A DNA stretch of 64,000 nt from Streptomyces sp. NBC_00376 (GTDB lineage Bacteria > Actinomycetota > Actinomycetes > Streptomycetales > Streptomycetaceae). The stretch spans positions 5,580,001 to 5,644,000 of the forward strand of contig NZ_CP107960.1 of assembly GCF_036077095.1 (NCBI RefSeq), read 5' to 3'. Shown in pieces: positions 1-64,000 of this stretch. Each line of letters opens with the position of its first letter. Position 1 is the stretch's first letter. Position numbers and translations under genes: made by a program. A model generated the notes under the pieces. The model worked only from the letters and a program-made list of their open reading frames with translations, had not been told where the DNA came from and searched no databases.

Positions 1-1
1 G

Positions 2-358
2 CAGTACCTCAGCGAGGCGCTGCCCTACGAACTCATCGAGGCGGGCAAGGTCGACGGAGCGAACAACCTCCGTGTCGTGTGGAGCATCGTGCTCCCCGTG
101 GCCCGCCCGGCCATGATGGTGCTCGGCATGCTCACCTTCGTACAGGCGTGGAACGACTTCTTCTGGCCGTACCTCGCCCTGAACCAGGAGAACCCCACGC
201 TCCAGGTGGCCCTCGGCCAGCTGAGCGCCTCCTACGTCCCCGACCAGAGCATCGTGATGGCGGGTGCGCTGATCAGCACCCTGCCGCTGCTCGTGGTCTT
301 CGTGGTCTTCGGCAAGCGGATCGTCGGCGGGATCATGTCCGGCGCCGTCAAGGGCTGA
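2..358 (+). CDS. cebG: Carbohydrate ABC transporter permease, C-terminal part (CebG-like)
   Basis: This is the last 118 codons of an inner-membrane permease whose start lies left of the window. The frame opens directly with the cytoplasmic EAA loop (EAGKVDGANN, followed by LPVARPA), the contact for the shared ATPase MsiK in this family. Two hydrophobic segments follow and the chain ends in a short basic tail, as in MalG/CebG proteins. The beta-glucosidase gene about 100 bp downstream on the same strand, together with CebR boxes, indicates cellobiose/cello-oligosaccharide uptake. Family membership is read from the sequence; the substrate is inferred from context. Confidence 0.88.
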   Translation, partial: QYLSEALPYELIEAGKVDGANNLRVVWSIVLPVARPAMMVLGMLTFVQAWNDFFWPYLALNQENPTLQVALGQLSASYVPDQSIVMAGALISTLPLLVVFVVFGKRIVGGIMSGAVKG

Positions 359-451
359 TACCGCCGCCGAGGGCCGATCCCGCTGCCGCCAAGGGCCGAT
401 GCAGCACCACCCCTTCCTCCCCACCCCTTCCTTCCCCCTGCCCATCCACCT

Positions 452-465
452 TGGGAGCGCTCCCG
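452..465. promoter_or_regulatory. CebR operator before bglC, overlapping its Shine-Dalgarno
   Basis: TGGGAGCGCTCCCG matches the palindromic CebR box TGGGAGCGCTCCCA at 13 of 14 positions. It ends one base before the bglC ATG. The only plausible ribosome-binding sequence (GGGAG, 453-457) is inside the box, so a bound repressor and the ribosome would compete for the same stretch. CebR boxes are relieved by cellobiose in Streptomyces (established); binding here is inferred. Confidence 0.85.
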
Positions 466-466
466 C

Positions 467-1930
467 ATGACTGCCGTACGACCCGCCACCGCCCCGAAGG
501 CCGCACCCGAAGCGGCGGAATTCCCGACCGGCTTCGTCTGGGGGGCGGCCACCGCCGCCTACCAGGTCGAGGGCGCCGCGGCCGAGGACGGCCGGACCCC
601 TTCCATCTGGGACACCTTCAGCCGCACCCCGGGCAAGGTTCGCAACGGCGACACCGGAGACATCGCCGCCGACCACTACCACCGCTACCGCGACGACGTG
701 GCGCTGATGAAACGGCTCGGCCTGACGGCCTACCGCTTCTCCGTCTCCTGGCCCCGGGTGCAGCCCACCGGCCGCGGCCCCGCCGTCGAACGCGGCCTGG
801 ACTTCTACCGCAGGCTCGTCGACGAACTCCTCGAAGCGGGCATCGCACCCGTCGCCACCCTCTACCACTGGGACCTGCCCCAGGAGTTGGAGGACGCGGG
901 CGGCTGGCCCGAGCGCGTGACCGCCGAACGCTTCGCCGACTACGCCGACATCATGGCCGGGGCCCTCGGCGACCGCGTCAGCACCTGGACCACCCTCAAC
1001 GAGCCGTGGTGCTCGGCCTTCCTCGGCTACGGCTCCGGCGTGCACGCCCCCGGCCGCACCGAGCCCGCCGCCGCGCTGCGCGCCGCCCACCACCTCAACC
1101 TCGCCCACGGCCGGGCGACCGGGGTCCTGCGCGACCGCCTCCCCGCCACCGCGCGGATCTCGGTCACCCTCAACCTCCACCACGTCCGTCCGCTGACCGG
1201 CAGCGCCGCCGACGCGGACGCCGCCCGCAGGATCGACGCGGTGGGCAACCGGATCTTCACCGGCCCGATGCTGCACGGGGCGTACCCCGAGGACCTGATC
1301 GCCGACACCGAGCGCCTGGTCGACTGGTCGGAGCTGGTCCACGACGGCGACCCGGCGGTCATCTCCCGCCCCGTCGACGTCCTGGGAGTCAACTACTACA
1401 CGCCGACGCTGGTCTCCACGCCCGCCGACGGCGCCGGCGACGCGCGCGACGACGGCCACGGCAACAGCGACCACTCCCCGTGGCCCGGCTCCGAACACGT
1501 CGCCTTCCACCTGGCCGAGGGCCGTGAGCGCACCGCCATGAACTGGGCGATCGACCCCGACGGGCTGTACGAGCTCCTCCTGGATGTGGCCCGGGACAAC
1601 CCCGGCCTGCCACTGATGGTCACCGAGAACGGCGCCGCCTTCGACGACTACGTCTCGCCCGAGGGCAGGGTGGAGGACCCCGAGCGGATCGAGTACCTGC
1701 GCGGACACCTGGACGCCGTACGGCGGGCGATCGCCGCCGGGGCGGACGTACGCGGCTACTTCCTCTGGTCCCTGATGGACAACTTCGAGTGGGGCTACGG
1801 GTACTCCAAGCGCTTCGGCGCCGTCTACGTCGACTACGCCACCCAGCGCCGCATCCCCAAGGCGAGCGCCCACTGGTACGCCGACGTCATCCGCCGCCAG
1901 CGTAGGATGGGAGCGCTCCCAGAAGGGTGA
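467..1930 (+). CDS. bglC: Family 1 beta-glucosidase (cellobiose hydrolase)
   Basis: A 487-residue GH1 enzyme, full length for the family. It hydrolyses cellobiose and short cello-oligosaccharides to glucose. Visible landmarks are the N-terminal [14 protein letters not shown], the acid/base TLNEP motif (Glu179), and the nucleophile in VTENG (Glu387). No signal peptide is seen, so it acts in the cytoplasm on imported sugar. It lies about 100 bp after the permease gene and is preceded by a CebR box. The last codons contain a second CebR box that would act on cebR. In other Streptomyces BglC also removes the cellobiose inducer and so sets the sensitivity of CebR control. Confidence 0.95.
1908..1921. 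promoter_or_regulatory. Perfect CebR operator inside the 3' end of bglC
   Basis: TGGGAGCGCTCCCA is a perfect 14-bp palindrome and the exact CebR consensus. It sits within the last codons of bglC, about 110 bp before cebR. It most likely serves autoregulation of cebR, or acts as a roadblock on transcripts running from bglC into cebR. Confidence 0.85.
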
Positions 1931-2033
1931 TGCGGAGCGGCGGCCCGTCCCGTACGGGCTGCCGGAGGCGCCGATACCAGGACTTGGCCAGGCCACCCGG
2001 CTGTGAGAAATTGACCGCGAACGGGAGGCAGCC

Positions 2034-3065
2034 ATGACGGCAGCGCGAGTACGGAGCGGTGGCCGGCCCACGCTCGAAGAAGTCGCGGCACGGGCAGGGG
2101 TGGGGCGCGGCACGGCCTCGCGGGTCATCAACGGCTCACCACGGGTCAGCGCGCAGACCCGCGAGGCGGTGGAGGCGGCCGTCGCCGAGCTGGGCTACGT
2201 ACCCAACCGCGCGGCCCGCGCGCTCGCCGCGAACCGCACGGACGCCATCGCCCTGGTGGTGCCCGAATCGGAGACCCGCTTCTTCGCCGAGCCGTACTTC
2301 TCCGACATCGTCCGCGGTGTCGGCGCGGCGCTCGCGGACACCGACATGCAGCTGCTGCTCACCCTCGTCGGCAGCGACCGCGAGCGCCGCCGGCTGGCCC
2401 AGTACCTGACCGCGCACCGCGTCGACGGTGTGCTGATGGTCTCCGTCCACGCCGACGACCCGCTGCCGGACCTGCTGGAGCAGCTCGGCATGCCGGCCGT
2501 GATGGGCGGCCGCAGGTCGGCCTCCGAAACGCTCGCCGCGGTCGACTCCGACAACTTCGGGGGCGCCCGAGCAGCGGTCGCCCATCTTGTGACCCGGGGG
2601 CGCCGCGCCATCGCCACGATCACCGGGCCCCGGGACGTCCACGGTGCGCAGCGCCGCCTCGACGGCTACCGCGCCGCGGTCCGGGAGGCCGGTCTCGAAC
2701 CGGACGAGCGGCTGATCGCCCCCGCCGACTTCTCCGAGGAGGGCGGCGCACGGGCCATGCGCGAGCTGCTGGCCCGCCGACCCGACGTCGACGCGGTCTT
2801 CGCCGCCTCCGACGTCATGGCCGCGGGCGCCCGCCAGGTCCTGCGCGAGGCCGGCCGCCGCATCCCGGACGACGTGGCCCTCGTCGGCTTCGACGACTCG
2901 GCGGTGGCCCGCCACATGGACCCGGCCCTCACCAGCGTGCGCCAGCCGATCGAGGAGATGGGCCGCACGATGGCCCGTGTCCTGCTCAAGGAGATCGCGA
3001 GCGAGACCCAGGAACGCCCGCAGATCGTGCTCCCCACCGAACTGGTCGTCCGCGACTCCTCGTGA
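2034..3065 (+). CDS. cebR: LacI-family transcriptional repressor CebR
   Basis: A 343-residue LacI/GalR regulator. The N-terminal helix-turn-helix is PTLEEVAARAGVGRGTASRV, followed by a hinge (YVPNRAARAL) and a periplasmic-binding-protein-like sensor domain to the end. The start is set by GGGAGG 6 bases before the ATG. Lying next to cebG/bglC with two CebR boxes, it is the expected cellobiose-responsive repressor; in plant-pathogenic relatives it also controls toxin production. It is transcribed in the same direction as, and downstream of, the catabolic genes, rather than divergently from cebE as I remember for several species. Confidence 0.9.
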   Translation: MTAARVRSGGRPTLEEVAARAGVGRGTASRVINGSPRVSAQTREAVEAAVAELGYVPNRAARALAANRTDAIALVVPESETRFFAEPYFSDIVRGVGAALADTDMQLLLTLVGSDRERRRLAQYLTAHRVDGVLMVSVHADDPLPDLLEQLGMPAVMGGRRSASETLAAVDSDNFGGARAAVAHLVTRGRRAIATITGPRDVHGAQRRLDGYRAAVREAGLEPDERLIAPADFSEEGGARAMRELLARRPDVDAVFAASDVMAAGARQVLREAGRRIPDDVALVGFDDSAVARHMDPALTSVRQPIEEMGRTMARVLLKEIASETQERPQIVLPTELVVRDSS

Positions 3066-3141
3066 CGGCCGTCACACGGCCGCCCGCGAGGGCGGCCGGG
3101 GTGGTGATCGAGGTGGCGGCTGAGGGGGACTCAGAAACGAG

Positions 3142-3171
3142 AAGGGCCCCGGTCCGAAGACCGGGGCCCTT
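3142..3171. terminator. Strong bidirectional hairpin between cebR and tRNA-His
   Basis: A perfect 13-bp inverted repeat (AAGGGCCCCGGTC, loop CGAA, complement) lies between the end of cebR and the 3' end of the minus-strand tRNA. It can serve both convergent transcripts. Streptomyces terminators commonly lack a long U tract. Confidence 0.8.
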
Positions 3172-3179
3172 CCCTTCAG

Positions 3180-3253
3180 GGTGAGTAACGGGACTCGAAC
3201 CCGCGACATCCTGGACCACAACCAGGTGCTCTACCATCTGAGCTATACCCACC
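3180..3253 (-). tRNA. tRNA-His (GTG anticodon)
   Basis: The reverse complement folds as a complete cloverleaf. The acceptor stem is GTGGGTA with TACTCAC, the D arm TAGCTCAGATGGTAGAGCA, the anticodon stem CCTGG/CCAGG around loop TTGTGGT (anticodon GTG), and the T arm GCGGGTTCGAGTCCCGT. An encoded extra G at -1 opposite C73 is the histidine identity element. The 3' CCA is not encoded. Confidence 0.97.
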
Positions 3254-3378
3254 ATGTCCGGTCTTTTTCTGACCGGCCGAGAAAAAGTGTACAGGGTCCG
3301 AGAGGGTGCTCGCGCCCCAGTTGTTCAGCCGCCGGCCCCAACCCCCGAAAGGGCTATGACCAGCGGCTTCACAAGGTC

Positions 3379-3981
3379 CTACGGTGCGGGCGGTGCGACG
3401 TGCGCCGCGATGGCCTTCGCACGCTCCGAGTCCGGGCCGGGCTGCGGCACGAAGACGGCCTCGCGGTAGTAGCGCAGCTCCGTGATGGAGTCACGGATGT
3501 CCGCGAGTGCCCGGTGGTTGCCGTTCTTGGCCGGACTGTTGAAGTACGCCCGCGGGTACCAGCGGCGCGCCAGCTCCTTGATGGAGGAGACATCGACGAT
3601 CCGGTAGTGGAGGTAGCCCTCCAGGGCCGACATGTCCCGCGCCAGGAATCCGCGGTCGGTGGAGACCGAGTTCCCGCAGAGCGGGGCCTTGCCGGGCTCC
3701 TTCACGTGCTCGCGGACGTAGTTCAGTACCTGGGCCTCGGCGTCGGCCAGGGTGGTGCCCCCGGCCAGCTCGTCGAGGAGGCCCGAGGCGGTGTGCATCT
3801 GCCGCACCACCTCGGGCATGGTCTCCAGGGCCGCGTCCGGCGGGCGGATCACGATGTCCACCCCTTCACCGAGCACGTTCAGCTCCGAGTCGGTGACCAG
3901 TGCGGCCACCTCGATGAGTGCGTCTTCCGTCAACGAGAGCCCGGTCATCTCGCAGTCGATCCACACCATGCGATCGTTCAT
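3379..3981 (-). CDS. orn: Oligoribonuclease (3'-5' exoribonuclease, DEDDh)
   Basis: A 200-residue DEDDh exonuclease that finishes RNA decay by hydrolysing short oligonucleotides; in actinobacteria it also degrades pGpG from cyclic-di-GMP turnover. The WIDCEMTGL motif carries the first acidic pair, a conserved Asp is in SVSTDRGF, and [10 protein letters not shown] carries the final His and Asp. It starts 9 bp after adpA on the same strand, the arrangement known as adpA-ornA in Streptomyces, where loss of ornA impairs growth and development. It is probably co-transcribed with adpA and also read from its own promoter. Confidence 0.96.
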
Positions 3982-3990
3982 GGCCCCACC

Positions 3991-5226
3991 CTACGGGGCA
4001 CTCCGTTGCCCCGGCAGGGTCGGTCGTCCGGTCGTGTACGCGTCGGGGCCGGGTTTCCCCTGCTCCGACTGGACCGGGCCGGCCGGTTGCGCCGTGACGG
4101 CATGCGTACCCGACGGTGCGGCCGCGGCCGTGGCGCGCCGGATCGCCGCGTTGCCCTGGGCGGGCACCACGGGCTCGGTCACCGCGGCCACGGGCTCCGC
4201 GCCACCGCCCTGCGGACGGCGGGCCCGGTAGGCGGCCCGGTACGCGGCGGGGGAGGAGCCCAGCTGACGCCGGAAGTGTCCGCGCAACGCGACCGGCGAG
4301 CGGAAGCCGCAGCGGCCCGCCACCTCGTCGACCGAGTACTCGGACGTCTCCAGCAGTCGCTGCGCCTGCAGCACCCGCTGGGTGATCAGCCACTGGAGCG
4401 GTGCGCTGCCGGTGAGCGAACGGAACCTGCGGTCGAAGGTCCGCCTGCTCATGTAGGCGCGCGCGGCCAGTGTCTCCACGTCGAACTGCTCGTGGAGGTG
4501 CTCCAGCGCCCAGGCCACGACCTCTGCGAGCGGGTCGGAGCCGATCTCCTCCGGTAAAGACCTGTCGAGGTAGCGCTCCTGACCGCCACTGCGCCGCGGC
4601 GGCACGACGAGCCGGCGGGCCAGTGCCCCGGCGGCCTCCGTGCCGTGGTCCGTGCGGACTATGTGCAGGCAGAGATCGATCCCGGCGGCCGTGCCGGCGG
4701 AGGTGAGCACATCGCCGTCGTCGACGAAGAGCTCGCGCGGATCGACGTGCACCGACGGATAGCGCTTGGCCAGCGTCGGCGCGTACATCCAGTGTGTGGT
4801 CGCCGGTCGGCCGTCCAGCAGGCCCGCGGCGGCGAGCACGAACGCGCCCGTGCACAGCCCGACGATGCGGGCGCCCTCCTCATGGGCGCGGCGCAGCGCC
4901 TCCAGCGCCTCGGCGGGCGGCGGCGAGGTGATCGAACGCCAGGCGGGCACCACGACGGTGCCGGCCCTGCTGATCGCCTCCAGCCCGTAGGGCGCGGTGA
5001 GTTCGAGTCCCCCGGTGGTCCGCAGCGGCCCTTCTTCCCCGCCGCAGACGAGGAGTCGGTAGCGCGGAACTCCCGCGTCCTGGCGGTCGATTCCGAACAC
5101 GGAGAGCGGGATCGAACTCTCGAAGATGGGGCCGCCGCTGAACAGCAGCACGGCGACGACTTCTCGTCGTCGACGGCCACTGAGCTTCCGTACAGCCTCC
5201 GTTGCGGCGGCGGAGTCCTGGCTCAT
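3991..5226 (-). CDS. adpA: AdpA, AraC-family master regulator of development
   Basis: A 411-residue protein with an N-terminal DJ-1/PfpI-like dimerisation domain (about residues 20-190; GLCTGAFVLAAAGLLDG is the nucleophile-elbow region). A C-terminal AraC double helix-turn-helix follows (about 230-330; AYMSRRTFDRRFRSLTG). AdpA controls morphological differentiation and secondary metabolism and binds its own upstream region. Codon 224, in the linker (SLPEE), is TTA (read as TAA at 4555-4557 on the plus strand), the conserved bldA-dependent leucine codon. The tail beyond residue 335 is low-complexity, as in orthologues. Confidence 0.97.
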   Translation of the reverse strand: MSQDSAAATEAVRKLSGRRRREVVAVLLFSGGPIFESSIPLSVFGIDRQDAGVPRYRLLVCGGEEGPLRTTGGLELTAPYGLEAISRAGTVVVPAWRSITSPPPAEALEALRRAHEEGARIVGLCTGAFVLAAAGLLDGRPATTHWMYAPTLAKRYPSVHVDPRELFVDDGDVLTSAGTAAGIDLCLHIVRTDHGTEAAGALARRLVVPPRRSGGQERYLDRSLPEEIGSDPLAEVVAWALEHLHEQFDVETLAARAYMSRRTFDRRFRSLTGSAPLQWLITQRVLQAQRLLETSEYSVDEVAGRCGFRSPVALRGHFRRQLGSSPAAYRAAYRARRPQGGGAEPVAAVTEPVVPAQGNAAIRRATAAAAPSGTHAVTAQPAGPVQSEQGKPGPDAYTTGRPTLPGQRSAP

Positions 5227-6200
5227 GACGCTAAGCCCCCCTCGGTGTTCGCGTCTTCCTGGTCCTTACGGGCCTGTCGCACCTGCACTGTTCCCCTCGG
5301 TCATGCACGAGTTCCCCAGACTTCGATACCCAAGATCGAATCTACTGCGTCCCATGGTGCCGACGTGACAAGTTCACCAACCGCCGTTATGTCGACAAGG
5401 CAACTTGGCGGGAAGCATTCGATCACGAAGCGTTTCATCCGGTGGACGCTCAGGGAAGTGCGCCTGGCGTTCATGGCCCGTCCCCGTTGGGTGGAAGCGT
5501 ACCGCGCGGTCTCTTCCTGCCTGGTGACAAGGGGGTTGATCGGCCAAATCGACAAGGTGTCGGTGGGGGTATGAAGTTGGCTGAAAATAGATGGTTGTGC
5601 GTGTGTGATTCAGTCATTGAACCGGCGCACAACCCGGGTGATCAACCGCTTCTTTGCGCCCCCTTGGCAGGTCGGACGGCCGATCGTACGGAACGGGCCG
5701 GTGGCAAACGGCGGCGATCGGATTCCGCCGGACGGGCCGGTGTCCGTCGCCGGCCGGGCGGCGTGCGGGGAACGGGGCGGGCGGTCTGGAACGGGGGCGA
5801 CGGGCGGTCCGGAACGGGGACGGTGTGACGCACGGGATCGGGTTGCCGGCTCCCGGGGTCGGTCCCGGGACGGTGATCCGTCCGACGGTCTCGCGGGGGA
5901 GCGGGGCCCTCCGGCGTCCGGAAAAGGTGACGGTTGCGGTGCCGTCCGGTCACCGGGGGCGGTCGTCCGGGCCCGGCGGCGTCGGTGTACAGCACAAGCG
6001 GCATTGCCATCCGGGTCCGCCTCGGGCATGCTCCGTGAAACGTCGCGCGCGCTTTGCGCGGGTCTGGGCAGTGGAGGAGTGGCGCCGTACCCTTGGGGGT
6101 AAGGGGTTGGGAAGATGATTCCCGGACACCGCAACACCGCTCGCTGACGCACCTTCCCCAAGTCGCTCTCCTCACGAGGACTCTCTTCGCCGAGACACCG
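5227..6200. promoter_or_regulatory. Long adpA/usp divergent intergenic region without a credible gene
   Basis: About 970 bp separates the divergent adpA and usp genes. Open frames exist on both strands but lack Streptomyces third-position codon bias and recognisable protein sequence. Long leaders with several protein-binding sites are typical for adpA. A near-match to the AdpA site TGGCSNGWWY, TGGCGGGAAG, lies at 5406-5415 (9 of 10). The adpA-proximal part (about 5330-5640) is clearly less G+C-rich than the rest, as expected for promoter DNA. Confidence 0.6.
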
Positions 6201-6722
6201 ATGGCCGGTCACGAAATCCCCGAACCCGCCGACCGCAAGCAGGTGGCCGACCCCATGTCGGACCCGCAGACGGTCGAAGAAACACGTCATTCATGCGACC
6301 CCGCGTTCCGTCATGGGGTCGTGGTCGGCTTCGACGGCTCGACCTCCAGTGAGCGCGCCCTCGCCTATGCGATCGGAATGGCCCGAAGATCGGGCTCCGG
6401 TCTGATCATCGTCCATGTCGCCAACCGGCTGCCGACCACGGTCTGGGCAGGCTGCGAGCCGCCCGTCTTCGTGGACGTGCCCGACCACCGCACCGAGGTG
6501 CTCGGCCTGGAGCTCGCCTGCGCGGACTACCTCTCCGAGGTCCCCTGGGTCCTCGTGGAGCGCGGCGGGGACATCTGCCACGAGCTGGAGGAGGTCGGCC
6601 GGGAGTACTCGGCCGACGCCATCGTCGTCGGCTCCACGCACGGCATCGTCGGCCGGATCTTCGGCTCGGTGGCGGGCCGCCTCGCCCGGCGCGCGCAGCG
6701 CCCGGTCGTCGTCATCCCCTGA
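6201..6722 (+). CDS. Universal stress protein (UspA family)
   Basis: A 173-residue single-domain USP. The first strand is VVVGFDGSTSSERALAYAI, and the C-terminal nucleotide-loop region GSTHGIVGRIFGSV is followed by RPVVVIP. Such proteins bind ATP and respond to starvation or stress. About 33 residues precede the domain. An alternative start at 6255 (MSDPQ), with AGGTGG 9 bases upstream, is also credible. It is divergent from adpA across the long regulatory region, so the two may share control. Confidence 0.85.
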   Translation: MAGHEIPEPADRKQVADPMSDPQTVEETRHSCDPAFRHGVVVGFDGSTSSERALAYAIGMARRSGSGLIIVHVANRLPTTVWAGCEPPVFVDVPDHRTEVLGLELACADYLSEVPWVLVERGGDICHELEEVGREYSADAIVVGSTHGIVGRIFGSVAGRLARRAQRPVVVIP

Positions 6723-6737
6723 GCGCCCGACGCCCCC

Positions 6738-6777
6738 GCAACCCCTCCGTCACCGCCCCGGCAACCCCTCCGTCACC
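6738..6777 (+). repeat. 17-bp direct repeat downstream of usp
   Basis: GCAACCCCTCCGTCACC occurs at 6738-6754 and again at 6761-6777, in the 200-bp gap between usp and the convergent glmS. No function can be assigned. Confidence 0.6.
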
Positions 6778-6923
6778 CCTGCGATCCGGTGTGACGTCCC
6801 CGTTCGACATGGCGTCAAATCGCCTGCGTAAACCGGCATTTCATGCCCTCGATGGCGGATTCGAGGGCGCCCGGCGCGCACCAGGACAGCATTGCGCGCG
6901 CCGGGGCCGCCCCCTGCGCGGGC

Positions 6924-8753
6924 CTATTCGACGGTGACGGACTTCGCCAGGTTGCGCGGCTTGTCGATGTCACGGCCCATGGCCAGCGCCGTGTGGTACG
7001 CGAAGAGCTGGAGCGGGATGCCCATCAGGATCGGGTCCAGCTCGTTCTCGTTCTTCGGTACGACGATGGTGTGGTCGGCCTTCTCCTGCACCTGGTGGGC
7101 GACGGCGAGGATGCGGCCGCTGCGGGCCTTGATCTCCTCCATCGCGGCGCGGTTCTTCTCCAGCAGGTCGTCGTCCGGCACGATCGCGACCGTCGGCATC
7201 GCGGGCTCGATCAGGGCCAGCGGCCCGTGCTTCAGCTCGGAGGCCGGGTACGCCTCCGCGTGGATGTACGAGACCTCCTTGAGCTTCAGCGAGGCCTCCC
7301 GGGCGACGGGGTAACCGCGCACCCGGCCGATGAACATCATCGACTTGGCGTCCGCGTACTCGGCCGCCATCTTCTTGATCTCGTCCTCGTTCGCCAGGAT
7401 CTCGCTGATCTGGGCGGGCAGCCTGCGCAGCCCCTCGATGATCCGCTTGCCGTCGGCGACCGACAGGTCCCGGATCCGGCCCAGGTGCAGGGCAAGCAGC
7501 GCGAACGCGACGACCGTGTTGGTGAAGCACTTGGTGGAGACGACGCAGACCTCGGGGCCGGCGTGGACGTACGTACCGCCGTCCGCCTCCCGGGCGATCG
7601 CGGAACCCACCACGTTGACGACGCCGAGCACCCGGGCGCCCTTGCGCTTGAGCTCCTGGACGGCGGCCAGCACGTCGTACGTCTCACCGGACTGGGAGAC
7701 CGCGACGTACAGCGTGTCCGGGTCGACGACCGGGTTGCGGTAGCGGAACTCGGAGGCCGGCTCGGCGTCCGCGGGGATACGGGCGAGCTCCTCGATCAGC
7801 TGCGCGCCGATCTGGCCCGCGTGGTACGAGGTGCCGCAGCCGAGAATCTTGATCCGGCGGACCCCGCGCGCCTCGCGGGCGTCCAGGTTGAGGCCGCCCA
7901 GGTGCACGGTGGCGAAGCGGTCGTCGATCCGGCCGCGCAGCACCCGGTCGACGGCGTCGGCCTGCTCGGAGATCTCCTTGTGCATGTACGTGTCGTGGCC
8001 GCCCATGTCGTACGACTCGGCCTCCCACTCCACGGTGGTCGGCGTGGCCGTCGTGGACGAGCCCTCCGTGGTGTACGTACGGAAGTCGTCGGCCTTGAGG
8101 GTGGCCATCTCGCCGTCGTCCAGGGTCACGACCTGGCGGGTGTGGGCGACCAGAGCGGCGACGTCCGAGGCGACGAACATCTCCTTCTCGCCGATGCCGA
8201 GCACGACCGGGGAGCCGTTGCGGGCGACCACGATGCGGTCGTTGAAGTCGGCGTGCATGACGGCGATGCCGTACGTGCCCTCGACCGAGCGCAGCGCCTC
8301 GCGGACCTTCTCCTCCAGGGTCTGCGCCTGGGCGCGGGCGATCAGGTGGACCAGCACCTCGGTGTCGGTCTCGGAGAGGAAGACGACACCGTCGGCGACG
8401 AGCTTCGCACGGAGCTCGGAGGCGTTGTCGATGATGCCGTTGTGGACGACTGCGACCTTGTTCTCGGCGTCCAGGTGCGGGTGCGCGTTCTCGTCGCTCG
8501 GGGCGCCGTGGGTGGCCCAGCGGGTGTGGGCGATACCGGTGGTGCCGGTGAAGCGCTTGGGGACGCGGGCCTCCAGCTCGCGGACCCGGCCCTTGGCCTT
8601 CACCATCCGCAGGGTGGCGGGCTTGCCGGCCGACGCCTTGCCGGTGATGACGATGCCCGCGGAGTCGTAACCCCGGTATTCCAGTCGCTGCAGCCCTTCC
8701 AGCAGCAGCGGAGCCACGTCACGCTTCCCGATGTATCCGACGATTCCGCACAT
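6924..8753 (-). CDS. glmS: Glutamine-fructose-6-phosphate aminotransferase (isomerizing)
   Basis: A 609-residue glucosamine-6-phosphate synthase, the entry step to UDP-GlcNAc and peptidoglycan. It starts MCGIVGYIG with Cys2 as the Ntn glutaminase nucleophile. The glutaminase domain runs to about residue 230 and contains HTRWATHG. Two SIS domains follow (CGTSYHAG and SQSGETYDV in the first), and the chain ends in the conserved NLAKSVTVE. Length is normal for the family. Other amino-sugar genes are nearby (GH20 at 10.3 kb), but no glmS ribozyme or DasR-like box is visible before it. Many Streptomyces carry two glmS copies; which one this is cannot be told from the window. Confidence 0.97.
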   Translation of the reverse strand: MCGIVGYIGKRDVAPLLLEGLQRLEYRGYDSAGIVITGKASAGKPATLRMVKAKGRVRELEARVPKRFTGTTGIAHTRWATHGAPSDENAHPHLDAENKVAVVHNGIIDNASELRAKLVADGVVFLSETDTEVLVHLIARAQAQTLEEKVREALRSVEGTYGIAVMHADFNDRIVVARNGSPVVLGIGEKEMFVASDVAALVAHTRQVVTLDDGEMATLKADDFRTYTTEGSSTTATPTTVEWEAESYDMGGHDTYMHKEISEQADAVDRVLRGRIDDRFATVHLGGLNLDAREARGVRRIKILGCGTSYHAGQIGAQLIEELARIPADAEPASEFRYRNPVVDPDTLYVAVSQSGETYDVLAAVQELKRKGARVLGVVNVVGSAIAREADGGTYVHAGPEVCVVSTKCFTNTVVAFALLALHLGRIRDLSVADGKRIIEGLRRLPAQISEILANEDEIKKMAAEYADAKSMMFIGRVRGYPVAREASLKLKEVSYIHAEAYPASELKHGPLALIEPAMPTVAIVPDDDLLEKNRAAMEEIKARSGRILAVAHQVQEKADHTIVVPKNENELDPILMGIPLQLFAYHTALAMGRDIDKPRNLAKSVTVE

Positions 8754-8796
8754 AAAGTCTCTGCCCCTCCATCGACGTACTTGTGGTGCCCGTTGC

Positions 8797-9072
8797 TCAG
8801 CCGTAGACGATGCGGCGCAGCTGGCGGAGCGAGAGCTCCGGCGGCGCGACCGCGCGGTGCGGCAGCTCGGCCGCGATCCGTTCGAAGATCTCCGCGTTGA
8901 CCAGGCCGCCGGACTGCAGTTCGCGGTGGCGGCGGCGGACGAAGTCGTCGGTCGTCTCGTCGAAGTACGCCAGCACGTCGAGGATCACCCGGGCGGCTTC
9001 ACCGCGCTGGAGCGCGGTGCTGCGCACCAGGTGATCGATGAGGTCGTCATGCGACGGGCGGCGTTCGAGCAC
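8797..9072 (-). CDS. Small conserved hypothetical protein
   Basis: A 91-residue soluble, mostly helical protein (HDDLIDHLVRSTALQ, then VILDVLAYFDETTDDFVRRRH) with no signal peptide or membrane segment. It lies 43 bp upstream of glmS on the same strand and may be its operon partner. I recognise it as a small conserved actinobacterial protein but know no function. Confidence 0.75.
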   Translation of the reverse strand: MLERRPSHDDLIDHLVRSTALQRGEAARVILDVLAYFDETTDDFVRRRHRELQSGGLVNAEIFERIAAELPHRAVAPPELSLRQLRRIVYG

Positions 9073-9202
9073 TCGTTGATATTGCGGTGGGCGGGGCGCT
9101 TACGCAACAATTCTGCCCGATATCGGGCAGGGGTGGGTGTGATTGCCGTCTCGCGGGGCCTCGGAGTGGGCGGGACGAGCGGGACGAGTCGGGGGTGCCC
9201 GC

Positions 9203-10123
9203 TCAGAGCCGCTTGAGCACGGCCTGCTTGGCGGCGGTGAACTCGTCGTCGGTGAGAACCCCGGCGCGGTGGAGATCGCCGAGCTCGCGCAGCCGGCGCA
9301 GCAGGGCGTCGTGATCGTCGCCGGACGGCGCGGGTTCCGCGGGTGCGGCCAGGGGCGCGATCTCCGGAGCCGCGGTGGTGGCGCCTTCGAGAGCCCCGGC
9401 CGGCCCCGTCGTCCTCGCCGCCGTGCCGGGCAGCCGTACGAGCACCGCCGCCGCGACCAGCACCGCCGTGTGCTCCTTCTTGGACAGCCCCCACAGGTCC
9501 AGCGAGTACTGGTCGTACTCGGCGGCCGGGGCCGGTGCCGCCCCCTCGCCCCGTACGAAGCGCAGATGCCCGTTCTCCAGGCCGATGGCGGGCACCCAGT
9601 GCACGCCGGTCACCTCCGACACCGGGAACGAGACCGGGCCGCCCGACGTCTTGACCTCCTTGGCCTTCCAGTTCCAGGTGAGGCGGACGGTCTCCCCGTC
9701 GAACGAGGCCGTGCCGTCCCCGCCGCCGCCGGCGACCGGCACCGCGGGCCCCGGCAGCAGGAACTCGTCCACCGCCCCGTTGGGCACCTGCTCGACCAGC
9801 AGGGCGTTGCGCACCTCGTCGACGAAGTACTCGGCCACCCCGGTCCGGTCCTTCTCCACGGCCAGCTGGTAGGGGTCCGCAGCGTCCTTGAGCCGGCCGT
9901 CCGCCGCCCGCAGGACCGGGCACGCGCCGTCGCGCAGCCGCAGTCGCAGCCGGCCGCCCTTGCGGTCCGGCTCGAAGGAGATCCCCGCCAACGCCGCCAG
10001 CGGGACGACGCATTCGCCCAGCCCCTCCCGGAGCGGGTGGATGCCCTTGCCCCGGCCCGGTGTGATCCGTACCGATTCGCCGTCGAAGGTCCAGGTTCCG
10101 TCGCGCTGGATTATTTCCGCCAT
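9203..10123 (-). CDS. DUF4429 protein with C-terminal SHOCT domain
   Basis: A 306-residue protein with two related domains: residues 1-130, beginning DGTWTFDGESVRITPG, and about 150-250, beginning ASFDGETVRLTWNW with VTGVHWVPAIGLENGHLRF. This is the DUF4429 pattern, possibly a PH-like fold. The end (LLRRLRELGDLHRAGVLTDD) is a SHOCT oligomerisation motif. The ATG at 10123 begins the first domain; an open extension upstream has no conserved sequence. No signal peptide. Function unknown. Confidence 0.85.
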   Translation of the reverse strand: MAEIIQRDGTWTFDGESVRITPGRGKGIHPLREGLGECVVPLAALAGISFEPDRKGGRLRLRLRDGACPVLRAADGRLKDAADPYQLAVEKDRTGVAEYFVDEVRNALLVEQVPNGAVDEFLLPGPAVPVAGGGGDGTASFDGETVRLTWNWKAKEVKTSGGPVSFPVSEVTGVHWVPAIGLENGHLRFVRGEGAAPAPAAEYDQYSLDLWGLSKKEHTAVLVAAAVLVRLPGTAARTTGPAGALEGATTAAPEIAPLAAPAEPAPSGDDHDALLRRLRELGDLHRAGVLTDDEFTAAKQAVLKRL

Positions 10124-10155
10124 GCGGCAGATTCTGTCAGCCCGCGTGACAGGGA

Positions 10156-10171
10156 AGTGGTCTACACCTTG
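10156..10171. promoter_or_regulatory. DasR-responsive element (dre) before the GH20 gene
   Basis: AGTGGTCTACACCTTG closely matches the dre consensus ASTGGTCTAGACCAST, lying about 90 bp before the hexosaminidase start. DasR is the GntR regulator of chitin/GlcNAc use, released by glucosamine-6-phosphate. GH20 genes are known members of its regulon. Confidence 0.8.
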
Positions 10172-10259
10172 ACCACGCGTGAGGCGCACGATACGCATGG
10201 TGATGGTTCGGATGTTCAGGAGCTCCACAGGTGTGAACCCGTCGAAAGGGACCCGGCTT

Positions 10260-11888
10260 GTGAGACTGCACAGGACACAGCGCACCGCCCTTCCCCGCCT
10301 TCTCGGCTCGCTGCTGCTCGTCACGGCGGCCGGGATCTCCGGTATCGGCGCGGCGGCGGAGGGAGCGGCGGCGGACAGCGGCCCGGCCGCCGCCTCGCCC
10401 CGTCCGCTCGACCAGATCGTGCCCGCCCCCGCCGAGGCGAAGCCCGGCGGCACCCCGTACACCATCACGGCGGACACCAGGATCCGCGTCGACGGCTCCG
10501 GAGAGGCCCGGAAGGTCGGCGACTACCTGGCGGGCGTGCTGCGCCCGTCCACCGGATACGCCCTGCCGGTCACCGGCGACGCGGGCAACGGCATCCGGCT
10601 GCGCCTCGACCCCGGCAACGGTGAACTGGGCGCCGAGGGCTACCGCCTGAAGTCCAGCCGGGGCTCCGTCACCATCACCGCACGCGGCCCCGCCGGGCTC
10701 TTCCACGGCGTCCAGACGCTCCGGCAGCTGCTCCCGGCCGACGTGGAGAAGAAGAGCCCCCAGCAGGGGCCGTGGACCGTCGCGGGCGGCACGGTCACGG
10801 ACACGCCGCGCTACGCCTACCGCAGCGCGATGCTCGACGTCTCCCGGCACTTCTTCTCGGTCGGCGAGGTCAAGCGGTACATCGACCAGCTCGCCCTCTA
10901 CAAGATGAACAAGCTCCATCTGCATCTCTCCGACGACCAGGGCTGGCGGATCGCCATCGACTCCTGGCCGCGGCTCGCCACGTACGGCGGCCAGACGGAG
11001 GTCGGCGGCGGCCCCGGCGGCTACTACACCAAGGACGACTACAAGGAGATCGTCCGGTACGCGGCCTCCCGCTATCTGGAGGTCGTCCCGGAGATCGACC
11101 TGCCCGGCCACACCAACGCGGCACTCGCCTCGTACGCGGAGCTGAACTGCAACGGGGTCGCGCCGCCGCTGTACACCGGCACCAACGTCGGCTTCAGCTC
11201 GCTCTGCGTGCCGAAGGCCGTCACGTACGACTTCGTGGACGACGTGGTCCGCGAGCTCGCCGAGCTCACCCCCGGCAAGTACCTCCACATCGGCGGCGAC
11301 GAGGCGCACTCCACCAGCCATGAGGACTACGTGGCCTTCATGGACAAGGCGCAGGCCATCGTCGGCAAGTACGGCAAGACCGTGATCGGCTGGCACCAGC
11401 TGACCGGGGGCACGCCGGTGAAGGGCGCGGTCGCCCAGTACTGGGGTTACGACAGGACGGGCGCCGCCGAGCGCGAGCAGGTCGCGGCCGCCGCCGCGAA
11501 CGGCACGAAGCTGGTGCTGTCCCCGGCCGACCGCAGCTACCTCGACATGAAGTACGACAAGGACACCAAGCTGGGCCTGGCCTGGGCCGGTTACGTCTCG
11601 GTGCAGCGCTCGTACGACTGGGACCCGGCGACGTACCTGGCCGGCGCCCCGGCGGAGTCGGTCCTCGGTGTCGAGGCGCCGCTCTGGTCGGAGACCCTGA
11701 GCAACAGCGACGAGATCGAGCAGATGGCGTTCCCCCGGCTGCCCGGGGTCGCGGAGCTCGGCTGGTCGCCCGCGGCCACGCACGACTGGGGCACGTACAA
11801 GGTGCGGCTGGGCGCGCAGGGGCCGAGGCTCTCGGCGCTGGGCATCAACTACTACCGGGCGCCGCAGGTCCCCTGGGCGGCTCAGTGA
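10260..11888 (+). CDS. Secreted beta-N-acetylhexosaminidase (GH20)
   Basis: A 542-residue chitobiase-type enzyme releasing terminal GlcNAc from chito-oligosaccharides. The GTG at 10260 is preceded by AAAGGG with 9-base spacing and gives a signal peptide (basic start, LLGSLLLVTAAGISGIGAAA). A GH20b-like N-domain (about 60-180) precedes the catalytic barrel. The catalytic pair Asp347-Glu348 is in HIGGDEAHS, and HLHLSDDQGWR and EIDLPGHTNA are conserved. A dre box upstream implies DasR repression. With the GH3 enzyme at 53 kb and glmS it fits chitin/peptidoglycan amino-sugar salvage. Upstream in-frame starts would disrupt the signal peptide. Confidence 0.93.
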   Translation: MRLHRTQRTALPRLLGSLLLVTAAGISGIGAAAEGAAADSGPAAASPRPLDQIVPAPAEAKPGGTPYTITADTRIRVDGSGEARKVGDYLAGVLRPSTGYALPVTGDAGNGIRLRLDPGNGELGAEGYRLKSSRGSVTITARGPAGLFHGVQTLRQLLPADVEKKSPQQGPWTVAGGTVTDTPRYAYRSAMLDVSRHFFSVGEVKRYIDQLALYKMNKLHLHLSDDQGWRIAIDSWPRLATYGGQTEVGGGPGGYYTKDDYKEIVRYAASRYLEVVPEIDLPGHTNAALASYAELNCNGVAPPLYTGTNVGFSSLCVPKAVTYDFVDDVVRELAELTPGKYLHIGGDEAHSTSHEDYVAFMDKAQAIVGKYGKTVIGWHQLTGGTPVKGAVAQYWGYDRTGAAEREQVAAAAANGTKLVLSPADRSYLDMKYDKDTKLGLAWAGYVSVQRSYDWDPATYLAGAPAESVLGVEAPLWSETLSNSDEIEQMAFPRLPGVAELGWSPAATHDWGTYKVRLGAQGPRLSALGINYYRAPQVPWAAQ

Positions 11889-11903
11889 GCTGACCGGGCC
11901 CGT

Positions 11904-11931
11904 CCGGCGACCGCGCGCCTCCGGTCGCCGG
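11904..11931. terminator. Hairpin after the GH20 gene
   Basis: CCGGCGACC and GGTCGCCGG form a 9-bp stem with a 10-base loop, 16 bp after the hexosaminidase stop and before the convergent gene end at 11997. Confidence 0.6.
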
Positions 11932-11996
11932 GCGGAATCGGTGCTCGCGCTCCGCTCGTCCCCTTCGCCCCCTTCGCCCGCGGCCGTCGTCGCCGC

Positions 11997-12356
11997 TCAC
12001 CAGACCAGCACCCCGCCGCCCACCGACCGGGCCCGCAGCGCGGCCCGGGTGATGTTGGCGAGCCGGGCCGTCACGTAGTCCTCCCCGTAGCCGCTGTGTG
12101 CACCGAGCTCCGCCGTGTGCCCGCGCATCAGCTCGCACTCGGCGAGGAAGTCCTCGACGTCCTCCGGCTGTACGTACAGGTCGTCGGCGGCCAGCTCGGG
12201 GAAGAACCGGGCCCCGATCGCCCGCGCGTGCTCCGAGCCCCAGAGCTTGGTCCGGCTGCTCTCGAACCCGGCCATGTCGCTGCCGTCCTCGGGGTCGTCG
12301 AGCAGTCTCAGCTTCCCCGGCTCGTCGTACACGAAGGTGTGCACCAGCAGTGTCAT
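11997..12356 (-). CDS. Hypothetical protein coupled to a GNAT gene
   Basis: A 119-residue acidic soluble protein beginning MTLLVHTFVYDEPGKLRLLDD. No catalytic motif or known domain is apparent. Its ATG overlaps the stop of the upstream acetyltransferase gene (ATGA at 12353-12356), so the two are translationally coupled and probably work together. Streptomyces-type codon use supports a real gene. Function unknown. Confidence 0.75.
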   Translation of the reverse strand: MTLLVHTFVYDEPGKLRLLDDPEDGSDMAGFESSRTKLWGSEHARAIGARFFPELAADDLYVQPEDVEDFLAECELMRGHTAELGAHSGYGEDYVTARLANITRAALRARSVGGGVLVW

Positions 12357-12994
12357 GCCCCGAACTCCCCACGGCAGCCTTCGAGTCCCTCGACGGTGAC
12401 CTCGATGCTCCGGCACTCCTCCCAGCGCGCCCGGTCCATCCGCAGCCGCTGCAGGGTGACGGGCACTCCCCGCACGGCGGCGACCGTGAGGCCGTCCGGC
12501 AGGTAGCCGAGCCGGCGCGAGACGCCCAGGGAGCGCGGGTTGTCGGTCATCGCGGCCGACACCGCGGTCCGGGCCCCGAGGCCGGCGAAGGCGAGATGCA
12601 GGGCGGCGGCCCGCATCTCGGTGCCGATGCCCCGGCCCTGGTGGGCCAGGCCCAGCCACGACCCGGTGCTGACCTGGCCGGTCACGGCGAAGTCCTCGGC
12701 CGTCAGGTCCTGCCGCCCGACCACCCTGCCCTCGTACAGCACGGCGAGACTCAGCGCCCAGTCCCGTACCGACCAGTCGGCGACGGTGGACAGCACGTGC
12801 TGGAGCACTGCCCTGCCGCGCTCCTCGGGCGGTACGTCGGTCCAGGGGACCGCGAACGGCATCTCGCCCGGCGCGTGCACCCCGCCGGCGGCGACCGACG
12901 CGAGGTCGTCCAGCAACTCCAGGTCGGGGAGGCGTAGTTCCAGGCGGGGTGTGCGGAGGCGGAGCCCGTACAGGGGCCAGTGCTGCGGCTTCAT
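12353..12994 (-). CDS. GNAT-family N-acetyltransferase
   Basis: A 213-residue RimJ/RimL-like acetyltransferase. RTPRLELRLPD is the first strand, and the acetyl-CoA pyrophosphate loop is in LGLAHQGRGIGTEMRAAAL (the usual Q/R-x-x-G-x-G/A). AMTDNPRSLGVSRRLGY is the typical region contacting the cofactor's pantetheine arm. The start was placed at MKPQHW, just before the domain; the Shine-Dalgarno is weak. The acceptor is unknown. Confidence 0.85.
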   Translation of the reverse strand: MKPQHWPLYGLRLRTPRLELRLPDLELLDDLASVAAGGVHAPGEMPFAVPWTDVPPEERGRAVLQHVLSTVADWSVRDWALSLAVLYEGRVVGRQDLTAEDFAVTGQVSTGSWLGLAHQGRGIGTEMRAAALHLAFAGLGARTAVSAAMTDNPRSLGVSRRLGYLPDGLTVAAVRGVPVTLQRLRMDRARWEECRSIEVTVEGLEGCRGEFGA

Positions 12995-13188
12995 GGACGG
13001 ACTCTGCCGGGCGGGACGGCGCACTGTCGAGCGGATTTCCCGGCCGGCCGCACCGCGGGCCCTTCCGCCGGCACGCCGCGCTCGCGTGCGTCGGCCACGG
13101 CCCGGGGGGCGCGAACGGGCGGGACTCCACGGCCGGGCGTCGCGAGCCGGGCGGGACTCCACGGCAGCGGCCCAGGAGCCGCGAACGG

Positions 13189-13644
13189 TCAGGGGCGCGG
13201 CCAGGGTCGGCCGGCCAGGCGTTCGATGTCGGTGTTGAAGCGCCTCAGGTAGGCGGCGAAGCCGGAGATGTCCTCGTCCGACCAGTTGGCCATGACCCGC
13301 TCCAGGGAGCCGACGAGGCCCTCGCGTTCCGCGTCGAGCATGCGGGCGCCCTCGTCGGTGATCCGGAACTTGCGGGCCATGCCGCCTTCGGGGTCCGGGA
13401 TGCGTTCCACGAGTCCGGCGCGCATGGCCGCCGCGGTCTGCCGGTTGAGGGTGGAGGCGTCGAGCCCGAAGGCGTCGCTGAGCTCACCGATCGACATCGG
13501 CCCCTGGACGCGGACGCGGCTGAGCAGGATGTAGGCGCTGCGGTCCATCAGGCCGTCCTTGCGCCGGCCGCCCTTGTTCTGCAGGAGGCCGTGACGGCTG
13601 AGGAGCATCTGCTCGTACTCGACCTCGTGTGTGGGCCTGGTCAT
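13189..13644 (-). CDS. MarR-family transcriptional regulator
   Basis: A 151-residue winged-helix repressor: dimerisation helices at both ends, a recognition region around MSIGELSDAFGLDASTLNRQ, and a wing with ERIPDPEGGMARKFRITDEG. AGGAGG lies 10 bases before the start. It is divergent from an MFS exporter, the classic arrangement for a repressor that responds to a compound the pump exports. The 159-bp spacer carries repeated CGATGCAT-type boxes, probably its operators. Confidence 0.92.
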   Translation of the reverse strand: MTRPTHEVEYEQMLLSRHGLLQNKGGRRKDGLMDRSAYILLSRVRVQGPMSIGELSDAFGLDASTLNRQTAAAMRAGLVERIPDPEGGMARKFRITDEGARMLDAEREGLVGSLERVMANWSDEDISGFAAYLRRFNTDIERLAGRPWPRP

Positions 13645-13709
13645 GCGCCTGCCGCCTCCTGTTGTCGTCCGGGCGTCCCGGCGTGATTCCGGATGTCGGC
13701 CGTTATTCT

Positions 13710-13788
13710 CCCACAGGTCTATGCAACATACATATAACGTGCTCGATGCATTAAGTGTGTACGATGCATAGTCTTCTTCCGATGTATA
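13710..13788. promoter_or_regulatory. marR/MFS divergent operator with three phased repeats
   Basis: CGATGCATT (13744), CGATGCATA (13762) and CGATGTATA (13780) start exactly 18 bp apart. A related TATGCAACATACATAT element lies upstream at about 13720-13735. The stretch is far less G+C-rich than its surroundings and contains palindromic ATGCAT cores. It is most likely the MarR operator array overlapping both promoters. Confidence 0.65.
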
Positions 13789-13803
13789 CCCGAGGAGTCC
13801 CGG

Positions 13804-15252
13804 ATGGGCGCGCCCCAGCCATCAACCCGCAGCGGCGGCGTAGTCGCCACGCTGGCCATCGCCGGCACCACTGCGGCGATCATGCAGACCCTGGTCACCC
13901 CGCTCATCGCGGAGCTGCCGCAGATCCTGAGCACCACCCCCTCGAACGCGGCGTGGGTGATCACCGTCACCCTGCTGGTGTCCGCCGTCTGCGTGCCCGT
14001 CTCCGGACGTCTGGGCGACATGGTCGGCAAGCGCCGGATGCTTCTCGTGTGCTCAGTGCCGCTGATCGTCGGCTCGGTGGTGTGCGCGCTCTCCTCGTCC
14101 GTCGTCCCCATGATCGTCGGCCGCGGTCTGCAGGGCATGGGCATGGGCGTACTGCCGCTCGGCATCGCCCTGCTGCGTGACGTGGTCCCGGCGGAGAAGC
14201 TCAGCTCCTCCATCGCACTGGTCAGCGCCTCCATGGGCATCGGCGGCGCGCTCGGCCTGCCGATCGCCGCGGCGGTCGCCCAGTACACGAACTGGCGGGT
14301 GCTGTTCTGGGGCTCGGCCGGCCTGGCCACCATGGTCGCGGTGCTGATCTGGTTCCTGATCCCCGATGTGCCGGCCGGCGCCAAGGGCCAGCGGTTCGAC
14401 GTGCTCGGTGCGCTCGGCCTCGGGGCGGGCCTGGTCTGCCTGCTGCTCGCGGTCTCCAAGGGCGCCGACTGGGGCTGGGGCTCGGCCACCACGCTCGGCC
14501 TGTTCGCCGCCGCCGTCGTCGTGCTGCTCGCCTGGGGCCTGTGGGAGCTGCGTACCCGCGACCCGCTGGTCGACCTGCGCACCACCGCGCGTCCGCGGGT
14601 GCTGATGACCAACCTCGCCTCCGTCTTCGTCGGCTTCGGCATGTACGCCAGCATGCTGATCGCGCCGCAGCTGCTCCAGCTGCCCTCCGCCACCGGCTAC
14701 GGCCTGGGCCAGTCGATGCTCGCGGCGGGCCTGTGGCTGGCGCCCGGCGGGATCATGATGATGATCGTCTCCCCGCTCGGCGGAAAGCTCATCGACGCCA
14801 GGGGCCCGAAGTTCACCCTGGTGTGCGGCATCCTGGTCATCGCGGTCGGCTACGGTCTGGCGCTGGTGCTCATGGGCTCCGCGTGGGGCCTGATGGTGGT
14901 GGGCATGGTGACCAGCAGCGGTGTCGGCCTGGCGTACGGTGCGATGCCCGCGCTGATCATGGGATCGGTCCCGCTGTCCGAGACCGCCGCCGCCAACGGC
15001 TTCAACACGCTGATGCGCTCGCTCGGTACGTCGATCGGCGCCGCGGTGATCGGCGTGGTCCTCTCCCAGATGACCGTCACCATGGGCGGCTACAGCCTCA
15101 CCTCCGAGAACGGCTTCCGTACCGGTCTCATGGTCGGCTGCGGCGTCGCCCTGGTGGCGGCGGTGATCGCCGCCGCCATCCCGGCCGCGCGACGCGCCGA
15201 GTCCGGCACCGGCGCCGACGCCGCCGTGGAACAGGCCACGGCCAAGGCCTGA
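13804..15252 (+). CDS. MFS drug-efflux transporter (EmrB/QacA type)
   Basis: A 482-residue polytopic membrane protein, about 14 predicted transmembrane helices. The loop 2-3 motif is SGRLGDMVGKRRML and motif C-like GASMGIGGALGLPIAA follows. GAGGAG lies 7 bases before the ATG. Proton-coupled export of hydrophobic compounds is the usual activity; the substrate is unknown. Divergent MarR control suggests induction by its own substrate. A stable hairpin follows the gene at 15321. Confidence 0.93.
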   Translation: MGAPQPSTRSGGVVATLAIAGTTAAIMQTLVTPLIAELPQILSTTPSNAAWVITVTLLVSAVCVPVSGRLGDMVGKRRMLLVCSVPLIVGSVVCALSSSVVPMIVGRGLQGMGMGVLPLGIALLRDVVPAEKLSSSIALVSASMGIGGALGLPIAAAVAQYTNWRVLFWGSAGLATMVAVLIWFLIPDVPAGAKGQRFDVLGALGLGAGLVCLLLAVSKGADWGWGSATTLGLFAAAVVVLLAWGLWELRTRDPLVDLRTTARPRVLMTNLASVFVGFGMYASMLIAPQLLQLPSATGYGLGQSMLAAGLWLAPGGIMMMIVSPLGGKLIDARGPKFTLVCGILVIAVGYGLALVLMGSAWGLMVVGMVTSSGVGLAYGAMPALIMGSVPLSETAAANGFNTLMRSLGTSIGAAVIGVVLSQMTVTMGGYSLTSENGFRTGLMVGCGVALVAAVIAAAIPAARRAESGTGADAAVEQATAKA

Positions 15253-15320
15253 CCTGCCCCGGACGCCCGGGCGTCCGGAAACGTACGAGATGCGAGCCGA
15301 CGACAACGCGTCGGCACCCC

Positions 15321-15363
15321 GGCCCCGTCAACCAGCCTCGCACTGCGACTGGTTGACGGGGCC
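15321..15363. terminator. 15-bp perfect hairpin after the MFS gene
   Basis: GGCCCCGTCAACCAG and its exact complement CTGGTTGACGGGGCC flank a 13-base loop, 68 bp after the transporter stop. It separates this gene from the next one on the same strand. Confidence 0.8.
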
Positions 15364-15474
15364 GCTCCGGTTCGTCACGTCGGGAGCGGCCGTCAGCACA
15401 TCGCCCCTTCCCTTCCCGGTAAGGTGGCAATCTTCGGCCGGCGTCAGCCTCCGGAGCCCTGAAGGCGAACGCCC

Positions 15475-16245
15475 ATGACACACTCCGCGCCGCGCCCCAC
15501 CCGCCGCCGCCTCGACGCCGCACTGGACGGCCTCGCGGTCACCTTCCGCGGAATGACCGCCCACCCCGACGAGAACAACTGCGAGTGCCACTGGGGCAGC
15601 GCCGAGGAACTCGCCCAGCTCAAGGTGGCGGACCGGGAGCTGGACCCCGACCTGCTGCGCCGCACCTGGAGCGCACCCGACTGGAGCGACCACCCCTCCG
15701 TGCTGCGCCGGATACTCCCTCAGTTCGCCCGGTTCCTCGTGACGGGCCACACCGACCCGTACCGCGACTCGGACGACATCGGCCGCTCGTTCGCCCGTGG
15801 CCGCTGGCAGCAGTGGCCCGCCGAACAGGCCGCAGCGGTACGGGAGTTCCTCGACGCCTGGTGGGCCGACACACTCGCCGACCCGGCCCCCGTCCTCTCC
15901 GCCCACGACCTCCTCGCCCTGATCGCCGAGGCGTCCGGCGAACTCCGTCCGTGGCTCGCCCACTGGGAGTCACAGTCCGGAACCACGGCCGACCAGCACC
16001 TCACCGCAGCCGCCGACCACTGGGAGTACGAGCTGCTCGGCGACAACCTCCCCTGGGATGCCTGGGATGCCCGGGACAACAGTCAGGAGAAGTGTGCCGA
16101 ACTGACGGCCTGGCTGCTCGACCACGCCCGCCCCCGGCTCGTCGCCCATGGAGCACCCGACGAACTCCTCCACCGGATAAGGCTCCTGGGCCTCACCGGC
16201 GACGCCCGCTGGGACGACCCCCACTGGCCCGGTCACAGCTACTGA
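15475..16245 (+). CDS. Uncharacterised soluble protein
   Basis: A 256-residue protein rich in Trp, His and acidic residues, with no signal peptide or membrane segment. The notable feature near the N terminus is ENNCECHWGS, with two cysteines and a histidine that could bind metal. The C-terminal half is helical (ELTAWLLDHARPRLVAHGA). I do not recognise a characterised family, but codon use and length support a real gene. It stands alone between two terminators. Confidence 0.75.
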   Translation: MTHSAPRPTRRRLDAALDGLAVTFRGMTAHPDENNCECHWGSAEELAQLKVADRELDPDLLRRTWSAPDWSDHPSVLRRILPQFARFLVTGHTDPYRDSDDIGRSFARGRWQQWPAEQAAAVREFLDAWWADTLADPAPVLSAHDLLALIAEASGELRPWLAHWESQSGTTADQHLTAAADHWEYELLGDNLPWDAWDARDNSQEKCAELTAWLLDHARPRLVAHGAPDELLHRIRLLGLTGDARWDDPHWPGHSY

Positions 16246-16283
16246 CGCACCGCGCCGCGCGACGGGCGGGCCGGACTCGGCCG

Positions 16284-16312
16284 CCGGCCCCGGAGAGGGG
16301 CTCCGGGGCCGG
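16284..16312. terminator. Convergent-gene terminator hairpin
   Basis: CCGGCCCCGGAG, loop AGGGG, CTCCGGGGCCGG: a perfect 12-bp stem between the gene ending at 16245 (plus) and acdH ending at 16374 (minus). Confidence 0.8.
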
Positions 16313-16373
16313 CCGGGCGAGCCGACCGTCCGTCTGCTCGCCCGACCGGCCCCGGAGCCGTGTCACCCGTACG

Positions 16374-17540
16374 TCAGGACGGCAGGCCCAGTTCGCGGGC
16401 GATCAGCATGCGCTGGACCTCGCTCGTGCCCTCGCCGATCTCCAGGATCTTGGAGTCGCGCCACATCCTGGCCACCGGGTACTCGTTCATGAAGCCGTAG
16501 CCGCCGTGGATCTGGGTCGCCTCGCGGGCGTTGTCCACCGCCACCGTCGAGGAGTACAGCTTCGCGATCGCGGCCTCCTTCTTGAAGGGTTCGCCCGCCA
16601 CCATGCGCGAGGCGGCGTCGCGCCAGCCGACGCGGGCCATGTGGGCGCGCATCTCCATGTCCGCGATCTTGAACTGGATGGCCTGGTTGGCGCCGATCGG
16701 GCGGCCGAAGGCGTGGCGCTCGGCGGCGTACTTGACCGACTCGTCGACGCAGCCCTGGGCCAGGCCCGTGGACAGGGCGGAGATGGCGATCCGGCCCTCG
16801 TCCAGGATGCGCAGGAACTGGGCGTAGCCGCGGCCCTCCTCGCCCAGCAGGTTCTCCAGCGGGACGCGGACGTCGGAGAAGGACAGCTCACGGGTGTCCG
16901 AGGCGTTCCAGCCGACCTTGGAGTACGGGGCCGCGACCGTGAAGCCGGGGGTGCCGGACGGCACGATGATCGAGGAGATGAGCGGGGCGCCGTTCTCCTT
17001 GCGGCCGGTCACCGCGGTCACCGTGACCAGCTCCGTGATGTCCGTACCGGAGTTGGTGATGAAGCACTTGGAGCCGTTGATCACCCACTCGCCGGTGGCC
17101 TCGTCGCGCACCGCCGTCGTCCGGGTGCCGCCCGCGTCCGAGCCGCCGTCCGGCTCGGTCAGGCCGAACGCGCCGAGCGCCTCGCCCGAGCAGAGCTTCG
17201 GCAGCCACCGCTGCTTCTGCTCCTCGGTGCCGAAGCGGTAGACCGGCATCGCGCCGAGCGAGACCCCGGCCTCCAGGGTGATCGCCACGGAGGAGTCGAC
17301 CCGGGCCAGCTCCTCCAGGGCGATCCCGAGGGCGAGGTAGTCGCCGCCCATGCCGCCGTACTCCTCGGGGAACGGGAGCCCGAACAGGCCCATCCGCCCC
17401 ATCTCCCGCACGATCTCGTACGGGAACTCGTGCCGTTCGTAGAAGTCGCCGATCTTCGGCGCGACCACGTCGTGCGCGAACTCCTCGACGGTGCGCCGCA
17501 GTTCCTCGTGTTCGGCGGTCAGCCGGTGGTCCAGGGACAT
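16374..17540 (-). CDS. acdH: Branched/short-chain acyl-CoA dehydrogenase
   Basis: A 388-residue FAD-dependent acyl-CoA dehydrogenase, last gene of a leucine/branched-chain catabolic operon. Landmarks are FGLTEPDGGSDAG (FAD/substrate region), KCFITNSGTD, and the C-terminal IHGGYGFMNEYPVAR then EIGEGTSEVQR. The Glu of EGT is the usual short/medium-chain catalytic base, unlike mammalian isovaleryl-CoA dehydrogenase. AAGGAG at 17552-17557 is 12 bases before the ATG at 17540; an in-frame GTG at 17552 overlaps that Shine-Dalgarno and is unlikely. Streptomyces AcdH in this context acts in valine, isoleucine and leucine degradation (established in S. coelicolor). Confidence 0.93.
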   Translation of the reverse strand: MSLDHRLTAEHEELRRTVEEFAHDVVAPKIGDFYERHEFPYEIVREMGRMGLFGLPFPEEYGGMGGDYLALGIALEELARVDSSVAITLEAGVSLGAMPVYRFGTEEQKQRWLPKLCSGEALGAFGLTEPDGGSDAGGTRTTAVRDEATGEWVINGSKCFITNSGTDITELVTVTAVTGRKENGAPLISSIIVPSGTPGFTVAAPYSKVGWNASDTRELSFSDVRVPLENLLGEEGRGYAQFLRILDEGRIAISALSTGLAQGCVDESVKYAAERHAFGRPIGANQAIQFKIADMEMRAHMARVGWRDAASRMVAGEPFKKEAAIAKLYSSTVAVDNAREATQIHGGYGFMNEYPVARMWRDSKILEIGEGTSEVQRMLIARELGLPS

Positions 17541-17571
17541 GGCAGGGGTCACTCCTTGTGGGAACGGGTGT

Positions 17572-18513
17572 CTATCGCACCGAGAGCGCGCGGACGGTAC
17601 GGGACGGGCTGGGTCGGCCCAGTCGGTCGGCGAGCCACACGCTGGTGGCGGTGAGCGCGTCGAGATCGACCCCGGTTTCGATACCGAGGCCCTGGAGCAT
17701 CCACACGAGGTCCTCGGTGGCGAGGTTTCCGGTCGCGCTCTTCGCGTACGGGCAGCCGCCGAGGCCGCCCGCGGAGGCGTCCACCGTGGTCACCCCGTGC
17801 TGGAGCGCGGCGAGGGTGTTGGAGAGCGCCTGGCCGTACGTGTCGTGGAAGTGCACGCCGACGGTGTCGGTGCGTACCCCTTCCTCGTTCAGCTCCGAGA
17901 GCAGGGTCTGAACGTGGCCGGGCGTGGCGACGCCGATGGTGTCGCCGAGGGAGAGCTCGTCGCAGCCGAGGTCCATCAGCGCCTTGGCGACCCGGACGAC
18001 CTGGTGGACGGGGACGGGCCCCTCCCACGGGTCGCCGAAGCACATCGACAGGTAGCCGCGCACGTGCACCTTGTCGGCCTTGGCGCGGGCGACGACCGGC
18101 TCGAACATGGCGAGCGACTCGTCGACGGTGCGGTTGAGATTGCGGGCGGCGAACGTCTCGGTCGCCGAGCCGAACACCGCGATCCGGCGGGCGCCGAGCG
18201 CCAGTGCCCGGTCCAGGCCGCGTTCGTTCGGGACCAGGACCGGCAGCGCGACGCCGTCGATGTCGGCCAGGCGGGGGAACAGGTCCTCGGCGTCGGCCAG
18301 TTGGGGCACCCACTTGGGGTGCACGAAGCTGGTCGCCTCGATGGTGGTCAGGCCCGACGCGGCCAGCCGGTGGATGAACTCCGCCTTCACCTCGGTCGGT
18401 ACGACGGCCTTCTCGTTCTGCAGCCCGTCGCGGGCACCGACCTCGTGGATGCGGACCCGGGCGGGCAGGTCCTGGGCCGGGACGGTCATGGGAAGGGTGC
18501 GTGGCGTCGTCAT
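17572..18513 (-). CDS. hmgL: Hydroxymethylglutaryl-CoA lyase
   Basis: A 313-residue TIM-barrel lyase cleaving HMG-CoA to acetoacetate and acetyl-CoA, the last step of leucine degradation. VRIHEVGARDGLQNEK opens the barrel with the catalytic Arg/Asp. TSFVHPKWVPQL is typical of the family, and GGLGGCPYA carries the catalytic loop cysteine. Its ATG overlaps the stop of the biotin-subunit gene (ATGA, 18510-18513). Length and motifs are complete. Confidence 0.96.
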   Translation of the reverse strand: MTTPRTLPMTVPAQDLPARVRIHEVGARDGLQNEKAVVPTEVKAEFIHRLAASGLTTIEATSFVHPKWVPQLADAEDLFPRLADIDGVALPVLVPNERGLDRALALGARRIAVFGSATETFAARNLNRTVDESLAMFEPVVARAKADKVHVRGYLSMCFGDPWEGPVPVHQVVRVAKALMDLGCDELSLGDTIGVATPGHVQTLLSELNEEGVRTDTVGVHFHDTYGQALSNTLAALQHGVTTVDASAGGLGGCPYAKSATGNLATEDLVWMLQGLGIETGVDLDALTATSVWLADRLGRPSPSRTVRALSVR

Positions 18514-20606
18514 GCTTCCTCCCCGGGAGCGACGAGGGCCTCTGTGGGGGCCACCACGGCCAGGATCTGGTCCATGGCGACCGTGGTGCCGGCGCTGACG
18601 TCCAGTTCGGTCACGGTCCCGGCGTGCGGGGCGGAGATGACGTGCTCCATCTTCATGGCCTCCACCACGAGCAGGCTCTGACCGGCCACGACCTCGTCAC
18701 CGACCGCCACCTTCACGACCGTCACGGTGCCCGGCATGGGCGCGGCGAGGGTGTCCGCCCCGGAACGGCCCGCGCCGGCCAGCGACGCCTCCACCGGGTC
18801 GTGATCCTGTACGTGCCAGCTGTCACCGTCCCGGCCGAGCCACACCCCGTCCGGGGAGGAGGCGTGGCTGAACGCGTGGGTGACACCGGCGAGTTCGAGG
18901 GTGAGGCGGGGCCCGGAGACCTCGACCAGCCTGGCCGTCTCCTTGCCGCCGGGCAGCGGGGCCAGCGGGCCGCAGGCCCCCGTCACGGGCTGCGGCGGCT
19001 CGGCGCCCTCCCCGACGTGGCCGAACGTCAGCTCCGTACCGGCCGGGCAGGAACGCAGCGAGACCTGCACCGGGTCGTGGCCCGGCAGCCGGAAGTCGAG
19101 CACCGTGCGGGCCGGGGTGCCGCCGAGGCGCCAGCCGCTCGCCACCGAGAACGGGTCCACCCAGCCGGCGGGGGCGTCGGCGGGGGAGGCGGCGGAGTGG
19201 CGCAGGAGTGCGGCTGCCGCGTACACCTCTTCGGGGACACCCTCCGGGACCAGGCCGGACGCCTCGCGCTCCACCAGACCCGTGTCCAGATCGCCCGCCG
19301 CCACCGCCGGATGGGCGAGCAGCCGGCGCAGGAATCCGGCGTTGGTCGGAACGCCGAGGATCACCGTGTCCGCGAGCGCCGCCCGCAGCCGGCGCAGGGC
19401 GGTGGGGCGGTCGGGGCCGTACGCGATGACCTTCGACAGCATCGGGTCGTACAGGCTGCCGACCTCGCCGCCCGTGCCGAGCCCGGAGTCCGTCCGCACG
19501 CCGTTGCCCTGCGGCTCGTGCAGCGTGAGGACCGTGCCGCCGGAGGGCAGGAAGCCGCGGGCCGGGTCCTCGGCGCAGATCCGGGCCTCGATGGCGTGGC
19601 CGGTGAGTGTGATGTCCTGCTGCCGGTAGGGGAGTTGCTCGCCTGCCGCGACCCTGAGCTGCCACTCCACCAGGTCCAGGCCGGTGATCAGCTCGGTGAC
19701 CGGGTGCTCGACCTGGAGGCGGGTGTTCATCTCCATGAAGTAGTACGAGGCGGGGTCGTTGCCCGGGACGATGAACTCCACCGTGCCCGCGCCGACGTAG
19801 CCGCAGGAGCGGGCTGCCTGGACGGCCGCCTCACCCATCGCCGCCCGGGTCTCCTCGTCGAGCAGGACGGAGGGCGCCTCCTCGATGATCTTCTGGTGGC
19901 GGCGCTGGAGCGAGCACTCGCGCTCGCCGAGGTGGACCACGTTGCCGTGGGCGTCGGCCAGCACCTGGATCTCGATGTGCCGGGGGCGGTCGATCCACCG
20001 CTCCACCAGCAGGGTGTCGTCGCCGAACGAGGACCGTGCCTCGCGCCGGGCGGCCGCGATCTCGTCCCCGAGCAGCGCCTCGTCGCGCACCAGCCGCATG
20101 CCCTTGCCGCCGCCGCCCGCCGAGGGCTTCAGCAGCACCGGCATCCCGATCCCGCCGGCCGCGTCGACCAGCTGGGCATCGGTGAGCCCGCTCCCGGACG
20201 AGCCGGGCACCACCGGGACCCCGGCCGCCGCGACCGTCTCCTTGGCCCGGATCTTGTCGCCCATCAGCGTGATCGCGGAGGCGGGCGGGCCGATGAAGAC
20301 CAGCCCCGCCTCGGCGCACGCCCGCGCGAAGCCCGCGTTCTCGGCGAGGAATCCGTATCCCGGGTGGACGGCCTGCGCGCCGGTGCGACGGGCCGCGTCC
20401 AGCAGCGCGGGCACGCTCAGATAGCTCATCGCGGCCGGGGCGGGCCCGATCCGTACCGCCGTGTCGGCCTCCCGGACGTGCCGGGCGTCCGCGTCCGCGT
20501 CGCTGAAGACGGCGACCGAGCGGACGCCCAGCTCGCGCAGCGTGCGGATGACACGTACCGCGATCTCGCCGCGGTTGGCGACCAGAACCGTGTCGAACAT
20601 CGTCAT
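18510..20606 (-). CDS. Methylcrotonyl-CoA carboxylase biotin-containing alpha subunit
   Basis: A 698-residue protein with an N-terminal biotin carboxylase domain (from FDTVLVANRGEIAVR; HPGYGFLAENAGFA; ATP-grasp core GGGGKGMRLV; MEMNTRLQVEHPVTE). A linker/BT domain follows, then a C-terminal biotinyl domain with the biotinylation site VEAMKMEHVI. GAGGAA precedes the ATG at 20606. The beta subunit gene ends 7 bp upstream and HMG-CoA lyase overlaps downstream, which specifies leucine breakdown rather than acetyl/propionyl-CoA carboxylation. Alternative: a geranyl- or propionyl-CoA-type carboxylase subunit. Confidence 0.92.
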   Translation of the reverse strand: MTMFDTVLVANRGEIAVRVIRTLRELGVRSVAVFSDADADARHVREADTAVRIGPAPAAMSYLSVPALLDAARRTGAQAVHPGYGFLAENAGFARACAEAGLVFIGPPASAITLMGDKIRAKETVAAAGVPVVPGSSGSGLTDAQLVDAAGGIGMPVLLKPSAGGGGKGMRLVRDEALLGDEIAAARREARSSFGDDTLLVERWIDRPRHIEIQVLADAHGNVVHLGERECSLQRRHQKIIEEAPSVLLDEETRAAMGEAAVQAARSCGYVGAGTVEFIVPGNDPASYYFMEMNTRLQVEHPVTELITGLDLVEWQLRVAAGEQLPYRQQDITLTGHAIEARICAEDPARGFLPSGGTVLTLHEPQGNGVRTDSGLGTGGEVGSLYDPMLSKVIAYGPDRPTALRRLRAALADTVILGVPTNAGFLRRLLAHPAVAAGDLDTGLVEREASGLVPEGVPEEVYAAAALLRHSAASPADAPAGWVDPFSVASGWRLGGTPARTVLDFRLPGHDPVQVSLRSCPAGTELTFGHVGEGAEPPQPVTGACGPLAPLPGGKETARLVEVSGPRLTLELAGVTHAFSHASSPDGVWLGRDGDSWHVQDHDPVEASLAGAGRSGADTLAAPMPGTVTVVKVAVGDEVVAGQSLLVVEAMKMEHVISAPHAGTVTELDVSAGTTVAMDQILAVVAPTEALVAPGEEA

Positions 20607-20613
20607 CTGTTCC

Positions 20614-22221
20614 TCACATCCGGAAGACGCCGAAGCCGGTTTCACCCAGCGGAGCGTTGGCACACGCGGTCAGGGCCAGCCCCAGCACCTGCCGGGTCTC
20701 CAGCGGGTCGATCACCCCGTCGTCCCAGAGCCTGGCCGTGGCGTAGTAGGCGTTGCCCTGGGTCTCGTACTGCTCGCGGATCGGGGCCTTGAAGGCCTCC
20801 TCGTCGGCCGCGCTCCAGTCGTCGCCCAACTGGTCGCGCTTGACCGTCGCGAGGACGGACGCGGCCTGCTCGCCGCCCATGACGGAGATCTTCGCGTTGG
20901 GCCACATCCACAGGAAGCGGGGGGAGTAGGCCCGGCCGCACATGGAGTAGTTGCCCGCCCCGTACGAACCGCCGACCACCACGGTCAGCTTCGGGACCCG
21001 GGTGCAGGCGACCGCCGTGACCATCTTGGCGCCGTGCTTGGCGATGCCGCCGGCCTCGTAGTCCCGGCCGACCATGAACCCGGAGATGTTCTGCAGGAAG
21101 ACCAGCGGGATGCCGCGCTGGTCGCACAGCTCGATGAAGTGGGCGCCCTTCTGGGCGGACTCGGAGAACAGGATGCCGTTGTTGGCGACGATCCCGACCG
21201 GGTGGCCGTGGATCCGGGCGAAGCCGGTGATCAGCGTCGTCCCGTACTCGGCCTTGAACTCGGCGAACCGCGAGCCGTCGACGACCCGGGCGATCACCTC
21301 GCGCACGTCGTACGGGGTGCGGGAGTCGACCGGGACGGCGCCGTACAGACCCGCGGGATCGACCTTCGGCTCCTCGACGGGCTGCACGGACCACGGCAGC
21401 GCGCCCCGGTCCGGCAGGGTGGCGACGATGTTCCGCACGATCCGCAGCGCGTGCGCGTCGTCCTCGGCGAGATGGTCGGTCACCCCCGACGTGCGGGAGT
21501 GCACCTCGCCGCCGCCCAGCTCCTCGGCCGTCACGACCTCGCCGGTCGCGGCCTTCACCAGCGGCGGGCCGCCCAGGAAGATCGTGCCCTGGTTGCGGAC
21601 GATCACGGCCTCGTCGCTCATCGCGGGGACGTACGCCCCGCCCGCCGTGCACGAGCCCAGCACCGCCGCGATCTGCGGAATGCCGGCCCCCGACATCCGG
21701 GCCTGGTTGTAGAAGATCCGCCCGAAGTGCTCCCGGTCTGGGAAGACCTCGTCCTGCATCGGCAGGAACGCGCCGCCCGAGTCGACGAGATACAGGCAGG
21801 GGAGACGGTTCTCCAGCGCCACTTCCTGGGCCCGCAGGTGCTTCTTCACCGTCATCGGGTAGTACGTGCCGCCCTTGACGGTCGCGTCATTGGCGACGAT
21901 CACACACTCCCGGCCGCTGACCCGGCCGATCCCGGCGATCACCCCGGCCGCCGGGGCGGCGCCCCCGTACAGCCCCTCGGCCGCCAGCGGGGCCAGCTCC
22001 AGGAACGGGGAACCCGGGTCGAGCAGGGTGTCCACCCGCTCCCTGGGCAGCAGCTTGCCGCGCGCCACATGCCGGGCGCGGGCCCTCTCACCCCCGCCGA
22101 GCCTGGCCGTGGCGAGCCGCTCACGCAGCTCGTCGGCGAGCGCGTGATGCGCCGCCTCGTTGGCCTTCCAGGCCTCGGAGGCGGGATCGGCCGCGCTCGC
22201 CAGCACCGGTGCCTGCTGCAT
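20614..22221 (-). CDS. Methylcrotonyl-CoA carboxylase carboxyltransferase (beta) subunit
   Basis: A 535-residue crotonase-fold carboxyltransferase transferring CO2 from biotin to 3-methylcrotonyl-CoA. The pattern [11 protein letters not shown], then [19 protein letters not shown] and the SRTSGVTDH region, is characteristic of MCC beta subunits. C-terminal [16 protein letters not shown] and [15 protein letters not shown] are also conserved. It heads the operon beta-alpha-hmgL-acdH. Upstream lie two copies of a 16-bp box also found before the TetR gene at 23675, suggesting repression relieved by an acyl-CoA intermediate. No methylglutaconyl-CoA hydratase gene is seen in the window. Confidence 0.94.
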
Positions 22222-22252
22222 CGTGTCGAGCCCCCTTGCCCGTACCGCAGTA

Positions 22253-22268
22253 GTTAGTGACCGTTAAC
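22253..22268. promoter_or_regulatory. TetR-type box 1 before the carboxylase operon
   Basis: GTTAGTGACCGTTAAC, an imperfect palindrome with the same arms as the boxes at 22281 and 23637. It lies about 32 bp before the carboxyltransferase start, where it could block initiation. Confidence 0.6.
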
Positions 22269-22280
22269 GTCCGACTTCAG

Positions 22281-22296
22281 GTTAACGAGCGCTAAC
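22281..22296. promoter_or_regulatory. TetR-type box 2 before the carboxylase operon
   Basis: GTTAACGAGCGCTAAC, matching the box before the TetR gene at 14 of 16 positions. The centre is 28 bp from box 1. It lies between the divergent carboxylase and DUF418 genes and could serve both. Confidence 0.75.
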
Positions 22297-22408
22297 AGCC
22301 TTGTCCAGGGCGGAATGCCGGGGCGGAATAATGGCTCGCGCCGCTCCCTGACTCGGGGCGGCGACGGTCGCGGACCGACGATGGCCTTCGGGGTGGGGGA
22401 AAAGGCGG

Positions 22409-23641
22409 ATGACGCAGCAGTCGCAGATACGGAAGCAGACGGTTCGGGGCGCGGGCGCGGGGGAGGGAGCGGCCGTTGGAGTGACCGGGGGGCCGCGCGT
22501 CCTCGAAGTGGACGCCCTGCGCGGGTTCGCGCTCGCCGGGATCCTGGTCGTGAATCTCCTGACGACCGCCGGACCTCCCGCCGCCAGGGGCGGCCTCGCG
22601 GCCGTGCACGCGGCGGACGGGGCGGTGGAATGGCTGGTCGTTCTCCTCGCGCAGTCGAAGTTCTACCTGCTCTTCTCGTTCCTCTTCGGATACAGCTTCA
22701 CCCTCCAGATGGACTCGGCCGAGCGCGCCGGCGCGCGCTTCGCGCCCCGGATGTCACGGCGGCTGGCCGGACTGTTCGTGCTCGGAATCGCGCACGCGGT
22801 GCTGCTGTACACCGGCGACATCCTCATGATCTACGCCCTGCTCGGGCTGGTCCTGCTGGCCGCCCGGAACGCCGGACCCGCCAAGGTCCGGCGGGCGGCG
22901 CTGTGGGTGTTCGGCGTCGCGGGCGGGTTCCTGCTGCTGATCGGGCTGGGCGCGGCCCTGTTCGACCCGGGCGACCTGGGCGAGTCCGCCACCGTGAAGG
23001 CCGAGCTGACCGCCGCGTACCGGGGCGGCTTCACCGAGGTCGTCGGCGCCAACATCCGGGCACTGCCCGAGACCCTGGCGGCCGTTCCGCTGATGGGCGG
23101 ATTCGTGGTCGCCGCCTTCCTCGTGGGGTTCGTGGCCGGACGGCGGCAGTGGCTCGGGGCGGCCGCGCTCGCCGACCGGGCGCGGCTGCGCCGCATCTGC
23201 CTGACGGGTCTCGCGGTCGGGGTCCCCGGGGCGGTCTTCTCCGCCGCGGCGCTCGTGGGACCGCTGCCGGAACGCTGGACGCTGCTGGGCCTGGCGGTCG
23301 GTATGGTGGCGGCCCCGGCGCTCTCGGCCGCGTACGCCACCGGGCTGCTGCTCTGGTTCACCACGCGGGGCGGTGCCGCGACGGCCGGGGTCCTCGCGCC
23401 CGCCGGGCGGATGGCGCTGACCAACTATCTGACCCAGTCGCTCGTCATGGCCCTGGTCTTCTCCGGGTACGGGCTCGGCCTGTACGGGCGTACGGGCGCC
23501 GCTGCGGCGGTCGGTGGGGCGCTGGTGCTGTACGCCTGCCAGCTCGCCCTGAGCGGGTGGCTGATGCGCCGGTACCGGCTCGGGCCGGTGGAGTGGCTGC
23601 TGCGTGCGGTGACGCTGTGGGCGCGGCCCGGCAGGAGTTAA
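22409..23641 (+). CDS. DUF418 polytopic membrane protein
   Basis: A 410-residue membrane protein of about 9-10 helices. The signature VDALRGFALAGILVVN opens the domain. FSFLFGYSFTLQM and the GRMALTNYLTQSLV region near the C terminus are typical of DUF418 (YeiB-like) proteins related to membrane acyltransferases. It is divergent from the leucine operon and followed by the TetR gene; its stop codon lies inside the TetR box at 23637. The substrate is unknown. Regulation with the leucine operon is inferred from the shared box. Confidence 0.88.
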   Translation: MTQQSQIRKQTVRGAGAGEGAAVGVTGGPRVLEVDALRGFALAGILVVNLLTTAGPPAARGGLAAVHAADGAVEWLVVLLAQSKFYLLFSFLFGYSFTLQMDSAERAGARFAPRMSRRLAGLFVLGIAHAVLLYTGDILMIYALLGLVLLAARNAGPAKVRRAALWVFGVAGGFLLLIGLGAALFDPGDLGESATVKAELTAAYRGGFTEVVGANIRALPETLAAVPLMGGFVVAAFLVGFVAGRRQWLGAAALADRARLRRICLTGLAVGVPGAVFSAAALVGPLPERWTLLGLAVGMVAAPALSAAYATGLLLWFTTRGGAATAGVLAPAGRMALTNYLTQSLVMALVFSGYGLGLYGRTGAAAAVGGALVLYACQLALSGWLMRRYRLGPVEWLLRAVTLWARPGRS

Positions 23642-23652
23642 CGTTCGCTAAC
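23637..23652. promoter_or_regulatory. TetR-type box 3 before the tetR gene
   Basis: GTTAACGTTCGCTAAC, a near-palindrome (arms GTTAACG/CGCTAAC) 22 bp before the TetR start and overlapping the stop codon of the DUF418 gene. It implies autoregulation. Confidence 0.75.
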
Positions 23653-23674
23653 CGGACTGTCTAGAATCGAATCC

Positions 23675-24280
23675 ATGACCACGAGGACGGACGCCCCCAC
23701 TCGCCGCGAGCAGATCCTCAAGGAGGCCGCCCGCCTCTTTGCCGAGCGCGGCTTCCACGGCGTCGGTGTCGACGAGATAGGTGCCGCCGTCGGCATCAGC
23801 GGTCCGGGGCTCTATCGCCACTTCCCCGGCAAGGACGCGATGCTCGCCGAGCTGCTGGTCGGCATCAGTGAGCGGCTGCTGGCGGGCGGGCAGCTGCGCG
23901 TGTCGGAGGACGCGGCGTGCGAGGACGGCTCCCCGCGGGCCCTGCTCGACGCGCTCATCGAGGGGCACATCGACTTCGCCCTCGACGACCGCCCCCTGAT
24001 CACCCTCCACGACCGCGAGCTGGACCGTCTCCGGGACGCCGACCGCAAGCGGGTCCGCCAGCTCCAGCGGCAGTACGTCGAGGTGTGGGTGGAGGTGGTC
24101 CGCGAGATGTATCCGGACCTGCCCGAGCACGAGGCCCGCGCCGCCGTTCACGCCGTCTTCGGCCTGCTGAACTCGACCCCGCACCTCGGCCGGCCCGGCG
24201 CCCAGCCGGACCGCGCGGACACGGCGGCACTGCTGCACCGGCTGGCCCGCGGGGCGTTCGAGGCGGCGGCCCGCGCGTAG
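23675..24280 (+). CDS. TetR-family regulator of the leucine-catabolic operon
   Basis: A 201-residue TetR protein. The DNA-binding domain covers about residues 8-55 (REQILKEAARLFAERGF, then VDEIGAAVGISGPGLYRHF), followed by a helical ligand domain. It has a 16-bp box before its own start and two before the divergent carboxylase operon. The ligand is probably an acyl-CoA of leucine breakdown, by analogy with other regulators of liu-type operons; that is inference. Helix-turn-helix and length are complete. Confidence 0.9.
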   Translation: MTTRTDAPTRREQILKEAARLFAERGFHGVGVDEIGAAVGISGPGLYRHFPGKDAMLAELLVGISERLLAGGQLRVSEDAACEDGSPRALLDALIEGHIDFALDDRPLITLHDRELDRLRDADRKRVRQLQRQYVEVWVEVVREMYPDLPEHEARAAVHAVFGLLNSTPHLGRPGAQPDRADTAALLHRLARGAFEAAARA

Positions 24281-24475
24281 GGCGGGTCGGCGGGTGTCCG
24301 GCGGGTGTGTCCGCGTTTTCCGCCCGGCCTTGAACATATGAATTAATGCGAAAGGGGTGAGGTGTCTCCTCATATTCCCTTTCATTTTCCTCGATGAGCG
24401 CCGTCGGACGCAGTTCCGCGGGGTCCGCAGGCTTATGGTTTGAGCTGTCTCACTCGCGCCTGATGGGGAATTTGA

Positions 24476-25945
24476 ATGAAAACATGTCAGGTTTCGATCG
24501 TTGTCCCATGTTTCAATGAGGACGAGATCATCGAGGTATTCCACCGTGCGTTGATCTCCGCCCTCGAACCGACTCGGCGGACCTTCGAGATCTGTTATGT
24601 CGACGATGGCAGCAGCGACCGGACCAGGCTCCGGATCGGTTCGCTCGCCACTGCGGACCGACGGGTCCGCTACACCTCCTTCAGCCGCAATTTCGGCAAG
24701 GAGGCCGCCATGCTCGCGGGACTGCGCATGTCCCGCGGTGACGCCGTCGTCCTCATGGACGCCGACCTCCAGCACCCGCCCGAACTGCTGCCCCGCATGC
24801 TGGAGCTGAGGCAGCGCGGCTACGACCAGGTCGTCGCGCGGCGCGACCGAGTGGGAGAAGGCGCCCTGCGCACCTTTCTCAGCGCCCTCTACTACCGGGC
24901 CATCGGCCGGTGCATGGACGTCGAGGTCGTCGACGGCGAGGGCGACTTCAGACTGCTGTCGCGCACCGCCGTGGACGCCGTGCTCGCGCTGCCCGAGACC
25001 AACCGGTTCTCCAAGGGGATCTTCTCCTGGATCGGCTTCGACACCGTCGGTTTCACCTACCGGAACGTCCAGCGCGCGGCGGGAACTTCGAAGTGGGGCG
25101 GCAGACGCCTGCTCAACTACGGGATCGACGGGCTGATCTCCTTCAACAGTCATCCGCTGCGCCTGGCCATCCACATCGGCCTCGCGCTCGCGCTGGCGGC
25201 ACTGGGATACGCCGTGTGGACCATCGTCGGCGTCGTGCTCCACGGTGTCGTCGTACCCGGCTACACCACCCTGCTGACCGCTGTCGTGGCGCTCGGCGGA
25301 ATCCAGCTCGCCACGCTCGGCGTCATCGGCGAATACGTGGGACGGATCTACTCCGAGTCGAAACGCCGCCCGCACTACCTGGTGCGGGAGACGAACGAAT
25401 CCCCGCACGCCCGCCCGGTCGATATTCCGGCAGAGGTGCGTCCGGGCCCGTCCGACCCCGAGGGCGGGAGACCGCCGGCGCGACGCACCGGGGCGACCGC
25501 GCTCGGGGCGCCGAGGAGGCGCACCCTGCGCCAGTTCATCGAATTCGGGTTGATCGGAATCATCAATACGGCGGTATATCTGGCGGTATACGCCTCGCTG
25601 AATGTATGGATTCCCTATCTGGCCGCACATGTCATCGGATATGCGGTCAGCGTCGTGGGATCATTCCTGCTCAACTCCTGCATCACCTGCCGCACGAAGC
25701 CGACCTGGCACGCCTTCGTCCGGTATCCCCTGTCGAGCGTCGTCAATCTCGTACTCACCGGAATTCTGCTCTACCTCGGCGTGAGCAGGCTGGGCATGGA
25801 CAAGAACATCGCCGCCGTGGCCGCAGGGATCCTCGCCACCCCCTTTTCGTTCCTGCTCGCCCGCTGGGCCATCGACTCCGGTGCCGCCCTCGCCCGGCAG
25901 GACTGCCGCCCGGCCGGGAGCAGTACCGGACACACCACACCGTGA
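24476..25945 (+). CDS. Fused GtrB-like glycosyltransferase and GtrA-like flippase
   Basis: A 489-residue two-function membrane protein. Residues 1-215 are a GT2 (DPM1/GtrB) domain: [12 protein letters not shown] at 43-45, DADLQHPPE with the DxD at 95-97, and [11 protein letters not shown]. Two transmembrane helices follow (about 225-290), then a hydrophilic linker. Residues 352-480 form a GtrA domain ([20 protein letters not shown], four helices). GtrB loads a sugar on polyprenyl phosphate and GtrA flips it; here both are one chain. GGGGAA precedes the ATG. Local G+C is lowered, with rare ATA/GTA codons around 25550-25650. The next gene may be the cognate transferase. Confidence 0.88.
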
Positions 25946-26006
25946 ACCCACGCCTGAACCTTCTGGCACGCAGGACGCGAGCAACGCACGAAGGGCACCA
26001 GTGCAC

Positions 26007-27521
26007 ATGACCACGAACACGTCGAAATCCGCCGGCACACAGGCGGAGGGCGGGAAATCCCCCAGGGCGGAACCCGGCTTGGGCCCCGCGCGGTGGTGGA
26101 CGGCGATCGGGACGTCGGGCCTCGCCCTGCTGCCGCTCGCCCTGCTCGGCGCGGCTTTCTGGATCGGCAGGCTGGTCCGCCCGGGAGGGGACGACTGGTG
26201 CTTTCTCCCGGTCGTACGGGACGAGGGCGCCTCTGGGATGATCGGGAAGTTCTTCCTCCACGACAACGGACGCATCGCCAACGCGTTGCTCGTCATCGGG
26301 TACGGAGCCTTCGGCGTCCCGGGCCACCAATGGTTCGCCCTGGTCAGCGGAGTGCTCATGCTGGGCATCCTCTGGGCGCTGGTCGCCTCCGTGCTCAAGA
26401 GGGCCGGGCTGACCGCGCCACGTGGGCTGGCGCTGCTGGTGGGCGCGACGACGGCGGCGCTCTTCTTCTTCGCGACGCCCAACCCGTACAAGGCGTTCTA
26501 CTGGCCCGCCTCCTCCGTGTCGCACACCGTCGCACCGGTGCTGGCCTGCGCCGCCGTGATCCCGCTGCTCCGGGCACGGACGCGGTGGGGACGCGCCTTC
26601 GCGCTGGGCGTCGCGTACCTGGCGGGGATCTTCATCGGCACCCTGTCGGAGGAGACGGCGATCGTCGCGGTCGTCGTGCTCGCCGCCGCCCTGCTGATGA
26701 GCCGGTGGGCGCTTCCCGGGGCCGGCCGGACCCGTACGCGTGTCTGGTGCGTGGTCGCGTTCGCCGGGGTCGCCGTCGGGACGGCCATCCTGTACCTGTC
26801 GCCCGGCGCACGCTTCCGGCGCGGACGGTTCGGCGCCGACAGCACCTCCATGTTCGGCCCTGAGGCGCTGACCGCGGCGCTGCGGTCGTTCGCACACGTC
26901 CTGGGAACGGTCTTCACGACCTGGCAGTACCTGGGAGCGGTCGCCGTCGGCGTGCTGCTGGGCCTGCTGGTGCGCGAAAGCGAGCGAGGAACGGATGTGC
27001 CGGACGGGTCCCTGCGCCGCAGGCCCCTCCGCCTGGTTCTCGTCGGATTCCTCGCCTTCCTGGTCTCCTGCTACCTCTGCGTCGTCGTCACCCGCCCCGT
27101 CTTCGGGGCGAGCGTGGGGACCGCGTCGCGTATCTGGGGCGACTTCCTTCTGCTGTACGTGCTGCTCCTGGTCGGCGCCGGCGCCCTGCTGGGCCGCTGG
27201 CTGCGGGGCCGCCGGTGGGGGATCCGTACGGCGACGGCGGGCGTCGCCGCCGTCATGTGCGCCGCGAGCTGCGTCGGCCTCGCCGTCCCGCTGTTCCGGC
27301 TGGAACGGCAGATGGACGTGCGTGCCCAGCGGTGGGACCGTCAGGACCGCGCGCTGAGGGAAGGGGCGGCGCGCGGCGCCCGGGTGCTCCCGTACACGCC
27401 GGTGTCGGTCAGCGGGATGCTGGAGCCCTTCGGCAACCACGGCCGACGGGCGTGGCCGGCGAAGTGCGTCGCCCAGTACTACCACCTGGAGAAGATCACG
27501 CACTCGACCCGGCTGCCCTGA
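26007..27521 (+). CDS. Polytopic membrane protein, possible GT-C transferase partner
   Basis: A 504-residue protein with about 10-12 predicted helices after a 30-residue cytoplasmic tail. The first extracytoplasmic loop carries an acidic patch (PGGDDWCF) and HDNGRIANALL, the place where GT-C glycosyltransferases hold catalytic acids. Following a GtrB-GtrA fusion by about 60 bp, it is a candidate for the specific transferase that moves sugar from polyprenyl phosphate to an envelope polymer, like Gtr(type)/GtrC. AAGGG at 25991 could also serve a GTG at 26001. The family call is tentative; no enzyme signature is certain. Confidence 0.65.
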   Translation: MTTNTSKSAGTQAEGGKSPRAEPGLGPARWWTAIGTSGLALLPLALLGAAFWIGRLVRPGGDDWCFLPVVRDEGASGMIGKFFLHDNGRIANALLVIGYGAFGVPGHQWFALVSGVLMLGILWALVASVLKRAGLTAPRGLALLVGATTAALFFFATPNPYKAFYWPASSVSHTVAPVLACAAVIPLLRARTRWGRAFALGVAYLAGIFIGTLSEETAIVAVVVLAAALLMSRWALPGAGRTRTRVWCVVAFAGVAVGTAILYLSPGARFRRGRFGADSTSMFGPEALTAALRSFAHVLGTVFTTWQYLGAVAVGVLLGLLVRESERGTDVPDGSLRRRPLRLVLVGFLAFLVSCYLCVVVTRPVFGASVGTASRIWGDFLLLYVLLLVGAGALLGRWLRGRRWGIRTATAGVAAVMCAASCVGLAVPLFRLERQMDVRAQRWDRQDRALREGAARGARVLPYTPVSVSGMLEPFGNHGRRAWPAKCVAQYYHLEKITHSTRLP

Positions 27522-27596
27522 CCGGCGGCCGGGTTCGATCCGTCCGTCGGGCAAGACACCCGGCACACTGCGCACACCTGACGGCACAATGGGTTC

Positions 27597-28382
27597 ATGC
27601 CGATACCCAGCCGTGCCGCTCTCGTCGAACATCTCGTCCGTACGCGTATCGCCGGAGACGTCGCCACACCGCGCGACAACAACCTCTCCCACTACCGCAA
27701 GCTCGCCAACGGCGACCGCCACTACTGGCTCGGCCTGGAGCTCGGTGACCGGTGGTGCGACGAGCAGGACGTACTGGCGGTGATGGCCGAGCGCTGCGGG
27801 GTCAGCGACGATCCGGAGCACCGGTTCGGGCAGGACACCATCGACCCGGAGCTGACGGTCGACGCCCTGGAGCGGATGGCGGCGCGGCTGCGGAAGGCGG
27901 TGGCGGGGGCGGAGCGGGTGCTGTTCGCGACCGGCCATCCGGGCGGGCTCCTCGATGTGCACCGGCAGACCGCGGAGGCGCTGCGGGCCGCCGGATGCGA
28001 GATCGTGACGATTCCCTCGGGGCTGATCGCCGACGAGGGCATGGTGTTCCAGTTCGCGGACGTCGCCGTGCAGGAGCGCGGCGCGACCCTCTGGCACACC
28101 CACTCGCCCGCCCCGATGGCCGCCATCCTGGACGGCCTGGAGCGCGAGGGCCGCCCGCTGCCGGACCTGGTCGTCGCCGACCACGGCTGGGCGGGGTGCG
28201 CGGCGCAGCGCGGTCTCGACGCGATCGGGTACGCGGACTGCAACGACCCGGCACTCTTCCTCGGCGAGGCGGAGGGGACGCTCCAGGTGGCCGTCCCGCT
28301 GGACGACCATGTGCTGGACCCGCGGTTCTACGACCCGATGACGGAGTATCTGCTGGACGCGGCGGGGCTGACGAGGGGCTGA
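27597..28382 (+). CDS. Conserved protein, annotated 'phosphatase' in relatives
   Basis: A 261-residue soluble protein. AERVLFATGHPGGLLDVHRQTAE and VVADHGWAGCAAQRGLDAIG are the most conserved-looking stretches, and several His/Asp could bind metal (TLWHTHS, DHGWAG). From memory, orthologues across Streptomyces carry the generic label phosphatase; no phosphatase family signature can be named here. There is no Shine-Dalgarno and the ATG may be near the transcript start. It is convergent with the CDF transporter gene. Confidence 0.7.
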   Translation: MPIPSRAALVEHLVRTRIAGDVATPRDNNLSHYRKLANGDRHYWLGLELGDRWCDEQDVLAVMAERCGVSDDPEHRFGQDTIDPELTVDALERMAARLRKAVAGAERVLFATGHPGGLLDVHRQTAEALRAAGCEIVTIPSGLIADEGMVFQFADVAVQERGATLWHTHSPAPMAAILDGLEREGRPLPDLVVADHGWAGCAAQRGLDAIGYADCNDPALFLGEAEGTLQVAVPLDDHVLDPRFYDPMTEYLLDAAGLTRG

Positions 28383-28426
28383 CGAGGGGGCAGGGGGCGC
28401 GCAGGCCGGGGCCGTCCCCCGCCCGG

Positions 28427-29416
28427 TCAGACCGACCCGGTACCCGCCCCGCCCGCCCCGCGCCCCCGCTGTTTCAGGCCCGGGGTCGGGTCCAGGTACA
28501 CCCGCCGGATCGACGGATAGCGCTCGCGCAGCTGCTCCTCGGCCTCCTCGCACGCCCACTCGATCTGGTCGGCGGTCGAGGCGTCCCGGAAGTCGATCTT
28601 CGCGGCGATCAGGATCTCGGTCGGGCCCTGGATGAGCGTGGTGAGTTCCAGCACGTCGATGATGTGCGGTACGGAGAGCAGTTCCTCGCGGATGCCGGCC
28701 CGCATCGGCTTCGACACCGGGCGCCCGATCAGCAACTGGGCGTTGGACCGGCCCAGCACCCAGGCGACGTACACCAGCAGCAGGCCGATCAGGATCGACG
28801 CGATGCCGTCCCAGACCCCGGAGCCGGTCAGCTGGCCGCCGAGCAGGCCGCCCGCGGCGAGCAGCAGACCCACCAGCGCCGCCGAGTCCTCCATCACCAC
28901 GGCCTTGACCGCGGTGTCGGGGGTGTGGCGGAAGTAGTGCCCGACGGGCGCCCCCAGCCGCGCGGCCTCGCCGCGGACCTGCCGGACCCCGGTGCGCAGC
29001 GAGTAGCCCTCCAGCAGGAAGGCCACCGCGAGCACGATGTACGAGACGAGCGGATCGCCGAGCTCCTCGCCCGCCGCGAGGGTGTGGACGCCGTCGTAGA
29101 CGGAGAAGACCGCACCGCCGACGAACGTGGCCACGGAGGCGAGCATCGCCCAGATGTAGCGCTCGGGGCCGTAGCCCAGCGGGTGTTCCTCGTCCGCGGG
29201 CTTGTCGCTGCGTTTCAGCGCGGTGAGCAGCAGCAGTTCGGTGACCGTGTCGGCGACCGAGTGCGCCGCCTCGGAGAGCATCGCGCTCGATCCGCTGATC
29301 ACCCCGGCGACCGCCTTCGCCACGGCGATGCCGAGGTTGGCGGCCGCCGCGACGACGACCGTGAACGCGGACTCCCCGCCGCCGGACTTCGTACCACTTG
29401 TGGTCTCGTCGCTCAT
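28427..29416 (-). CDS. Cation diffusion facilitator (CDF) metal efflux transporter
   Basis: A 329-residue membrane antiporter with six helices (about 20-225) and a C-terminal cytoplasmic domain. Helix 2 carries SEAAHSVADT and helix 5 carries VMEDSAALVG, the paired acidic/His metal sites of CDF proteins. The C-terminal part (LLSVPHIIDVLELTTLIQG) is the dimerisation domain. It probably exports Zn, Fe or a similar divalent ion in exchange for protons; the metal cannot be decided. No metalloregulator is adjacent. Confidence 0.92.
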   Translation of the reverse strand: MSDETTSGTKSGGGESAFTVVVAAAANLGIAVAKAVAGVISGSSAMLSEAAHSVADTVTELLLLTALKRSDKPADEEHPLGYGPERYIWAMLASVATFVGGAVFSVYDGVHTLAAGEELGDPLVSYIVLAVAFLLEGYSLRTGVRQVRGEAARLGAPVGHYFRHTPDTAVKAVVMEDSAALVGLLLAAGGLLGGQLTGSGVWDGIASILIGLLLVYVAWVLGRSNAQLLIGRPVSKPMRAGIREELLSVPHIIDVLELTTLIQGPTEILIAAKIDFRDASTADQIEWACEEAEEQLRERYPSIRRVYLDPTPGLKQRGRGAGGAGTGSV

Positions 29417-29470
29417 GGTGGGGAGTATGTCCGAATTGACAGGACATGGCCTGCAGGCGTCAGGTGTGCG

Positions 29471-30346
29471 TCAGTCGCGGGGTACGCGGACCACGCCCTC
29501 CTGGATGACGGTGATCGCCAGCCGGCCGTCCTGGGTGTAGATCCGGGCCTGGCCGAGCCCGCGCCCGCCGGACGCGGACGGCGACTCCTGGTCGTACAGC
29601 AGCCATTCGTCGGCCCGGAACGGCCGGTGGAACCACATCGCGTGGTCCAGGCTGGCGCCGACCACGTCGCCGACCGCCCAGCCCCCGCGCCCATGGGCGA
29701 GGAGCACCGAGTCGAGCAGCGTCATGTCGGAGACGTACGTGGCCATGCAGACATGGAGCAGCGGGTCGTCCGCGAGCTTGCCGTTGGTGCGGAACCACAC
29801 CTGGGAGCGGGGCTCGCGCGGTTCGCCGACGGTGCCGAAGGGCGGCTCGTCCACGTACCGCAGGTCGACCGCGGCCCGCGCCTCGATCAGCCGGTCCACG
29901 ACCCCCGGCCCGCTGAAGCGGTCCGCGTACCGGGGCAGCATCTGCTCCGCCGTGGGCAGCGTCTCCGGGTCCGGGGCGGACGGCATGGCCGCCTGGTGCT
30001 CCAGGCCCTCCTCGTACGTCTGGAACGAGGCCGAGAGGTGGAAGATCGGCTGGCCGTGCTGGACGGCGACGACCCGGCGGGTGGTGAAGGAGCGGCCGTC
30101 GCGGATGCGGTCGACGCTGTAGACGATCGGCGCGCCCGGGTCGCCCATCCGGAGGAAGTAGGAATGCAGGGAATGGGCGGTCCGGTCGGCGGGGACGGTG
30201 CGGCCCGCGGCGACCAGGGCCTGGGCCGCGACCTGGCCGCCGAAGACCCGGGGGACGACCGCCGAACGGCTCGTACCCCGGAAGATGTCCCGCTCGATCT
30301 GCTCGAGGTCGAGCAGATCGAGCAGGGAGTCGAGTGCTGCGCTCAT
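29471..30346 (-). CDS. tesB: Acyl-CoA thioesterase II (TesB)
   Basis: A 291-residue double hot-dog thioesterase hydrolysing acyl-CoA to free acid and CoA. FGGQVAAQALVAA and HSLHSYFLRMGD lie in the first domain. Catalytic residues of the second domain appear in GASLDHAMWFHRPF (Asp) and DGRLAITVIQEG (Gln). The acyl-CoA dehydrogenase gene ends 19 bp upstream on the same strand, so the two are likely co-transcribed for acyl-CoA turnover. Confidence 0.95.
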   Translation of the reverse strand: MSAALDSLLDLLDLEQIERDIFRGTSRSAVVPRVFGGQVAAQALVAAGRTVPADRTAHSLHSYFLRMGDPGAPIVYSVDRIRDGRSFTTRRVVAVQHGQPIFHLSASFQTYEEGLEHQAAMPSAPDPETLPTAEQMLPRYADRFSGPGVVDRLIEARAAVDLRYVDEPPFGTVGEPREPRSQVWFRTNGKLADDPLLHVCMATYVSDMTLLDSVLLAHGRGGWAVGDVVGASLDHAMWFHRPFRADEWLLYDQESPSASGGRGLGQARIYTQDGRLAITVIQEGVVRVPRD

Positions 30347-30365
30347 GGAAGGAACGTAGCCGCTC

Positions 30366-31523
30366 TCACAGGCCCATGGACTTGGCGATGATCGACTTCA
30401 TGACCTCGTTGGTGCCGCCGTAGATGCGGTTGACCCGGTTGTCCGCGTACAGGCGGGCGATCGGGTACTCGTTCATGTAGCCGTAGCCGCCGTGCAGCTG
30501 GAGGCAGCGGTCGATGACGCGGTGTGCGACCTCGGTGCAGAACAGCTTCGCGGAGGCGGCCTCGGCGGCGGTCAGCTCACCGGCGTCGAGGGCCTCCAGG
30601 GCGCGGTCGGCGACGGCCTCGGCGGCGTCCACCTCGGCCTGGCAGGCGGCCAGCTCGAACTTGGTGTTCTGGAAGGACGCGACGGTCTTGCCGAAGACGG
30701 TGCGCTCCTGCACGTACTCCTGCGCGAACCGGACTGCGGCCCTGGCCTGCGCGTACGCGCCGTAGGCGATGCCCCAGCGCTCGGACGGCAGGTTCTGGCC
30801 GAGGTAGTAGAAGCCCTTGTTCTCCTCGCCGAGCAGGTCCTCGACGGGCACCTTCACGTCGGCGAAGGCCAGCTCGGCGGTGTCGGACGTCCGCAGGCCG
30901 AGCTTGTCGAGCTTGCGGCCCAGGGAGTAGCCCTCGGACTTGGTGTCGACGGCGAACAGGGAGATGCCGAAGCGGCGGTCCTCGGCGGTCGGAGCCGAGG
31001 TACGGGCGCAGACGATGACGCGGTCGGCGTGGACGCCGCCCGTGATGAAGGTCTTGGAACCGTTGAGCACGTAGTGCGTGCCGTCTTCCGAGAGCTTGGC
31101 GGTGGTCTTCATGCCCGCGAGGTCGGAACCGGTGCCCGGCTCGGTCATCGCGAGGGCCCACATCTCCTCGGCGGAGACGAACTTCGGCAGGTAGCGCTTC
31201 TTCTGCTCGTCGTTGGCGAGCATCTTGATGTACGGCAGGGCGAGCAGGACGTGCACGTTGGATCCGCCGAAGTTGACGCCCGCGCGGGCGGTCTCCTCGT
31301 ACTGGACGGCCTCGAACTTGTGGGTCTCCAGGCCGGCGCCGCCGAACTCCTCGGGCACGTTGATGCCGAACAGGCCGAGGTCGGCGAGCTTGGTGTAGAG
31401 CTCGCGCGGCACGATGCCCTGCTGGAACCACTCGTCGTAGTGGGGGACGACCTCGGCCTCGATGAAGGCGCGTATGGTCTCCCGGAACGCCTCGTGGTCC
31501 TCGTTGAATGCCGTACGGCGCAC
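30366..31523 (-). CDS. Acyl-CoA dehydrogenase, long-chain-type catalytic site
   Basis: A 385-residue FAD enzyme. MTEPGTGSDLAGMKT and KTFITGGVHAD mark the FAD/substrate region, with LHGGYGYMNEYPIARLYAD near the end. At the usual catalytic position the sequence is YGGTNEV, with Gly replacing the Glu of the AcdH paralogue at 16.4 kb. The base must then come from the other site, as in long-chain and isovaleryl-CoA dehydrogenases. The GTG start is supported by AGGAGG 8 bases upstream. It pairs with TesB downstream. A palindrome at 31576-31591 may be its operator. Confidence 0.92.
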   Translation of the reverse strand: MRRTAFNEDHEAFRETIRAFIEAEVVPHYDEWFQQGIVPRELYTKLADLGLFGINVPEEFGGAGLETHKFEAVQYEETARAGVNFGGSNVHVLLALPYIKMLANDEQKKRYLPKFVSAEEMWALAMTEPGTGSDLAGMKTTAKLSEDGTHYVLNGSKTFITGGVHADRVIVCARTSAPTAEDRRFGISLFAVDTKSEGYSLGRKLDKLGLRTSDTAELAFADVKVPVEDLLGEENKGFYYLGQNLPSERWGIAYGAYAQARAAVRFAQEYVQERTVFGKTVASFQNTKFELAACQAEVDAAEAVADRALEALDAGELTAAEAASAKLFCTEVAHRVIDRCLQLHGGYGYMNEYPIARLYADNRVNRIYGGTNEVMKSIIAKSMGL

Positions 31524-31575
31524 GGGGTGCCTCCTAGATCAGCTTCGGTCGGCGTCGGCCCGGCCGGCGGCCTGG

Positions 31576-31591
31576 CTAAGCGCTTGCTCAG
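31576..31591. promoter_or_regulatory. Putative TetR-type operator before the acyl-CoA dehydrogenase
   Basis: CTAAGCGCTTGCTCAG, with the perfect core AAGCGCTT at 31578-31585, lies 53 bp before the gene start. It resembles operators of TetR-type fatty-acid degradation repressors. No regulator gene is adjacent. Confidence 0.5.
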
Positions 31592-31687
31592 ATACATTCA
31601 AAAGTTACCCGGCAGTCATGGAAGCTGTCCAGGGTGATGCGCGGCACGCCCGGCCGCGGACATCGTCGCCCGGACGCGGCATGCGGA

Positions 31688-31718
31688 GGCCCTCCCCGGC
31701 AGGTGGCCGGGGAGGGCC
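31688..31718. terminator. 13-bp hairpin after the inhibitor gene
   Basis: GGCCCTCCCCGGC, loop AGGTG, GCCGGGGAGGGCC: a perfect stem just beyond the stop at 31743 of the minus-strand gene. Confidence 0.8.
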
Positions 31719-31742
31719 GTCGTACTTCTGTGACCGTCGCCG

Positions 31743-32162
31743 CTACTGGGGCTTGAAGGAACGGATCTGGTAGTTCCCCTGGAGGTTGCCACCGCTGCCG
31801 GCGGGGGTGGAGCCGACCCGGGAGTTGTAGTTGGTCTGGGTGTAGTACTGCACGCGGTGCCCGGTCGCGTTCCACACGGAGCGGACGTTCTGGCCCCGCT
31901 GGATGAACGAGCAGTCGTCGGCGGTATTCGCCCGCTTCTTGTCCGACCACTGGCAGCGGGTGCCGCCTCCGTTCCAGTCGCTGTAGATGCAGAAGTAGCC
32001 GGGGCTGCAGCTGTAGGAAGCCCTGGCGCTCCCGACGGCGGCGTTCTGGACGGTGGCGGTTCCGGCGGCGGCGTTCTCGGCTGCTGTGGCTGCGGCGGGT
32101 CCGGAGCCGAGCCCCAGGGTCAAGGCGATCGAGGTGACGGCGAGCGCGGTGATGCGGTTCAT
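31743..32162 (-). CDS. Secreted peptidase-inhibitor I36-like protein
   Basis: A 139-residue precursor with a Sec signal peptide (MNRITALAVTSIALTLGLG, cleavage near AAATA) and a mature beta-rich domain of about 90 residues. CSPGYFCIYSDWNGGG, QWSDKKR and VRSVWNATGHRVQYYTQ are the Cys/Trp/aromatic signature of the I36 (SMPI-like, crystallin-fold) family. It may inhibit metalloproteases or act as an extracellular matrix component. It is followed by a strong terminator and the gene is monocistronic. Confidence 0.85.
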   Translation of the reverse strand: MNRITALAVTSIALTLGLGSGPAAATAAENAAAGTATVQNAAVGSARASYSCSPGYFCIYSDWNGGGTRCQWSDKKRANTADDCSFIQRGQNVRSVWNATGHRVQYYTQTNYNSRVGSTPAGSGGNLQGNYQIRSFKPQ

Positions 32163-32366
32163 GGCGAAGCCTCTTCATTCCCATGTGTGACGGAGTGAGT
32201 ACTCTCGGCGATCATCACCGTGTCACGGCTGTTGCCGCAGAAGCCAGGGCGGAGGGAGGGGCGCCCGAAGCGTGCGTCACGGCTCGGGGCACCCCTGTGT
32301 ACACCGGCGCGCACATTCGCCGTTCGCCTGCCCGGACCACGGGGTCATGGGGCGGGCCTTACCGGA

Positions 32367-33932
32367 TCACCGAGTGCGGTAGGCGTCGATGACGGTCTGG
32401 GTGAGGGTGTTCCCGTCGGTGTCGGTCAGCGCGGCGCGCAAAGAGACGCCGGTGCCCGCGCGCGGGCTGTGGATCTCGACGGCGCCCCGCTCGACCGGGA
32501 CCCGGGTCCACGAAGTGCCACCGTCCACGGATACGGAGACCGCCACCGACCGTACGCGTCCGTTCGCGGCGGCGCCCAGCACGGTGACCGGGACACGGAG
32601 CGTCTCGTTCGCCGGCGCGGTGCCGGTCGGGCTGAGTTCGGGCGAGAACCGCACGGCGCTCACCGGCACCGGGACCGGACCTCCCGTCGTGTCCGAGGTG
32701 AAGGTCCACGACGTGGTCACCCGCGTGGCGACGCCGGGCGCGCCGCCACGCTTCACCGTGCTGGTGAGCCGGTACGCCGCGGGCCCCGGCTCCAGGGTGA
32801 ACCCGGCCTTTCCCGGGGTGCCGGTCTTCGTCCCGACGCGCACGCCGTTGCGGTGCAGGGTGGTCGACGCCGTGTCGTACGACGGTGACGACGGCACGTG
32901 GCCGTCGCCGTCGGCGAGCAGCGGGACATCGACGGCGAGCCGGTCGCCGTCGCGCACGACGCCGGGGCGGTCGGTGAGATCGGGGCCGAAGACGGCGTTG
33001 TCGAAGGTGTGGGTGGTCGTACTTCCGGCGCGTACGGCGATGCCGTTGGCGCTGTAGCGGTTCGATGCCGCGCCGGGCGCGGTGGGGGCCCAGTAAGTGA
33101 TGTCCCAGGTGCCGCGTTCGGGCGTCACGAAGTAGGTGGCGGTCGCGGGGGTCGGCAGGGTCTGGGTGACGCCGAGGGTCGGTCCGGCAGTGGGCTGCAG
33201 GTCGACAGTCGCCCGCCCCTCGGTGCCCGGCCGCGCCGCGCCGCGGATCTGCACAGTGGCCAGGTCCTTCGCGGCAGGGTGCCGGACGAGCCCGGTCAGG
33301 GCGCGGCTGCCGGTGAAGGTGTGGCCGAGCGCGTAGCCGGCGGTCCCGGTGGTCCAGTAGGAGTCGAACCACTGCTCCACCGATCCGGGTTCGCTGTCGG
33401 GGCCCAGGTGTGCGACGCGCAGGTTCGGTGTGCCGTTGACGAGGTTGGCGGTCCGGACCGCGCCGTCGTGCTTGACCTGGACGAACATCACGCTGTGCCG
33501 GAAACCTGCGGAGGAGTCGGGCGGGGTCACGTCGACAGGGGCGGTGGTCCGCGCGTCGACGGTGATGGTGGTGTCGTGGTCGAGGTCGAGGCGCGGCTGG
33601 ACGACCCAGTCCGTGCCGTTTGCCGCCGTGCCGGTGGTCAGGGCACTGTCCAGGAGGTACCGGCCCTTGGGTAGACGCACGGTGGTCGTACCGGAGGCGT
33701 CGTACGGCTGGACGGCCTCGTCGGCACCCGGCCCGGAGACTCCGGTGACGTGGGTGGTGTAGTCCGCCGTCTTGTGGCCGGTGCGGTCGAGGTGATTGAT
33801 CGTGAGGGTGTACGTCGTCGGCTCCGCGGCAAAGGCGGCGGTGTTCCACGCGGGCGTCGTGCTGCCGACCAGGGCGACGGCGACAGCGAGTGTCCGGAGC
33901 GCGCTCCGGCGGGATACGGAAGAACTGTTCAT
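32367..33932 (-). CDS. Secreted protein resembling the accessory half of S8 peptidases
   Basis: A 521-residue secreted protein with a twin-arginine-type signal (SRRSALRTLAVAVALVGS, cleavage after AAFA). The mature part is a string of beta domains: TYTLTINHLDRTG at the start, WDITYWAPTAPG in the middle, and a Big/FN3-like C-terminal domain (VAVSVSVDGGTSWTRV). These resemble the C-terminal extensions of large Streptomyces subtilisin-like proteases, yet no Asp/His/Ser protease domain is present. The ATG at 33932 gives the signal peptide directly; upstream starts would run into the divergent sigma-factor gene. Function unknown. Confidence 0.75.
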   Translation of the reverse strand: MNSSSVSRRSALRTLAVAVALVGSTTPAWNTAAFAAEPTTYTLTINHLDRTGHKTADYTTHVTGVSGPGADEAVQPYDASGTTTVRLPKGRYLLDSALTTGTAANGTDWVVQPRLDLDHDTTITVDARTTAPVDVTPPDSSAGFRHSVMFVQVKHDGAVRTANLVNGTPNLRVAHLGPDSEPGSVEQWFDSYWTTGTAGYALGHTFTGSRALTGLVRHPAAKDLATVQIRGAARPGTEGRATVDLQPTAGPTLGVTQTLPTPATATYFVTPERGTWDITYWAPTAPGAASNRYSANGIAVRAGSTTTHTFDNAVFGPDLTDRPGVVRDGDRLAVDVPLLADGDGHVPSSPSYDTASTTLHRNGVRVGTKTGTPGKAGFTLEPGPAAYRLTSTVKRGGAPGVATRVTTSWTFTSDTTGGPVPVPVSAVRFSPELSPTGTAPANETLRVPVTVLGAAANGRVRSVAVSVSVDGGTSWTRVPVERGAVEIHSPRAGTGVSLRAALTDTDGNTLTQTVIDAYRTR

Positions 33933-34076
33933 GACTTGTACTGCGCTGCCGGGCGTCGGCGTTCCCGTGAGCTGAGTCACACGGGATGCGGGGCGTGACC
34001 CGGGGCGGGCATGCATGTGGCGCACGTCACCGGAACCGGCGCAACGTGCGCGGCAGAGCAGAGTGTGGAATCACTC

Positions 34077-34763
34077 ATGAGGAATCGCTTCCGCCGCGGA
34101 GACCGCGACGCCCTGGGGGAGCTGTACGACGAGCACGCCCAAGCGGTGTACCGCTATGCCTTGCGGGTGACGGGCAACTGGGCGGAGGCCGAGGACGTCG
34201 TCTCGTCGACCTTCCTGGAAGCGTGGCGCAGCCGCGAGAGGCTGAACCCCGACGGGGACGGTCTGCGCCCGTGGCTGCTGGGCATCGCCACCAACATCAT
34301 GCGCCGCAACGCACGCACACGCCGAAGCCGCGAGACCGCGCTCGCCCGCGTCCCGGAACGCGGCTCGATTCCGGACTTCGCCGACGACCTCGTCACACAC
34401 CTCGCGGACACCGAGCAGCTGCGTGCCGCACACGCCGCACTCGCGCGCCTGCGGCGCCGGGACCGGGAGGTCTTCACCCTCGTGGTGTGGGCCGGCCTGG
34501 ACTACGCGGCAGCGGCCGAGGCGCTCGGCGTGGCGGTCGGCACCGTCCGGTCGCGCCTGTCCCGCGCCCGTACCCGACTGCGCGAGCTCACCGAGGCCGA
34601 AACCCGCGCCACACGCCCGCGGGACACGTGGGCCGGAACCGAACGTCCACCCGCGGCGGGAAACAGAGCCCCCGCCGCGACCACCGCCACCACCACCCCC
34701 GACAAGCCACTGCCGGGCCGCACCCCCGTGGCCCCGTTGCTGACCCAGGAGAACCACGGATGA
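34077..34763 (+). CDS. ECF-type RNA polymerase sigma factor
   Basis: A 228-residue sigma-70 family protein with region 2 at about 5-75 (RGDRDALGELYDEHAQ and WAEAEDVVSSTFLEAW) and region 4 at about 110-165 (LRRRDREVFTLVVWAGLDYA with VAVGTVRSRLSRAR). A Pro/Thr-rich tail of about 45 residues follows. The chosen ATG begins the conserved RFRRGDRDAL segment; upstream in-frame starts at 34011 and 34065 cannot be excluded. Its stop overlaps the next gene's ATG (ATGA), so it is coupled to a membrane protein that may control it. Confidence 0.88.
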   Translation: MRNRFRRGDRDALGELYDEHAQAVYRYALRVTGNWAEAEDVVSSTFLEAWRSRERLNPDGDGLRPWLLGIATNIMRRNARTRRSRETALARVPERGSIPDFADDLVTHLADTEQLRAAHAALARLRRRDREVFTLVVWAGLDYAAAAEALGVAVGTVRSRLSRARTRLRELTEAETRATRPRDTWAGTERPPAAGNRAPAATTATTTPDKPLPGRTPVAPLLTQENHG

Positions 34764-35854
34764 ACTTCACCTCGCGGCGCCGTACGCACCACCGGTCCGA
34801 GGAGACCGAAGGTCCCGGCCTCACCGCACTGCTGCCCCCGCCGTCGGTCCCCGGTCTGGACCCCGACCGTGAACTGCTGCTGAAGGAAGCGTTGCTGCGC
34901 GAGGCCGCCGTCACGGAACCGCGTGGCGGCCTCACCCCTCGGGCCTCGCGCCCGCGCCGACGTCTGGTCCGGGTCATGGTGCCCGCTGTCGCCTGCGCCC
35001 TGGCGGTCGGCGGCGTCGTGGTGGTGAACCTCGCGGACGCGCCGGGGCACGGCGCCGCCGCGGTCCCGGGCGGCCGCACCCCCGGCACGTCCGAAGCGGC
35101 ACAGCTCCTCGACCGCATCGCACTCGCCGCCGCCGGGCAGAAGCAACCGACGGTCCGCGCCGACCAGTTCGTGTACATCGAGAGCAAGGTCGCCTTCGCC
35201 GGGCAGAGCGCCGGGGGCGGCGAGGTGACCATGCCTCCCGCGCACACGCGGCAGGTGTGGCTGTCCGCCGACGGCAGCCGCCCCGGCCTGCTGCGTGAGG
35301 AGGGCGAGCCCGACTCCTCGCTCGGCGGCGACGCACCGGTCTACGACCTCGACGGCCGAGGGGCGACACCCCGGCCCCGCACCGCACACAAGAAGGCCGC
35401 GTCGATCAGCGACCCGACGCACGAGTACGTCGCGTCGCTGCCCACCGACCCGGACGCCCTGCTGAAGCTGATCCGGGACGAGACCCACGGGCAGGGCCAG
35501 GACCCGGACCAGCGGGCATTCACCGCGATCGGCGACCTGTTGGCCGAGACCTGGGCACCCCCGCAGGTCGGCGCCGCGCTCTACCAGGCCGCCGCGAAGA
35601 TCCCCGGAGTCACGGTGATCGATGCGGCCACCGACGCCGCAGGACGCGAGGGCGTCGCCGTCGCCCGTACGGCACACGGGCAGCAGACGCAGTGGATCTT
35701 CGACCGGGCCACGTACGCGTTCCTCGGCGAGCGCACGGTCCTCACCGAATCCGGCGACGCCGGCCCGGCCGGAACCGTTGTCGGCACCTCCGCGGTCCTC
35801 ACCCGAGCCGCGGTCGACCGTACCGGCGAGGCTCCCGCCCCGACGACGGCGTAA
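34760..35854 (+). CDS. CU044_5270-family membrane protein, sigma-factor partner
   Basis: A 364-residue protein with about 65 cytoplasmic residues, one transmembrane segment (VMVPAVACALAVGGVVVVNL) and a large outside domain. That domain contains QFVYIESKVAF, HEYVASLPTDPDALL and the end motif TYAFLGERTVLT, matching what I remember of the CU044_5270 family. AGGAG precedes the ATG, which overlaps the sigma gene stop by 4 bp. The topology and coupling fit a sensor or anti-sigma-like partner, though no zinc anti-sigma motif is present. Confidence 0.82.
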   Translation: MNFTSRRRTHHRSEETEGPGLTALLPPPSVPGLDPDRELLLKEALLREAAVTEPRGGLTPRASRPRRRLVRVMVPAVACALAVGGVVVVNLADAPGHGAAAVPGGRTPGTSEAAQLLDRIALAAAGQKQPTVRADQFVYIESKVAFAGQSAGGGEVTMPPAHTRQVWLSADGSRPGLLREEGEPDSSLGGDAPVYDLDGRGATPRPRTAHKKAASISDPTHEYVASLPTDPDALLKLIRDETHGQGQDPDQRAFTAIGDLLAETWAPPQVGAALYQAAAKIPGVTVIDAATDAAGREGVAVARTAHGQQTQWIFDRATYAFLGERTVLTESGDAGPAGTVVGTSAVLTRAAVDRTGEAPAPTTA

Positions 35855-35890
35855 CACGGCAGCCCCGCACACTCGCACGGCACGAACAGC

Positions 35891-35929
35891 CCCGTCCCCG
35901 GTACGCCTTTGTTGTGGGCCGGGGACGGG
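35891..35929. terminator. Convergent hairpin after the sigma operon
   Basis: CCCGTCCCCGG and CCGGGGACGGG form an 11-bp stem with a 17-base loop between the ends of the convergent genes at 35854 and 35934. Confidence 0.7.
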
Positions 35930-35933
35930 ACGT

Positions 35934-36155
35934 TCAGGCGGGGAAGTTGTCGTCCTTGACCGCGGCGACGAAGGCTGACCAGCCGGCTGCCGGGAAGACG
36001 AGGGCGGGGCCGTGCGGGGCCTTGGAGTCGCGGACGGGGACGCCGGAGGGGTGACCGTCCAACACCTCGACGCAGCTGTCGTTCGCGCTTGAGCTGTACG
36101 ACGACTTGTGCCAGCCGCTCAACGTGGATGCGTCCAGGATGGTGCGGTCAGTCAT
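35934..36155 (-). CDS. DUF397 protein
   Basis: A 73-residue DUF397 protein: WHKSSYSSSANDSCVEV followed by VPVRDSKAPHGPALVFPAAGW is the family core. Such proteins are always found beside Scr1-type XRE regulators, as here (8-bp overlap with the upstream gene). In studied cases the pair acts like a toxin-antitoxin or regulator/anti-regulator affecting development and antibiotic production. Confidence 0.93.
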   Translation of the reverse strand: MTDRTILDASTLSGWHKSSYSSSANDSCVEVLDGHPSGVPVRDSKAPHGPALVFPAAGWSAFVAAVKDDNFPA

Positions 36156-36945
36156 GGTGTCCGTACTCCTTCGCTGCCGTCCTCAGCAGGCCTTGCGACT
36201 CCTTCAGCGGCAGGGCGTCGCTCAGGGCCAGATCGTATCGGCTCTGCAACTGCCTCACCACGGACGGAGAATCCTGCACCTTTCCCATGGATAAGCCCTC
36301 GCTGTAGGCCACGGGCGGTTGGTCCTCGAACCACATCAGGGTGAGCATGCTCTCCATGAGCGTGTGAAAGCCCAGCGCGAAGGGCAGCACGTGCACACGG
36401 ATCCGCTCGGTCTCGGCCAGCCGGATGATGTGCGTGAGCTGCTCCGCCATGACGTCCGGGCCGCCTACGGGGCGATGTAGCACCGCCTCGTCCAGCAGCA
36501 CCCAGACTACGGGCGTCACCGGATCGTTCAGGATCTTGGCTCGCTCAAGCCGTGTGACGACGTTCTTGTCACGCTCTTCGGCGCTCGTGGGCGGGAACGC
36601 CGAGCCGAGCACCGCGCGAGCGTATCTCTCCGTCTGAAGGATGCCGGGCACGAAATTCAGGGCGAACTCCCTGATCATCGTGGCCTGCGGTTCGAGCTGG
36701 CGTACGGGTTCGAAATGGTTGGCGACGGTGCCGTCGTTTTTGTTCGGCAGGAAGCTGCTCAATACATCTCCCGTGTTGAGAGCCTTGTCCAGGCGCCGGG
36801 CGTCCTCCTCCGACGGGATGCGGCGCCCCGCCTCGATGTGTGAGATGTGCGACCGCGTCATGATCGCCGCGTCGGCCAGCTCCTGCTGCGTCAGTCCGGC
36901 CGCTTCCCGCTGCGCCTTCAACCAATCGCCATAGGTATTACTCAT
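36148..36945 (-). CDS. Scr1-family XRE regulator (HTH plus DUF5753) with a TTA codon
   Basis: A 265-residue protein with an N-terminal helix-turn-helix (about 5-60; AGLTQQELADAAIMTRSHIS) and a C-terminal DUF5753 domain (FALNFVPGILQTERYARAVL, then LLDEAVLHRPVGG). The ATG at 36945 has GGGAG 6 bases upstream; an in-frame TTG just before it is less likely. Codon 218 (in SEGLSM) is TTA, TAA at 36292-36294 on the plus strand, so translation should depend on the bldA tRNA. It overlaps its DUF397 partner. Target genes are unknown. Confidence 0.93.
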   Translation of the reverse strand: MSNTYGDWLKAQREAAGLTQQELADAAIMTRSHISHIEAGRRIPSEEDARRLDKALNTGDVLSSFLPNKNDGTVANHFEPVRQLEPQATMIREFALNFVPGILQTERYARAVLGSAFPPTSAEERDKNVVTRLERAKILNDPVTPVVWVLLDEAVLHRPVGGPDVMAEQLTHIIRLAETERIRVHVLPFALGFHTLMESMLTLMWFEDQPPVAYSEGLSMGKVQDSPSVVRQLQSRYDLALSDALPLKESQGLLRTAAKEYGHHD

Positions 36946-37115
36946 GGTCAACTCCCGTGCGCCAAAGGGCCTGTCACCTGGAACCCCCTGGCGAGCCTAG
37001 TCCGCACCGTCTCACTCTGTGAGTGGATCGCTACACAGCGGTGACTCGCCCGGACGTCGGCCGCCGCCGTCACACGGTCCGGAGAACGGCCATCTAGCTC
37101 AATGGAGTTGACGAC

Positions 37116-37289
37116 GTGCTGCGCTGTATCGCCGATGCTTTTGAGTCGCTGCTGCGGTTTCTGTGGCCCGCCCAGGGGTGCCACCGGCCCATGGACTCGT
37201 ATCGCGCCGCGCCTCCCGCAGGCGTGCACCCCACGCCGGGCATCGGCATGACGCCTCGCCCGATCCATGGTGCCGAGGTGACCGCGTGA
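37116..37289 (+). CDS. 57-residue small protein coupled to the next gene
   Basis: A GTG-initiated frame of 57 codons with GGAG 8 bases upstream. The start, LRCIADAFESLLRFLWPAQG, is amphipathic/hydrophobic, followed by a Pro/His/Arg-rich tail. Its TGA overlaps the next GTG (GTGA at 37286-37289), good evidence for translation. Short proteins of this look occur beside Scr1/DUF397 loci in Streptomyces as I remember. It could be membrane-associated; function unknown. Confidence 0.6.
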   Translation: MLRCIADAFESLLRFLWPAQGCHRPMDSYRAAPPAGVHPTPGIGMTPRPIHGAEVTA

Positions 37290-37633
37290 TCGCCCCGAAC
37301 ACCCCGGGCTCCGATTCGGTACGTCTGCTTCCGTGGTCCGGCGTGGACGGCAATCCGTGTTACGTCATCGGTGACGGGACCGGATACGTCTCCCGCGTCG
37401 CCGACAACGTCGAGAGCGTGCAGCTCGGCATGGCCGCCGAACTCCTCGACCATGTCGACGACATGCTCGGCGATTCGGAGGTCACGTCGGTGCAGCTCCG
37501 CTATGTCGTGGCCCGCATGAGCGAGGCGCTGCGCGATGTGTGCCGCGTCGCCGAGAGCCGGGGCCTTCGTCTCCGGACCTCAGGCCAGGGTCCCGGCGCC
37601 CCGGACGTCGGCCCGTGCCCCTCGGAGTCCTGA
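37286..37633 (+). CDS. Conserved hypothetical protein near the Scr1/DUF397 locus
   Basis: A 115-residue protein from the GTG at 37286, which overlaps the stop of the preceding small gene. The central part (LLPWSGVDGNPCYVIGDGTG, then AAELLDHVDDMLGD) is alpha/beta with an acidic helix; no domain is recognised. A longer in-frame extension from 37163 is open but overlaps the small gene and lacks a Shine-Dalgarno. Divergent from the XRE gene across 170 bp. Confidence 0.7.
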   Translation: MIAPNTPGSDSVRLLPWSGVDGNPCYVIGDGTGYVSRVADNVESVQLGMAAELLDHVDDMLGDSEVTSVQLRYVVARMSEALRDVCRVAESRGLRLRTSGQGPGAPDVGPCPSES

Positions 37634-37803
37634 ACCACCCTGAATCCACCATGTCCGGCCCGGTGATGCCCCTCGCGTCCTGGGCCGGAGGCGGCTGCGA
37701 AGCCCATGGAAGATCCGCGGTGACGAAATCGGCGAGCGGGCCCGGCCGCACATGACGGTCTCACCGGGGGAGTCGACCGTTTCGCCATCGAGCAGACCTG
37801 AGG

Positions 37804-38169
37804 TCACGGAGTCGGGGCGGGGTGCCAGGGTGCGTCAGGAAGGGCAGGACGGGCGTTGGCCAGGGCTTGGCGCAGCTGGTCGGCCGTGGGCATGCCGGCC
37901 AGGCCCTCCGGGGTCCGGTACATGCGGCAGGTCAGTCCCGGGGCCCGGCCGGGCTCGGCGAAGGGGTCGCGTCCGTCGATCAGGATCGTGGGCGAGCCGG
38001 TGAAGTGCGCGGCCTCCGCCTCGGCCTGGCTGGTGATGGTGCGGGTCCGGCACGTCACATCGTGCAGGCCCAGCCTGTCGAGCTCCTGATGGAGACGGTC
38101 GGCGGCGGTCCGGGTGTTCGGGCAGTCGGGCACGACCAGTAGTTCGATGTTCATGGCGTTGTTGTGCAT
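37804..38169 (-). CDS. Thioredoxin-fold protein with a CPNT site
   Basis: A 121-residue cytoplasmic protein. The first strand NIELLVVPDCPNT places a single Cys at the active-site position, without the second Cys of CxxC. FTGSPTILIDGRDPF contains the cis-Pro of the thioredoxin fold, and TCRMYRTPEGLAGMPT follows, a layout seen in small mercury/arsenic-associated or selenoprotein-like thioredoxins. GGGAG 7 bases before the ATG supports the 38169 start. Substrate unknown. Confidence 0.75.
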   Translation of the reverse strand: MHNNAMNIELLVVPDCPNTRTAADRLHQELDRLGLHDVTCRTRTITSQAEAEAAHFTGSPTILIDGRDPFAEPGRAPGLTCRMYRTPEGLAGMPTADQLRQALANARPALPDAPWHPAPTP

Positions 38170-38266
38170 GTTGTGCTCCCGTATGGCTCAGGTGCGGCAG
38201 TGGCAGGGTCGGCCTCCGAAGCGGCGGCCGGCGTCGTGGTGTCGGTACGTCAGGAGTGCCGACGGC

Positions 38267-39766
38267 TCACCGCACCCGCAGCGCGAACCACAGCTCCGTC
38301 CGTACGTCCATGTCGTCCAGGTCCACGTCCAGCAGGGACGCGCAGCGGGCGATGCGCTGGCGGACCGTGTTGCGGTGGATGCGCAGGGCCGTGGCCGTGC
38401 GGTCCCAGCTGCCGTGGAGGCTCAGCCAGCAGCGCAGGGTCTCGGTCAGCGGCTCGGTGAGCGGGGCGAGGAGGACGCGGGCGTGTGCCTCGGCGCGGTC
38501 GGGCGGGATCAGGGCGGCCAGGCCGGAGCCGCCGCCGTTGTGGTGGTGGGCCAGCGGGGTGCGGGTGGCGACGGCGCGGCCCAGGGCGCGGGAGGCCTGA
38601 CCGTCGGCGAGGTCGAGGGCGGTGATGGCGGCGGGGGCGGACGCGCCGAGCGTCCAGCCGGGCTGCGGGGTGATCCGGTCGCCGCCGGGGATCAGTACCC
38701 GTACCGCGTCGCCGCCCCGGCCCGCGTCGACCAGCGCCGAACCGAGGGCGGCGCCCAGTGCGCCGGCGGTCAGCGGGTCGACCTGGCCGTCGCCGCTGCG
38801 GCGCGCGTGCACCACCGTCCACTGCTCGGCGCCACCGAGCAGCGGGGCGACGTCCTGCGGGTCCGCGCCCAGCAGCATCCGTACGAGGGCGGCCGACCGG
38901 CCCGCCGCGTCGGCGCCCTGGTGCGGGGCGGCCAGCAGGGAGAGCAGGACGACCGCTACCCCGGCGATCGTGTGGTCGCCCGCCTCGCGCCGCTGCGTCG
39001 CCAGGGCCAGGACGAGGCCCTGGCCGCCGCCCAGCGCGTACGCGGACAGATGCGCGTCCCGCAACATGTCGGTGGCGGACGACGGGGCGGGGCGCGTCAC
39101 GGCGGAGACCACCCGGGTGAGCCGGGCCAGCGCCGCCCCGATGTCGGGGGCCGGTCGGCGGCCTGCCGCGTGCAGTTCCTCGCCGTCCGCGGAGAGCAGC
39201 ACCGCCCGGCCCTCCAGCTGGGCCGCCAGTTGATGCAGCACCGCGGGGACCGGGTCGGGCCGGGCCGCCGCAGTGGCCAGGGCCTGCTGGGCCCGGGTCA
39301 CCCGGCGCAGCTCACGGTGCCGGGCCTCGGCCATCAGCCGCCACACCGCCCGGGCGATCGCCGTGAACGGGGTCTCGGGCGGCACCTCCACCAGCGGCAG
39401 GCCATGCCGGTCGCACGCCTCGATCAGTGCCTGCGGCACCGTGTCGAACACCGGCGTCACCCCGAAACCGAGCGCCGCCGCCCCCGCCTCCACCAGCCGG
39501 GCCACATAGGCGTCCGGGTCCTTGAGCAGCACCCCGGCGCTCAGCAGCAGCTCACCGCCGAGCAGATACGGGTACGGGTCGGCCATCTCCGAGGTGTGCA
39601 CCCACAGCAGATCCGCCTCGACCGGACCCGCGATCCGGTGCAGCCCGAGCTCCTCGCGGGCGAGCAGCTCGGTGAGAGGGATCGGGGGAGTGGGAGGAGC
39701 GGAAGGAGAGGGGGGAGTGGGCGGGGTGAGCCCGGCCAAGGCTTCAGGCATGGACGGTCCATCCAT
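38267..39766 (-). CDS. PucR-family transcriptional regulator
   Basis: A 499-residue regulator with an N-terminal PucR/PurR-like sensor domain (about 30-150; LLWVHTSEMADPYPYLLGGELLLS). A central GGDEF-like region without catalytic residues follows, and a C-terminal Fis-like HTH (GSWDRTATALRIHRNTVRQRI). It is divergent from the symporter-ureohydrolase-ThDP enzyme operon and should be its activator or repressor, as PucR proteins are for purine and guanidino-compound catabolism. Two in-frame ATGs (39766, 39751) are possible; the N terminus is Pro-rich. Confidence 0.88.
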   Translation of the reverse strand: MDGPSMPEALAGLTPPTPPSPSAPPTPPIPLTELLAREELGLHRIAGPVEADLLWVHTSEMADPYPYLLGGELLLSAGVLLKDPDAYVARLVEAGAAALGFGVTPVFDTVPQALIEACDRHGLPLVEVPPETPFTAIARAVWRLMAEARHRELRRVTRAQQALATAAARPDPVPAVLHQLAAQLEGRAVLLSADGEELHAAGRRPAPDIGAALARLTRVVSAVTRPAPSSATDMLRDAHLSAYALGGGQGLVLALATQRREAGDHTIAGVAVVLLSLLAAPHQGADAAGRSAALVRMLLGADPQDVAPLLGGAEQWTVVHARRSGDGQVDPLTAGALGAALGSALVDAGRGGDAVRVLIPGGDRITPQPGWTLGASAPAAITALDLADGQASRALGRAVATRTPLAHHHNGGGSGLAALIPPDRAEAHARVLLAPLTEPLTETLRCWLSLHGSWDRTATALRIHRNTVRQRIARCASLLDVDLDDMDVRTELWFALRVR

Positions 39767-39872
39767 CAGTGACTTCAATTATGGATGAAACGTACACTTC
39801 AGCGTTGCTTGTGGGCCACCTACCGTCTTCACCACATACGACGTGCGCACATGACTGAAACGGAGGAAGCCC
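39767..39872. promoter_or_regulatory. Divergent pucR/symporter control region
   Basis: A 106-bp spacer of locally low G+C. It contains CCATCAGTGACTTCAATT followed by ATGGATG, so CATCCAT/ATGGATG-type inverted arms flank the regulator start, and a second AT-rich segment with ACGTACACTTCAGCGTT. The regulator probably binds here; exact boxes cannot be defined. Confidence 0.45.
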
Positions 39873-41348
39873 ATGGCTGTCGACTACGCGGTGATCATCA
39901 TTTATCTGGCCGGCATGCTCGCCATGGGCTGGTGGGGCATGCGCCGCGCCAAGTCCAAGAGCGAATTCCTGGTGGCGGGCCGCAGGCTCGGCCCCGGGAT
40001 GTACTCCGGCACGATGGCCGCCATCGTCCTCGGCGGTGCCTCCACCATCGGCGGCGTCGGACTCGGTTACCAGTACGGACTCTCCGGCGCCTGGATGGTC
40101 TTCACCATCGGCCTCGGACTGCTCGCCCTGTCCGTCTTCTTCTCCGCGCGCATCGCACGGCTGAAGGTCTACACCGTCTCCGAGATGCTCGACCTGCGCT
40201 ACGGCGGCCGGGCCGGGATCATCTCCGGCGTCGTGATGTGGGCGTACACGCTGATGCTCGCGGTCACCTCGACCATCGCGTACGCCACCATCTTCGACGT
40301 CCTCTTCGACATGAACCGGACCGTCGCGATCATCCTCGGCGGCGCCATCGTCGTCGCGTACTCCACGCTCGGCGGGATGTGGTCGATCACGCTCACCGAC
40401 ATGGTGCAGTTCGTCGTCAAGACCATCGGTGTGCTGCTGCTCCTGCTGCCCATCGCGGTGATCAAGGCGGGCGGCTTCAGCGAGATGAAGGCGAAGTTGC
40501 CCACCGAGTACTTCGACCCGCTCGGCATCGGCGGCGAGACGATCTTCACGTACGTGCTGATCTACACCTTCGGCATGCTGATCGGCCAGGACATCTGGCA
40601 GCGGGTGTTCACCGCCCGCAGCGACAAGGTCGCCCGCATCGGCGGCACCGTCGCCGGTACGTACTGCCTCATCTACGCCATCGCCGGCGCCGTCATCGGC
40701 ACCGCCGCGAAGGTCATGTACCCGACGCTGCCCAGCGCCGACTCCGCGTTCGCGACCATCGTCAAGGACGAGCTGCCGATCGGTGTGCGCGGACTGGTGC
40801 TCGCCGCCGCGCTGGCCGCCGTGATGTCCACGTCCTCGGGCGCGCTGATCGCCTGTGCCACCGTCGCCAACAACGACATCTGGTCCCGGCTGCGGGGTGC
40901 GGTGTCCCGGGGCGGCGAGGCCGTCGAGGGCGAACACGACGAGGTGAAGGGCAACCGGGTCTTCATCCTCATCATGGGCGTCGCCGTCATCCTGATCGCC
41001 ATCGCGCTCAACAACGTCGTCGAGGCCCTGACCGTCGCGTACAACCTGCTCGTCGGCGGCCTGCTGGTGCCGATCCTCGGCGGCCTGCTGTGGCGCCGTG
41101 GCACCGCGGCGGGCGCGCTGGCCGCGGTGTCGGTCGGCGGCCTCGCGGTGATCGGCCTGATGGCGGGATACGGAATCCTCGCCAACGAACCGGTCTACTA
41201 CGGCCTGCTGGCCTCGCTCGCGGCGTACGTGATCGTCTCCCTGGCGACGAAGCCGACCGACGCGGCCGTACTCGCGGCCTGGCGCGAGCGGCTGGCGGGA
41301 CGGGGCGCGACGACGGAGGAGCCGGTGCACGAGCCGGCCGCGACGTAA
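39873..41348 (+). CDS. Sodium:solute symporter (SSS family)
   Basis: A 491-residue membrane protein with about 13 helices. SKSEFLVAGRRLGPGMYSGT and ASTIGGVGLGYQYG near helix 1-2, YSTLGGMWSITLTDMVQF (the SSS signature) and MSTSSGALIACATVANNDI (Na+ site region) are all present. CGGAGGAAG precedes the ATG. First in an operon with an agmatinase-family hydrolase and a ThDP enzyme, so it probably imports a guanidino compound or amine with Na+. Confidence 0.92.
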   Translation: MAVDYAVIIIYLAGMLAMGWWGMRRAKSKSEFLVAGRRLGPGMYSGTMAAIVLGGASTIGGVGLGYQYGLSGAWMVFTIGLGLLALSVFFSARIARLKVYTVSEMLDLRYGGRAGIISGVVMWAYTLMLAVTSTIAYATIFDVLFDMNRTVAIILGGAIVVAYSTLGGMWSITLTDMVQFVVKTIGVLLLLLPIAVIKAGGFSEMKAKLPTEYFDPLGIGGETIFTYVLIYTFGMLIGQDIWQRVFTARSDKVARIGGTVAGTYCLIYAIAGAVIGTAAKVMYPTLPSADSAFATIVKDELPIGVRGLVLAAALAAVMSTSSGALIACATVANNDIWSRLRGAVSRGGEAVEGEHDEVKGNRVFILIMGVAVILIAIALNNVVEALTVAYNLLVGGLLVPILGGLLWRRGTAAGALAAVSVGGLAVIGLMAGYGILANEPVYYGLLASLAAYVIVSLATKPTDAAVLAAWRERLAGRGATTEEPVHEPAAT

Positions 41349-41365
41349 CCGTCCCCGCACGCCCC

Positions 41366-41392
41366 CGGGAGGGGCGGCCCCCGCCCCTCCCG
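41366..41392 (+). terminator. Intercistronic hairpin between symporter and ureohydrolase genes
   Basis: CGGGAGGGGC and GCCCCTCCCG form a 10-bp stem with a 7-base loop, 50 bp before the next start. It may attenuate or stabilise the mRNA rather than end it fully. Confidence 0.5.
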
Positions 41393-41443
41393 CCTCGCCC
41401 CGCACACTGAACAACGCACGCAACCCGAAGGAAGGCACTTCAC

Positions 41444-42412
41444 ATGAGCAGCAACGAAACGCCGCGCGGCCCCGTCGACTCCTCCCGCGTCCCGCGGTAC
41501 GCCGGACCCGCGACCTTCGCCCGGCTGCCCCGGCTCGACGAGGTCGGCACCGCCGATGTCGCCGTCGTCGGAGTGCCCTTCGACACCGGTGTCTCCTACC
41601 GGCCCGGCGCCCGCTTCGGCGGCAACGCGATCCGTGAGGCCTCGCGCCTGCTGCGCCCGTACAACCCGGCGCAGGACGCCTCGCCGTTCGCGCTCGCGCA
41701 GGTCGCCGACGCCGGTGACATCGCCGCGAACCCGTTCAACATCAACGAGGCCGTCGAGACCATCGAGGCCGCCGCCGACGACCTCCTCGGCACCGGCGCC
41801 CGCATGATGACGCTCGGCGGCGACCACACCATCGCGCTGCCGCTGCTGCGCTCCGTCGCCAAGAAGCACGGCCCGGTCGCCCTGCTCCACTTCGACGCGC
41901 ACCTCGACACCTGGGACACCTACTTCGGCGCCGAGTACACCCACGGCACCCCGTTCCGCCGCGCCGTCGAGGAGGGCATCCTCGACACCTCCGCGCTCTC
42001 CCACGTCGGCACCCGCGGCCCGCTCTACGGCAAGCAGGACCTGGACGACGACGCGAAGATGGGCTTCGGCATCGTCACCTCCGCCGACGTCATGCGGCGC
42101 GGCGTCGACGAGGTCGCCGACCAGCTGCGCCAGCGCATCGGCGACCGGCCGCTGTACATCTCCATCGACATCGACGTGCTGGACCCGGCGCACGCCCCCG
42201 GCACCGGCACCCCCGAGGCCGGCGGCCTGACCTCCCGCGAGCTCCTGGAGATCGTCCGCGGGCTGTCCTCCTGCAACCTGGTCTCCGCCGACCTGGTCGA
42301 GGTCGCCCCCGCGTACGACCACGCCGAGATCACCTCCGTCGCCGCCTCCCACACGGCGTACGAGCTGACCACGATCATGTCCCGCCAGATCGCAGAGGCC
42401 CGTACGAAGTGA
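41444..42412 (+). CDS. Agmatinase-family ureohydrolase (agmatinase or guanidinobutyrase)
   Basis: A 322-residue binuclear-manganese hydrolase releasing urea from a guanidino substrate. The metal ligands are all present: GGDHT (His128), HFDAHLD (Asp151, His153, Asp155) and [14 protein letters not shown] (Asp242, Asp244). [15 protein letters not shown] is typical of agmatinase/guanidinobutyrase. Genes of this type are often called speB, but the flanking symporter, PucR regulator and ThDP decarboxylase point to guanidinobutyrate or a similar catabolite. It overlaps the next gene by 4 bp (GTGA). Confidence 0.92.
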
Positions 42413-44094
42413 GCCACGACCACCACGACGAGCGGCCGCGGCTCACCCCCGAGCAGACCGCGGCCGCCCTGAACCCGCCGGCCGGGCGCAACGGCGGCGA
42501 CCTCGTCGTCGAGACCCTCCAGGGCCTCGGCGCGACCACCGTCTTCGGCCTGCCCGGCCAGCACGCGCTGGGCATGTTCGACGCGCTGCGCCGCTCCTCC
42601 CTGACGTACATCGGGCTGCGCGTCGAGAACAACGCGGGCTTCGCCGCCGACGCGTACGGCCGGATCACCGGGGAAGTGGCGCCGCTGCTGCTCTCCACCG
42701 GGCCGGGGGCTCTTACTTCCCTCGCCGCGCTCCAGGAGGCGGCGGCGGCCTCCGCGCCCGTGCTGGCCATCTCCAGCCAGATCCCGGTGGCGGGGCTGGG
42801 CGGCGGACGCCACGGCTACCTGCACGAACTGCGCGACCAGAAGGCGTCGTTCCGCGACGTCGTGAAGTCCGTCCACACCGTCCGGACCGCCTCCCAGATC
42901 CCGTCGGCGATCGCCGCGGCCTGGGAGTCCGCGCTGACCGCGCCGCACGGTCCGGTCTGGATCGAGATCCCGCAGGACGTGCTCCTGGCCGAGACCATCG
43001 TGCCGGTCGTCTCGGCGATGGATGCCACCCCGCGCGAGCTGTACGCCCGTCCCGAACTGACCGCCGTGGCGGCCGACCTGCTGTCGAAGGCCGAGCGTCC
43101 GGCGATCATCGCGGGCGGCGGAGTCGTGCGGTCCGACGCGTCCGGCAAGCTGCTGGCGCTCGCGGAGAAGCTCGACGCACCCGTCGTGACCACCTTCGGC
43201 GGCAAGGGCGCCTTCCCGTGGGAGCACCCGCTCTCGCTCCAGTCCTGGCTGGAGGACCGCTACACCACGGACTTCCTGGAGTCCGCCGACGTACTCCTGG
43301 TCGTCGGCTCCGGACTCGGTGAACTCTCCTCGAACTACCACACGTTCGCCCCGCGCGGCCGGGTGATCCAGATCGAGGCGGACGCCGGGAAGCTGGAGTC
43401 CAACCACCCCGCGCTCGGCATCCACGCCGATGCCCGCGAGGCGCTGTCCGACCTCCTCGAAGCGGTCGACCGCCGCGAGGACCCGACGGCGCCGGAGCGG
43501 GTCCGTACGGTCCTCGAAGCGGTAAGGGAGAGGATCGCCGCCCAGGAACTCACCCTGGAACAGCGGCTGATCGCCTCGGTCCGCGAGGCGCTGCCCGACG
43601 TGTCGCCCAGCTTCTGGGACATGACGATCCTCGCCTACTGGGCCTGGTCCGCCTTCGACGCCCGCCACCCGAACACGATGCACTCGGCCCAGGGCGCGGG
43701 CGGCCTCGGCTACGGCTTCCCGGCCGCCCTCGGCGCGGCGGCGGCCGACCGTACGCGGCCGGTCCTCGTGGTCTCCGGGGACGGCGGCGCGATGTACTCG
43801 ATCGCGGAGCTGGCCACGGCCCGCCAGTACGACCTTCCGGTCACCTGGCTGATCGTCGACGACGGCGGTTACGGCATCCTGCGCGAGTACATGACGGGCG
43901 CCTTCGGCGAGGCCACGGCGACGGAGCTCACCCGCCCCGACTTCGTCGCCCTCGCCGAGTCCTTCGGCGTCCCGGCGATCCGCACCACCCCGGAGTCGCT
44001 CACCGCCGACCTGGCCGCGTCCCTCGCGGCGCCCGGCCCCTCGGTGGTCGTGCTCCCGGCCCTGCTGAGGATGTTCGAGCCGACGCACCTGTAG
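42409..44094 (+). CDS. ThDP-dependent acetolactate synthase/decarboxylase-like enzyme
   Basis: A 561-residue three-domain ThDP enzyme. The activating Glu is in [11 protein letters not shown] (Glu73). The cofactor motif begins at [12 protein letters not shown] (Asp458) and ends in [24 protein letters not shown] and [11 protein letters not shown] are family-typical. It is coupled to the ureohydrolase (GTGA overlap). Size and context match 2-ketoarginine decarboxylase (AruI, about 560 residues) of the arginine transaminase pathway. An acetolactate-synthase role is unlikely, as no small subunit or ilv genes are near. Substrate assignment is inference. Confidence 0.85.
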
Positions 44095-44108
44095 GCATCG
44101 GCTCGCTG

Positions 44109-44147
44109 CCCGTCCGCGTACCCGGCTTCGGCCGGGGCGCGGGCGGG
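44109..44147. terminator. TTCG-capped hairpin between convergent genes
   Basis: A long imperfect stem (CCCG, CCGCG, CCCGGC pairing with GCCGGG, CGCGG, CGGG) capped by a TTCG tetraloop, between the ThDP gene and the minus-strand small gene. Confidence 0.75.
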
Positions 44148-44148
44148 T

Positions 44149-44523
44149 TCATCTGCGGGGCGGATGCTCCTTCGCGATGAGTGCCGCCTGCTCCTCCCTG
44201 CCCCGGTGGAAGTCCGGTCGCTCGTCGGGATGGAGGCTGGTGGGCACGGCCTTCGCCGGTGGCAGGAAATCGGTCAGCGACCGGAACACCGGGTCCGCCG
44301 CCGCTCCCTGACCGCGGATCCGGGCCTGCACCAGGTACTGGACGATCTCCCGCAGGGGCTCTCGCAGAACGGGTTCAGGGCGTGCGGCGGCCTTCTCCGC
44401 GGCTCCCGGCTGTCCCAGCGCATGGTGTTCGTTCTGCGCGAGCCGCTGCAGGGCCGCTACCGCCGCGAAGAGCCGGCCACAGCGGTATGCCTCGGCGTGC
44501 CGGACCGGCTGAGCGCTCGTCAA
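44149..44523 (-). CDS. Small protein resembling the Cas8c/Csd1 C terminus (Cas11c-like)
   Basis: A frame of 124 residues from a TTG at 44523 with GAGGG 4 bases upstream. AEAYRCGRLFAAVAALQRLAQ matches the conserved AYxxGRLFAxLxxLQ helix near the C terminus of type I-C Cas8c/Csd1. Further on, FRSLTDFLPP and the terminal SLHPDERPDFHRGREEQAAL resemble the end of that protein. In type I-C systems this region is also made separately as the small subunit Cas11c. No other cas gene or array lies in the window. It may be a remnant, or a repurposed helical protein. Start and function are uncertain; the similarity is from memory. Confidence 0.5.
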   Translation of the reverse strand: MTSAQPVRHAEAYRCGRLFAAVAALQRLAQNEHHALGQPGAAEKAAARPEPVLREPLREIVQYLVQARIRGQGAAADPVFRSLTDFLPPAKAVPTSLHPDERPDFHRGREEQAALIAKEHPPRR

Positions 44524-44693
44524 GGTTCCCTCGATTCGATCAAGGTGCCGGGTCGCACCCGGTGACCGATACCCGCGCGACGGGCGACGAACCACACAGC
44601 CCAAAATGCGCAACTTTCCGGCCCGTCGTGAGTCGTTACTCACGGGTGCGCCGGGGGCGCACCGTACCGATCCACTCATGGGGGACCAGCCAC

Positions 44694-45665
44694 ATGAAAG
44701 AACAGCCCCGCATATCCCGTCGTGCCAAGGCCGCGCTCTCCGTCGCGCTCGCCGCGGGCGTGCTCGCACCCGTGGCGCTCGGCGCGGCGCCCGCCGCGGC
44801 GGCGACGCCGACGGTGAGCTGCACGTCCGGCAAGGCCGGGCTCGCCGCGAAGCTGTCGAAGGACATCACCGCCGCGCTCAAGGACCGGAAGTCGACGACG
44901 GCCGTGGCGCTCTACGACCGCACGACCAAGACCAACTGCACCCTGCGCGCGACGACGAAGTACGACTCCGCCAGCGTCGTGAAGGCGACCGTGCTGGCGA
45001 CGCTGCTCTGGGACAACAAGAAGCACAACCGCTACCTCACCCAGCGCGAGATCAACCTCTCCACCGCGATGATCACCAAGTCCGACAACAACGCGACCAC
45101 CAGCCTGTGGAAGCAGCTCGGGGTGACCAAGGTCAAGGCGTTCCTCAAGGCCGCCGGGATGACGCACACCGTGCCCGGCTCCGGCGGCTACTGGGGGCTG
45201 ACCCAGATCACCGCCCAGGACGAGCTGCGACTGCTGACCCTGCTGACCGCCAAGAACTCCGTGCTGAGCGACAACGCGCGCGCCTACGAGCTGGGCCTGA
45301 TGCGCAAGGTCGTCTCCTCGCAGCGCTGGGGCACGCCCGCCGGGGCGCCGTCCGGGGTGACCGTGCAGGTCAAGAACGGCTGGCTGCCGCGCGCCACCCA
45401 CGGCTGGCGGGTGCACAGCATCGGCGCGTTCACCGGCAAGGGGCACGACTACGCGATCACCGTGCTCACCCAGGACAACAAGACGATGAACGACGGCATC
45501 AACACCATCCAGGCCGTCGCCCGCGCCGTGCACAAGGACCTCAACCCGGCCGTCGCCGCGAAGACGACCTCGACCATCGCCCCGCCCGCCGCCCCGCAGG
45601 AAGCGGTGCCCGCGGTGCCGGAGGCCCCGGCCGTACGGATGCTCACCGCGACGCCGCGGCCGTAG
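44694..45665 (+). CDS. Secreted class A beta-lactamase-like serine hydrolase
   Basis: A 323-residue secreted protein with a signal sequence containing SRRAKAALSVALAAGVL (Tat or Sec) and cleavage after AAAA. The penicillin-recognising fold is clear: SxxK in SASVVKAT (Ser94, Lys97), SDN at 130-132, and KNG at 227-229 replacing KTG. A Pro/Ala-rich tail follows residue 285. No Glu166-type ExxLN motif is obvious, so a D,D-peptidase/esterase or housekeeping hydrolase is as likely as a true beta-lactamase. Confidence 0.88.
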   Translation: MKEQPRISRRAKAALSVALAAGVLAPVALGAAPAAAATPTVSCTSGKAGLAAKLSKDITAALKDRKSTTAVALYDRTTKTNCTLRATTKYDSASVVKATVLATLLWDNKKHNRYLTQREINLSTAMITKSDNNATTSLWKQLGVTKVKAFLKAAGMTHTVPGSGGYWGLTQITAQDELRLLTLLTAKNSVLSDNARAYELGLMRKVVSSQRWGTPAGAPSGVTVQVKNGWLPRATHGWRVHSIGAFTGKGHDYAITVLTQDNKTMNDGINTIQAVARAVHKDLNPAVAAKTTSTIAPPAAPQEAVPAVPEAPAVRMLTATPRP

Positions 45666-45959
45666 GGACCGGCATCGGCGGGTCGGGGCCGGCCCCTGCG
45701 GCCCTGACCCGCACCGAGGCCCCGCTCAGCCGTGGGCGGCGCGGGCATCGGCAGCCGCCGGGCCCGCCCCGTCGTCCGCCCCTGCGCCGGACTCCGGCGC
45801 CCCGGAACCCGCGTGCGCGGTGAACGCCACCCGCATCGTGTCGCCGTCCGCCCTACGCCGATGGCCCCGTCTTCGGCCCGCCTTTGTAACAGCGGGATGA
45901 AATCCGCTGCCCACGGCGTTGGTGCCTTCCGGTAGAGCAGGTCGAACGGGGAGGCACCG
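45666..45959. other. Intergenic region, no gene seen
   Basis: About 294 bp between the hydrolase and the ABC exporter. Short open frames here have no codon bias or recognisable sequence. The last 100 bp, including TTTGTAACAGCGGGATGAAA (about 45884-45903), is less G+C-rich and probably holds the exporter promoter. Confidence 0.5.
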
Positions 45960-48900
45960 GTGACGGACGCAGGGGACGTACAGGGCGCGGCGCGGGCCCC
46001 GGGATGGGCCCGGCGGTTGTGCGGGTACGCATGGCGCTACCGGCGCAATGTGCTGCTGGCGCTCGGCTCGTCGCTCGCGGGCATGGCGGTGATGGCCCTC
46101 GTCCCGCTGATCACCAAGGTGATCATCGACGACGTCGTGGTCGGCCACACCCGGTCCCTCGCCGTCTGGACCGGGCTCCTCATGGCCGCCGCCGGGCTCG
46201 TGTACATAGCCACCTACATCCGCCGGTACTACGGCGGCCGGCTCGCCCTCGACGTGCAGCACGATCTGCGTACCGAGATGTACGGGACGATCACCCGCCT
46301 CGACGGGAAGCGGCAGGACGAGCTGTCCACCGGCCAGGTCGTCGGGCGCGCCACCAGCGACCTCCAGCTGATCCAGGGACTCCTGTTCATGCTCCCGATG
46401 ACCATCGGGAACGTGCTGCTCTTCCTCATCTCCCTGGTGATCATGGCGTGGCTCTCGCCGCTGCTCACCCTGGTCGCGATCGCCGTGGCCCCCGCCCTCT
46501 GGTTCATCGCCCGCCGCTCCCGCACCCGGCTCTTCCCCGCCACCTGGTACGCCCAGGGGCAGGCCGCCGCCGTCGCCGGAGTGGTCGACGGGGCCGTCTC
46601 CGGGGTCCGGGTCGTCAAGGGGTTCGGGCAGGAGGAGCAGGAGACCGGCAAGCTGCGCGAGGTGGGGCGCAAGCTCTTCGCCGGGCGGCTGCGGACGATC
46701 CGGCTGAACTCCCGCTACACCCCCGCCCTCCAGGCCGTCCCCGCGCTCGGCCAGGTCGCGATGCTGGCCCTCGGCGGCTGGCTCGCCACCCGGGGCGAGA
46801 TCACCCTCGGTACGTTCGTGGCGTTCTCCACCTATCTCGCCCAGCTCGTCGGACCGGTCCGGATGCTCGCCATGGTCCTCACCGTCGGACAGCAGGCCAG
46901 GGCCGGCGTCGAGCGCGTACTGGAACTGATCGACACCGAGCCGACCATGAAGGACGGCACCAAGGACCTCCCGGCCGACGCCCCCGCCAGCGTCGAGTTC
47001 GACGACGTACGGTTCGGCTACGACGCCGAGCGCCCCGTACTCGACGGGTTCTCGCTGACCATCGAGCCCGGTGAGACCGTCGCCGTCGTCGGCGCGTCCG
47101 GCAGCGGGAAGTCCACCGTCTCGCTGCTGCTGCCCCGCTTCTACGACGTGACGCACGGCGCCGTCCTGGTCGGCGGCCACGACGTCCGCGAACTGACCCA
47201 GCGGTCCCTGCGCGCCGCCATCGGCCTCGTACCGGAGGACAGCTTCCTGTTCTCCGACACCGTCCGCGCCAACATCGCCTACGGATTCCCCGACGCCACC
47301 CAGGAGCAGATCGAGGAGGCGGCCCGCGCCGCCCAGGCCGACCGGTTCATCGCGGAGCTGCCCGAGGGCTACGACACCAAGGTCGGCGAGCACGGGCTCA
47401 CCCTCTCCGGCGGCCAGCGCCAGCGCGTCGCGCTCGCCCGCGCCATCCTCGCCGACCCCCGGCTGCTCCTCCTCGACGACGCCACCTCCGCCGTCGACGC
47501 CCGCGTCGAGCACGAGATCCACGAGGCGCTGCGCCAGGTCATGGCCGGGCGGACCACCCTGCTGATCGCCCACCGCCGCTCCACCCTCGGCCTCGCCGAC
47601 CGGATCGCCGTCCTGGAGAACGGCCGGCTCGCCGACATCGGCACGCACGAGGAGCTGGAGCGCCGCTCCCCGCTCTACCGGCGGCTGCTCACCGACCCCG
47701 ACGAGCTGGGCGGCACCTCGCCCGGGCACCAGCGGCTGGCCCCCGCACCCGACACGACCCCCGAGGACGAGCGCGCGCTCCAGGAGGAGCTGGACGCCGA
47801 GTTCGACGCCGAGCGCGGCATCAGCCCCCACCTGTGGGTCCGCAAGGAGGAGCCGCGCGACACCGGCGCGGCCGGCATGCCCGCCACCCCCGAACTGCTC
47901 GCCCAGGTCGAGGCGCTGCCGCCCGCCACCGACACCCCCGACATCGACGAGGCACGGGCCGTCGGCGCCGAGGACTCCTATGGGCTGCGCAGGCTGCTGC
48001 GCGGCTTCGGGCTGCCGCTGCTGGTGAGCCTGGTGCTGGTCGCGGTCGACGCGGGCGCCGGTCTGCTGCTGCCGGTACTGATCCGGCACGGCATCGACCA
48101 GGGCGTCTCGCAGCTCGCGCTCGGCGCGGTCTGGGCGGCGTCCGCGCTGGCCCTGGTGGTCGTCCTCGTGCAGTGGGCCGCCCAGATCGGCGAGACCCGG
48201 ATGACGGGCCGCACCGGCGAACGGGTGCTGTACTCACTGCGGCTGAAGATCTTCGCGCAGCTGCAGCGGCTCGGCCTGGACTACTACGAGCGCGAGCTGA
48301 CCGGCCGCATCATGACCCGGATGACGACGGACGTGGACGCGCTGTCGACGTTCCTGCAGACCGGTCTGGTCACCGCCTTCGTCTCCGTCGTCACCTTCTT
48401 CGGCATCATGGTCGCGCTGCTGGTCCTCGACGTGCAGCTGGCCCTCGTGGTCTTCGCGACGCTGCCGGTGCTGGTCGTCGGTACGTTCTTCTTCCGCCGC
48501 AAGAGCGTCAAGGCTTACGAGCTGGCCCGTGAGCGCATCAGCGTCGTCAACGCCGACCTCCAGGAGTCCGTCTCCGGGCTGCGGATCGTGCAGGCGTTCC
48601 GCCGCGAGCACGACGGCACCCGGCGGTTCGCGGAGCGCAGCGACCACTACCGCGAGGCCCGGGTCCGGGGCCAGTGGCTGATATCGGTCTACTTCCCGTT
48701 CGTGCAGCTGCTGTCTTCGGTGGCCGCGGCCGCCGTCCTGATCGTCGGCGCGGGCCGGGTCGACAACGGCACGCTCACCACCGGTGCGCTGGTCGCGTAC
48801 CTGCTCTACATCGATCTGTTCTTCGCCCCGGTCCAGCAGCTCTCCCAGGTCTTCGACGGCTACCAGCAGGCCACCGTCTCGCTCGGCCGCATCCAGGAAC

Positions 48901-49715
48901 TGCTGCGCGAGCCGACCTCAACCGACGCCGCGGACGAACCGCTGGACGTGCTGTCGCTGCGCGGCGAGATCGCCTTCGAGGACGTGTCCTTCGCGTACGG
49001 CTCCGGCGACGGCGCCGAAGAGGCCCTCGTCGGGGTCGACCTGCGGATACCGGCCGGCCAGACGGTCGCGTTCGTCGGCGAGACCGGCGCGGGCAAGTCC
49101 ACCCTCGTCAAGCTCGTCGCCCGGTTCTACGACCCCACGGGCGGCCGGGTCACCGCTGACGGCACCGATCTGCGCCGCCTCGACCTCACCGCGTACCGGC
49201 ACCGGCTCGGCGTCGTACCGCAGGAGGCGTACCTCTTCGCGGGCACGGTCCGCGACGCCATCGCCTACGGGCGGCCCGAGGCCACCGACGCCGAGGTGGA
49301 GGCGGCGGCGCGGGCGGTCGGCGCCCACGACATGATCGCGACGCTGGACGGCGGCTATCTGCACGAGGTCGCCGAGCGGGGCCGCAACCTCTCGGCCGGT
49401 CAGCGCCAGCTGATCGCGCTGGCCCGTGCCGAACTCGTCGACCCGGACGTCCTGCTGCTCGACGAGGCGACCGCCTCGCTCGACCTGGCCAGCGAGGCCC
49501 TGGTCAACCAGGCGACCGACCGGCTCACCGGCCGCCGCACCACCCTGGTCGTCGCCCACCGGCTGACCACGGCCGCCCGCGCCGACCGGGTCGTGGTGAT
49601 GGACCACGGCCGGGTCGTCGAGGACGGTACGCACGACGAACTCCTGGCCAGGGACGGGCACTACGCCGTGCTGTGGCGCACGTTCATCGGGGAGGACGAG
49701 CCCGCGCAGGTGTGA
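45960..49715 (+). CDS. Single-chain ABC exporter with two TMD-NBD units
   Basis: A 1251-residue fusion of two complete half-transporters (TMD1 to about 330, NBD1 350-590, TMD2 from about 680-980, NBD2 1010-1245). NBD1 has Walker A GASGSGKST (Lys384), signature LSGGQRQRVAL and Walker B LLLLDD, where the catalytic Glu is replaced by Asp507. NBD2 has GETGAGKST (Lys1046), LSAGQRQLIAL and canonical LLLDE (Glu1169). One site is thus degenerate, as in heterodimeric exporters such as TM287/288 or BmrCD. GGGAGG precedes the GTG. Probably multidrug or lipid export; no cognate regulator is adjacent. Confidence 0.94.
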   Translation: MTDAGDVQGAARAPGWARRLCGYAWRYRRNVLLALGSSLAGMAVMALVPLITKVIIDDVVVGHTRSLAVWTGLLMAAAGLVYIATYIRRYYGGRLALDVQHDLRTEMYGTITRLDGKRQDELSTGQVVGRATSDLQLIQGLLFMLPMTIGNVLLFLISLVIMAWLSPLLTLVAIAVAPALWFIARRSRTRLFPATWYAQGQAAAVAGVVDGAVSGVRVVKGFGQEEQETGKLREVGRKLFAGRLRTIRLNSRYTPALQAVPALGQVAMLALGGWLATRGEITLGTFVAFSTYLAQLVGPVRMLAMVLTVGQQARAGVERVLELIDTEPTMKDGTKDLPADAPASVEFDDVRFGYDAERPVLDGFSLTIEPGETVAVVGASGSGKSTVSLLLPRFYDVTHGAVLVGGHDVRELTQRSLRAAIGLVPEDSFLFSDTVRANIAYGFPDATQEQIEEAARAAQADRFIAELPEGYDTKVGEHGLTLSGGQRQRVALARAILADPRLLLLDDATSAVDARVEHEIHEALRQVMAGRTTLLIAHRRSTLGLADRIAVLENGRLADIGTHEELERRSPLYRRLLTDPDELGGTSPGHQRLAPAPDTTPEDERALQEELDAEFDAERGISPHLWVRKEEPRDTGAAGMPATPELLAQVEALPPATDTPDIDEARAVGAEDSYGLRRLLRGFGLPLLVSLVLVAVDAGAGLLLPVLIRHGIDQGVSQLALGAVWAASALALVVVLVQWAAQIGETRMTGRTGERVLYSLRLKIFAQLQRLGLDYYERELTGRIMTRMTTDVDALSTFLQTGLVTAFVSVVTFFGIMVALLVLDVQLALVVFATLPVLVVGTFFFRRKSVKAYELARERISVVNADLQESVSGLRIVQAFRREHDGTRRFAERSDHYREARVRGQWLISVYFPFVQLLSSVAAAAVLIVGAGRVDNGTLTTGALVAYLLYIDLFFAPVQQLSQVFDGYQQATVSLGRIQELLREPTSTDAADEPLDVLSLRGEIAFEDVSFAYGSGDGAEEALVGVDLRIPAGQTVAFVGETGAGKSTLVKLVARFYDPTGGRVTADGTDLRRLDLTAYRHRLGVVPQEAYLFAGTVRDAIAYGRPEATDAEVEAAARAVGAHDMIATLDGGYLHEVAERGRNLSAGQRQLIALARAELVDPDVLLLDEATASLDLASEALVNQATDRLTGRRTTLVVAHRLTTAARADRVVVMDHGRVVEDGTHDELLARDGHYAVLWRTFIGEDEPAQV

Positions 49716-49736
49716 GAGCCGGGCCCGTCCGCCGGG

Positions 49737-50240
49737 TCAGTCGCCGATGCCGGAGATCTTTCCGGTCCGCAGGTCCGAGCGGACGGTCAGGTACGAGTAC
49801 GTGGGGTGCTTGCCGCCGCTCCAGGTGAGCCGCACCGTCGACCAGGTGTGGCCGGCGGCGCTGTCGCCCGCGGTGACCCGGAAGGCGAGCGGGGTGTTCT
49901 GGGCCCGGAGCACCCCGTCCGCGTGGTTGCGCCGCTCCCAGGTGTTCAGCTCGGAGCGCAGCCGAGGGGTCAGGTAGAAGGTTCGCAGGGCGGTGGCGAG
50001 CCGTCCGCCGTCCTCGGTGGAGGCGGCGACGGCATCGATGTAGGCACCGTAGAAATGGGCGACCTGCTGGTAGGCGGGGGATCCGAGGTCACTGCGTACC
50101 GATGCGGCGGCGGCCGGGGCCTGCGGGGCCGCCGCCGCTGCCGGGACCGCGGCGACAGCGGTGAGGAGAGCGGAGGCGAGCAGCGTCCGGCCGATCTGGC
50201 GCCGGCTGCGGAGACCCGGGGTGTTGCGGAGCTGAAGCAT
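49737..50240 (-). CDS. Small secreted protein of unknown function
   Basis: A 167-residue precursor with a twin-arginine-containing leader (RSRRQIGRTLLASALLTAVAAVP), an Ala/Pro-rich spacer, then a domain of about 110 residues. That domain has FYGAYIDAVAAS, LRTFYLTPRLRSELNTW and a C-terminal beta part (TWSTVRLTW, TYSYLTVRSDLRTGKISGI). It resembles small NTF2/DUF-type secreted domains, but I do not recognise the family with confidence. Confidence 0.78.
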   Translation of the reverse strand: MLQLRNTPGLRSRRQIGRTLLASALLTAVAAVPAAAAAPQAPAAAASVRSDLGSPAYQQVAHFYGAYIDAVAASTEDGGRLATALRTFYLTPRLRSELNTWERRNHADGVLRAQNTPLAFRVTAGDSAAGHTWSTVRLTWSGGKHPTYSYLTVRSDLRTGKISGIGD

Positions 50241-50452
50241 GGGCAGTACCTGCCTTTCGTATGGCTCTGTCCTGTTGGAGCCATGCTGTGGCGATTCGGT
50301 TGCCCGGGGGGCGGGAGCGAGCCGTATGCAACCTCCGGATGGCCTCCTGCGTCGTACGCATGTATGCGTATGCGCCGCGCAGGGGCGTAGATGTTCGACT
50401 GGTGATGGGGTTACTGGTGATCAGAGGGACGCGTAAGTCCGGAAAGGTCGCA

Positions 50453-50884
50453 TTGTCCGACGAGGGCGGTGGTGGAGAGGGAGGCCGGAACGGTCCCCGG
50501 GCCGGCCGTCGGATGCTGGTGTGCTCGATCGCCCTGCCGTTGGTGGCCGCGCTCGGCCTGGTGCTCGGCGGTCCCTCGGTCGGCCGTGCCGACGCCGCGT
50601 CGGTTTGCGCCGGACGTCCCGCGAAGACGGTCGCGTTCAAGACCGGGGAGCTGCGCGTCTACAAGAACCGTTCCTACGCCTGCGCGATAGCCGTCGCCAA
50701 GAAGTCGGGCCCGCGCCGCACCATGTCCGTCACGCTCCAGGCGCGCGGCGGCAGCCCCGTCGTCGACCGGGGCCGGTACACCAAGCAGGCCGGTCCGGTG
50801 ACGGTCCATGCGCTGAACCGGTGTGTCAGGGCCTCGGCCACCATCTCGGGGAAGTCGGGCTCCACGGGCTGGATCCTGTGCTGA
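50453..50884 (+). CDS. Small secreted cationic protein
   Basis: About 143 residues if started at the TTG at 50453 (GGAAAGG 5 bases upstream). A leader with GRRMLVCSIALPLVAALGLVL ends after GRADA. The mature part of about 95 residues is basic and has four cysteines (SVCAGR, YACAIAV, LNRCVRA and the terminal WILC), suggesting two disulphides. In-frame alternatives are GTG 50417 and ATG 50405; the latter would add a TTA at codon 3. Function unknown. Confidence 0.65.
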   Translation: MSDEGGGGEGGRNGPRAGRRMLVCSIALPLVAALGLVLGGPSVGRADAASVCAGRPAKTVAFKTGELRVYKNRSYACAIAVAKKSGPRRTMSVTLQARGGSPVVDRGRYTKQAGPVTVHALNRCVRASATISGKSGSTGWILC

Positions 50885-51029
50885 ACTCTCCGCCGGATTC
50901 TGTGCTGAATCCCTGCCGAATTCTCCCCCCACCGGCCCGGACCCGCGGTTTTGTGTGCCGACCGGGTCTGGCGGCAAGGGAGTTGCCCCGCTAGGTTCAC
51001 GGCGAAAGTTGTGATTCCTGGGAGGGTGT

Positions 51030-52499
51030 ATGCGCAAGGCGTTCAGAGGGTTCCTGTCGCTCGCGGTGCTCATCGGCACGGTGGGCGCGACGGGCGCCTC
51101 GGCCGGGGCGGCCACCGCCGCGGAACCGGCAGCGATCCGGACCGGCACCGCCGCCGACAACGGCACCGGCACGGACATCAAGGACCGCATCCTGGCCATT
51201 CCGGGGATGAGCCTCATCGAGGAGAAGCCGTACGAGGGCTACCGCTACTTCGTCCTCAACTACACCCAGCCGGTCGACCACCGGCACCCGTCCAAGGGCA
51301 CCTTCCAGCAGCGCATCACCCTGCTGCACAAGGACACGTCCCGCCCGACGGTCTTCTACACCGGCGGATACAACGTCTCCACCAATCCCAGCCGCTCCGA
51401 GCCGACCCGGATCGTCGACGGCAACCAGGTCTCGCTGGAGTACCGTTTCTTCACCCCGTCCCGCCCGGCGCCCGCCGACTGGTCCAAGCTCGACATCTGG
51501 CAGGCCGCCAGCGACCAGCACCGCGTCTTCACCGCGCTGAAGGCGATCTACACCAAGAACTGGCTGGCCACCGGCGGCTCCAAGGGCGGCATGACGGCCA
51601 CCTACTTCGAGCGCTTCTACCCCAGGGACATGGACGGCGTCGTCGCGTACGTCGCACCCAACGACGTGGTGAACAAGGAGGATTCGGCCTACGACCGGTT
51701 CTTCGAGAACGTCGGCACCAAGGAGTGCCGCGACAGGCTGAACGGCGTCCAGCGCGAGGCCCTGGTCCGCCGCGAGCCGCTGGAGAAGAAGTACCGGGAG
51801 TACGCCGCCACGAACAGCTACACCTTCGACACCACCGGCTCGCTCGACAAGGCGTACGAGGCCGTCGTCATGGACTACGTCTGGGCGTACTGGCAGTACA
51901 GCCTGCTGTCCGACTGCGACACCATCCCGGCCGACGCCGCCTCCGCCACCGACCAGGCGATCTGGGACTCGATAGACGCGATCTCCGGCTTCTCCGCCTA
52001 CACGGACCAGGGCCTGGAGCGGTACACCCCGTACTACTACCAGGCGGGCACCCAGCTCGGTTCGCCCGACATCAAGCAGCCGTGGCTCGGCGACCTGAGC
52101 CGGTACGGGTACCAGCCGCCGCGCAACTACGTGCCGCGCTCCATCCCGATGAAGTTCCAGCCGTCGGTGATGCGCGACGTCGACAAGTGGGTGAAGAACC
52201 ACGCCGACCGGATGCTGTACGTGTACGGGGAGAACGACCCGTGGGGCGCGGAGCGCTTCCGGCCCGGCGCGGGCTCGCACGACAGCTACGTCATGACCGT
52301 GCCCGGCGGAAACCACGGTGCCAACGTGGCCGGGCTCGCCGCTAACGACAACGCGAAGGCCACCGCGGCGATCCTGCGCTGGGCGGGCGTCGCTCCGGCC
52401 GCCGTGCAGGACGACCCGGCGAAGGCGAAGCCGCTCGCGAAGTTCGACACGCGGCTCGACCGGCAGGACGTGAGGAACGAGCGCCGGCTGCGGCGGTAA
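51030..52499 (+). CDS. Secreted serine peptidase (S37/PS-10-like tripeptidyl aminopeptidase)
   Basis: A 489-residue secreted alpha/beta hydrolase. A signal peptide (MRKAFRGFLSLAVLIGTVGA) precedes NYTQPVDHRHPSKGTFQQRI, the family opening. The nucleophile elbow is GGSKGG (Ser184), the acid YGENDPWG (Asp403) and the histidine GGNHGAN (His429). This matches the Streptomyces PS-10 (S37) secreted tripeptidyl aminopeptidase family. It releases tripeptides from extracellular protein for uptake. Followed by short tandem repeats and a strong terminator. Confidence 0.88.
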   Translation: MRKAFRGFLSLAVLIGTVGATGASAGAATAAEPAAIRTGTAADNGTGTDIKDRILAIPGMSLIEEKPYEGYRYFVLNYTQPVDHRHPSKGTFQQRITLLHKDTSRPTVFYTGGYNVSTNPSRSEPTRIVDGNQVSLEYRFFTPSRPAPADWSKLDIWQAASDQHRVFTALKAIYTKNWLATGGSKGGMTATYFERFYPRDMDGVVAYVAPNDVVNKEDSAYDRFFENVGTKECRDRLNGVQREALVRREPLEKKYREYAATNSYTFDTTGSLDKAYEAVVMDYVWAYWQYSLLSDCDTIPADAASATDQAIWDSIDAISGFSAYTDQGLERYTPYYYQAGTQLGSPDIKQPWLGDLSRYGYQPPRNYVPRSIPMKFQPSVMRDVDKWVKNHADRMLYVYGENDPWGAERFRPGAGSHDSYVMTVPGGNHGANVAGLAANDNAKATAAILRWAGVAPAAVQDDPAKAKPLAKFDTRLDRQDVRNERRLRR

Positions 52500-52534
52500 C
52501 GGCTCCGCGAGCGGGCCCTGCGATCCGGTTCCGT

Positions 52535-52579
52535 GAGCAGGTTCTCCGAGCAGGTTCTCCGAGCAGGTTCCGTGAGCAG
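52535..52579 (+). repeat. 13-bp tandem repeat, about 3.5 copies
   Basis: GAGCAGGTTCTCC repeats at 52535 and 52548, then a variant ending in CCGT at 52561, and a partial GAGCAG at 52574. It lies directly before the terminator and looks like slippage-derived sequence. Confidence 0.8.
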
Positions 52580-52581
52580 GG

Positions 52582-52614
52582 GGAGGGGCTGTGCGCGTGC
52601 CGCACAGCCCCTCC
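52582..52614. terminator. 14-bp perfect bidirectional terminator
   Basis: GGAGGGGCTGTGCG, loop CGTGC, CGCACAGCCCCTCC between the convergent peptidase and GH3 genes. Confidence 0.9.
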
Positions 52615-52632
52615 GTGTTCCGTGCTTTCCGG

Positions 52633-54486
52633 CTAGTACGTCAGCCCGTAACCGACCGGGTGCAGCACCTTCGACGGGTCGTCCGCGCGCTGCACCGGGA
52701 CCGGCAGGGTGCCCTGCGGTTCGGCGCGGCCCGCGATCACCCGGGCGGCGGCCCGCAGTTCGACATCGGTCCAGGAGTACGTGGCCAGGTTCGCCGCGAA
52801 CCCGGTCCCGGCCAGCTGGGCGATGTCGTACGGATTGCGGATCGCCACCGTGATCACCGGGACGCCGGTCGCCGCCAGCGCGCGCACCAGGGTGCGCTGC
52901 GAGCTGGTCGCCGAGACGTTGTACGTCGCCACGACCACCGCGTCCTTGCCCTGTGCGGCGGCCACCGCCTCGGCGATCTTCGCCGACGTGGGGGCGGTGC
53001 CGGTGGACAGCGCGGTCGCCGCGTGACCCAGTTCGCCGAACGCCGTGGCCAGGGTGGTGGTCGGCGGTCCGGTGGTGCCGGACGGGGAGGCGGGATCGGC
53101 GCCGACCACGAGCAGGCTCTTGTGGGAGCGGCGGGAGAGCGGCAGCACCGCGCCGTCGTTGGCCAGCAGCGTGGTGGTGCGCTCGGCGATCCGGTCGGCG
53201 GCGGCGAGGTGCGCCCGGGTGCCCACGGTGCGGTCCACCCCCGCGCGGCTGACGAACGGGTTGTCGAACAGCCCGAGCTTCGTCTTCAGCCGCAGGATGC
53301 GCAGGATCGATTCATCAATCCGGGCCTCGCTGATCTCACCGCTCTTCACGGCCTCCAGGACGGCGTTCCAGGAGACGTCCAGGCTCGGCGGGTTGAGCAG
53401 CTGGTCGACGCCGGCCTTGAGGGCGAGGACCGGCACGCGGTCGTCGCCGTACTTCGTCCGCACCCCCTCCATGCCGAGGGAGTCGGTCACCACGACACCG
53501 TCGTAGCCCAGCTCCTCGCGCAGGATGCCGGTGAGGATCGGGTGGGAGAGCGTCGCCGGGTCCTCGGCCGGGTCCAGGGCCGGGACCACGATGTGCGCGG
53601 TCATGATCGAGTCGATGCCCGCGGCGATCGCGGCCCGGAACGGCGGCTCGTCCAGCTCCGCCCACTGCTCCCGGGTGTGGGTGATGACGGGCAGTCCGGT
53701 GTGGCTGTCGGTGCTGGTGTCGCCGTGGCCCGGGAAGTGCTTGGCCGTCGAGGCGATCCCGCTGCTCTGGTACCCCTTCACCTGCGCGGCGACCATGGCG
53801 GCCACGGACTGCGGGTCGGAGCCGAAGGAGCGCACGCCGATCACCGGGTTGGCCGGGTTGACGTTGACGTCGGCGTCCGGGGCGTAGTTCTGGTTGATGC
53901 CGATCGCGGCCAGTTCGGCGCCCGCGATCTGCCCGGCCCGGCGGGCGTCGGAGCGCGAACCGCCCGCGCCCAGCGCCATCGCGCCCGGCATCAGGGTGGC
54001 GGGCTCGCCGACCCGGCAGACGATGCCGTGCTCCTGGTCGGTGGAGACGAGGAGCGGCAGGGGGGTGGGGCCGGCGAGACCGGCGCGCTGGATGCCGTTG
54101 GAGAGTTCGGCGATCTGGTGCGGGTCGCGGGTGTTGTGCGCCCAGGCGAAGTAGATGATCCCGCCGACGTGGTACCGGTCGATCATCTCGGCGGCGGTGC
54201 GGACCCCGATCTCGGCCATGTTGGCGTCGATGTCGGCCTGGTCGGGGTCGGTGGCGGAGTGCCCGTACACCCGCATCACGAAGAGCTGCCCGACCTTCTC
54301 CTCCAGGGACATCCCGGAGATGATCCGCCTGAGGCGCTTGGTGGTGGCGGCTGAATAGTGCTGTCCGCTGCTCGCGGACCGCTGGGCGGCGAGCGCGCCG
54401 GGGGCGATGCCCACGCCCGTGACGGCGGCTACGGCCGTCGCGGCGGTGGCGGTGAGAAGGGTGCGTCTGGAGGTGCGGTGGTGCAC
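52633..54486 (-). CDS. Secreted family 3 beta-N-acetylhexosaminidase (NagZ-like)
   Basis: A 617-residue GH3 enzyme with a Tat signal (TSRRTLLTATAATAVAAVTG). The start GTG at 54486 has AAGGAG 5 bases upstream; a longer frame extends beyond it. The NagZ signature KHFPGHGDT is at 249-257, followed by DSHTGLP with the acid/base His, and the nucleophile is Asp335 in VVTDSLGM. A C-terminal GH3-C domain (about 400-610) is present. It removes GlcNAc from chito-oligosaccharides or muropeptides outside the cell, complementing the GH20 enzyme at 10.3 kb. No dre box was found upstream. Confidence 0.93.
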   Translation of the reverse strand: MHHRTSRRTLLTATAATAVAAVTGVGIAPGALAAQRSASSGQHYSAATTKRLRRIISGMSLEEKVGQLFVMRVYGHSATDPDQADIDANMAEIGVRTAAEMIDRYHVGGIIYFAWAHNTRDPHQIAELSNGIQRAGLAGPTPLPLLVSTDQEHGIVCRVGEPATLMPGAMALGAGGSRSDARRAGQIAGAELAAIGINQNYAPDADVNVNPANPVIGVRSFGSDPQSVAAMVAAQVKGYQSSGIASTAKHFPGHGDTSTDSHTGLPVITHTREQWAELDEPPFRAAIAAGIDSIMTAHIVVPALDPAEDPATLSHPILTGILREELGYDGVVVTDSLGMEGVRTKYGDDRVPVLALKAGVDQLLNPPSLDVSWNAVLEAVKSGEISEARIDESILRILRLKTKLGLFDNPFVSRAGVDRTVGTRAHLAAADRIAERTTTLLANDGAVLPLSRRSHKSLLVVGADPASPSGTTGPPTTTLATAFGELGHAATALSTGTAPTSAKIAEAVAAAQGKDAVVVATYNVSATSSQRTLVRALAATGVPVITVAIRNPYDIAQLAGTGFAANLATYSWTDVELRAAARVIAGRAEPQGTLPVPVQRADDPSKVLHPVGYGLTY

Positions 54487-54659
54487 GTGAGCTCCTTCGG
54501 CCGTACTCGGGGACGAGAGGTGGTGAGAGTGGTGAAAGAAACTTCCAAGGAGCACGGATATCCAGAAAATAACTTCCGGTCAAGAGTCCGGACCGTTTTG
54601 AGCACGTCCGGCGTGGCTGAGACCGTCCCGACCCGCCTCGGTCCGGCCCCTGCCTCGCC

Positions 54660-55580
54660 TCAGTCCTGCCCCTGTCCCAGCCCCACCGCGGCGCCGTGCG
54701 CCCGCAGCGCGGAGACCGCCGCCGTGATCGCGGGCCGCCGGGCCGCCTCCGTACGCCACAGCGCGTACAGCCGTCGCACCGGCACGGGATCGAGCGGCAC
54801 CGCCACCACCCCCGGCGGCAGCTGCCCGCGCCCCAGGCGCGGGATCATCGCGACCCCGAGGCCGGCGGCGAGCAGGGCCAGCTGGGTGTGGTTCTCCTCC
54901 GCCTGGTGCCGGATGTCCGGCTCGCAGCCCGCCGCCCGCAACGTCCGTACGAGCCAGTCGTGGCAGACCGTCCCCGGCGGCTGGCAGATCCACCGCTCCT
55001 TCGCCAGCTCCTCGCGCCGCACCGCGCCCCGCCCGGCGAGGCGATGCCCGGCGGGCACCAGCAGATCGCAGTGGTCGTCGCCGATCACCGCCTGCGCCAC
55101 GCCCTCGGGGGCGGGCAGCGGGGCGATGTCCCAGTCGTGCGCCACCGCCAGATCGATCACGCCCTTGGCCACCAGGTCGACCGAGAGATGCGGATCGACC
55201 TCGGTCATCCGGACCTCCAGCGCCGGGTGCTCCCGGTCCAGCCAGGCCAGTACTCCGGGCAGCAGGCCGCGCGCCGCGGAGGCGAACGCGCCGATCGACA
55301 GCCGCCCGGTCGGCAGCCCCCTGCGCTCCTCCAGCGTCGTCTCGGCGCGCTCCACGATCGCCAGCAACTGCTGGGCCGTCTCGGCCAGATGGAGCGCCTC
55401 CTCGGTCAGCGCGACACCGCGACCGCGCCGTTCCAGCAGCGTGGTGCGGGTCTCCCGCTCCAGCTTGGTGATCTGCTGCGAGACCGCCGACGGGGTGTAG
55501 CCGAGCGCGGCGGCGGCGCCCGCGACGGAGCCGTGGACGAAGACGGCGTGCAGGGCGCGCAGCCGGGCCAGATCGAGCAC
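54660..55580 (-). CDS. LysR-family transcriptional regulator
   Basis: A 306-residue LTTR with an N-terminal winged helix (LARLRALHAVFVHGSVAGAA, then GYTPSAVSQQITKLE) and a co-inducer domain (LSIGAFASAARGLLPGVLAWL). The GTG start has GGGAGG 5 bases upstream. It is divergent from an EamA exporter, with palindromic DNA between them (55602-55640); it probably activates that exporter with an amino acid or related effector. Confidence 0.93.
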   Translation of the reverse strand: MLDLARLRALHAVFVHGSVAGAAAALGYTPSAVSQQITKLERETRTTLLERRGRGVALTEEALHLAETAQQLLAIVERAETTLEERRGLPTGRLSIGAFASAARGLLPGVLAWLDREHPALEVRMTEVDPHLSVDLVAKGVIDLAVAHDWDIAPLPAPEGVAQAVIGDDHCDLLVPAGHRLAGRGAVRREELAKERWICQPPGTVCHDWLVRTLRAAGCEPDIRHQAEENHTQLALLAAGLGVAMIPRLGRGQLPPGVVAVPLDPVPVRRLYALWRTEAARRPAITAAVSALRAHGAAVGLGQGQD

Positions 55581-55601
55581 CGCAACCTCCCGGACCTCGG
55601 T

Positions 55602-55640
55602 GATCCACGAGTGGATCAGACACGTGATCAGTCACGTGAT
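55602..55640. promoter_or_regulatory. LysR operator region
   Basis: GATCCACGAGTGGATC (55602-55617) is a perfect 7-bp inverted repeat with a 2-bp spacer. It is followed at once by CACGTGAT repeated at 55621 and 55633. Both lie in the lysR/eamA spacer, close to the lysR start. Confidence 0.7.
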
Positions 55641-55716
55641 TCATTAGCGATGCTCAATTTCACCATGAAGAAATCCGCGCTGGTGCTACATGGTCGCTGC
55701 GGGTGATCCTCGGTGC

Positions 55717-56637
55717 ATGCGTCCCCTCCACATCGCCCTGGCCGCCCTGGTGGCAGCCGTCTGGGGTGTCAACTTCGTCGTCATCGAGCTCGGTCTCGGG
55801 CACTTCCCGCCGCTGCTCTTCTCGGCCCTGCGCTTCCTGGTCGCCGCGCTGCCCGCGGTCTTCTTCGTCGGCCGGCCCAAGGTCGCCTGGAAGTGGATCG
55901 TGGGCGTCGGGCTCGTCCTCGGGGTGGCGAAGTTCGGCCTGCTCTTCATCGGCATGGACCGGGGGATGCCCGCCGGTCTGTCCTCTCTGGTGCTCCAGGT
56001 CCAGGCGGTCTTCACCGCCCTCTTCGCCGCCGTCGCACTCGGTGAACGCCCTGGAAAGGTACGGGTGTTGGGGATGGGGGTGGCGCTCGCGGGCATCGGG
56101 GTCGCCGCCGTCGACGAAGGGGCGGGCGGCCCCGTGCTCGCCTTCGTCCTGGTGATCGCGGCGGCGGCCTGCTGGGGCGTGTCCAACGTACTGACCCGCA
56201 AGGCCGCCCCGCCCGACTCGCTCAACTTCATGGTCTGGGTCTCGACCGTGCCCGTGCTCCCGCTGCTCGGCCTCTCCCTCCTCTTCGAGGGCTGGGACCG
56301 CGACAAGGAGGCGCTGGCCGCGCTTGACTGGAGCGGCGCCGGGATCATCGTCTACGTCGCCTGGATCACCACCGTCTTCGGTTTCGGCGCCTGGGGCTTC
56401 CTGCTGCGCCACCACCCTGCCTCCTCGGTGGCCCCGTTCACCCTGCTCGTCCCGGTCTTCGGGATGTCCTCGGCCGCGCTGTTGCTGGGCGAGTCGGTGA
56501 GCCCGCTGCGGTGGTGCGCGGCGGCGCTGCTGGTCGGCGGGGTGGCCCTCACGTCGCTGGCGGGGGCGCGACGCCCGCGCACCGGGGCCCAGGAAGCCCC
56601 GGAGTCCTCGGAGCCGGAGGTGGCGCGGGCCGCCTGA
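55717..56637 (+). CDS. EamA/DMT-family exporter
   Basis: About 306 residues with ten helices in two EamA repeats. LVAAVWGVNFVVIELGLGHF opens the first and AAAACWGVSNVLTRKAAPP the second. An alternative ATG at 55690 adds nine residues; neither start has a strong Shine-Dalgarno. Proteins of this type export amino acids or related metabolites. Divergent LysR control is typical. Confidence 0.9.
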   Translation: MRPLHIALAALVAAVWGVNFVVIELGLGHFPPLLFSALRFLVAALPAVFFVGRPKVAWKWIVGVGLVLGVAKFGLLFIGMDRGMPAGLSSLVLQVQAVFTALFAAVALGERPGKVRVLGMGVALAGIGVAAVDEGAGGPVLAFVLVIAAAACWGVSNVLTRKAAPPDSLNFMVWVSTVPVLPLLGLSLLFEGWDRDKEALAALDWSGAGIIVYVAWITTVFGFGAWGFLLRHHPASSVAPFTLLVPVFGMSSAALLLGESVSPLRWCAAALLVGGVALTSLAGARRPRTGAQEAPESSEPEVARAA

Positions 56638-56674
56638 CCCGGCCGCGTGCCGCGCCCCCCGGCCCGCGCGCCGC

Positions 56675-57463
56675 CTACTGCTTGGGCGCGCCCAGCCGCA
56701 GCAGGTGCTCCCGCCCGGCGTCCAGCAGCCCGGGGAGCTCCGCCGCGGCCGGGTGCCAGCGCTTCTCGTACTCCCAGCAGACCCAGCTGTCCGGGTCCAG
56801 CGTGTCCAGGCAGGCGCCCAGCGGCAGCACCCCGGCCCCCAGCGCCAACGGCTCGGTGTCCTCGGCCGACGCGATGTCCTTCACCTGCACGTATCCCAGG
56901 TGCGGGGCCAGCACCGCATGGCTCGCGGCCGGTTCCTCGCCCGCCAGCCAGGTGTGCATGATGTCCCACAGCGCGCCCACCTGCCGGTGCCCGACCGTCC
57001 CGACGACCCGGGCGACATCGGCGCCGCCCCGGTGCGAGTCATGGGTTTCCAGCAGGATGCGTACGCCCTGGTCGGCGGCGTGCTCGGCGGCGGCGGCCAG
57101 CCGCCGGGCGGCGGTCGCGTCGGCCGTGTCGGGGTCCTGGCCACCGCCGCCCGGGAAGACCCGGACGTTCTGCGCACCCAGGTCGTGCGCCAGGTCCACC
57201 AGCCCGGCCAGCTCGTCCAGCACCGGCGCGTCGTCGCCCTCGGCGGCGGCCCGGACGTACCCGGCGACGGTCAGGATCTCCACACCGCCCTCCTTGAACT
57301 CCTGGACGACGGCGGCCCGTTCGTCCGCCGAGAGGCCGGGGTGCACCGGCTCCTCGGGGTGGGCGCGCAGCTCCACACCCTGATAGCCGTGCCCGGCGGC
57401 GAGCCGGACGACATCGGCGACCGGCATCCCCGGCACTCCGAGGGTCGAGAAAGCGAGCTTCAC
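56675..57463 (-). CDS. Sugar phosphate isomerase/epimerase (AP-endonuclease-2 fold)
   Basis: A 262-residue TIM-barrel protein. MKLAFSTLGVPGMPVADVV opens the barrel. GYQGVELRAHPEE, ILLETHDSHRGG, ALWDIMHTWLAGE and YVQVKDI carry the Glu/His/Asp metal ligands of the xylose isomerase-like superfamily. GTG start with AAGGA upstream. It lies 46 bp downstream of the GAF gene on the same strand and may be the end of the RiPP-associated transcript or an independent metabolic gene. Confidence 0.88.
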   Translation of the reverse strand: MKLAFSTLGVPGMPVADVVRLAAGHGYQGVELRAHPEEPVHPGLSADERAAVVQEFKEGGVEILTVAGYVRAAAEGDDAPVLDELAGLVDLAHDLGAQNVRVFPGGGGQDPDTADATAARRLAAAAEHAADQGVRILLETHDSHRGGADVARVVGTVGHRQVGALWDIMHTWLAGEEPAASHAVLAPHLGYVQVKDIASAEDTEPLALGAGVLPLGACLDTLDPDSWVCWEYEKRWHPAAAELPGLLDAGREHLLRLGAPKQ

Positions 57464-57509
57464 TTGCGTGGTCCTTCCATCGTCGTCCGGCCGCCCTGCC
57501 GGCCCGGCC

Positions 57510-58115
57510 TCAGCAGGGCTCCCGGAGCAGCTGTTCCAGACTATCCAGCAGCCTCAGCGCGTCCGCCCGCTGCCGGGGCCCCAGCCGCTCGCCCGGCTCC
57601 GGCGCACCGGCCGCCGCCGGCGCGTACGCCGCCATCCGCAACGCCGCGGCGGCCTGCCGGGCGAACATGGCGAGCAGATCCAGTTCCCGGATGTCCGTGC
57701 GGGCACGGGGGGACGGGTCGAGCACCTCCAGCACACCGAGCACCCGGCCGTCGCTGATCAGCGGGGCCGCCATCAGGGCGCTGGGCACGAACTCGGTGGA
57801 CTCGGCGAGCGAACGGTCGAACGAGGAGTCCGTGCTGAGGTCGTCCACCACCATCGGCTCGCCGGACGTCGCCACCCAGCCCGCGATCCCGCGACCGGCC
57901 GGGAACCGACGGCCCACCAGGAACTCCTCGCCCCGGCCCGAGACCGCCTGGAAGACCAGCTCGTCCGCCTCCTCGTCCAGCAGGAAGACCGAACTGGCCG
58001 CCGCGCCGAAGATCGCGCGGGCCACGTCGACGACGGACTGGAGGAGCTCACGCCGGTGCGGATCGGCCGACGGCACCCTGCCCGCGGCGGACGCTGATTC
58101 AGTTCTCGGAGTCAT
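57510..58115 (-). CDS. Single GAF-domain protein
   Basis: A 201-residue protein with one GAF domain (about 30-165): AASSVFLLDEEADELVF, GRGIAGWVATSGEPMVVDDL and SALMAAPLISDGRVLGVLEV. No output domain follows, only a short helical tail. AGGAGAGG precedes GTG/ATG; the start overlaps the end of the protease gene by about 17 bp, so it belongs to the same operon. Ligand and partner are unknown; a role in sensing for the downstream-transcribed cluster is possible. Confidence 0.85.
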   Translation of the reverse strand: MTPRTESASAAGRVPSADPHRRELLQSVVDVARAIFGAAASSVFLLDEEADELVFQAVSGRGEEFLVGRRFPAGRGIAGWVATSGEPMVVDDLSTDSSFDRSLAESTEFVPSALMAAPLISDGRVLGVLEVLDPSPRARTDIRELDLLAMFARQAAAALRMAAYAPAAAGAPEPGERLGPRQRADALRLLDSLEQLLREPC

Positions 58116-58977
58116 CACAAACCTCTCCTGCCGGGGTGGAAAGCCGCGGACCGAACCGCACGTTGGCCGCGGAGAGATAGAGGGCGTTCTTGAGCTGGAA
58201 GGCCGTCATCCTCGGATGGGCCGAGAGCAGCCGCGCGCACAGTCCGCTGATGTACGGGGTCGCGAAGCTGTTCCCGGTGGTACGGATCGAGGTGCCGCCC
58301 AGCCAGGGCACCGTCACGTTCTGGCCGGGGGCGAAGAACTCCACCGGCGGGTCGGGGTTGTAGAGATGCAGGCCCGGGTCCTCCTCCTGGTGGCTGCCCA
58401 CGGAGATCACCGAGGCGAACCGCCACGGATAGCTCTCCACCGGGGAGTTGTGCGCCGAGGCGACGACGACCGTCCGGTTGAAGTAGGCGTGGTCGGCCAG
58501 CGCGTGCAACTCCTCGGCGAACCGGGCACGAGTGGTGGACAAGGACAGGTTCACCACGTCGAAACCCTGCTCCACCGCCCAGCGCAGCCCGGCCAGCAGC
58601 ACGTCCCCGGTACCGGAGAACCGCTCGCCCAGCACCCGTACGCTGTGCAGTTCGCAGTCCGGAGCGGTCCGCCGGATGATGCCCGCGCAGGCGGTGCCGT
58701 GTCCGCAGGAGTCCCCGGTGTCGGTCGGCCGCACCTCGGTCCCGCCCGTCTCCGGGTCCTTGACCACCACCCATGACCCCTCTACCGGGCCGACGCCCGG
58801 ATGATCGCGCTCGACGCCCGAGTCCACCACGCAGACCCGTACGCCCCGCCCCGTGCCCGGTACGCCCCCGGCGTCGTGCCCGGGGCCGGCGTCCGCGAGT
58901 ACCGCCACGTCGTCCGGGCCGCGCCCCCGCAGACTCCAGGTCAGTCCCGGCCCCGGTGCCGTGTCCGTGGTCGTCAT
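58099..58977 (-). CDS. Cytoplasmic subtilisin-like (S8) serine protease
   Basis: A 292-residue protease with an intact triad: Asp52 in VVDSGVERDHPG, His93 in SCGHGTACAG and Ser237 in TGNSFATPYISG, with oxyanion Asn177 in SAHNSP. There is no signal peptide, propeptide or membrane anchor, unlike most Streptomyces subtilisins, so it acts inside the cell. It starts 3 bp after the cyclase/ATPase gene and overlaps the GAF gene. In a RiPP operon it is the natural candidate for leader removal; a regulatory protease role is also possible. Confidence 0.9.
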   Translation of the reverse strand: MTTTDTAPGPGLTWSLRGRGPDDVAVLADAGPGHDAGGVPGTGRGVRVCVVDSGVERDHPGVGPVEGSWVVVKDPETGGTEVRPTDTGDSCGHGTACAGIIRRTAPDCELHSVRVLGERFSGTGDVLLAGLRWAVEQGFDVVNLSLSTTRARFAEELHALADHAYFNRTVVVASAHNSPVESYPWRFASVISVGSHQEEDPGLHLYNPDPPVEFFAPGQNVTVPWLGGTSIRTTGNSFATPYISGLCARLLSAHPRMTAFQLKNALYLSAANVRFGPRLSTPAGEVCDDSEN

Positions 58978-58980
58978 CCC

Positions 58981-61900
58981 TCAGCTCTTCTCCGTCGTGG
59001 CCGCCGCCGCTCCGACGGCGAGCCGTGCGGCCCACCGCCGGCCCGGCAGATGTCCCTTCTCCGTGAACCCTTCCCGGGCCTCCCGCGCCGCCGCCGCCGC
59101 GCCCGCCGCATCGCCCAGCAGCGCCAGCGTCCGCGCCCGGTCCAGCGACGCGGTGGCCCGCACCAGCGGGGAATCGGTCAGCAGGGAGTCCCGCACGGCA
59201 CGGTCCGCGTGGCGCAGGGCCGACGCCCCGTCCCCGGCCCCGGCCGCCAGCCGGGCCCGCAGTCCCGCCAGGTCCACCCGGTCCGAGTGCGGCAGCGACC
59301 GCGGTGCCCCGACCCCTTCGAGCCACGCACCGGCATCGTCCGGCCGGTCGTCGTCGAGCAGCAGCCGCGCCGCCTCCAGCGCGATGGCCGGACGCATGGA
59401 CCGGGCCCCGCCGCGCTCCGCCGCACGGTCCGCCCGGACGAGCAGGTCCAGGGCCGGTCCGGTGCGCCCGAGCAGCGCCTCGACCGTCGCCCGGAACACC
59501 GGCAGGAAGACCTCCGCCTCCGCGTACCCCAGCTCGTCGGCCAGCCGCTCCGCCTCGGCCAGGCACTCCCCGGCCCGGTCCGCCCGGCCGTGCAGGGCGT
59601 AGAGCACGGCCAGCGGACAGTTCAGCGTGGTCCGTACGGCGGGGCGGCCGGAGCCGTGCGCGGCGAGCAGGTCACGGCAGCGGTTCACCGCGACCGGTAC
59701 CGGCTCCGGGCCGCGCCACAGCGAGATCCCGATGGCCCCGAGCGCGGCCGCCCGCTCCGGCTCGGCCTCCGCCCGCACCGCGTGGTCCAGGGCCAGGGTC
59801 AGATCGCGGTCGGCCTCCTCGTGGCGGCCGGCCAGCTGCAACCGCTGCGCGAGCCGCAGCCGGGCCCGGGCCTGCCCGACGGAGTCCCCGGCCGACTCGA
59901 AGAGCGGCAGCACCGACCGGGCGGTGGCCGACACATTCGCCGAGGCCGGGTCCAGCACCGCCAGCGCGAGCCGGGCGTGCGCGGCCTCCACCGGCGCGGT
60001 CCCGATGGCCAGCACCTGCCGCAGCAGCCGTTCCCCGTCCTCGGAACGGCCGAGCGCGAGACGCACCTCGCCCAGGCGCCGCAACGCCGGGGCCGCGGCC
60101 GGATCACCGGCCGGGTGCAGGTCCACGGCCCGCTCCAACAGGCCCTGGGCCCAGTGCAGATCGGAACGGGCCAGGGCCTGCGCACCGGCCGAGGCGAGCG
60201 CCGCGGCGGCCCGGACCCGCAGGGCGGCGGCCCGGTCGTCGGCCAGACCGAGCTCGGTGCGGTACCGGTACGCCCGCTCCAGGTGCCCGCCGACCGCCGC
60301 CTCGCCCGCCGCCGTCACACTGGGCAGCTCGGACGCCCAGGCGTGCCGCTCGGCCTTGGCCCGCTTCGACAGGGAGGCGTACGCCACCTCCTGGACCAGA
60401 CCGCTGCTGAACCGGTGCCGGCCCGTTCCCGGTTCGCCGCCGGGCGCGGCCTCCACCAGCCGGCGTCCGCACAGCCGGGCCAGCGCGCGGGCGACCCGGC
60501 CGCGGTCGTCCTCCGGTGCGGACACCTCGGGGTGGGCGGCCGGGGCGGTACGGGCCGCGCCCTCCGTCCCGCGTGCCGCCCGGGCCAGCCGGACGAGTTC
60601 GGGCGCGGTGAAGTCCCGGCCGACGACCGCCGCCAGGTCCAGCGTGGTGCGTTCGGCACGCTCCAGCGCGCCGATCCGGGCACCGAGCAGCGCCTGGAGG
60701 GTCGGCGGCAGCGCCGCGCCCGGCACGTTCCGCGCACCCTCCGGCGCCGGGCCCGCGGGGACGAGGAGCTGTTCCAGATAGAGCGGGTTGCCCTCGGCCC
60801 GGTCGTACAGCTCACGGTCGTACCCGCCGGGGGCGGCCGGAGCGGCTTCGTCCGGGACGGTGCCGTCCGGGGCGGTTCCCGCGCCCGGCCCGGTCAGTTC
60901 GCGGGCCAGCAGGGCGGCCTCGTCGCGCGGCAGCCCGGTGAGCGGCACGATCTGCGCCGGACGCGCGGCCGGGTCGGCGACGGCCGGGGGGCCGTCCGGG
61001 CGGCCCGGACACACGATGAGTCCGCCCGCCCGGCCGAGCGGCCCGGCCAGCCGGTTCACCGCCCGCACCAGCAGCGGTTCGGCCCAGTGCCAGTCGTCGA
61101 GGACCAGCAGGACCGGCCGCCGCGCCGCCGTCCGGGACAGCACGGTGACCAGCGCCGCGCACATGTCCTCGAACGGGGCGTTGGGCGTGCCGTCGTGCAG
61201 CAGACCGCCGCGCAGCAGCGCCCAGGCGTCCGCCACGGACGCACCGGACCGCCCGGACGCCCCGTCCAGCGCCTCCCGGGCGACGGGCGAGCCGAGCACC
61301 TCCCGCACCGCGTCGGCCAGCGACGCGAGGGTGCCGTGGTCGCCGTAGCTGCGACAGCGCCCGGTGCCGACGACCGGCCGCTCGGGCCCGCCGAGCCCGG
61401 TCAGCCACTCGCGCGCCAGCCGGGTCTTGCCGATCCCCGCGTCACCGACGAGGCGGACAAGACCCGGGCCCGCCCCGCGCACCGTACGGTCCAACGCCTC
61501 GTCCAGCGAAGCCAGTTCCGCGGCGCGGCCGATGAACGGCACGTCGAAACGGCGCAGCAGCTCCGGGTCGTCGGCGCCGAGCGCGATCAGCCGGTACGCG
61601 TGCACGCTGTCGGTCTTGCCCTTGAGCCGCAGCGGGCCCGTCTCCTGCACGACCACGGTCGGACCGGCCGCCTCCAGGGTCTGCGGGCCGATCAGGATCT
61701 CACCGGCCGCCGCGTTCTGTTCCAGCCGGGCAGCCACGTTCACCGTCTCGCCCGAGATCAGCGCCTGCCGGGTGCTGGCATCGGAACTCGCCACCACCTG
61801 ACCGGTGTTGACGCCGATCCGGATGTCGAGCCGGATGCCCAGGGTGGCTTCGAGATCGGTGTTCAGCTCCGCCAGCGCCTCGCGCATGCCGAGCGCCGCG

Positions 61901-62229
61901 GCGAGCGCTCGCCGCGCGTCGTCCTCACGCATCACCGGCACCCCGAACACCGCCATCACGGCATCGCCGATGAACTTCTCCGGAGTGCCGCCGTGCGCCT
62001 CGATCCGCTCGCTCATCACCGCGAAGTAGCGCAGCGTCACGGTGCGCAGGGTCTCCGGGTCCAGCAGCCCGGACAGCGCCGTGGAGCCCACCAGATCGCA
62101 GAAGACCGCGGTGACCAGCTTGCGTTCGTCCTCCGGCGCCGCGGCGACCGGGGACGGGCACGGGGTGCCGCAGGACGGGCAGAACCGTGCGGCGGCGGGC
62201 AGTTCGTGCCGGCACGAGGTGCAGTTCAT
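58981..62229 (-). CDS. Zinc ribbon - class III cyclase - ATPase/TPR regulatory protein
   Basis: A 1082-residue cytoplasmic protein. Residues 1-22 form a zinc ribbon (Cys3, Cys6, Cys17, Cys20). Residues 35-215 are a class III nucleotidyl cyclase domain with metal Asp45 (VFCDLVGST) and Asp89 (KFIGDAVMAVFG), and Asn164/Arg168 of the transition-state pair. From 230 comes an AAA/STAND ATPase (FIGRAAELASLDEAL, Walker A GDAGIGKT at 262-269, VLDDWHWAE). The rest is TPR-like helices. No LuxR helix-turn-helix is at the end. The cyclase looks catalytically competent, so cAMP may be made, gated by the ATPase. It lies between the precursor and protease genes. Confidence 0.9.
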   Translation of the reverse strand: MNCTSCRHELPAAARFCPSCGTPCPSPVAAAPEDERKLVTAVFCDLVGSTALSGLLDPETLRTVTLRYFAVMSERIEAHGGTPEKFIGDAVMAVFGVPVMREDDARRALAAALGMREALAELNTDLEATLGIRLDIRIGVNTGQVVASSDASTRQALISGETVNVAARLEQNAAAGEILIGPQTLEAAGPTVVVQETGPLRLKGKTDSVHAYRLIALGADDPELLRRFDVPFIGRAAELASLDEALDRTVRGAGPGLVRLVGDAGIGKTRLAREWLTGLGGPERPVVGTGRCRSYGDHGTLASLADAVREVLGSPVAREALDGASGRSGASVADAWALLRGGLLHDGTPNAPFEDMCAALVTVLSRTAARRPVLLVLDDWHWAEPLLVRAVNRLAGPLGRAGGLIVCPGRPDGPPAVADPAARPAQIVPLTGLPRDEAALLARELTGPGAGTAPDGTVPDEAAPAAPGGYDRELYDRAEGNPLYLEQLLVPAGPAPEGARNVPGAALPPTLQALLGARIGALERAERTTLDLAAVVGRDFTAPELVRLARAARGTEGAARTAPAAHPEVSAPEDDRGRVARALARLCGRRLVEAAPGGEPGTGRHRFSSGLVQEVAYASLSKRAKAERHAWASELPSVTAAGEAAVGGHLERAYRYRTELGLADDRAAALRVRAAAALASAGAQALARSDLHWAQGLLERAVDLHPAGDPAAAPALRRLGEVRLALGRSEDGERLLRQVLAIGTAPVEAAHARLALAVLDPASANVSATARSVLPLFESAGDSVGQARARLRLAQRLQLAGRHEEADRDLTLALDHAVRAEAEPERAAALGAIGISLWRGPEPVPVAVNRCRDLLAAHGSGRPAVRTTLNCPLAVLYALHGRADRAGECLAEAERLADELGYAEAEVFLPVFRATVEALLGRTGPALDLLVRADRAAERGGARSMRPAIALEAARLLLDDDRPDDAGAWLEGVGAPRSLPHSDRVDLAGLRARLAAGAGDGASALRHADRAVRDSLLTDSPLVRATASLDRARTLALLGDAAGAAAAAREAREGFTEKGHLPGRRWAARLAVGAAAATTEKS

Positions 62230-62259
62230 CAGGGTTCCTCTCTGCTTGGTCCGGCCGGA

Positions 62260-62293
62260 GCGGCGGGCCGGGTCACGGGAACCGGCCCGCCGC
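62260..62293. terminator. Hairpin between precursor gene and cyclase gene (attenuator?)
   Basis: GCGGCGGGCCGG, 10-base loop, CCGGCCCGCCGC: a perfect 12-bp stem in the 116-bp gap. In peptide operons such a structure often lets the short precursor message accumulate over downstream genes. Confidence 0.7.
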
Positions 62294-62345
62294 GCGGTGA
62301 CGGTCCTGACGGGGCAGGACCCGGACGGCCCCGGGCCGGCCGGCC

Positions 62346-62546
62346 TCAGAAGAGGGCGCCGCCCGCGATCTCGCCGTGCGCCTGCACCTCGGGCCCCACG
62401 GCGTCGAGCCGGCTCTTGATGTCGAGCAGCACGGTGAGTTCCTCCGGCGCGAGGTCGTTGAGCACCTGGCGCTGTTCGTCGGTGAGCAGATCGACGGCGA
62501 AGCCGGCGCCGTACAGCACGGCGAGCCGGTCCGGTGGTTCGGTCAT
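62346..62546 (-). CDS. RiPP precursor-like peptide ('aroma-sacti' type)
   Basis: A 66-residue peptide with an acidic helical leader-like part (LTDEQRQVLNDLAPEELTVL, then LDIKSRLDAVG) and a short Gly-rich end, AHGEIAGGALF, with a C-terminal aromatic residue. From memory this matches small proteins labelled aroma-sacti cluster domain in actinobacteria, thought to be substrates of a neighbouring radical SAM enzyme. There is no Cys, and the tail lacks Ser/Thr, so thioether or lanthionine rings are excluded. The ATG overlaps the stop of the HDO-like gene (ATGA, 62543-62546), and a hairpin follows. Modification site and product are unknown. Confidence 0.8.
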   Translation of the reverse strand: MTEPPDRLAVLYGAGFAVDLLTDEQRQVLNDLAPEELTVLLDIKSRLDAVGPEVQAHGEIAGGALF

Positions 62547-63307
62547 GTCTGGCCTTCCCTCGGGACGGACCGCCCGGCTCCCCGCACCGGCGGTGCCGGT
62601 CCGGTGCGCCCGAGCCGGACGAACAACTGGGTGAGCGCGTCCGTGGTGTGCAGGGCGCTGACGGCGACGGCCGTCTCCTGGCCCCGCGACAGCGGCAACC
62701 GGTCGAGCAGTGCGTACAGTTCGCCGGCGTGGCCGTTGTCGAGCCGCGCGTGCTCGTGCACGGTGCGGAACGCCGGGGCGGGCAGCCCGGTCGAGCGGGC
62801 CAGCCGCGGTGCGAGGCCGGCCGCCGGGGCGTGCCCCTCCAGCACCGCGATGTAGCCGAGCAGCGCCACCGGGTGGTGGTGCTCGATCCAGTAGTACTGG
62901 GCCCCCGCCAGGGAGGCGACGAGCGGGGAGGGGACCGGGTCCAGCGCGGCCCGGGGCCCGCTGCCCGCCGCCGACAGGTCCTCCAGCAGCCAGCTGTCGT
63001 GCTCCGCCTCCTCCCGGATGTGCCCGTCCAGGTAGGCGGCCAGTGGCGCCCCCAGCGGATCGCCGCACCGGGCCAGTTGCTCGGCCCGTTCGGCGGCCCG
63101 TTCCATCAGCGGTACGGAGGCCCGGATGACCGTGTGCATCGCGCACAGGTAGGCCCGGTAGCGGGGCAACAGCCCATCGGACCGCCACAGCGCGGCCGAC
63201 GAGGCACGCAACGCCGGTTCGGCGAAGGCGAGTTTGACCCGCAGCCGCTCGGAGGCCGGCAGCCCGCGCCCGCCGCAGCGCGCTCCCGGCGCCCCGGTGG
63301 GGTTCAC
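62543..63307 (-). CDS. Heme-oxygenase-like (HDO-type) non-heme iron protein
   Basis: A 254-residue all-helical protein. HIREEAEH (His96, Glu99/100, Glu102, His103), VLEGH (Glu157, His159) and HARLDNGH (His186, Asp190, His193) place His/Glu/Asp as in diiron heme-oxygenase-like oxidases and TenA relatives. The GTG start overlaps the radical SAM stop (GTGA at 63304-63307), and its own stop overlaps the precursor start, so all three are coupled. It probably performs an oxidative step on the peptide or supplies a cofactor. The family is inferred from the motif pattern; substrate unknown. Confidence 0.8.
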   Translation of the reverse strand: MNPTGAPGARCGGRGLPASERLRVKLAFAEPALRASSAALWRSDGLLPRYRAYLCAMHTVIRASVPLMERAAERAEQLARCGDPLGAPLAAYLDGHIREEAEHDSWLLEDLSAAGSGPRAALDPVPSPLVASLAGAQYYWIEHHHPVALLGYIAVLEGHAPAAGLAPRLARSTGLPAPAFRTVHEHARLDNGHAGELYALLDRLPLSRGQETAVAVSALHTTDALTQLFVRLGRTGPAPPVRGAGRSVPREGQT

Positions 63308-64000
63308 GACCCGGCGCCTTCCGTCGCCGGACGCGGGTTCCGCCCGCCGCCCGGGGCCGCCACCAGACCGGCGTACGCGGCACAGCCGTGGCGTCGTACC
63401 AGCGACACCGGACCCTGCTCGTGCTGCCGGCGGGCGGCGGTCAGATCGAGCAGCGCGCCGGCAGCGCCTGAGGCCAGCGCGTCGGCAGCCGCGACCACCT
63501 CCGGCAGCCCGCCCAGCCGGCGGCAGTCCCCGCAGTAGGAACCGGCCGGTGTGCCGGGCGACCAGCGCTGCCGCAGATGGGCCGGGCCGACCGTGCGGAC
63601 CAGACGCAGCAGCGGCGAACCGAGCGTCCGCGACCGTACGGCCGGCCAGTCGTCCTGCGCGACATGGCCGAGCCGCAGATGGGGCGGTACGGGGCGGTGA
63701 TCCACCGCGTCCTGGTTGCAGCAGGCCAGGACCGTTCCGTCGAAGGCGACCACCGGCCAGGCGGCCATCGCGCACGGCAGCGCCCCCTCGCCGTCCGGCA
63801 CGGTCCGGGCCGGCCGGGCCCAGGACGCGGCCCGGCCGAACGGCCGCACCTCGTTGACCAGGGACGGCACCGTGCCGTTGAAGGCCCGGTCGATGTCCGC
63901 GGTGACGTCCGCGAGATAGCCGTCGTCCGCTCCGGTGCCGGTGAGATGGAAGCTGACCGCCACCCCCAGTTCGCGGATCTCGCGCACCGCGCGGAACACC
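63304..64000 (-). CDS. Radical SAM/SPASM-type protein, C-terminal part
   Basis: The last 231 codons of a minus-strand gene that continues past the right edge. The visible part has late barrel elements (GVAVSFHLTGTG, LADVTADIDRAF) and a SPASM-like cysteine region: ALPCAMAAW, VVAFDGTVLACCNQ and YCGDCRRL, which can ligate auxiliary iron-sulphur clusters. The CxxxCxxC radical SAM motif would be outside the window. VAFDGTVLACCNQ is typical of peptide-modifying radical SAM enzymes. It overlaps the HDO-like gene by 4 bp and should act on the 66-residue peptide. Confidence 0.82.
   Translation of the reverse strand, partial: VFRAVREIRELGVAVSFHLTGTGADDGYLADVTADIDRAFNGTVPSLVNEVRPFGRAASWARPARTVPDGEGALPCAMAAWPVVAFDGTVLACCNQDAVDHRPVPPHLRLGHVAQDDWPAVRSRTLGSPLLRLVRTVGPAHLRQRWSPGTPAGSYCGDCRRLGGLPEVVAAADALASGAAGALLDLTAARRQHEQGPVSLVRRHGCAAYAGLVAAPGGGRNPRPATEGAGS

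Follow-up and report, generated by a model that had tools for sequence, protein, structure and literature searches.

The question raised by this locus is whether a radical SAM (rSAM) enzyme, a heme-oxygenase-like protein and a 66-residue peptide, encoded in overlapping genes in Streptomyces sp. NBC_00376, form a RiPP system in which two chemically different enzymes act on one peptide, as the first-pass annotation had proposed. The window analysed is the whole 64,000-nucleotide stretch at positions 5,580,001 to 5,644,000 of contig NZ_CP107960.1. The three ORFs are present on its minus strand with two 4 bp overlaps, GTGA at 63307-63304 between the rSAM and the heme-oxygenase-like gene, and ATGA at 62546-62543 between the latter and the peptide gene. 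The 3' part of the rSAM gene occupies 63304..64000 (-). The full gene (L002:7304-8410, about 63304-64410 in window numbering; 368 aa) has the sequence CPLRCAHC beyond position 64000, which is the CxxxCxxC core looked for there. The heme-oxygenase-like dimetal oxidase (HDO) is encoded at 62543..63307 (-; 254 aa) and the peptide, with an aroma-sacti leader domain, at 62346..62546 (-; 66 aa).

This trio is real, but the unit is larger than first described. With the extension past 64000, the locus is a six-gene minus-strand operon in the order rSAM-HDO-peptide-cyclase-S8-GAF. The fourth gene, at 58981..62229 (-), encodes a 1082 aa protein with a zinc ribbon, a class III nucleotide cyclase, an AAA_16 ATPase and TPRs. 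It is followed by an S8 subtilase gene at 58099..58977 (-; 292 aa) and, overlapping this, a GAF-domain protein gene at 57510..58118 (-; 202 aa). Many of the loci also adjoin a second RiPP system. Upstream of the window's operon, divergent genes encode a LanA-like precursor, an MFS transporter and a LanKC-like synthetase, with SARP and LuxR-LAL regulators beyond them (L002:8759-18428). The small precursor is read as a putative class III lanthipeptide LanA and the LanKC name comes from inspection of the sequence; the SapB/AmfS NCBIfam model scores 12 bits on this LanA, against a cut-off of 25.

HDO homologues (E <= 1e-10) are found in 44 of 295 Streptomyces genomes, the window's own included, and larger loci were fetched for all 43 of the others. 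By a home-made gene caller, with tblastn as a check, the full six-gene order is present in 37 of the 44 loci, a count that omits cyclase matches below 33% identity and S8 matches below 45% identity. Contig ends truncate three of the other seven (L037, L052 and L072). At L068 no peptide gene adjoins the HDO, at L069 the genes are rearranged, and at L070 and L074 the S8-GAF pair comes first and the cyclase has diverged further. LanKC-like genes flank 21 loci (type A, the window's kind, together with L050 and L051). In the 14 type B loci (L053-L066), some of which end before these flanking genes, a glycosyltransferase and a prolyl oligopeptidase are each found in 12 and a DUF6895-rSAM-DUF6895 arrangement in 10. 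Seven type C loci have two rSAMs, with an MFS gene in four. Since the flanks change, synteny among close strains does not by itself account for the gene order. The recurrence of the same order in distant loci with different flanks means that the adjacency of the three genes is more than chance, and this comparison across Streptomyces bears out the expected co-occurrence of precursor and both enzymes.

The coupling is conserved as well. In the loci with a peptide gene, the peptide start codon overlaps the HDO stop in 38 of 44 HDO copies (by 4 bp in 31 and 8 bp in 7; no overlap in 6). Of the 41 rSAM-HDO pairs whose spacing could be measured, 37 have -4, by a hand count that uses start codons picked by the gene caller. 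In 42 named contigs found via the peptide, the HDO is adjacent in all and the rSAM in 39, the three lacking it being close to a contig end or on a short contig; the search patterns included part of the tail, so the tails of this set are not independent evidence. Named strains with the operon include S. griseus and S. albidoflavus (L151, L147). A phylum-wide search with the aroma-sacti model NF045560 gave 6 of 396 genomes, four over the cut-off, of which three are in the genus. A class-wide rSAM search gave 7 of 394, five in the genus (own included) and two in another family (L178 and L179). The full gene set is present at L178. At L179:2699-10358, two EpeE-like rSAM genes adjoin a LanKC-like gene and a small EVQAH peptide; neither an HDO nor an aroma peptide was found within 20 kb.

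The peptide matches NF045560 (aroma_sacti_dom, NCBIfam) over residues 6-57 with 76.3 bits against a cut-off of 30. The label 'aroma-sacti' given to it earlier fits the domain, but the peptide is not a sactipeptide because it has no Cys, and that reading was rejected. Among the 120 listed relatives (the best of 329), 118 have no Cys and two have one in the leader. The StsA model NF045559 scores 22.8 bits on the window peptide, against a cut-off of 75. As in a RiPP locus, the peptide is encoded beside its putative modifying enzymes, and it is very probably a RiPP precursor.

The peptide ends in AGGALF (codons 61-66; 62349..62366, -). The same end is found in 36 of 41 loci, the exceptions being L067, L070, L071, L073 and L072 (AGAALF); L074 was added later. 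Of 329 database matches the best 120 were compared, a sample biased to close relatives; 119 of these share the end and the other has AGGVVW. Across 36 loci, the leader has a pN/pS of 0.485, the EVxAH motif 0.03 and the three residues that follow the motif 0.80. These are the 36 of 41 loci chosen for the AGGALF end, where pN is 0 by selection; what the analysis adds is silent variation in the AGGALF codons (pS 0.355) and the contrast with leader and EVxAH. The tail is thus probably the modified site, judging from its conservation. The weak constraint between EVxAH and AGGALF (pN/pS 0.80, 36 loci) counts against the explanation preferred below.

The last residue is associated with the number of rSAM genes. 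Peptides of one-rSAM loci are F-ended. Among the loci with two rSAMs, a W-ended and an F-ended peptide occur together in L067 and in L069, and a W-ended one alone in L070, L071, L073 and L074. L068 has two rSAMs and no adjacent peptide; its only peptide, which is F-ended, is about 22 kb from the HDO. In the other actinobacterial family, four aroma-sacti peptide ORFs follow one another at L178:11746-12675 (+), a locus with two rSAMs; the gene caller took three of them, and the four, with three distinct tails between them, are all W-ended. When the rSAM tree is rooted on the second enzyme, the one-rSAM loci group as a single clade nested among the two-rSAM loci (support 0.979). The F/W association is therefore one ancestral change and not many. 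In three loci (L067:10691-12313, L069:12743-14272 and L070:8450-10000) an MFS transporter ORF continues in frame into the aroma-sacti peptide ORF. Each of these nested peptides has its own ribosome-binding-like sequence and ATG, therefore internal initiation is as likely as fusion.

The window rSAM matches Pfam Radical_SAM at 2.5e-12. It had been called SPASM-type, a label that was dropped when Pfam gave no SPASM (PF13186) match; a diverged relative, the L067 rSAM, has a sub-threshold one. The only Cys kept besides those of the SAM cluster are C213, C230, C231, C293 and C296, which would suffice for one auxiliary cluster. By sequence profile the enzyme is EpeE-like (EpeE 7e-11; PqqE weaker at 1.4e-6), and EpeE is the solved structure closest to its predicted fold, although the YydG equivalog model TIGR04078 gives 35.3 bits, far short of its cut-off of 300. 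The equivalent of the EpeE catalytic Cys223 is C231, the second of the C230/C231 pair at 63723-63718, kept in 40 of 42 rSAM1 sequences and 57 of 57 in A5. The rSAM1 of L069 and L074 lack this second Cys. There is also no Asp at the rSAM position aligned with EpeE Asp210, which adjoins an alignment gap; Asp210 is mutated in a solved EpeE entry. For these two reasons another radical reaction is possible. By analogy with EpeE, the chance that the enzyme epimerises a tail residue appears about even.

For the HDO, Pfam Haem_oxygenas_2 matches at 2.7e-11 and the His-x3-Asp-x2-His motif described earlier was confirmed as H186-x3-D190-x2-H193. Together with E100, H103 and E157 this gives a set of three His and three carboxylate ligands on a heme-oxygenase fold, the mark of the HDO superfamily, in which only about a dozen members were functionally validated as of a 2026 review (PMC13108848). 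In the accessible parts of the literature consulted, VarO is the sole RiPP-linked HDO (PMC6511847, PMC13108848). Its deletion suggested a dehydrogenase, giving a RiPP precedent for desaturation (PMC6511847, accessible text), and UndA is described as a fatty acid decarboxylase in the accessible part of the review (PMC13108848). On these analogies the HDO might desaturate or oxidatively decarboxylate the terminal Phe, a tentative assignment held with low confidence. The HDO copy at L074:10165-10809 (-) lacks the Asp and second His of HxxxDxxH in a cluster that is otherwise kept.

In the remaining three proteins, cyclase residues D45, K85 and D89 and the P-loop K268 are kept in 40-41 of 41 sequences. 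The subtilase (PF00082, 2.5e-26; subtilisin BPN', 1e-27) has its triad D52/H93/S237 kept in 41-42 of 42, and no signal peptide was seen in it by eye. The GAF protein matches PF01590 at 7e-22. A signalling role for the cyclase and GAF protein is conceivable, if on balance somewhat doubtful.

The EVQAH motif (codons 53-57; 62376..62390, -) is common to the peptide, the LanA and other partner peptides, and is a candidate protease recognition site. All 39 called peptides and all 24 LanA genes have the pattern [DE]Vx[AG]H, compared with 55 of 585 other called proteins. Those 55, of which 26 are SARP regulators, count against the explanation preferred below. A similar EVVAH is found in the small peptides of eight type B loci (L056, L060-L066), and the window LanA aligns with a type B peptide over MxENTxP...EVxAH (E 8e-4, a single pair). 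In both aroma proteins of L113-L116 the site reads VEGQ. A common reader of EVxAH, most simply the subtilase, may be inferred from the shared motif. That the subtilase cuts near it is plausible, at slightly less than even chances. The type A LanA (L002:8759-8914 (+)) and the type B small peptide (L060, ORF ending 11854 (+)) share a core with Cys before Ser as well as the N-terminal MxENTxP...EVxAH, and differ in their enzyme neighbour, a lanthionine-synthetase-like gene for the former and an rSAM with DUF6895 proteins for the latter. Apparently, one precursor family is handed to different enzyme classes. In the LanA core, GSCVSTVSLVLSEQ, the sole Cys precedes most Ser/Thr, to our knowledge an unusual order among class III lanthipeptides.

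The aroma-sacti domain extends beyond the HDO loci. NF045560 is above its cut-off in 53 of 295 genomes, including all 44 with the HDO. The expectation that precursor homologues co-occur with both enzymes thus holds in 44 of the 53 but fails in nine (G012, G046, G074, G083, G116, G145, G147, G209 and G278, all fetched), where the domain belongs to other RiPP clusters without an HDO. Five further genus genomes (G039, G071, G134, G167 and G227) score only below the cut-off; G134 and G227 were fetched, and the operon was not seen in the gene calls at L121-L123, which cover these two genomes and another low-scoring site in G199. All nine HDO-less genomes have the cyclase, and seven have S8 and GAF, the other two stopping at contig ends. 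An aroma domain ending in DLKLL is found upstream of the cyclase in all nine, in one ORF with an HTH part in eight. At L112:5696-6187 (+), and alike in L114-L120, a LuxR-type HTH and an aroma-sacti domain ending in DLKLL lie just upstream of the cyclase; both such ORFs tested by Pfam (L112 and L115) have a LuxR-type GerE domain, and some of those in L113-L116 may instead be nested genes with internal initiation. It is possible that this ORF is a regulator mimicking the precursor leader. These genomes also have a second aroma-led precursor with Cys beside other rSAMs, ending in NVVC in four and with CACGLW in five. L112, the sole one of five tested, has an rSAM of 886.6 bits against the StsB cut-off of 625 and a precursor of 133 bits against the StsA cut-off of 75. 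As they hold the same block, the control block is common to several RiPP types. The G-x-x-[LVIF]-[FW] tail accompanies the combination of EpeE-like rSAM and HDO.

The explanation we prefer, and think rather likely as a whole, is a conserved RiPP operon in which two iron enzymes modify one fixed tail, followed by subtilase release, MFS export and signalling. From the computed operon structure, conservation, domains, metal and Cys positions and tail constraint, we infer the chemical steps, cut site, export and signalling as follows. The peptide would consist of the aroma-sacti leader, the fixed EVxAH and a fixed C-terminal core, xxIAGGALF. The EpeE/YydG-like rSAM would take an alpha-hydrogen and return one from Cys231, most likely turning an L-residue into its D form, with the penultimate aliphatic residue, Leu65, as best candidate. 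The HDO would oxidise the same tail, most likely at the C-terminal Phe, by desaturation or oxidative decarboxylation. The subtilase would then cut near EVxAH to free a product of roughly nine residues, which probably leaves via the MFS pump. The cyclase/ATPase and GAF protein may couple product or precursor to expression of their own and neighbouring RiPP genes. Further points against this explanation are the TIGR04078 score far below its cut-off, the single origin of the F/W association together with the F-ended peptides of L067 and L069, the two lost ligands of the L074 HDO, and L179, whose two rSAMs had no HDO or aroma peptide nearby.

The aroma-sacti peptide could instead be a regulatory subunit of the cyclase, the enzymes modifying the tail of a control protein that switches the cyclase or protease. 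The aroma domain directly upstream of the cyclase in the HDO-less genomes, with an HTH part in eight of nine, fits such a subunit, as do the DLKLL tail there, equally fixed though different, and a tail conservation far above that of usual antimicrobial RiPPs. However, the peptide ORFs at L178, four in tandem and with three distinct tails, are typical of RiPP precursors, L067 and L069 hold two peptides each, and there is a subtilase in the operon and MFS genes in most loci; a regulatory subunit is therefore considered unlikely. A broader reading that is slightly better placed, if still doubtful, takes the peptide as a hyper-conserved modified signal. Epimerase and diiron oxidase would shape the tail of a control protein, whose release by the subtilase would drive cyclic-nucleotide signalling and activate the neighbouring RiPP cluster. 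The cassette of aroma domain, cyclase, subtilase and GAF would also serve at least three other RiPP maturation systems sharing an EVxAH-like tag, namely LanKC, an rSAM with DUF6895 proteins or alone, and StsB.

Fixed C-terminal residues, an aromatic end and the combination of rSAM, heme-oxygenase-like enzyme and peptidase recall PQQ, and PqqE is among the rSAM profile matches. A redox cofactor or hormone-like small molecule might thus be cut from the tail, as PQQ is from PqqA and mycofactocin from MftA. This is improbable, since PqqE matches less well than EpeE (1.4e-6 against 7e-11) and a partner dehydrogenase was not recognised among the recurring neighbours, several families of which lack annotation. 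Least probable is a system for phage defence or conflict in which the effector is a peptide and cyclase, protease and GAF are sensor and effector parts. The cyclase matches Pycsar cyclase models (PADLOC, 5.3e-16), and domains of the cyclase and peptidase kinds are found repeatedly in conflict systems, including some that have FxSxx peptides (PMC7159879, accessible text). The match is, however, to a generic domain, vWA, MoxR and metallopeptidase domains were not found in the operon's six proteins, and SARP, MFS and RiPP genes adjoin. PADLOC matched the cyclase, the subtilase and the viperin core only, and the defence reading was rejected.

The RiPP operon with two tail-modifying enzymes is thus retained, in line with the initial proposal, its RiPP chemistry being predicted from sequence. 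Through its position and coupled gene, an HDO is linked here to an EpeE-like enzyme and a single fixed peptide, which gives this HDO a defined candidate substrate. Because the tail hardly varies among many species, common strains, for example S. griseus and S. albidoflavus, could be used to look for a single product. A shared cassette, if true, would explain how several Streptomyces RiPP types are coupled to one protease and one signalling module.

A literature search, with most subscription papers and bioRxiv preprints outside its scope, found no description of such an rSAM/HDO RiPP pair and no paper using the term 'aroma-sacti'. PQQ and mycofactocin resemble the operon in a fixed C-terminal aromatic core, an rSAM and a peptidase, and PQQ also in a heme-oxygenase-like oxidase. 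They differ in having a SPASM rSAM and partner dehydrogenases and no cyclase or GAF. The Bacillus subtilis epipeptide system EpeX/EpeE (formerly YydF/YydG) resembles the operon in its peptide-modifying rSAM, whose fold is the nearest and whose Cys223 position is conserved. Its leader and core differ from the window's, and its descriptions, as far as accessible, do not mention an HDO, cyclase or GAF. In the accessible account of the thiovarsolin cluster, the heme-oxygenase-like VarO likewise tailors a RiPP, but in a YcaO/TfuA thioamide pathway whose seven-gene set names no rSAM and in which an Arg side chain is targeted (PMC6511847). Heme-oxygenase-like and rSAM proteins are mentioned in thioamidated RiPP clusters in the accessible part of another report (PMC8120280). 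The FxSxx-COOH/VMAP systems, in the accessible text describing them, have an rSAM, a conserved C-terminal peptide and an NTPase-TPR partner like the window operon (PMC7159879); the FxSxx motif is missing here, where the tail is AGGALF, and metallopeptidase and vWA-MoxR parts were not found in the six proteins. The StsA/StsB clusters (NF045559, NF045574) differ from the window operon in their Cys-bearing precursor, SPASM rSAM and lack of an HDO, yet they share its leader domain and its cyclase-S8-GAF block.
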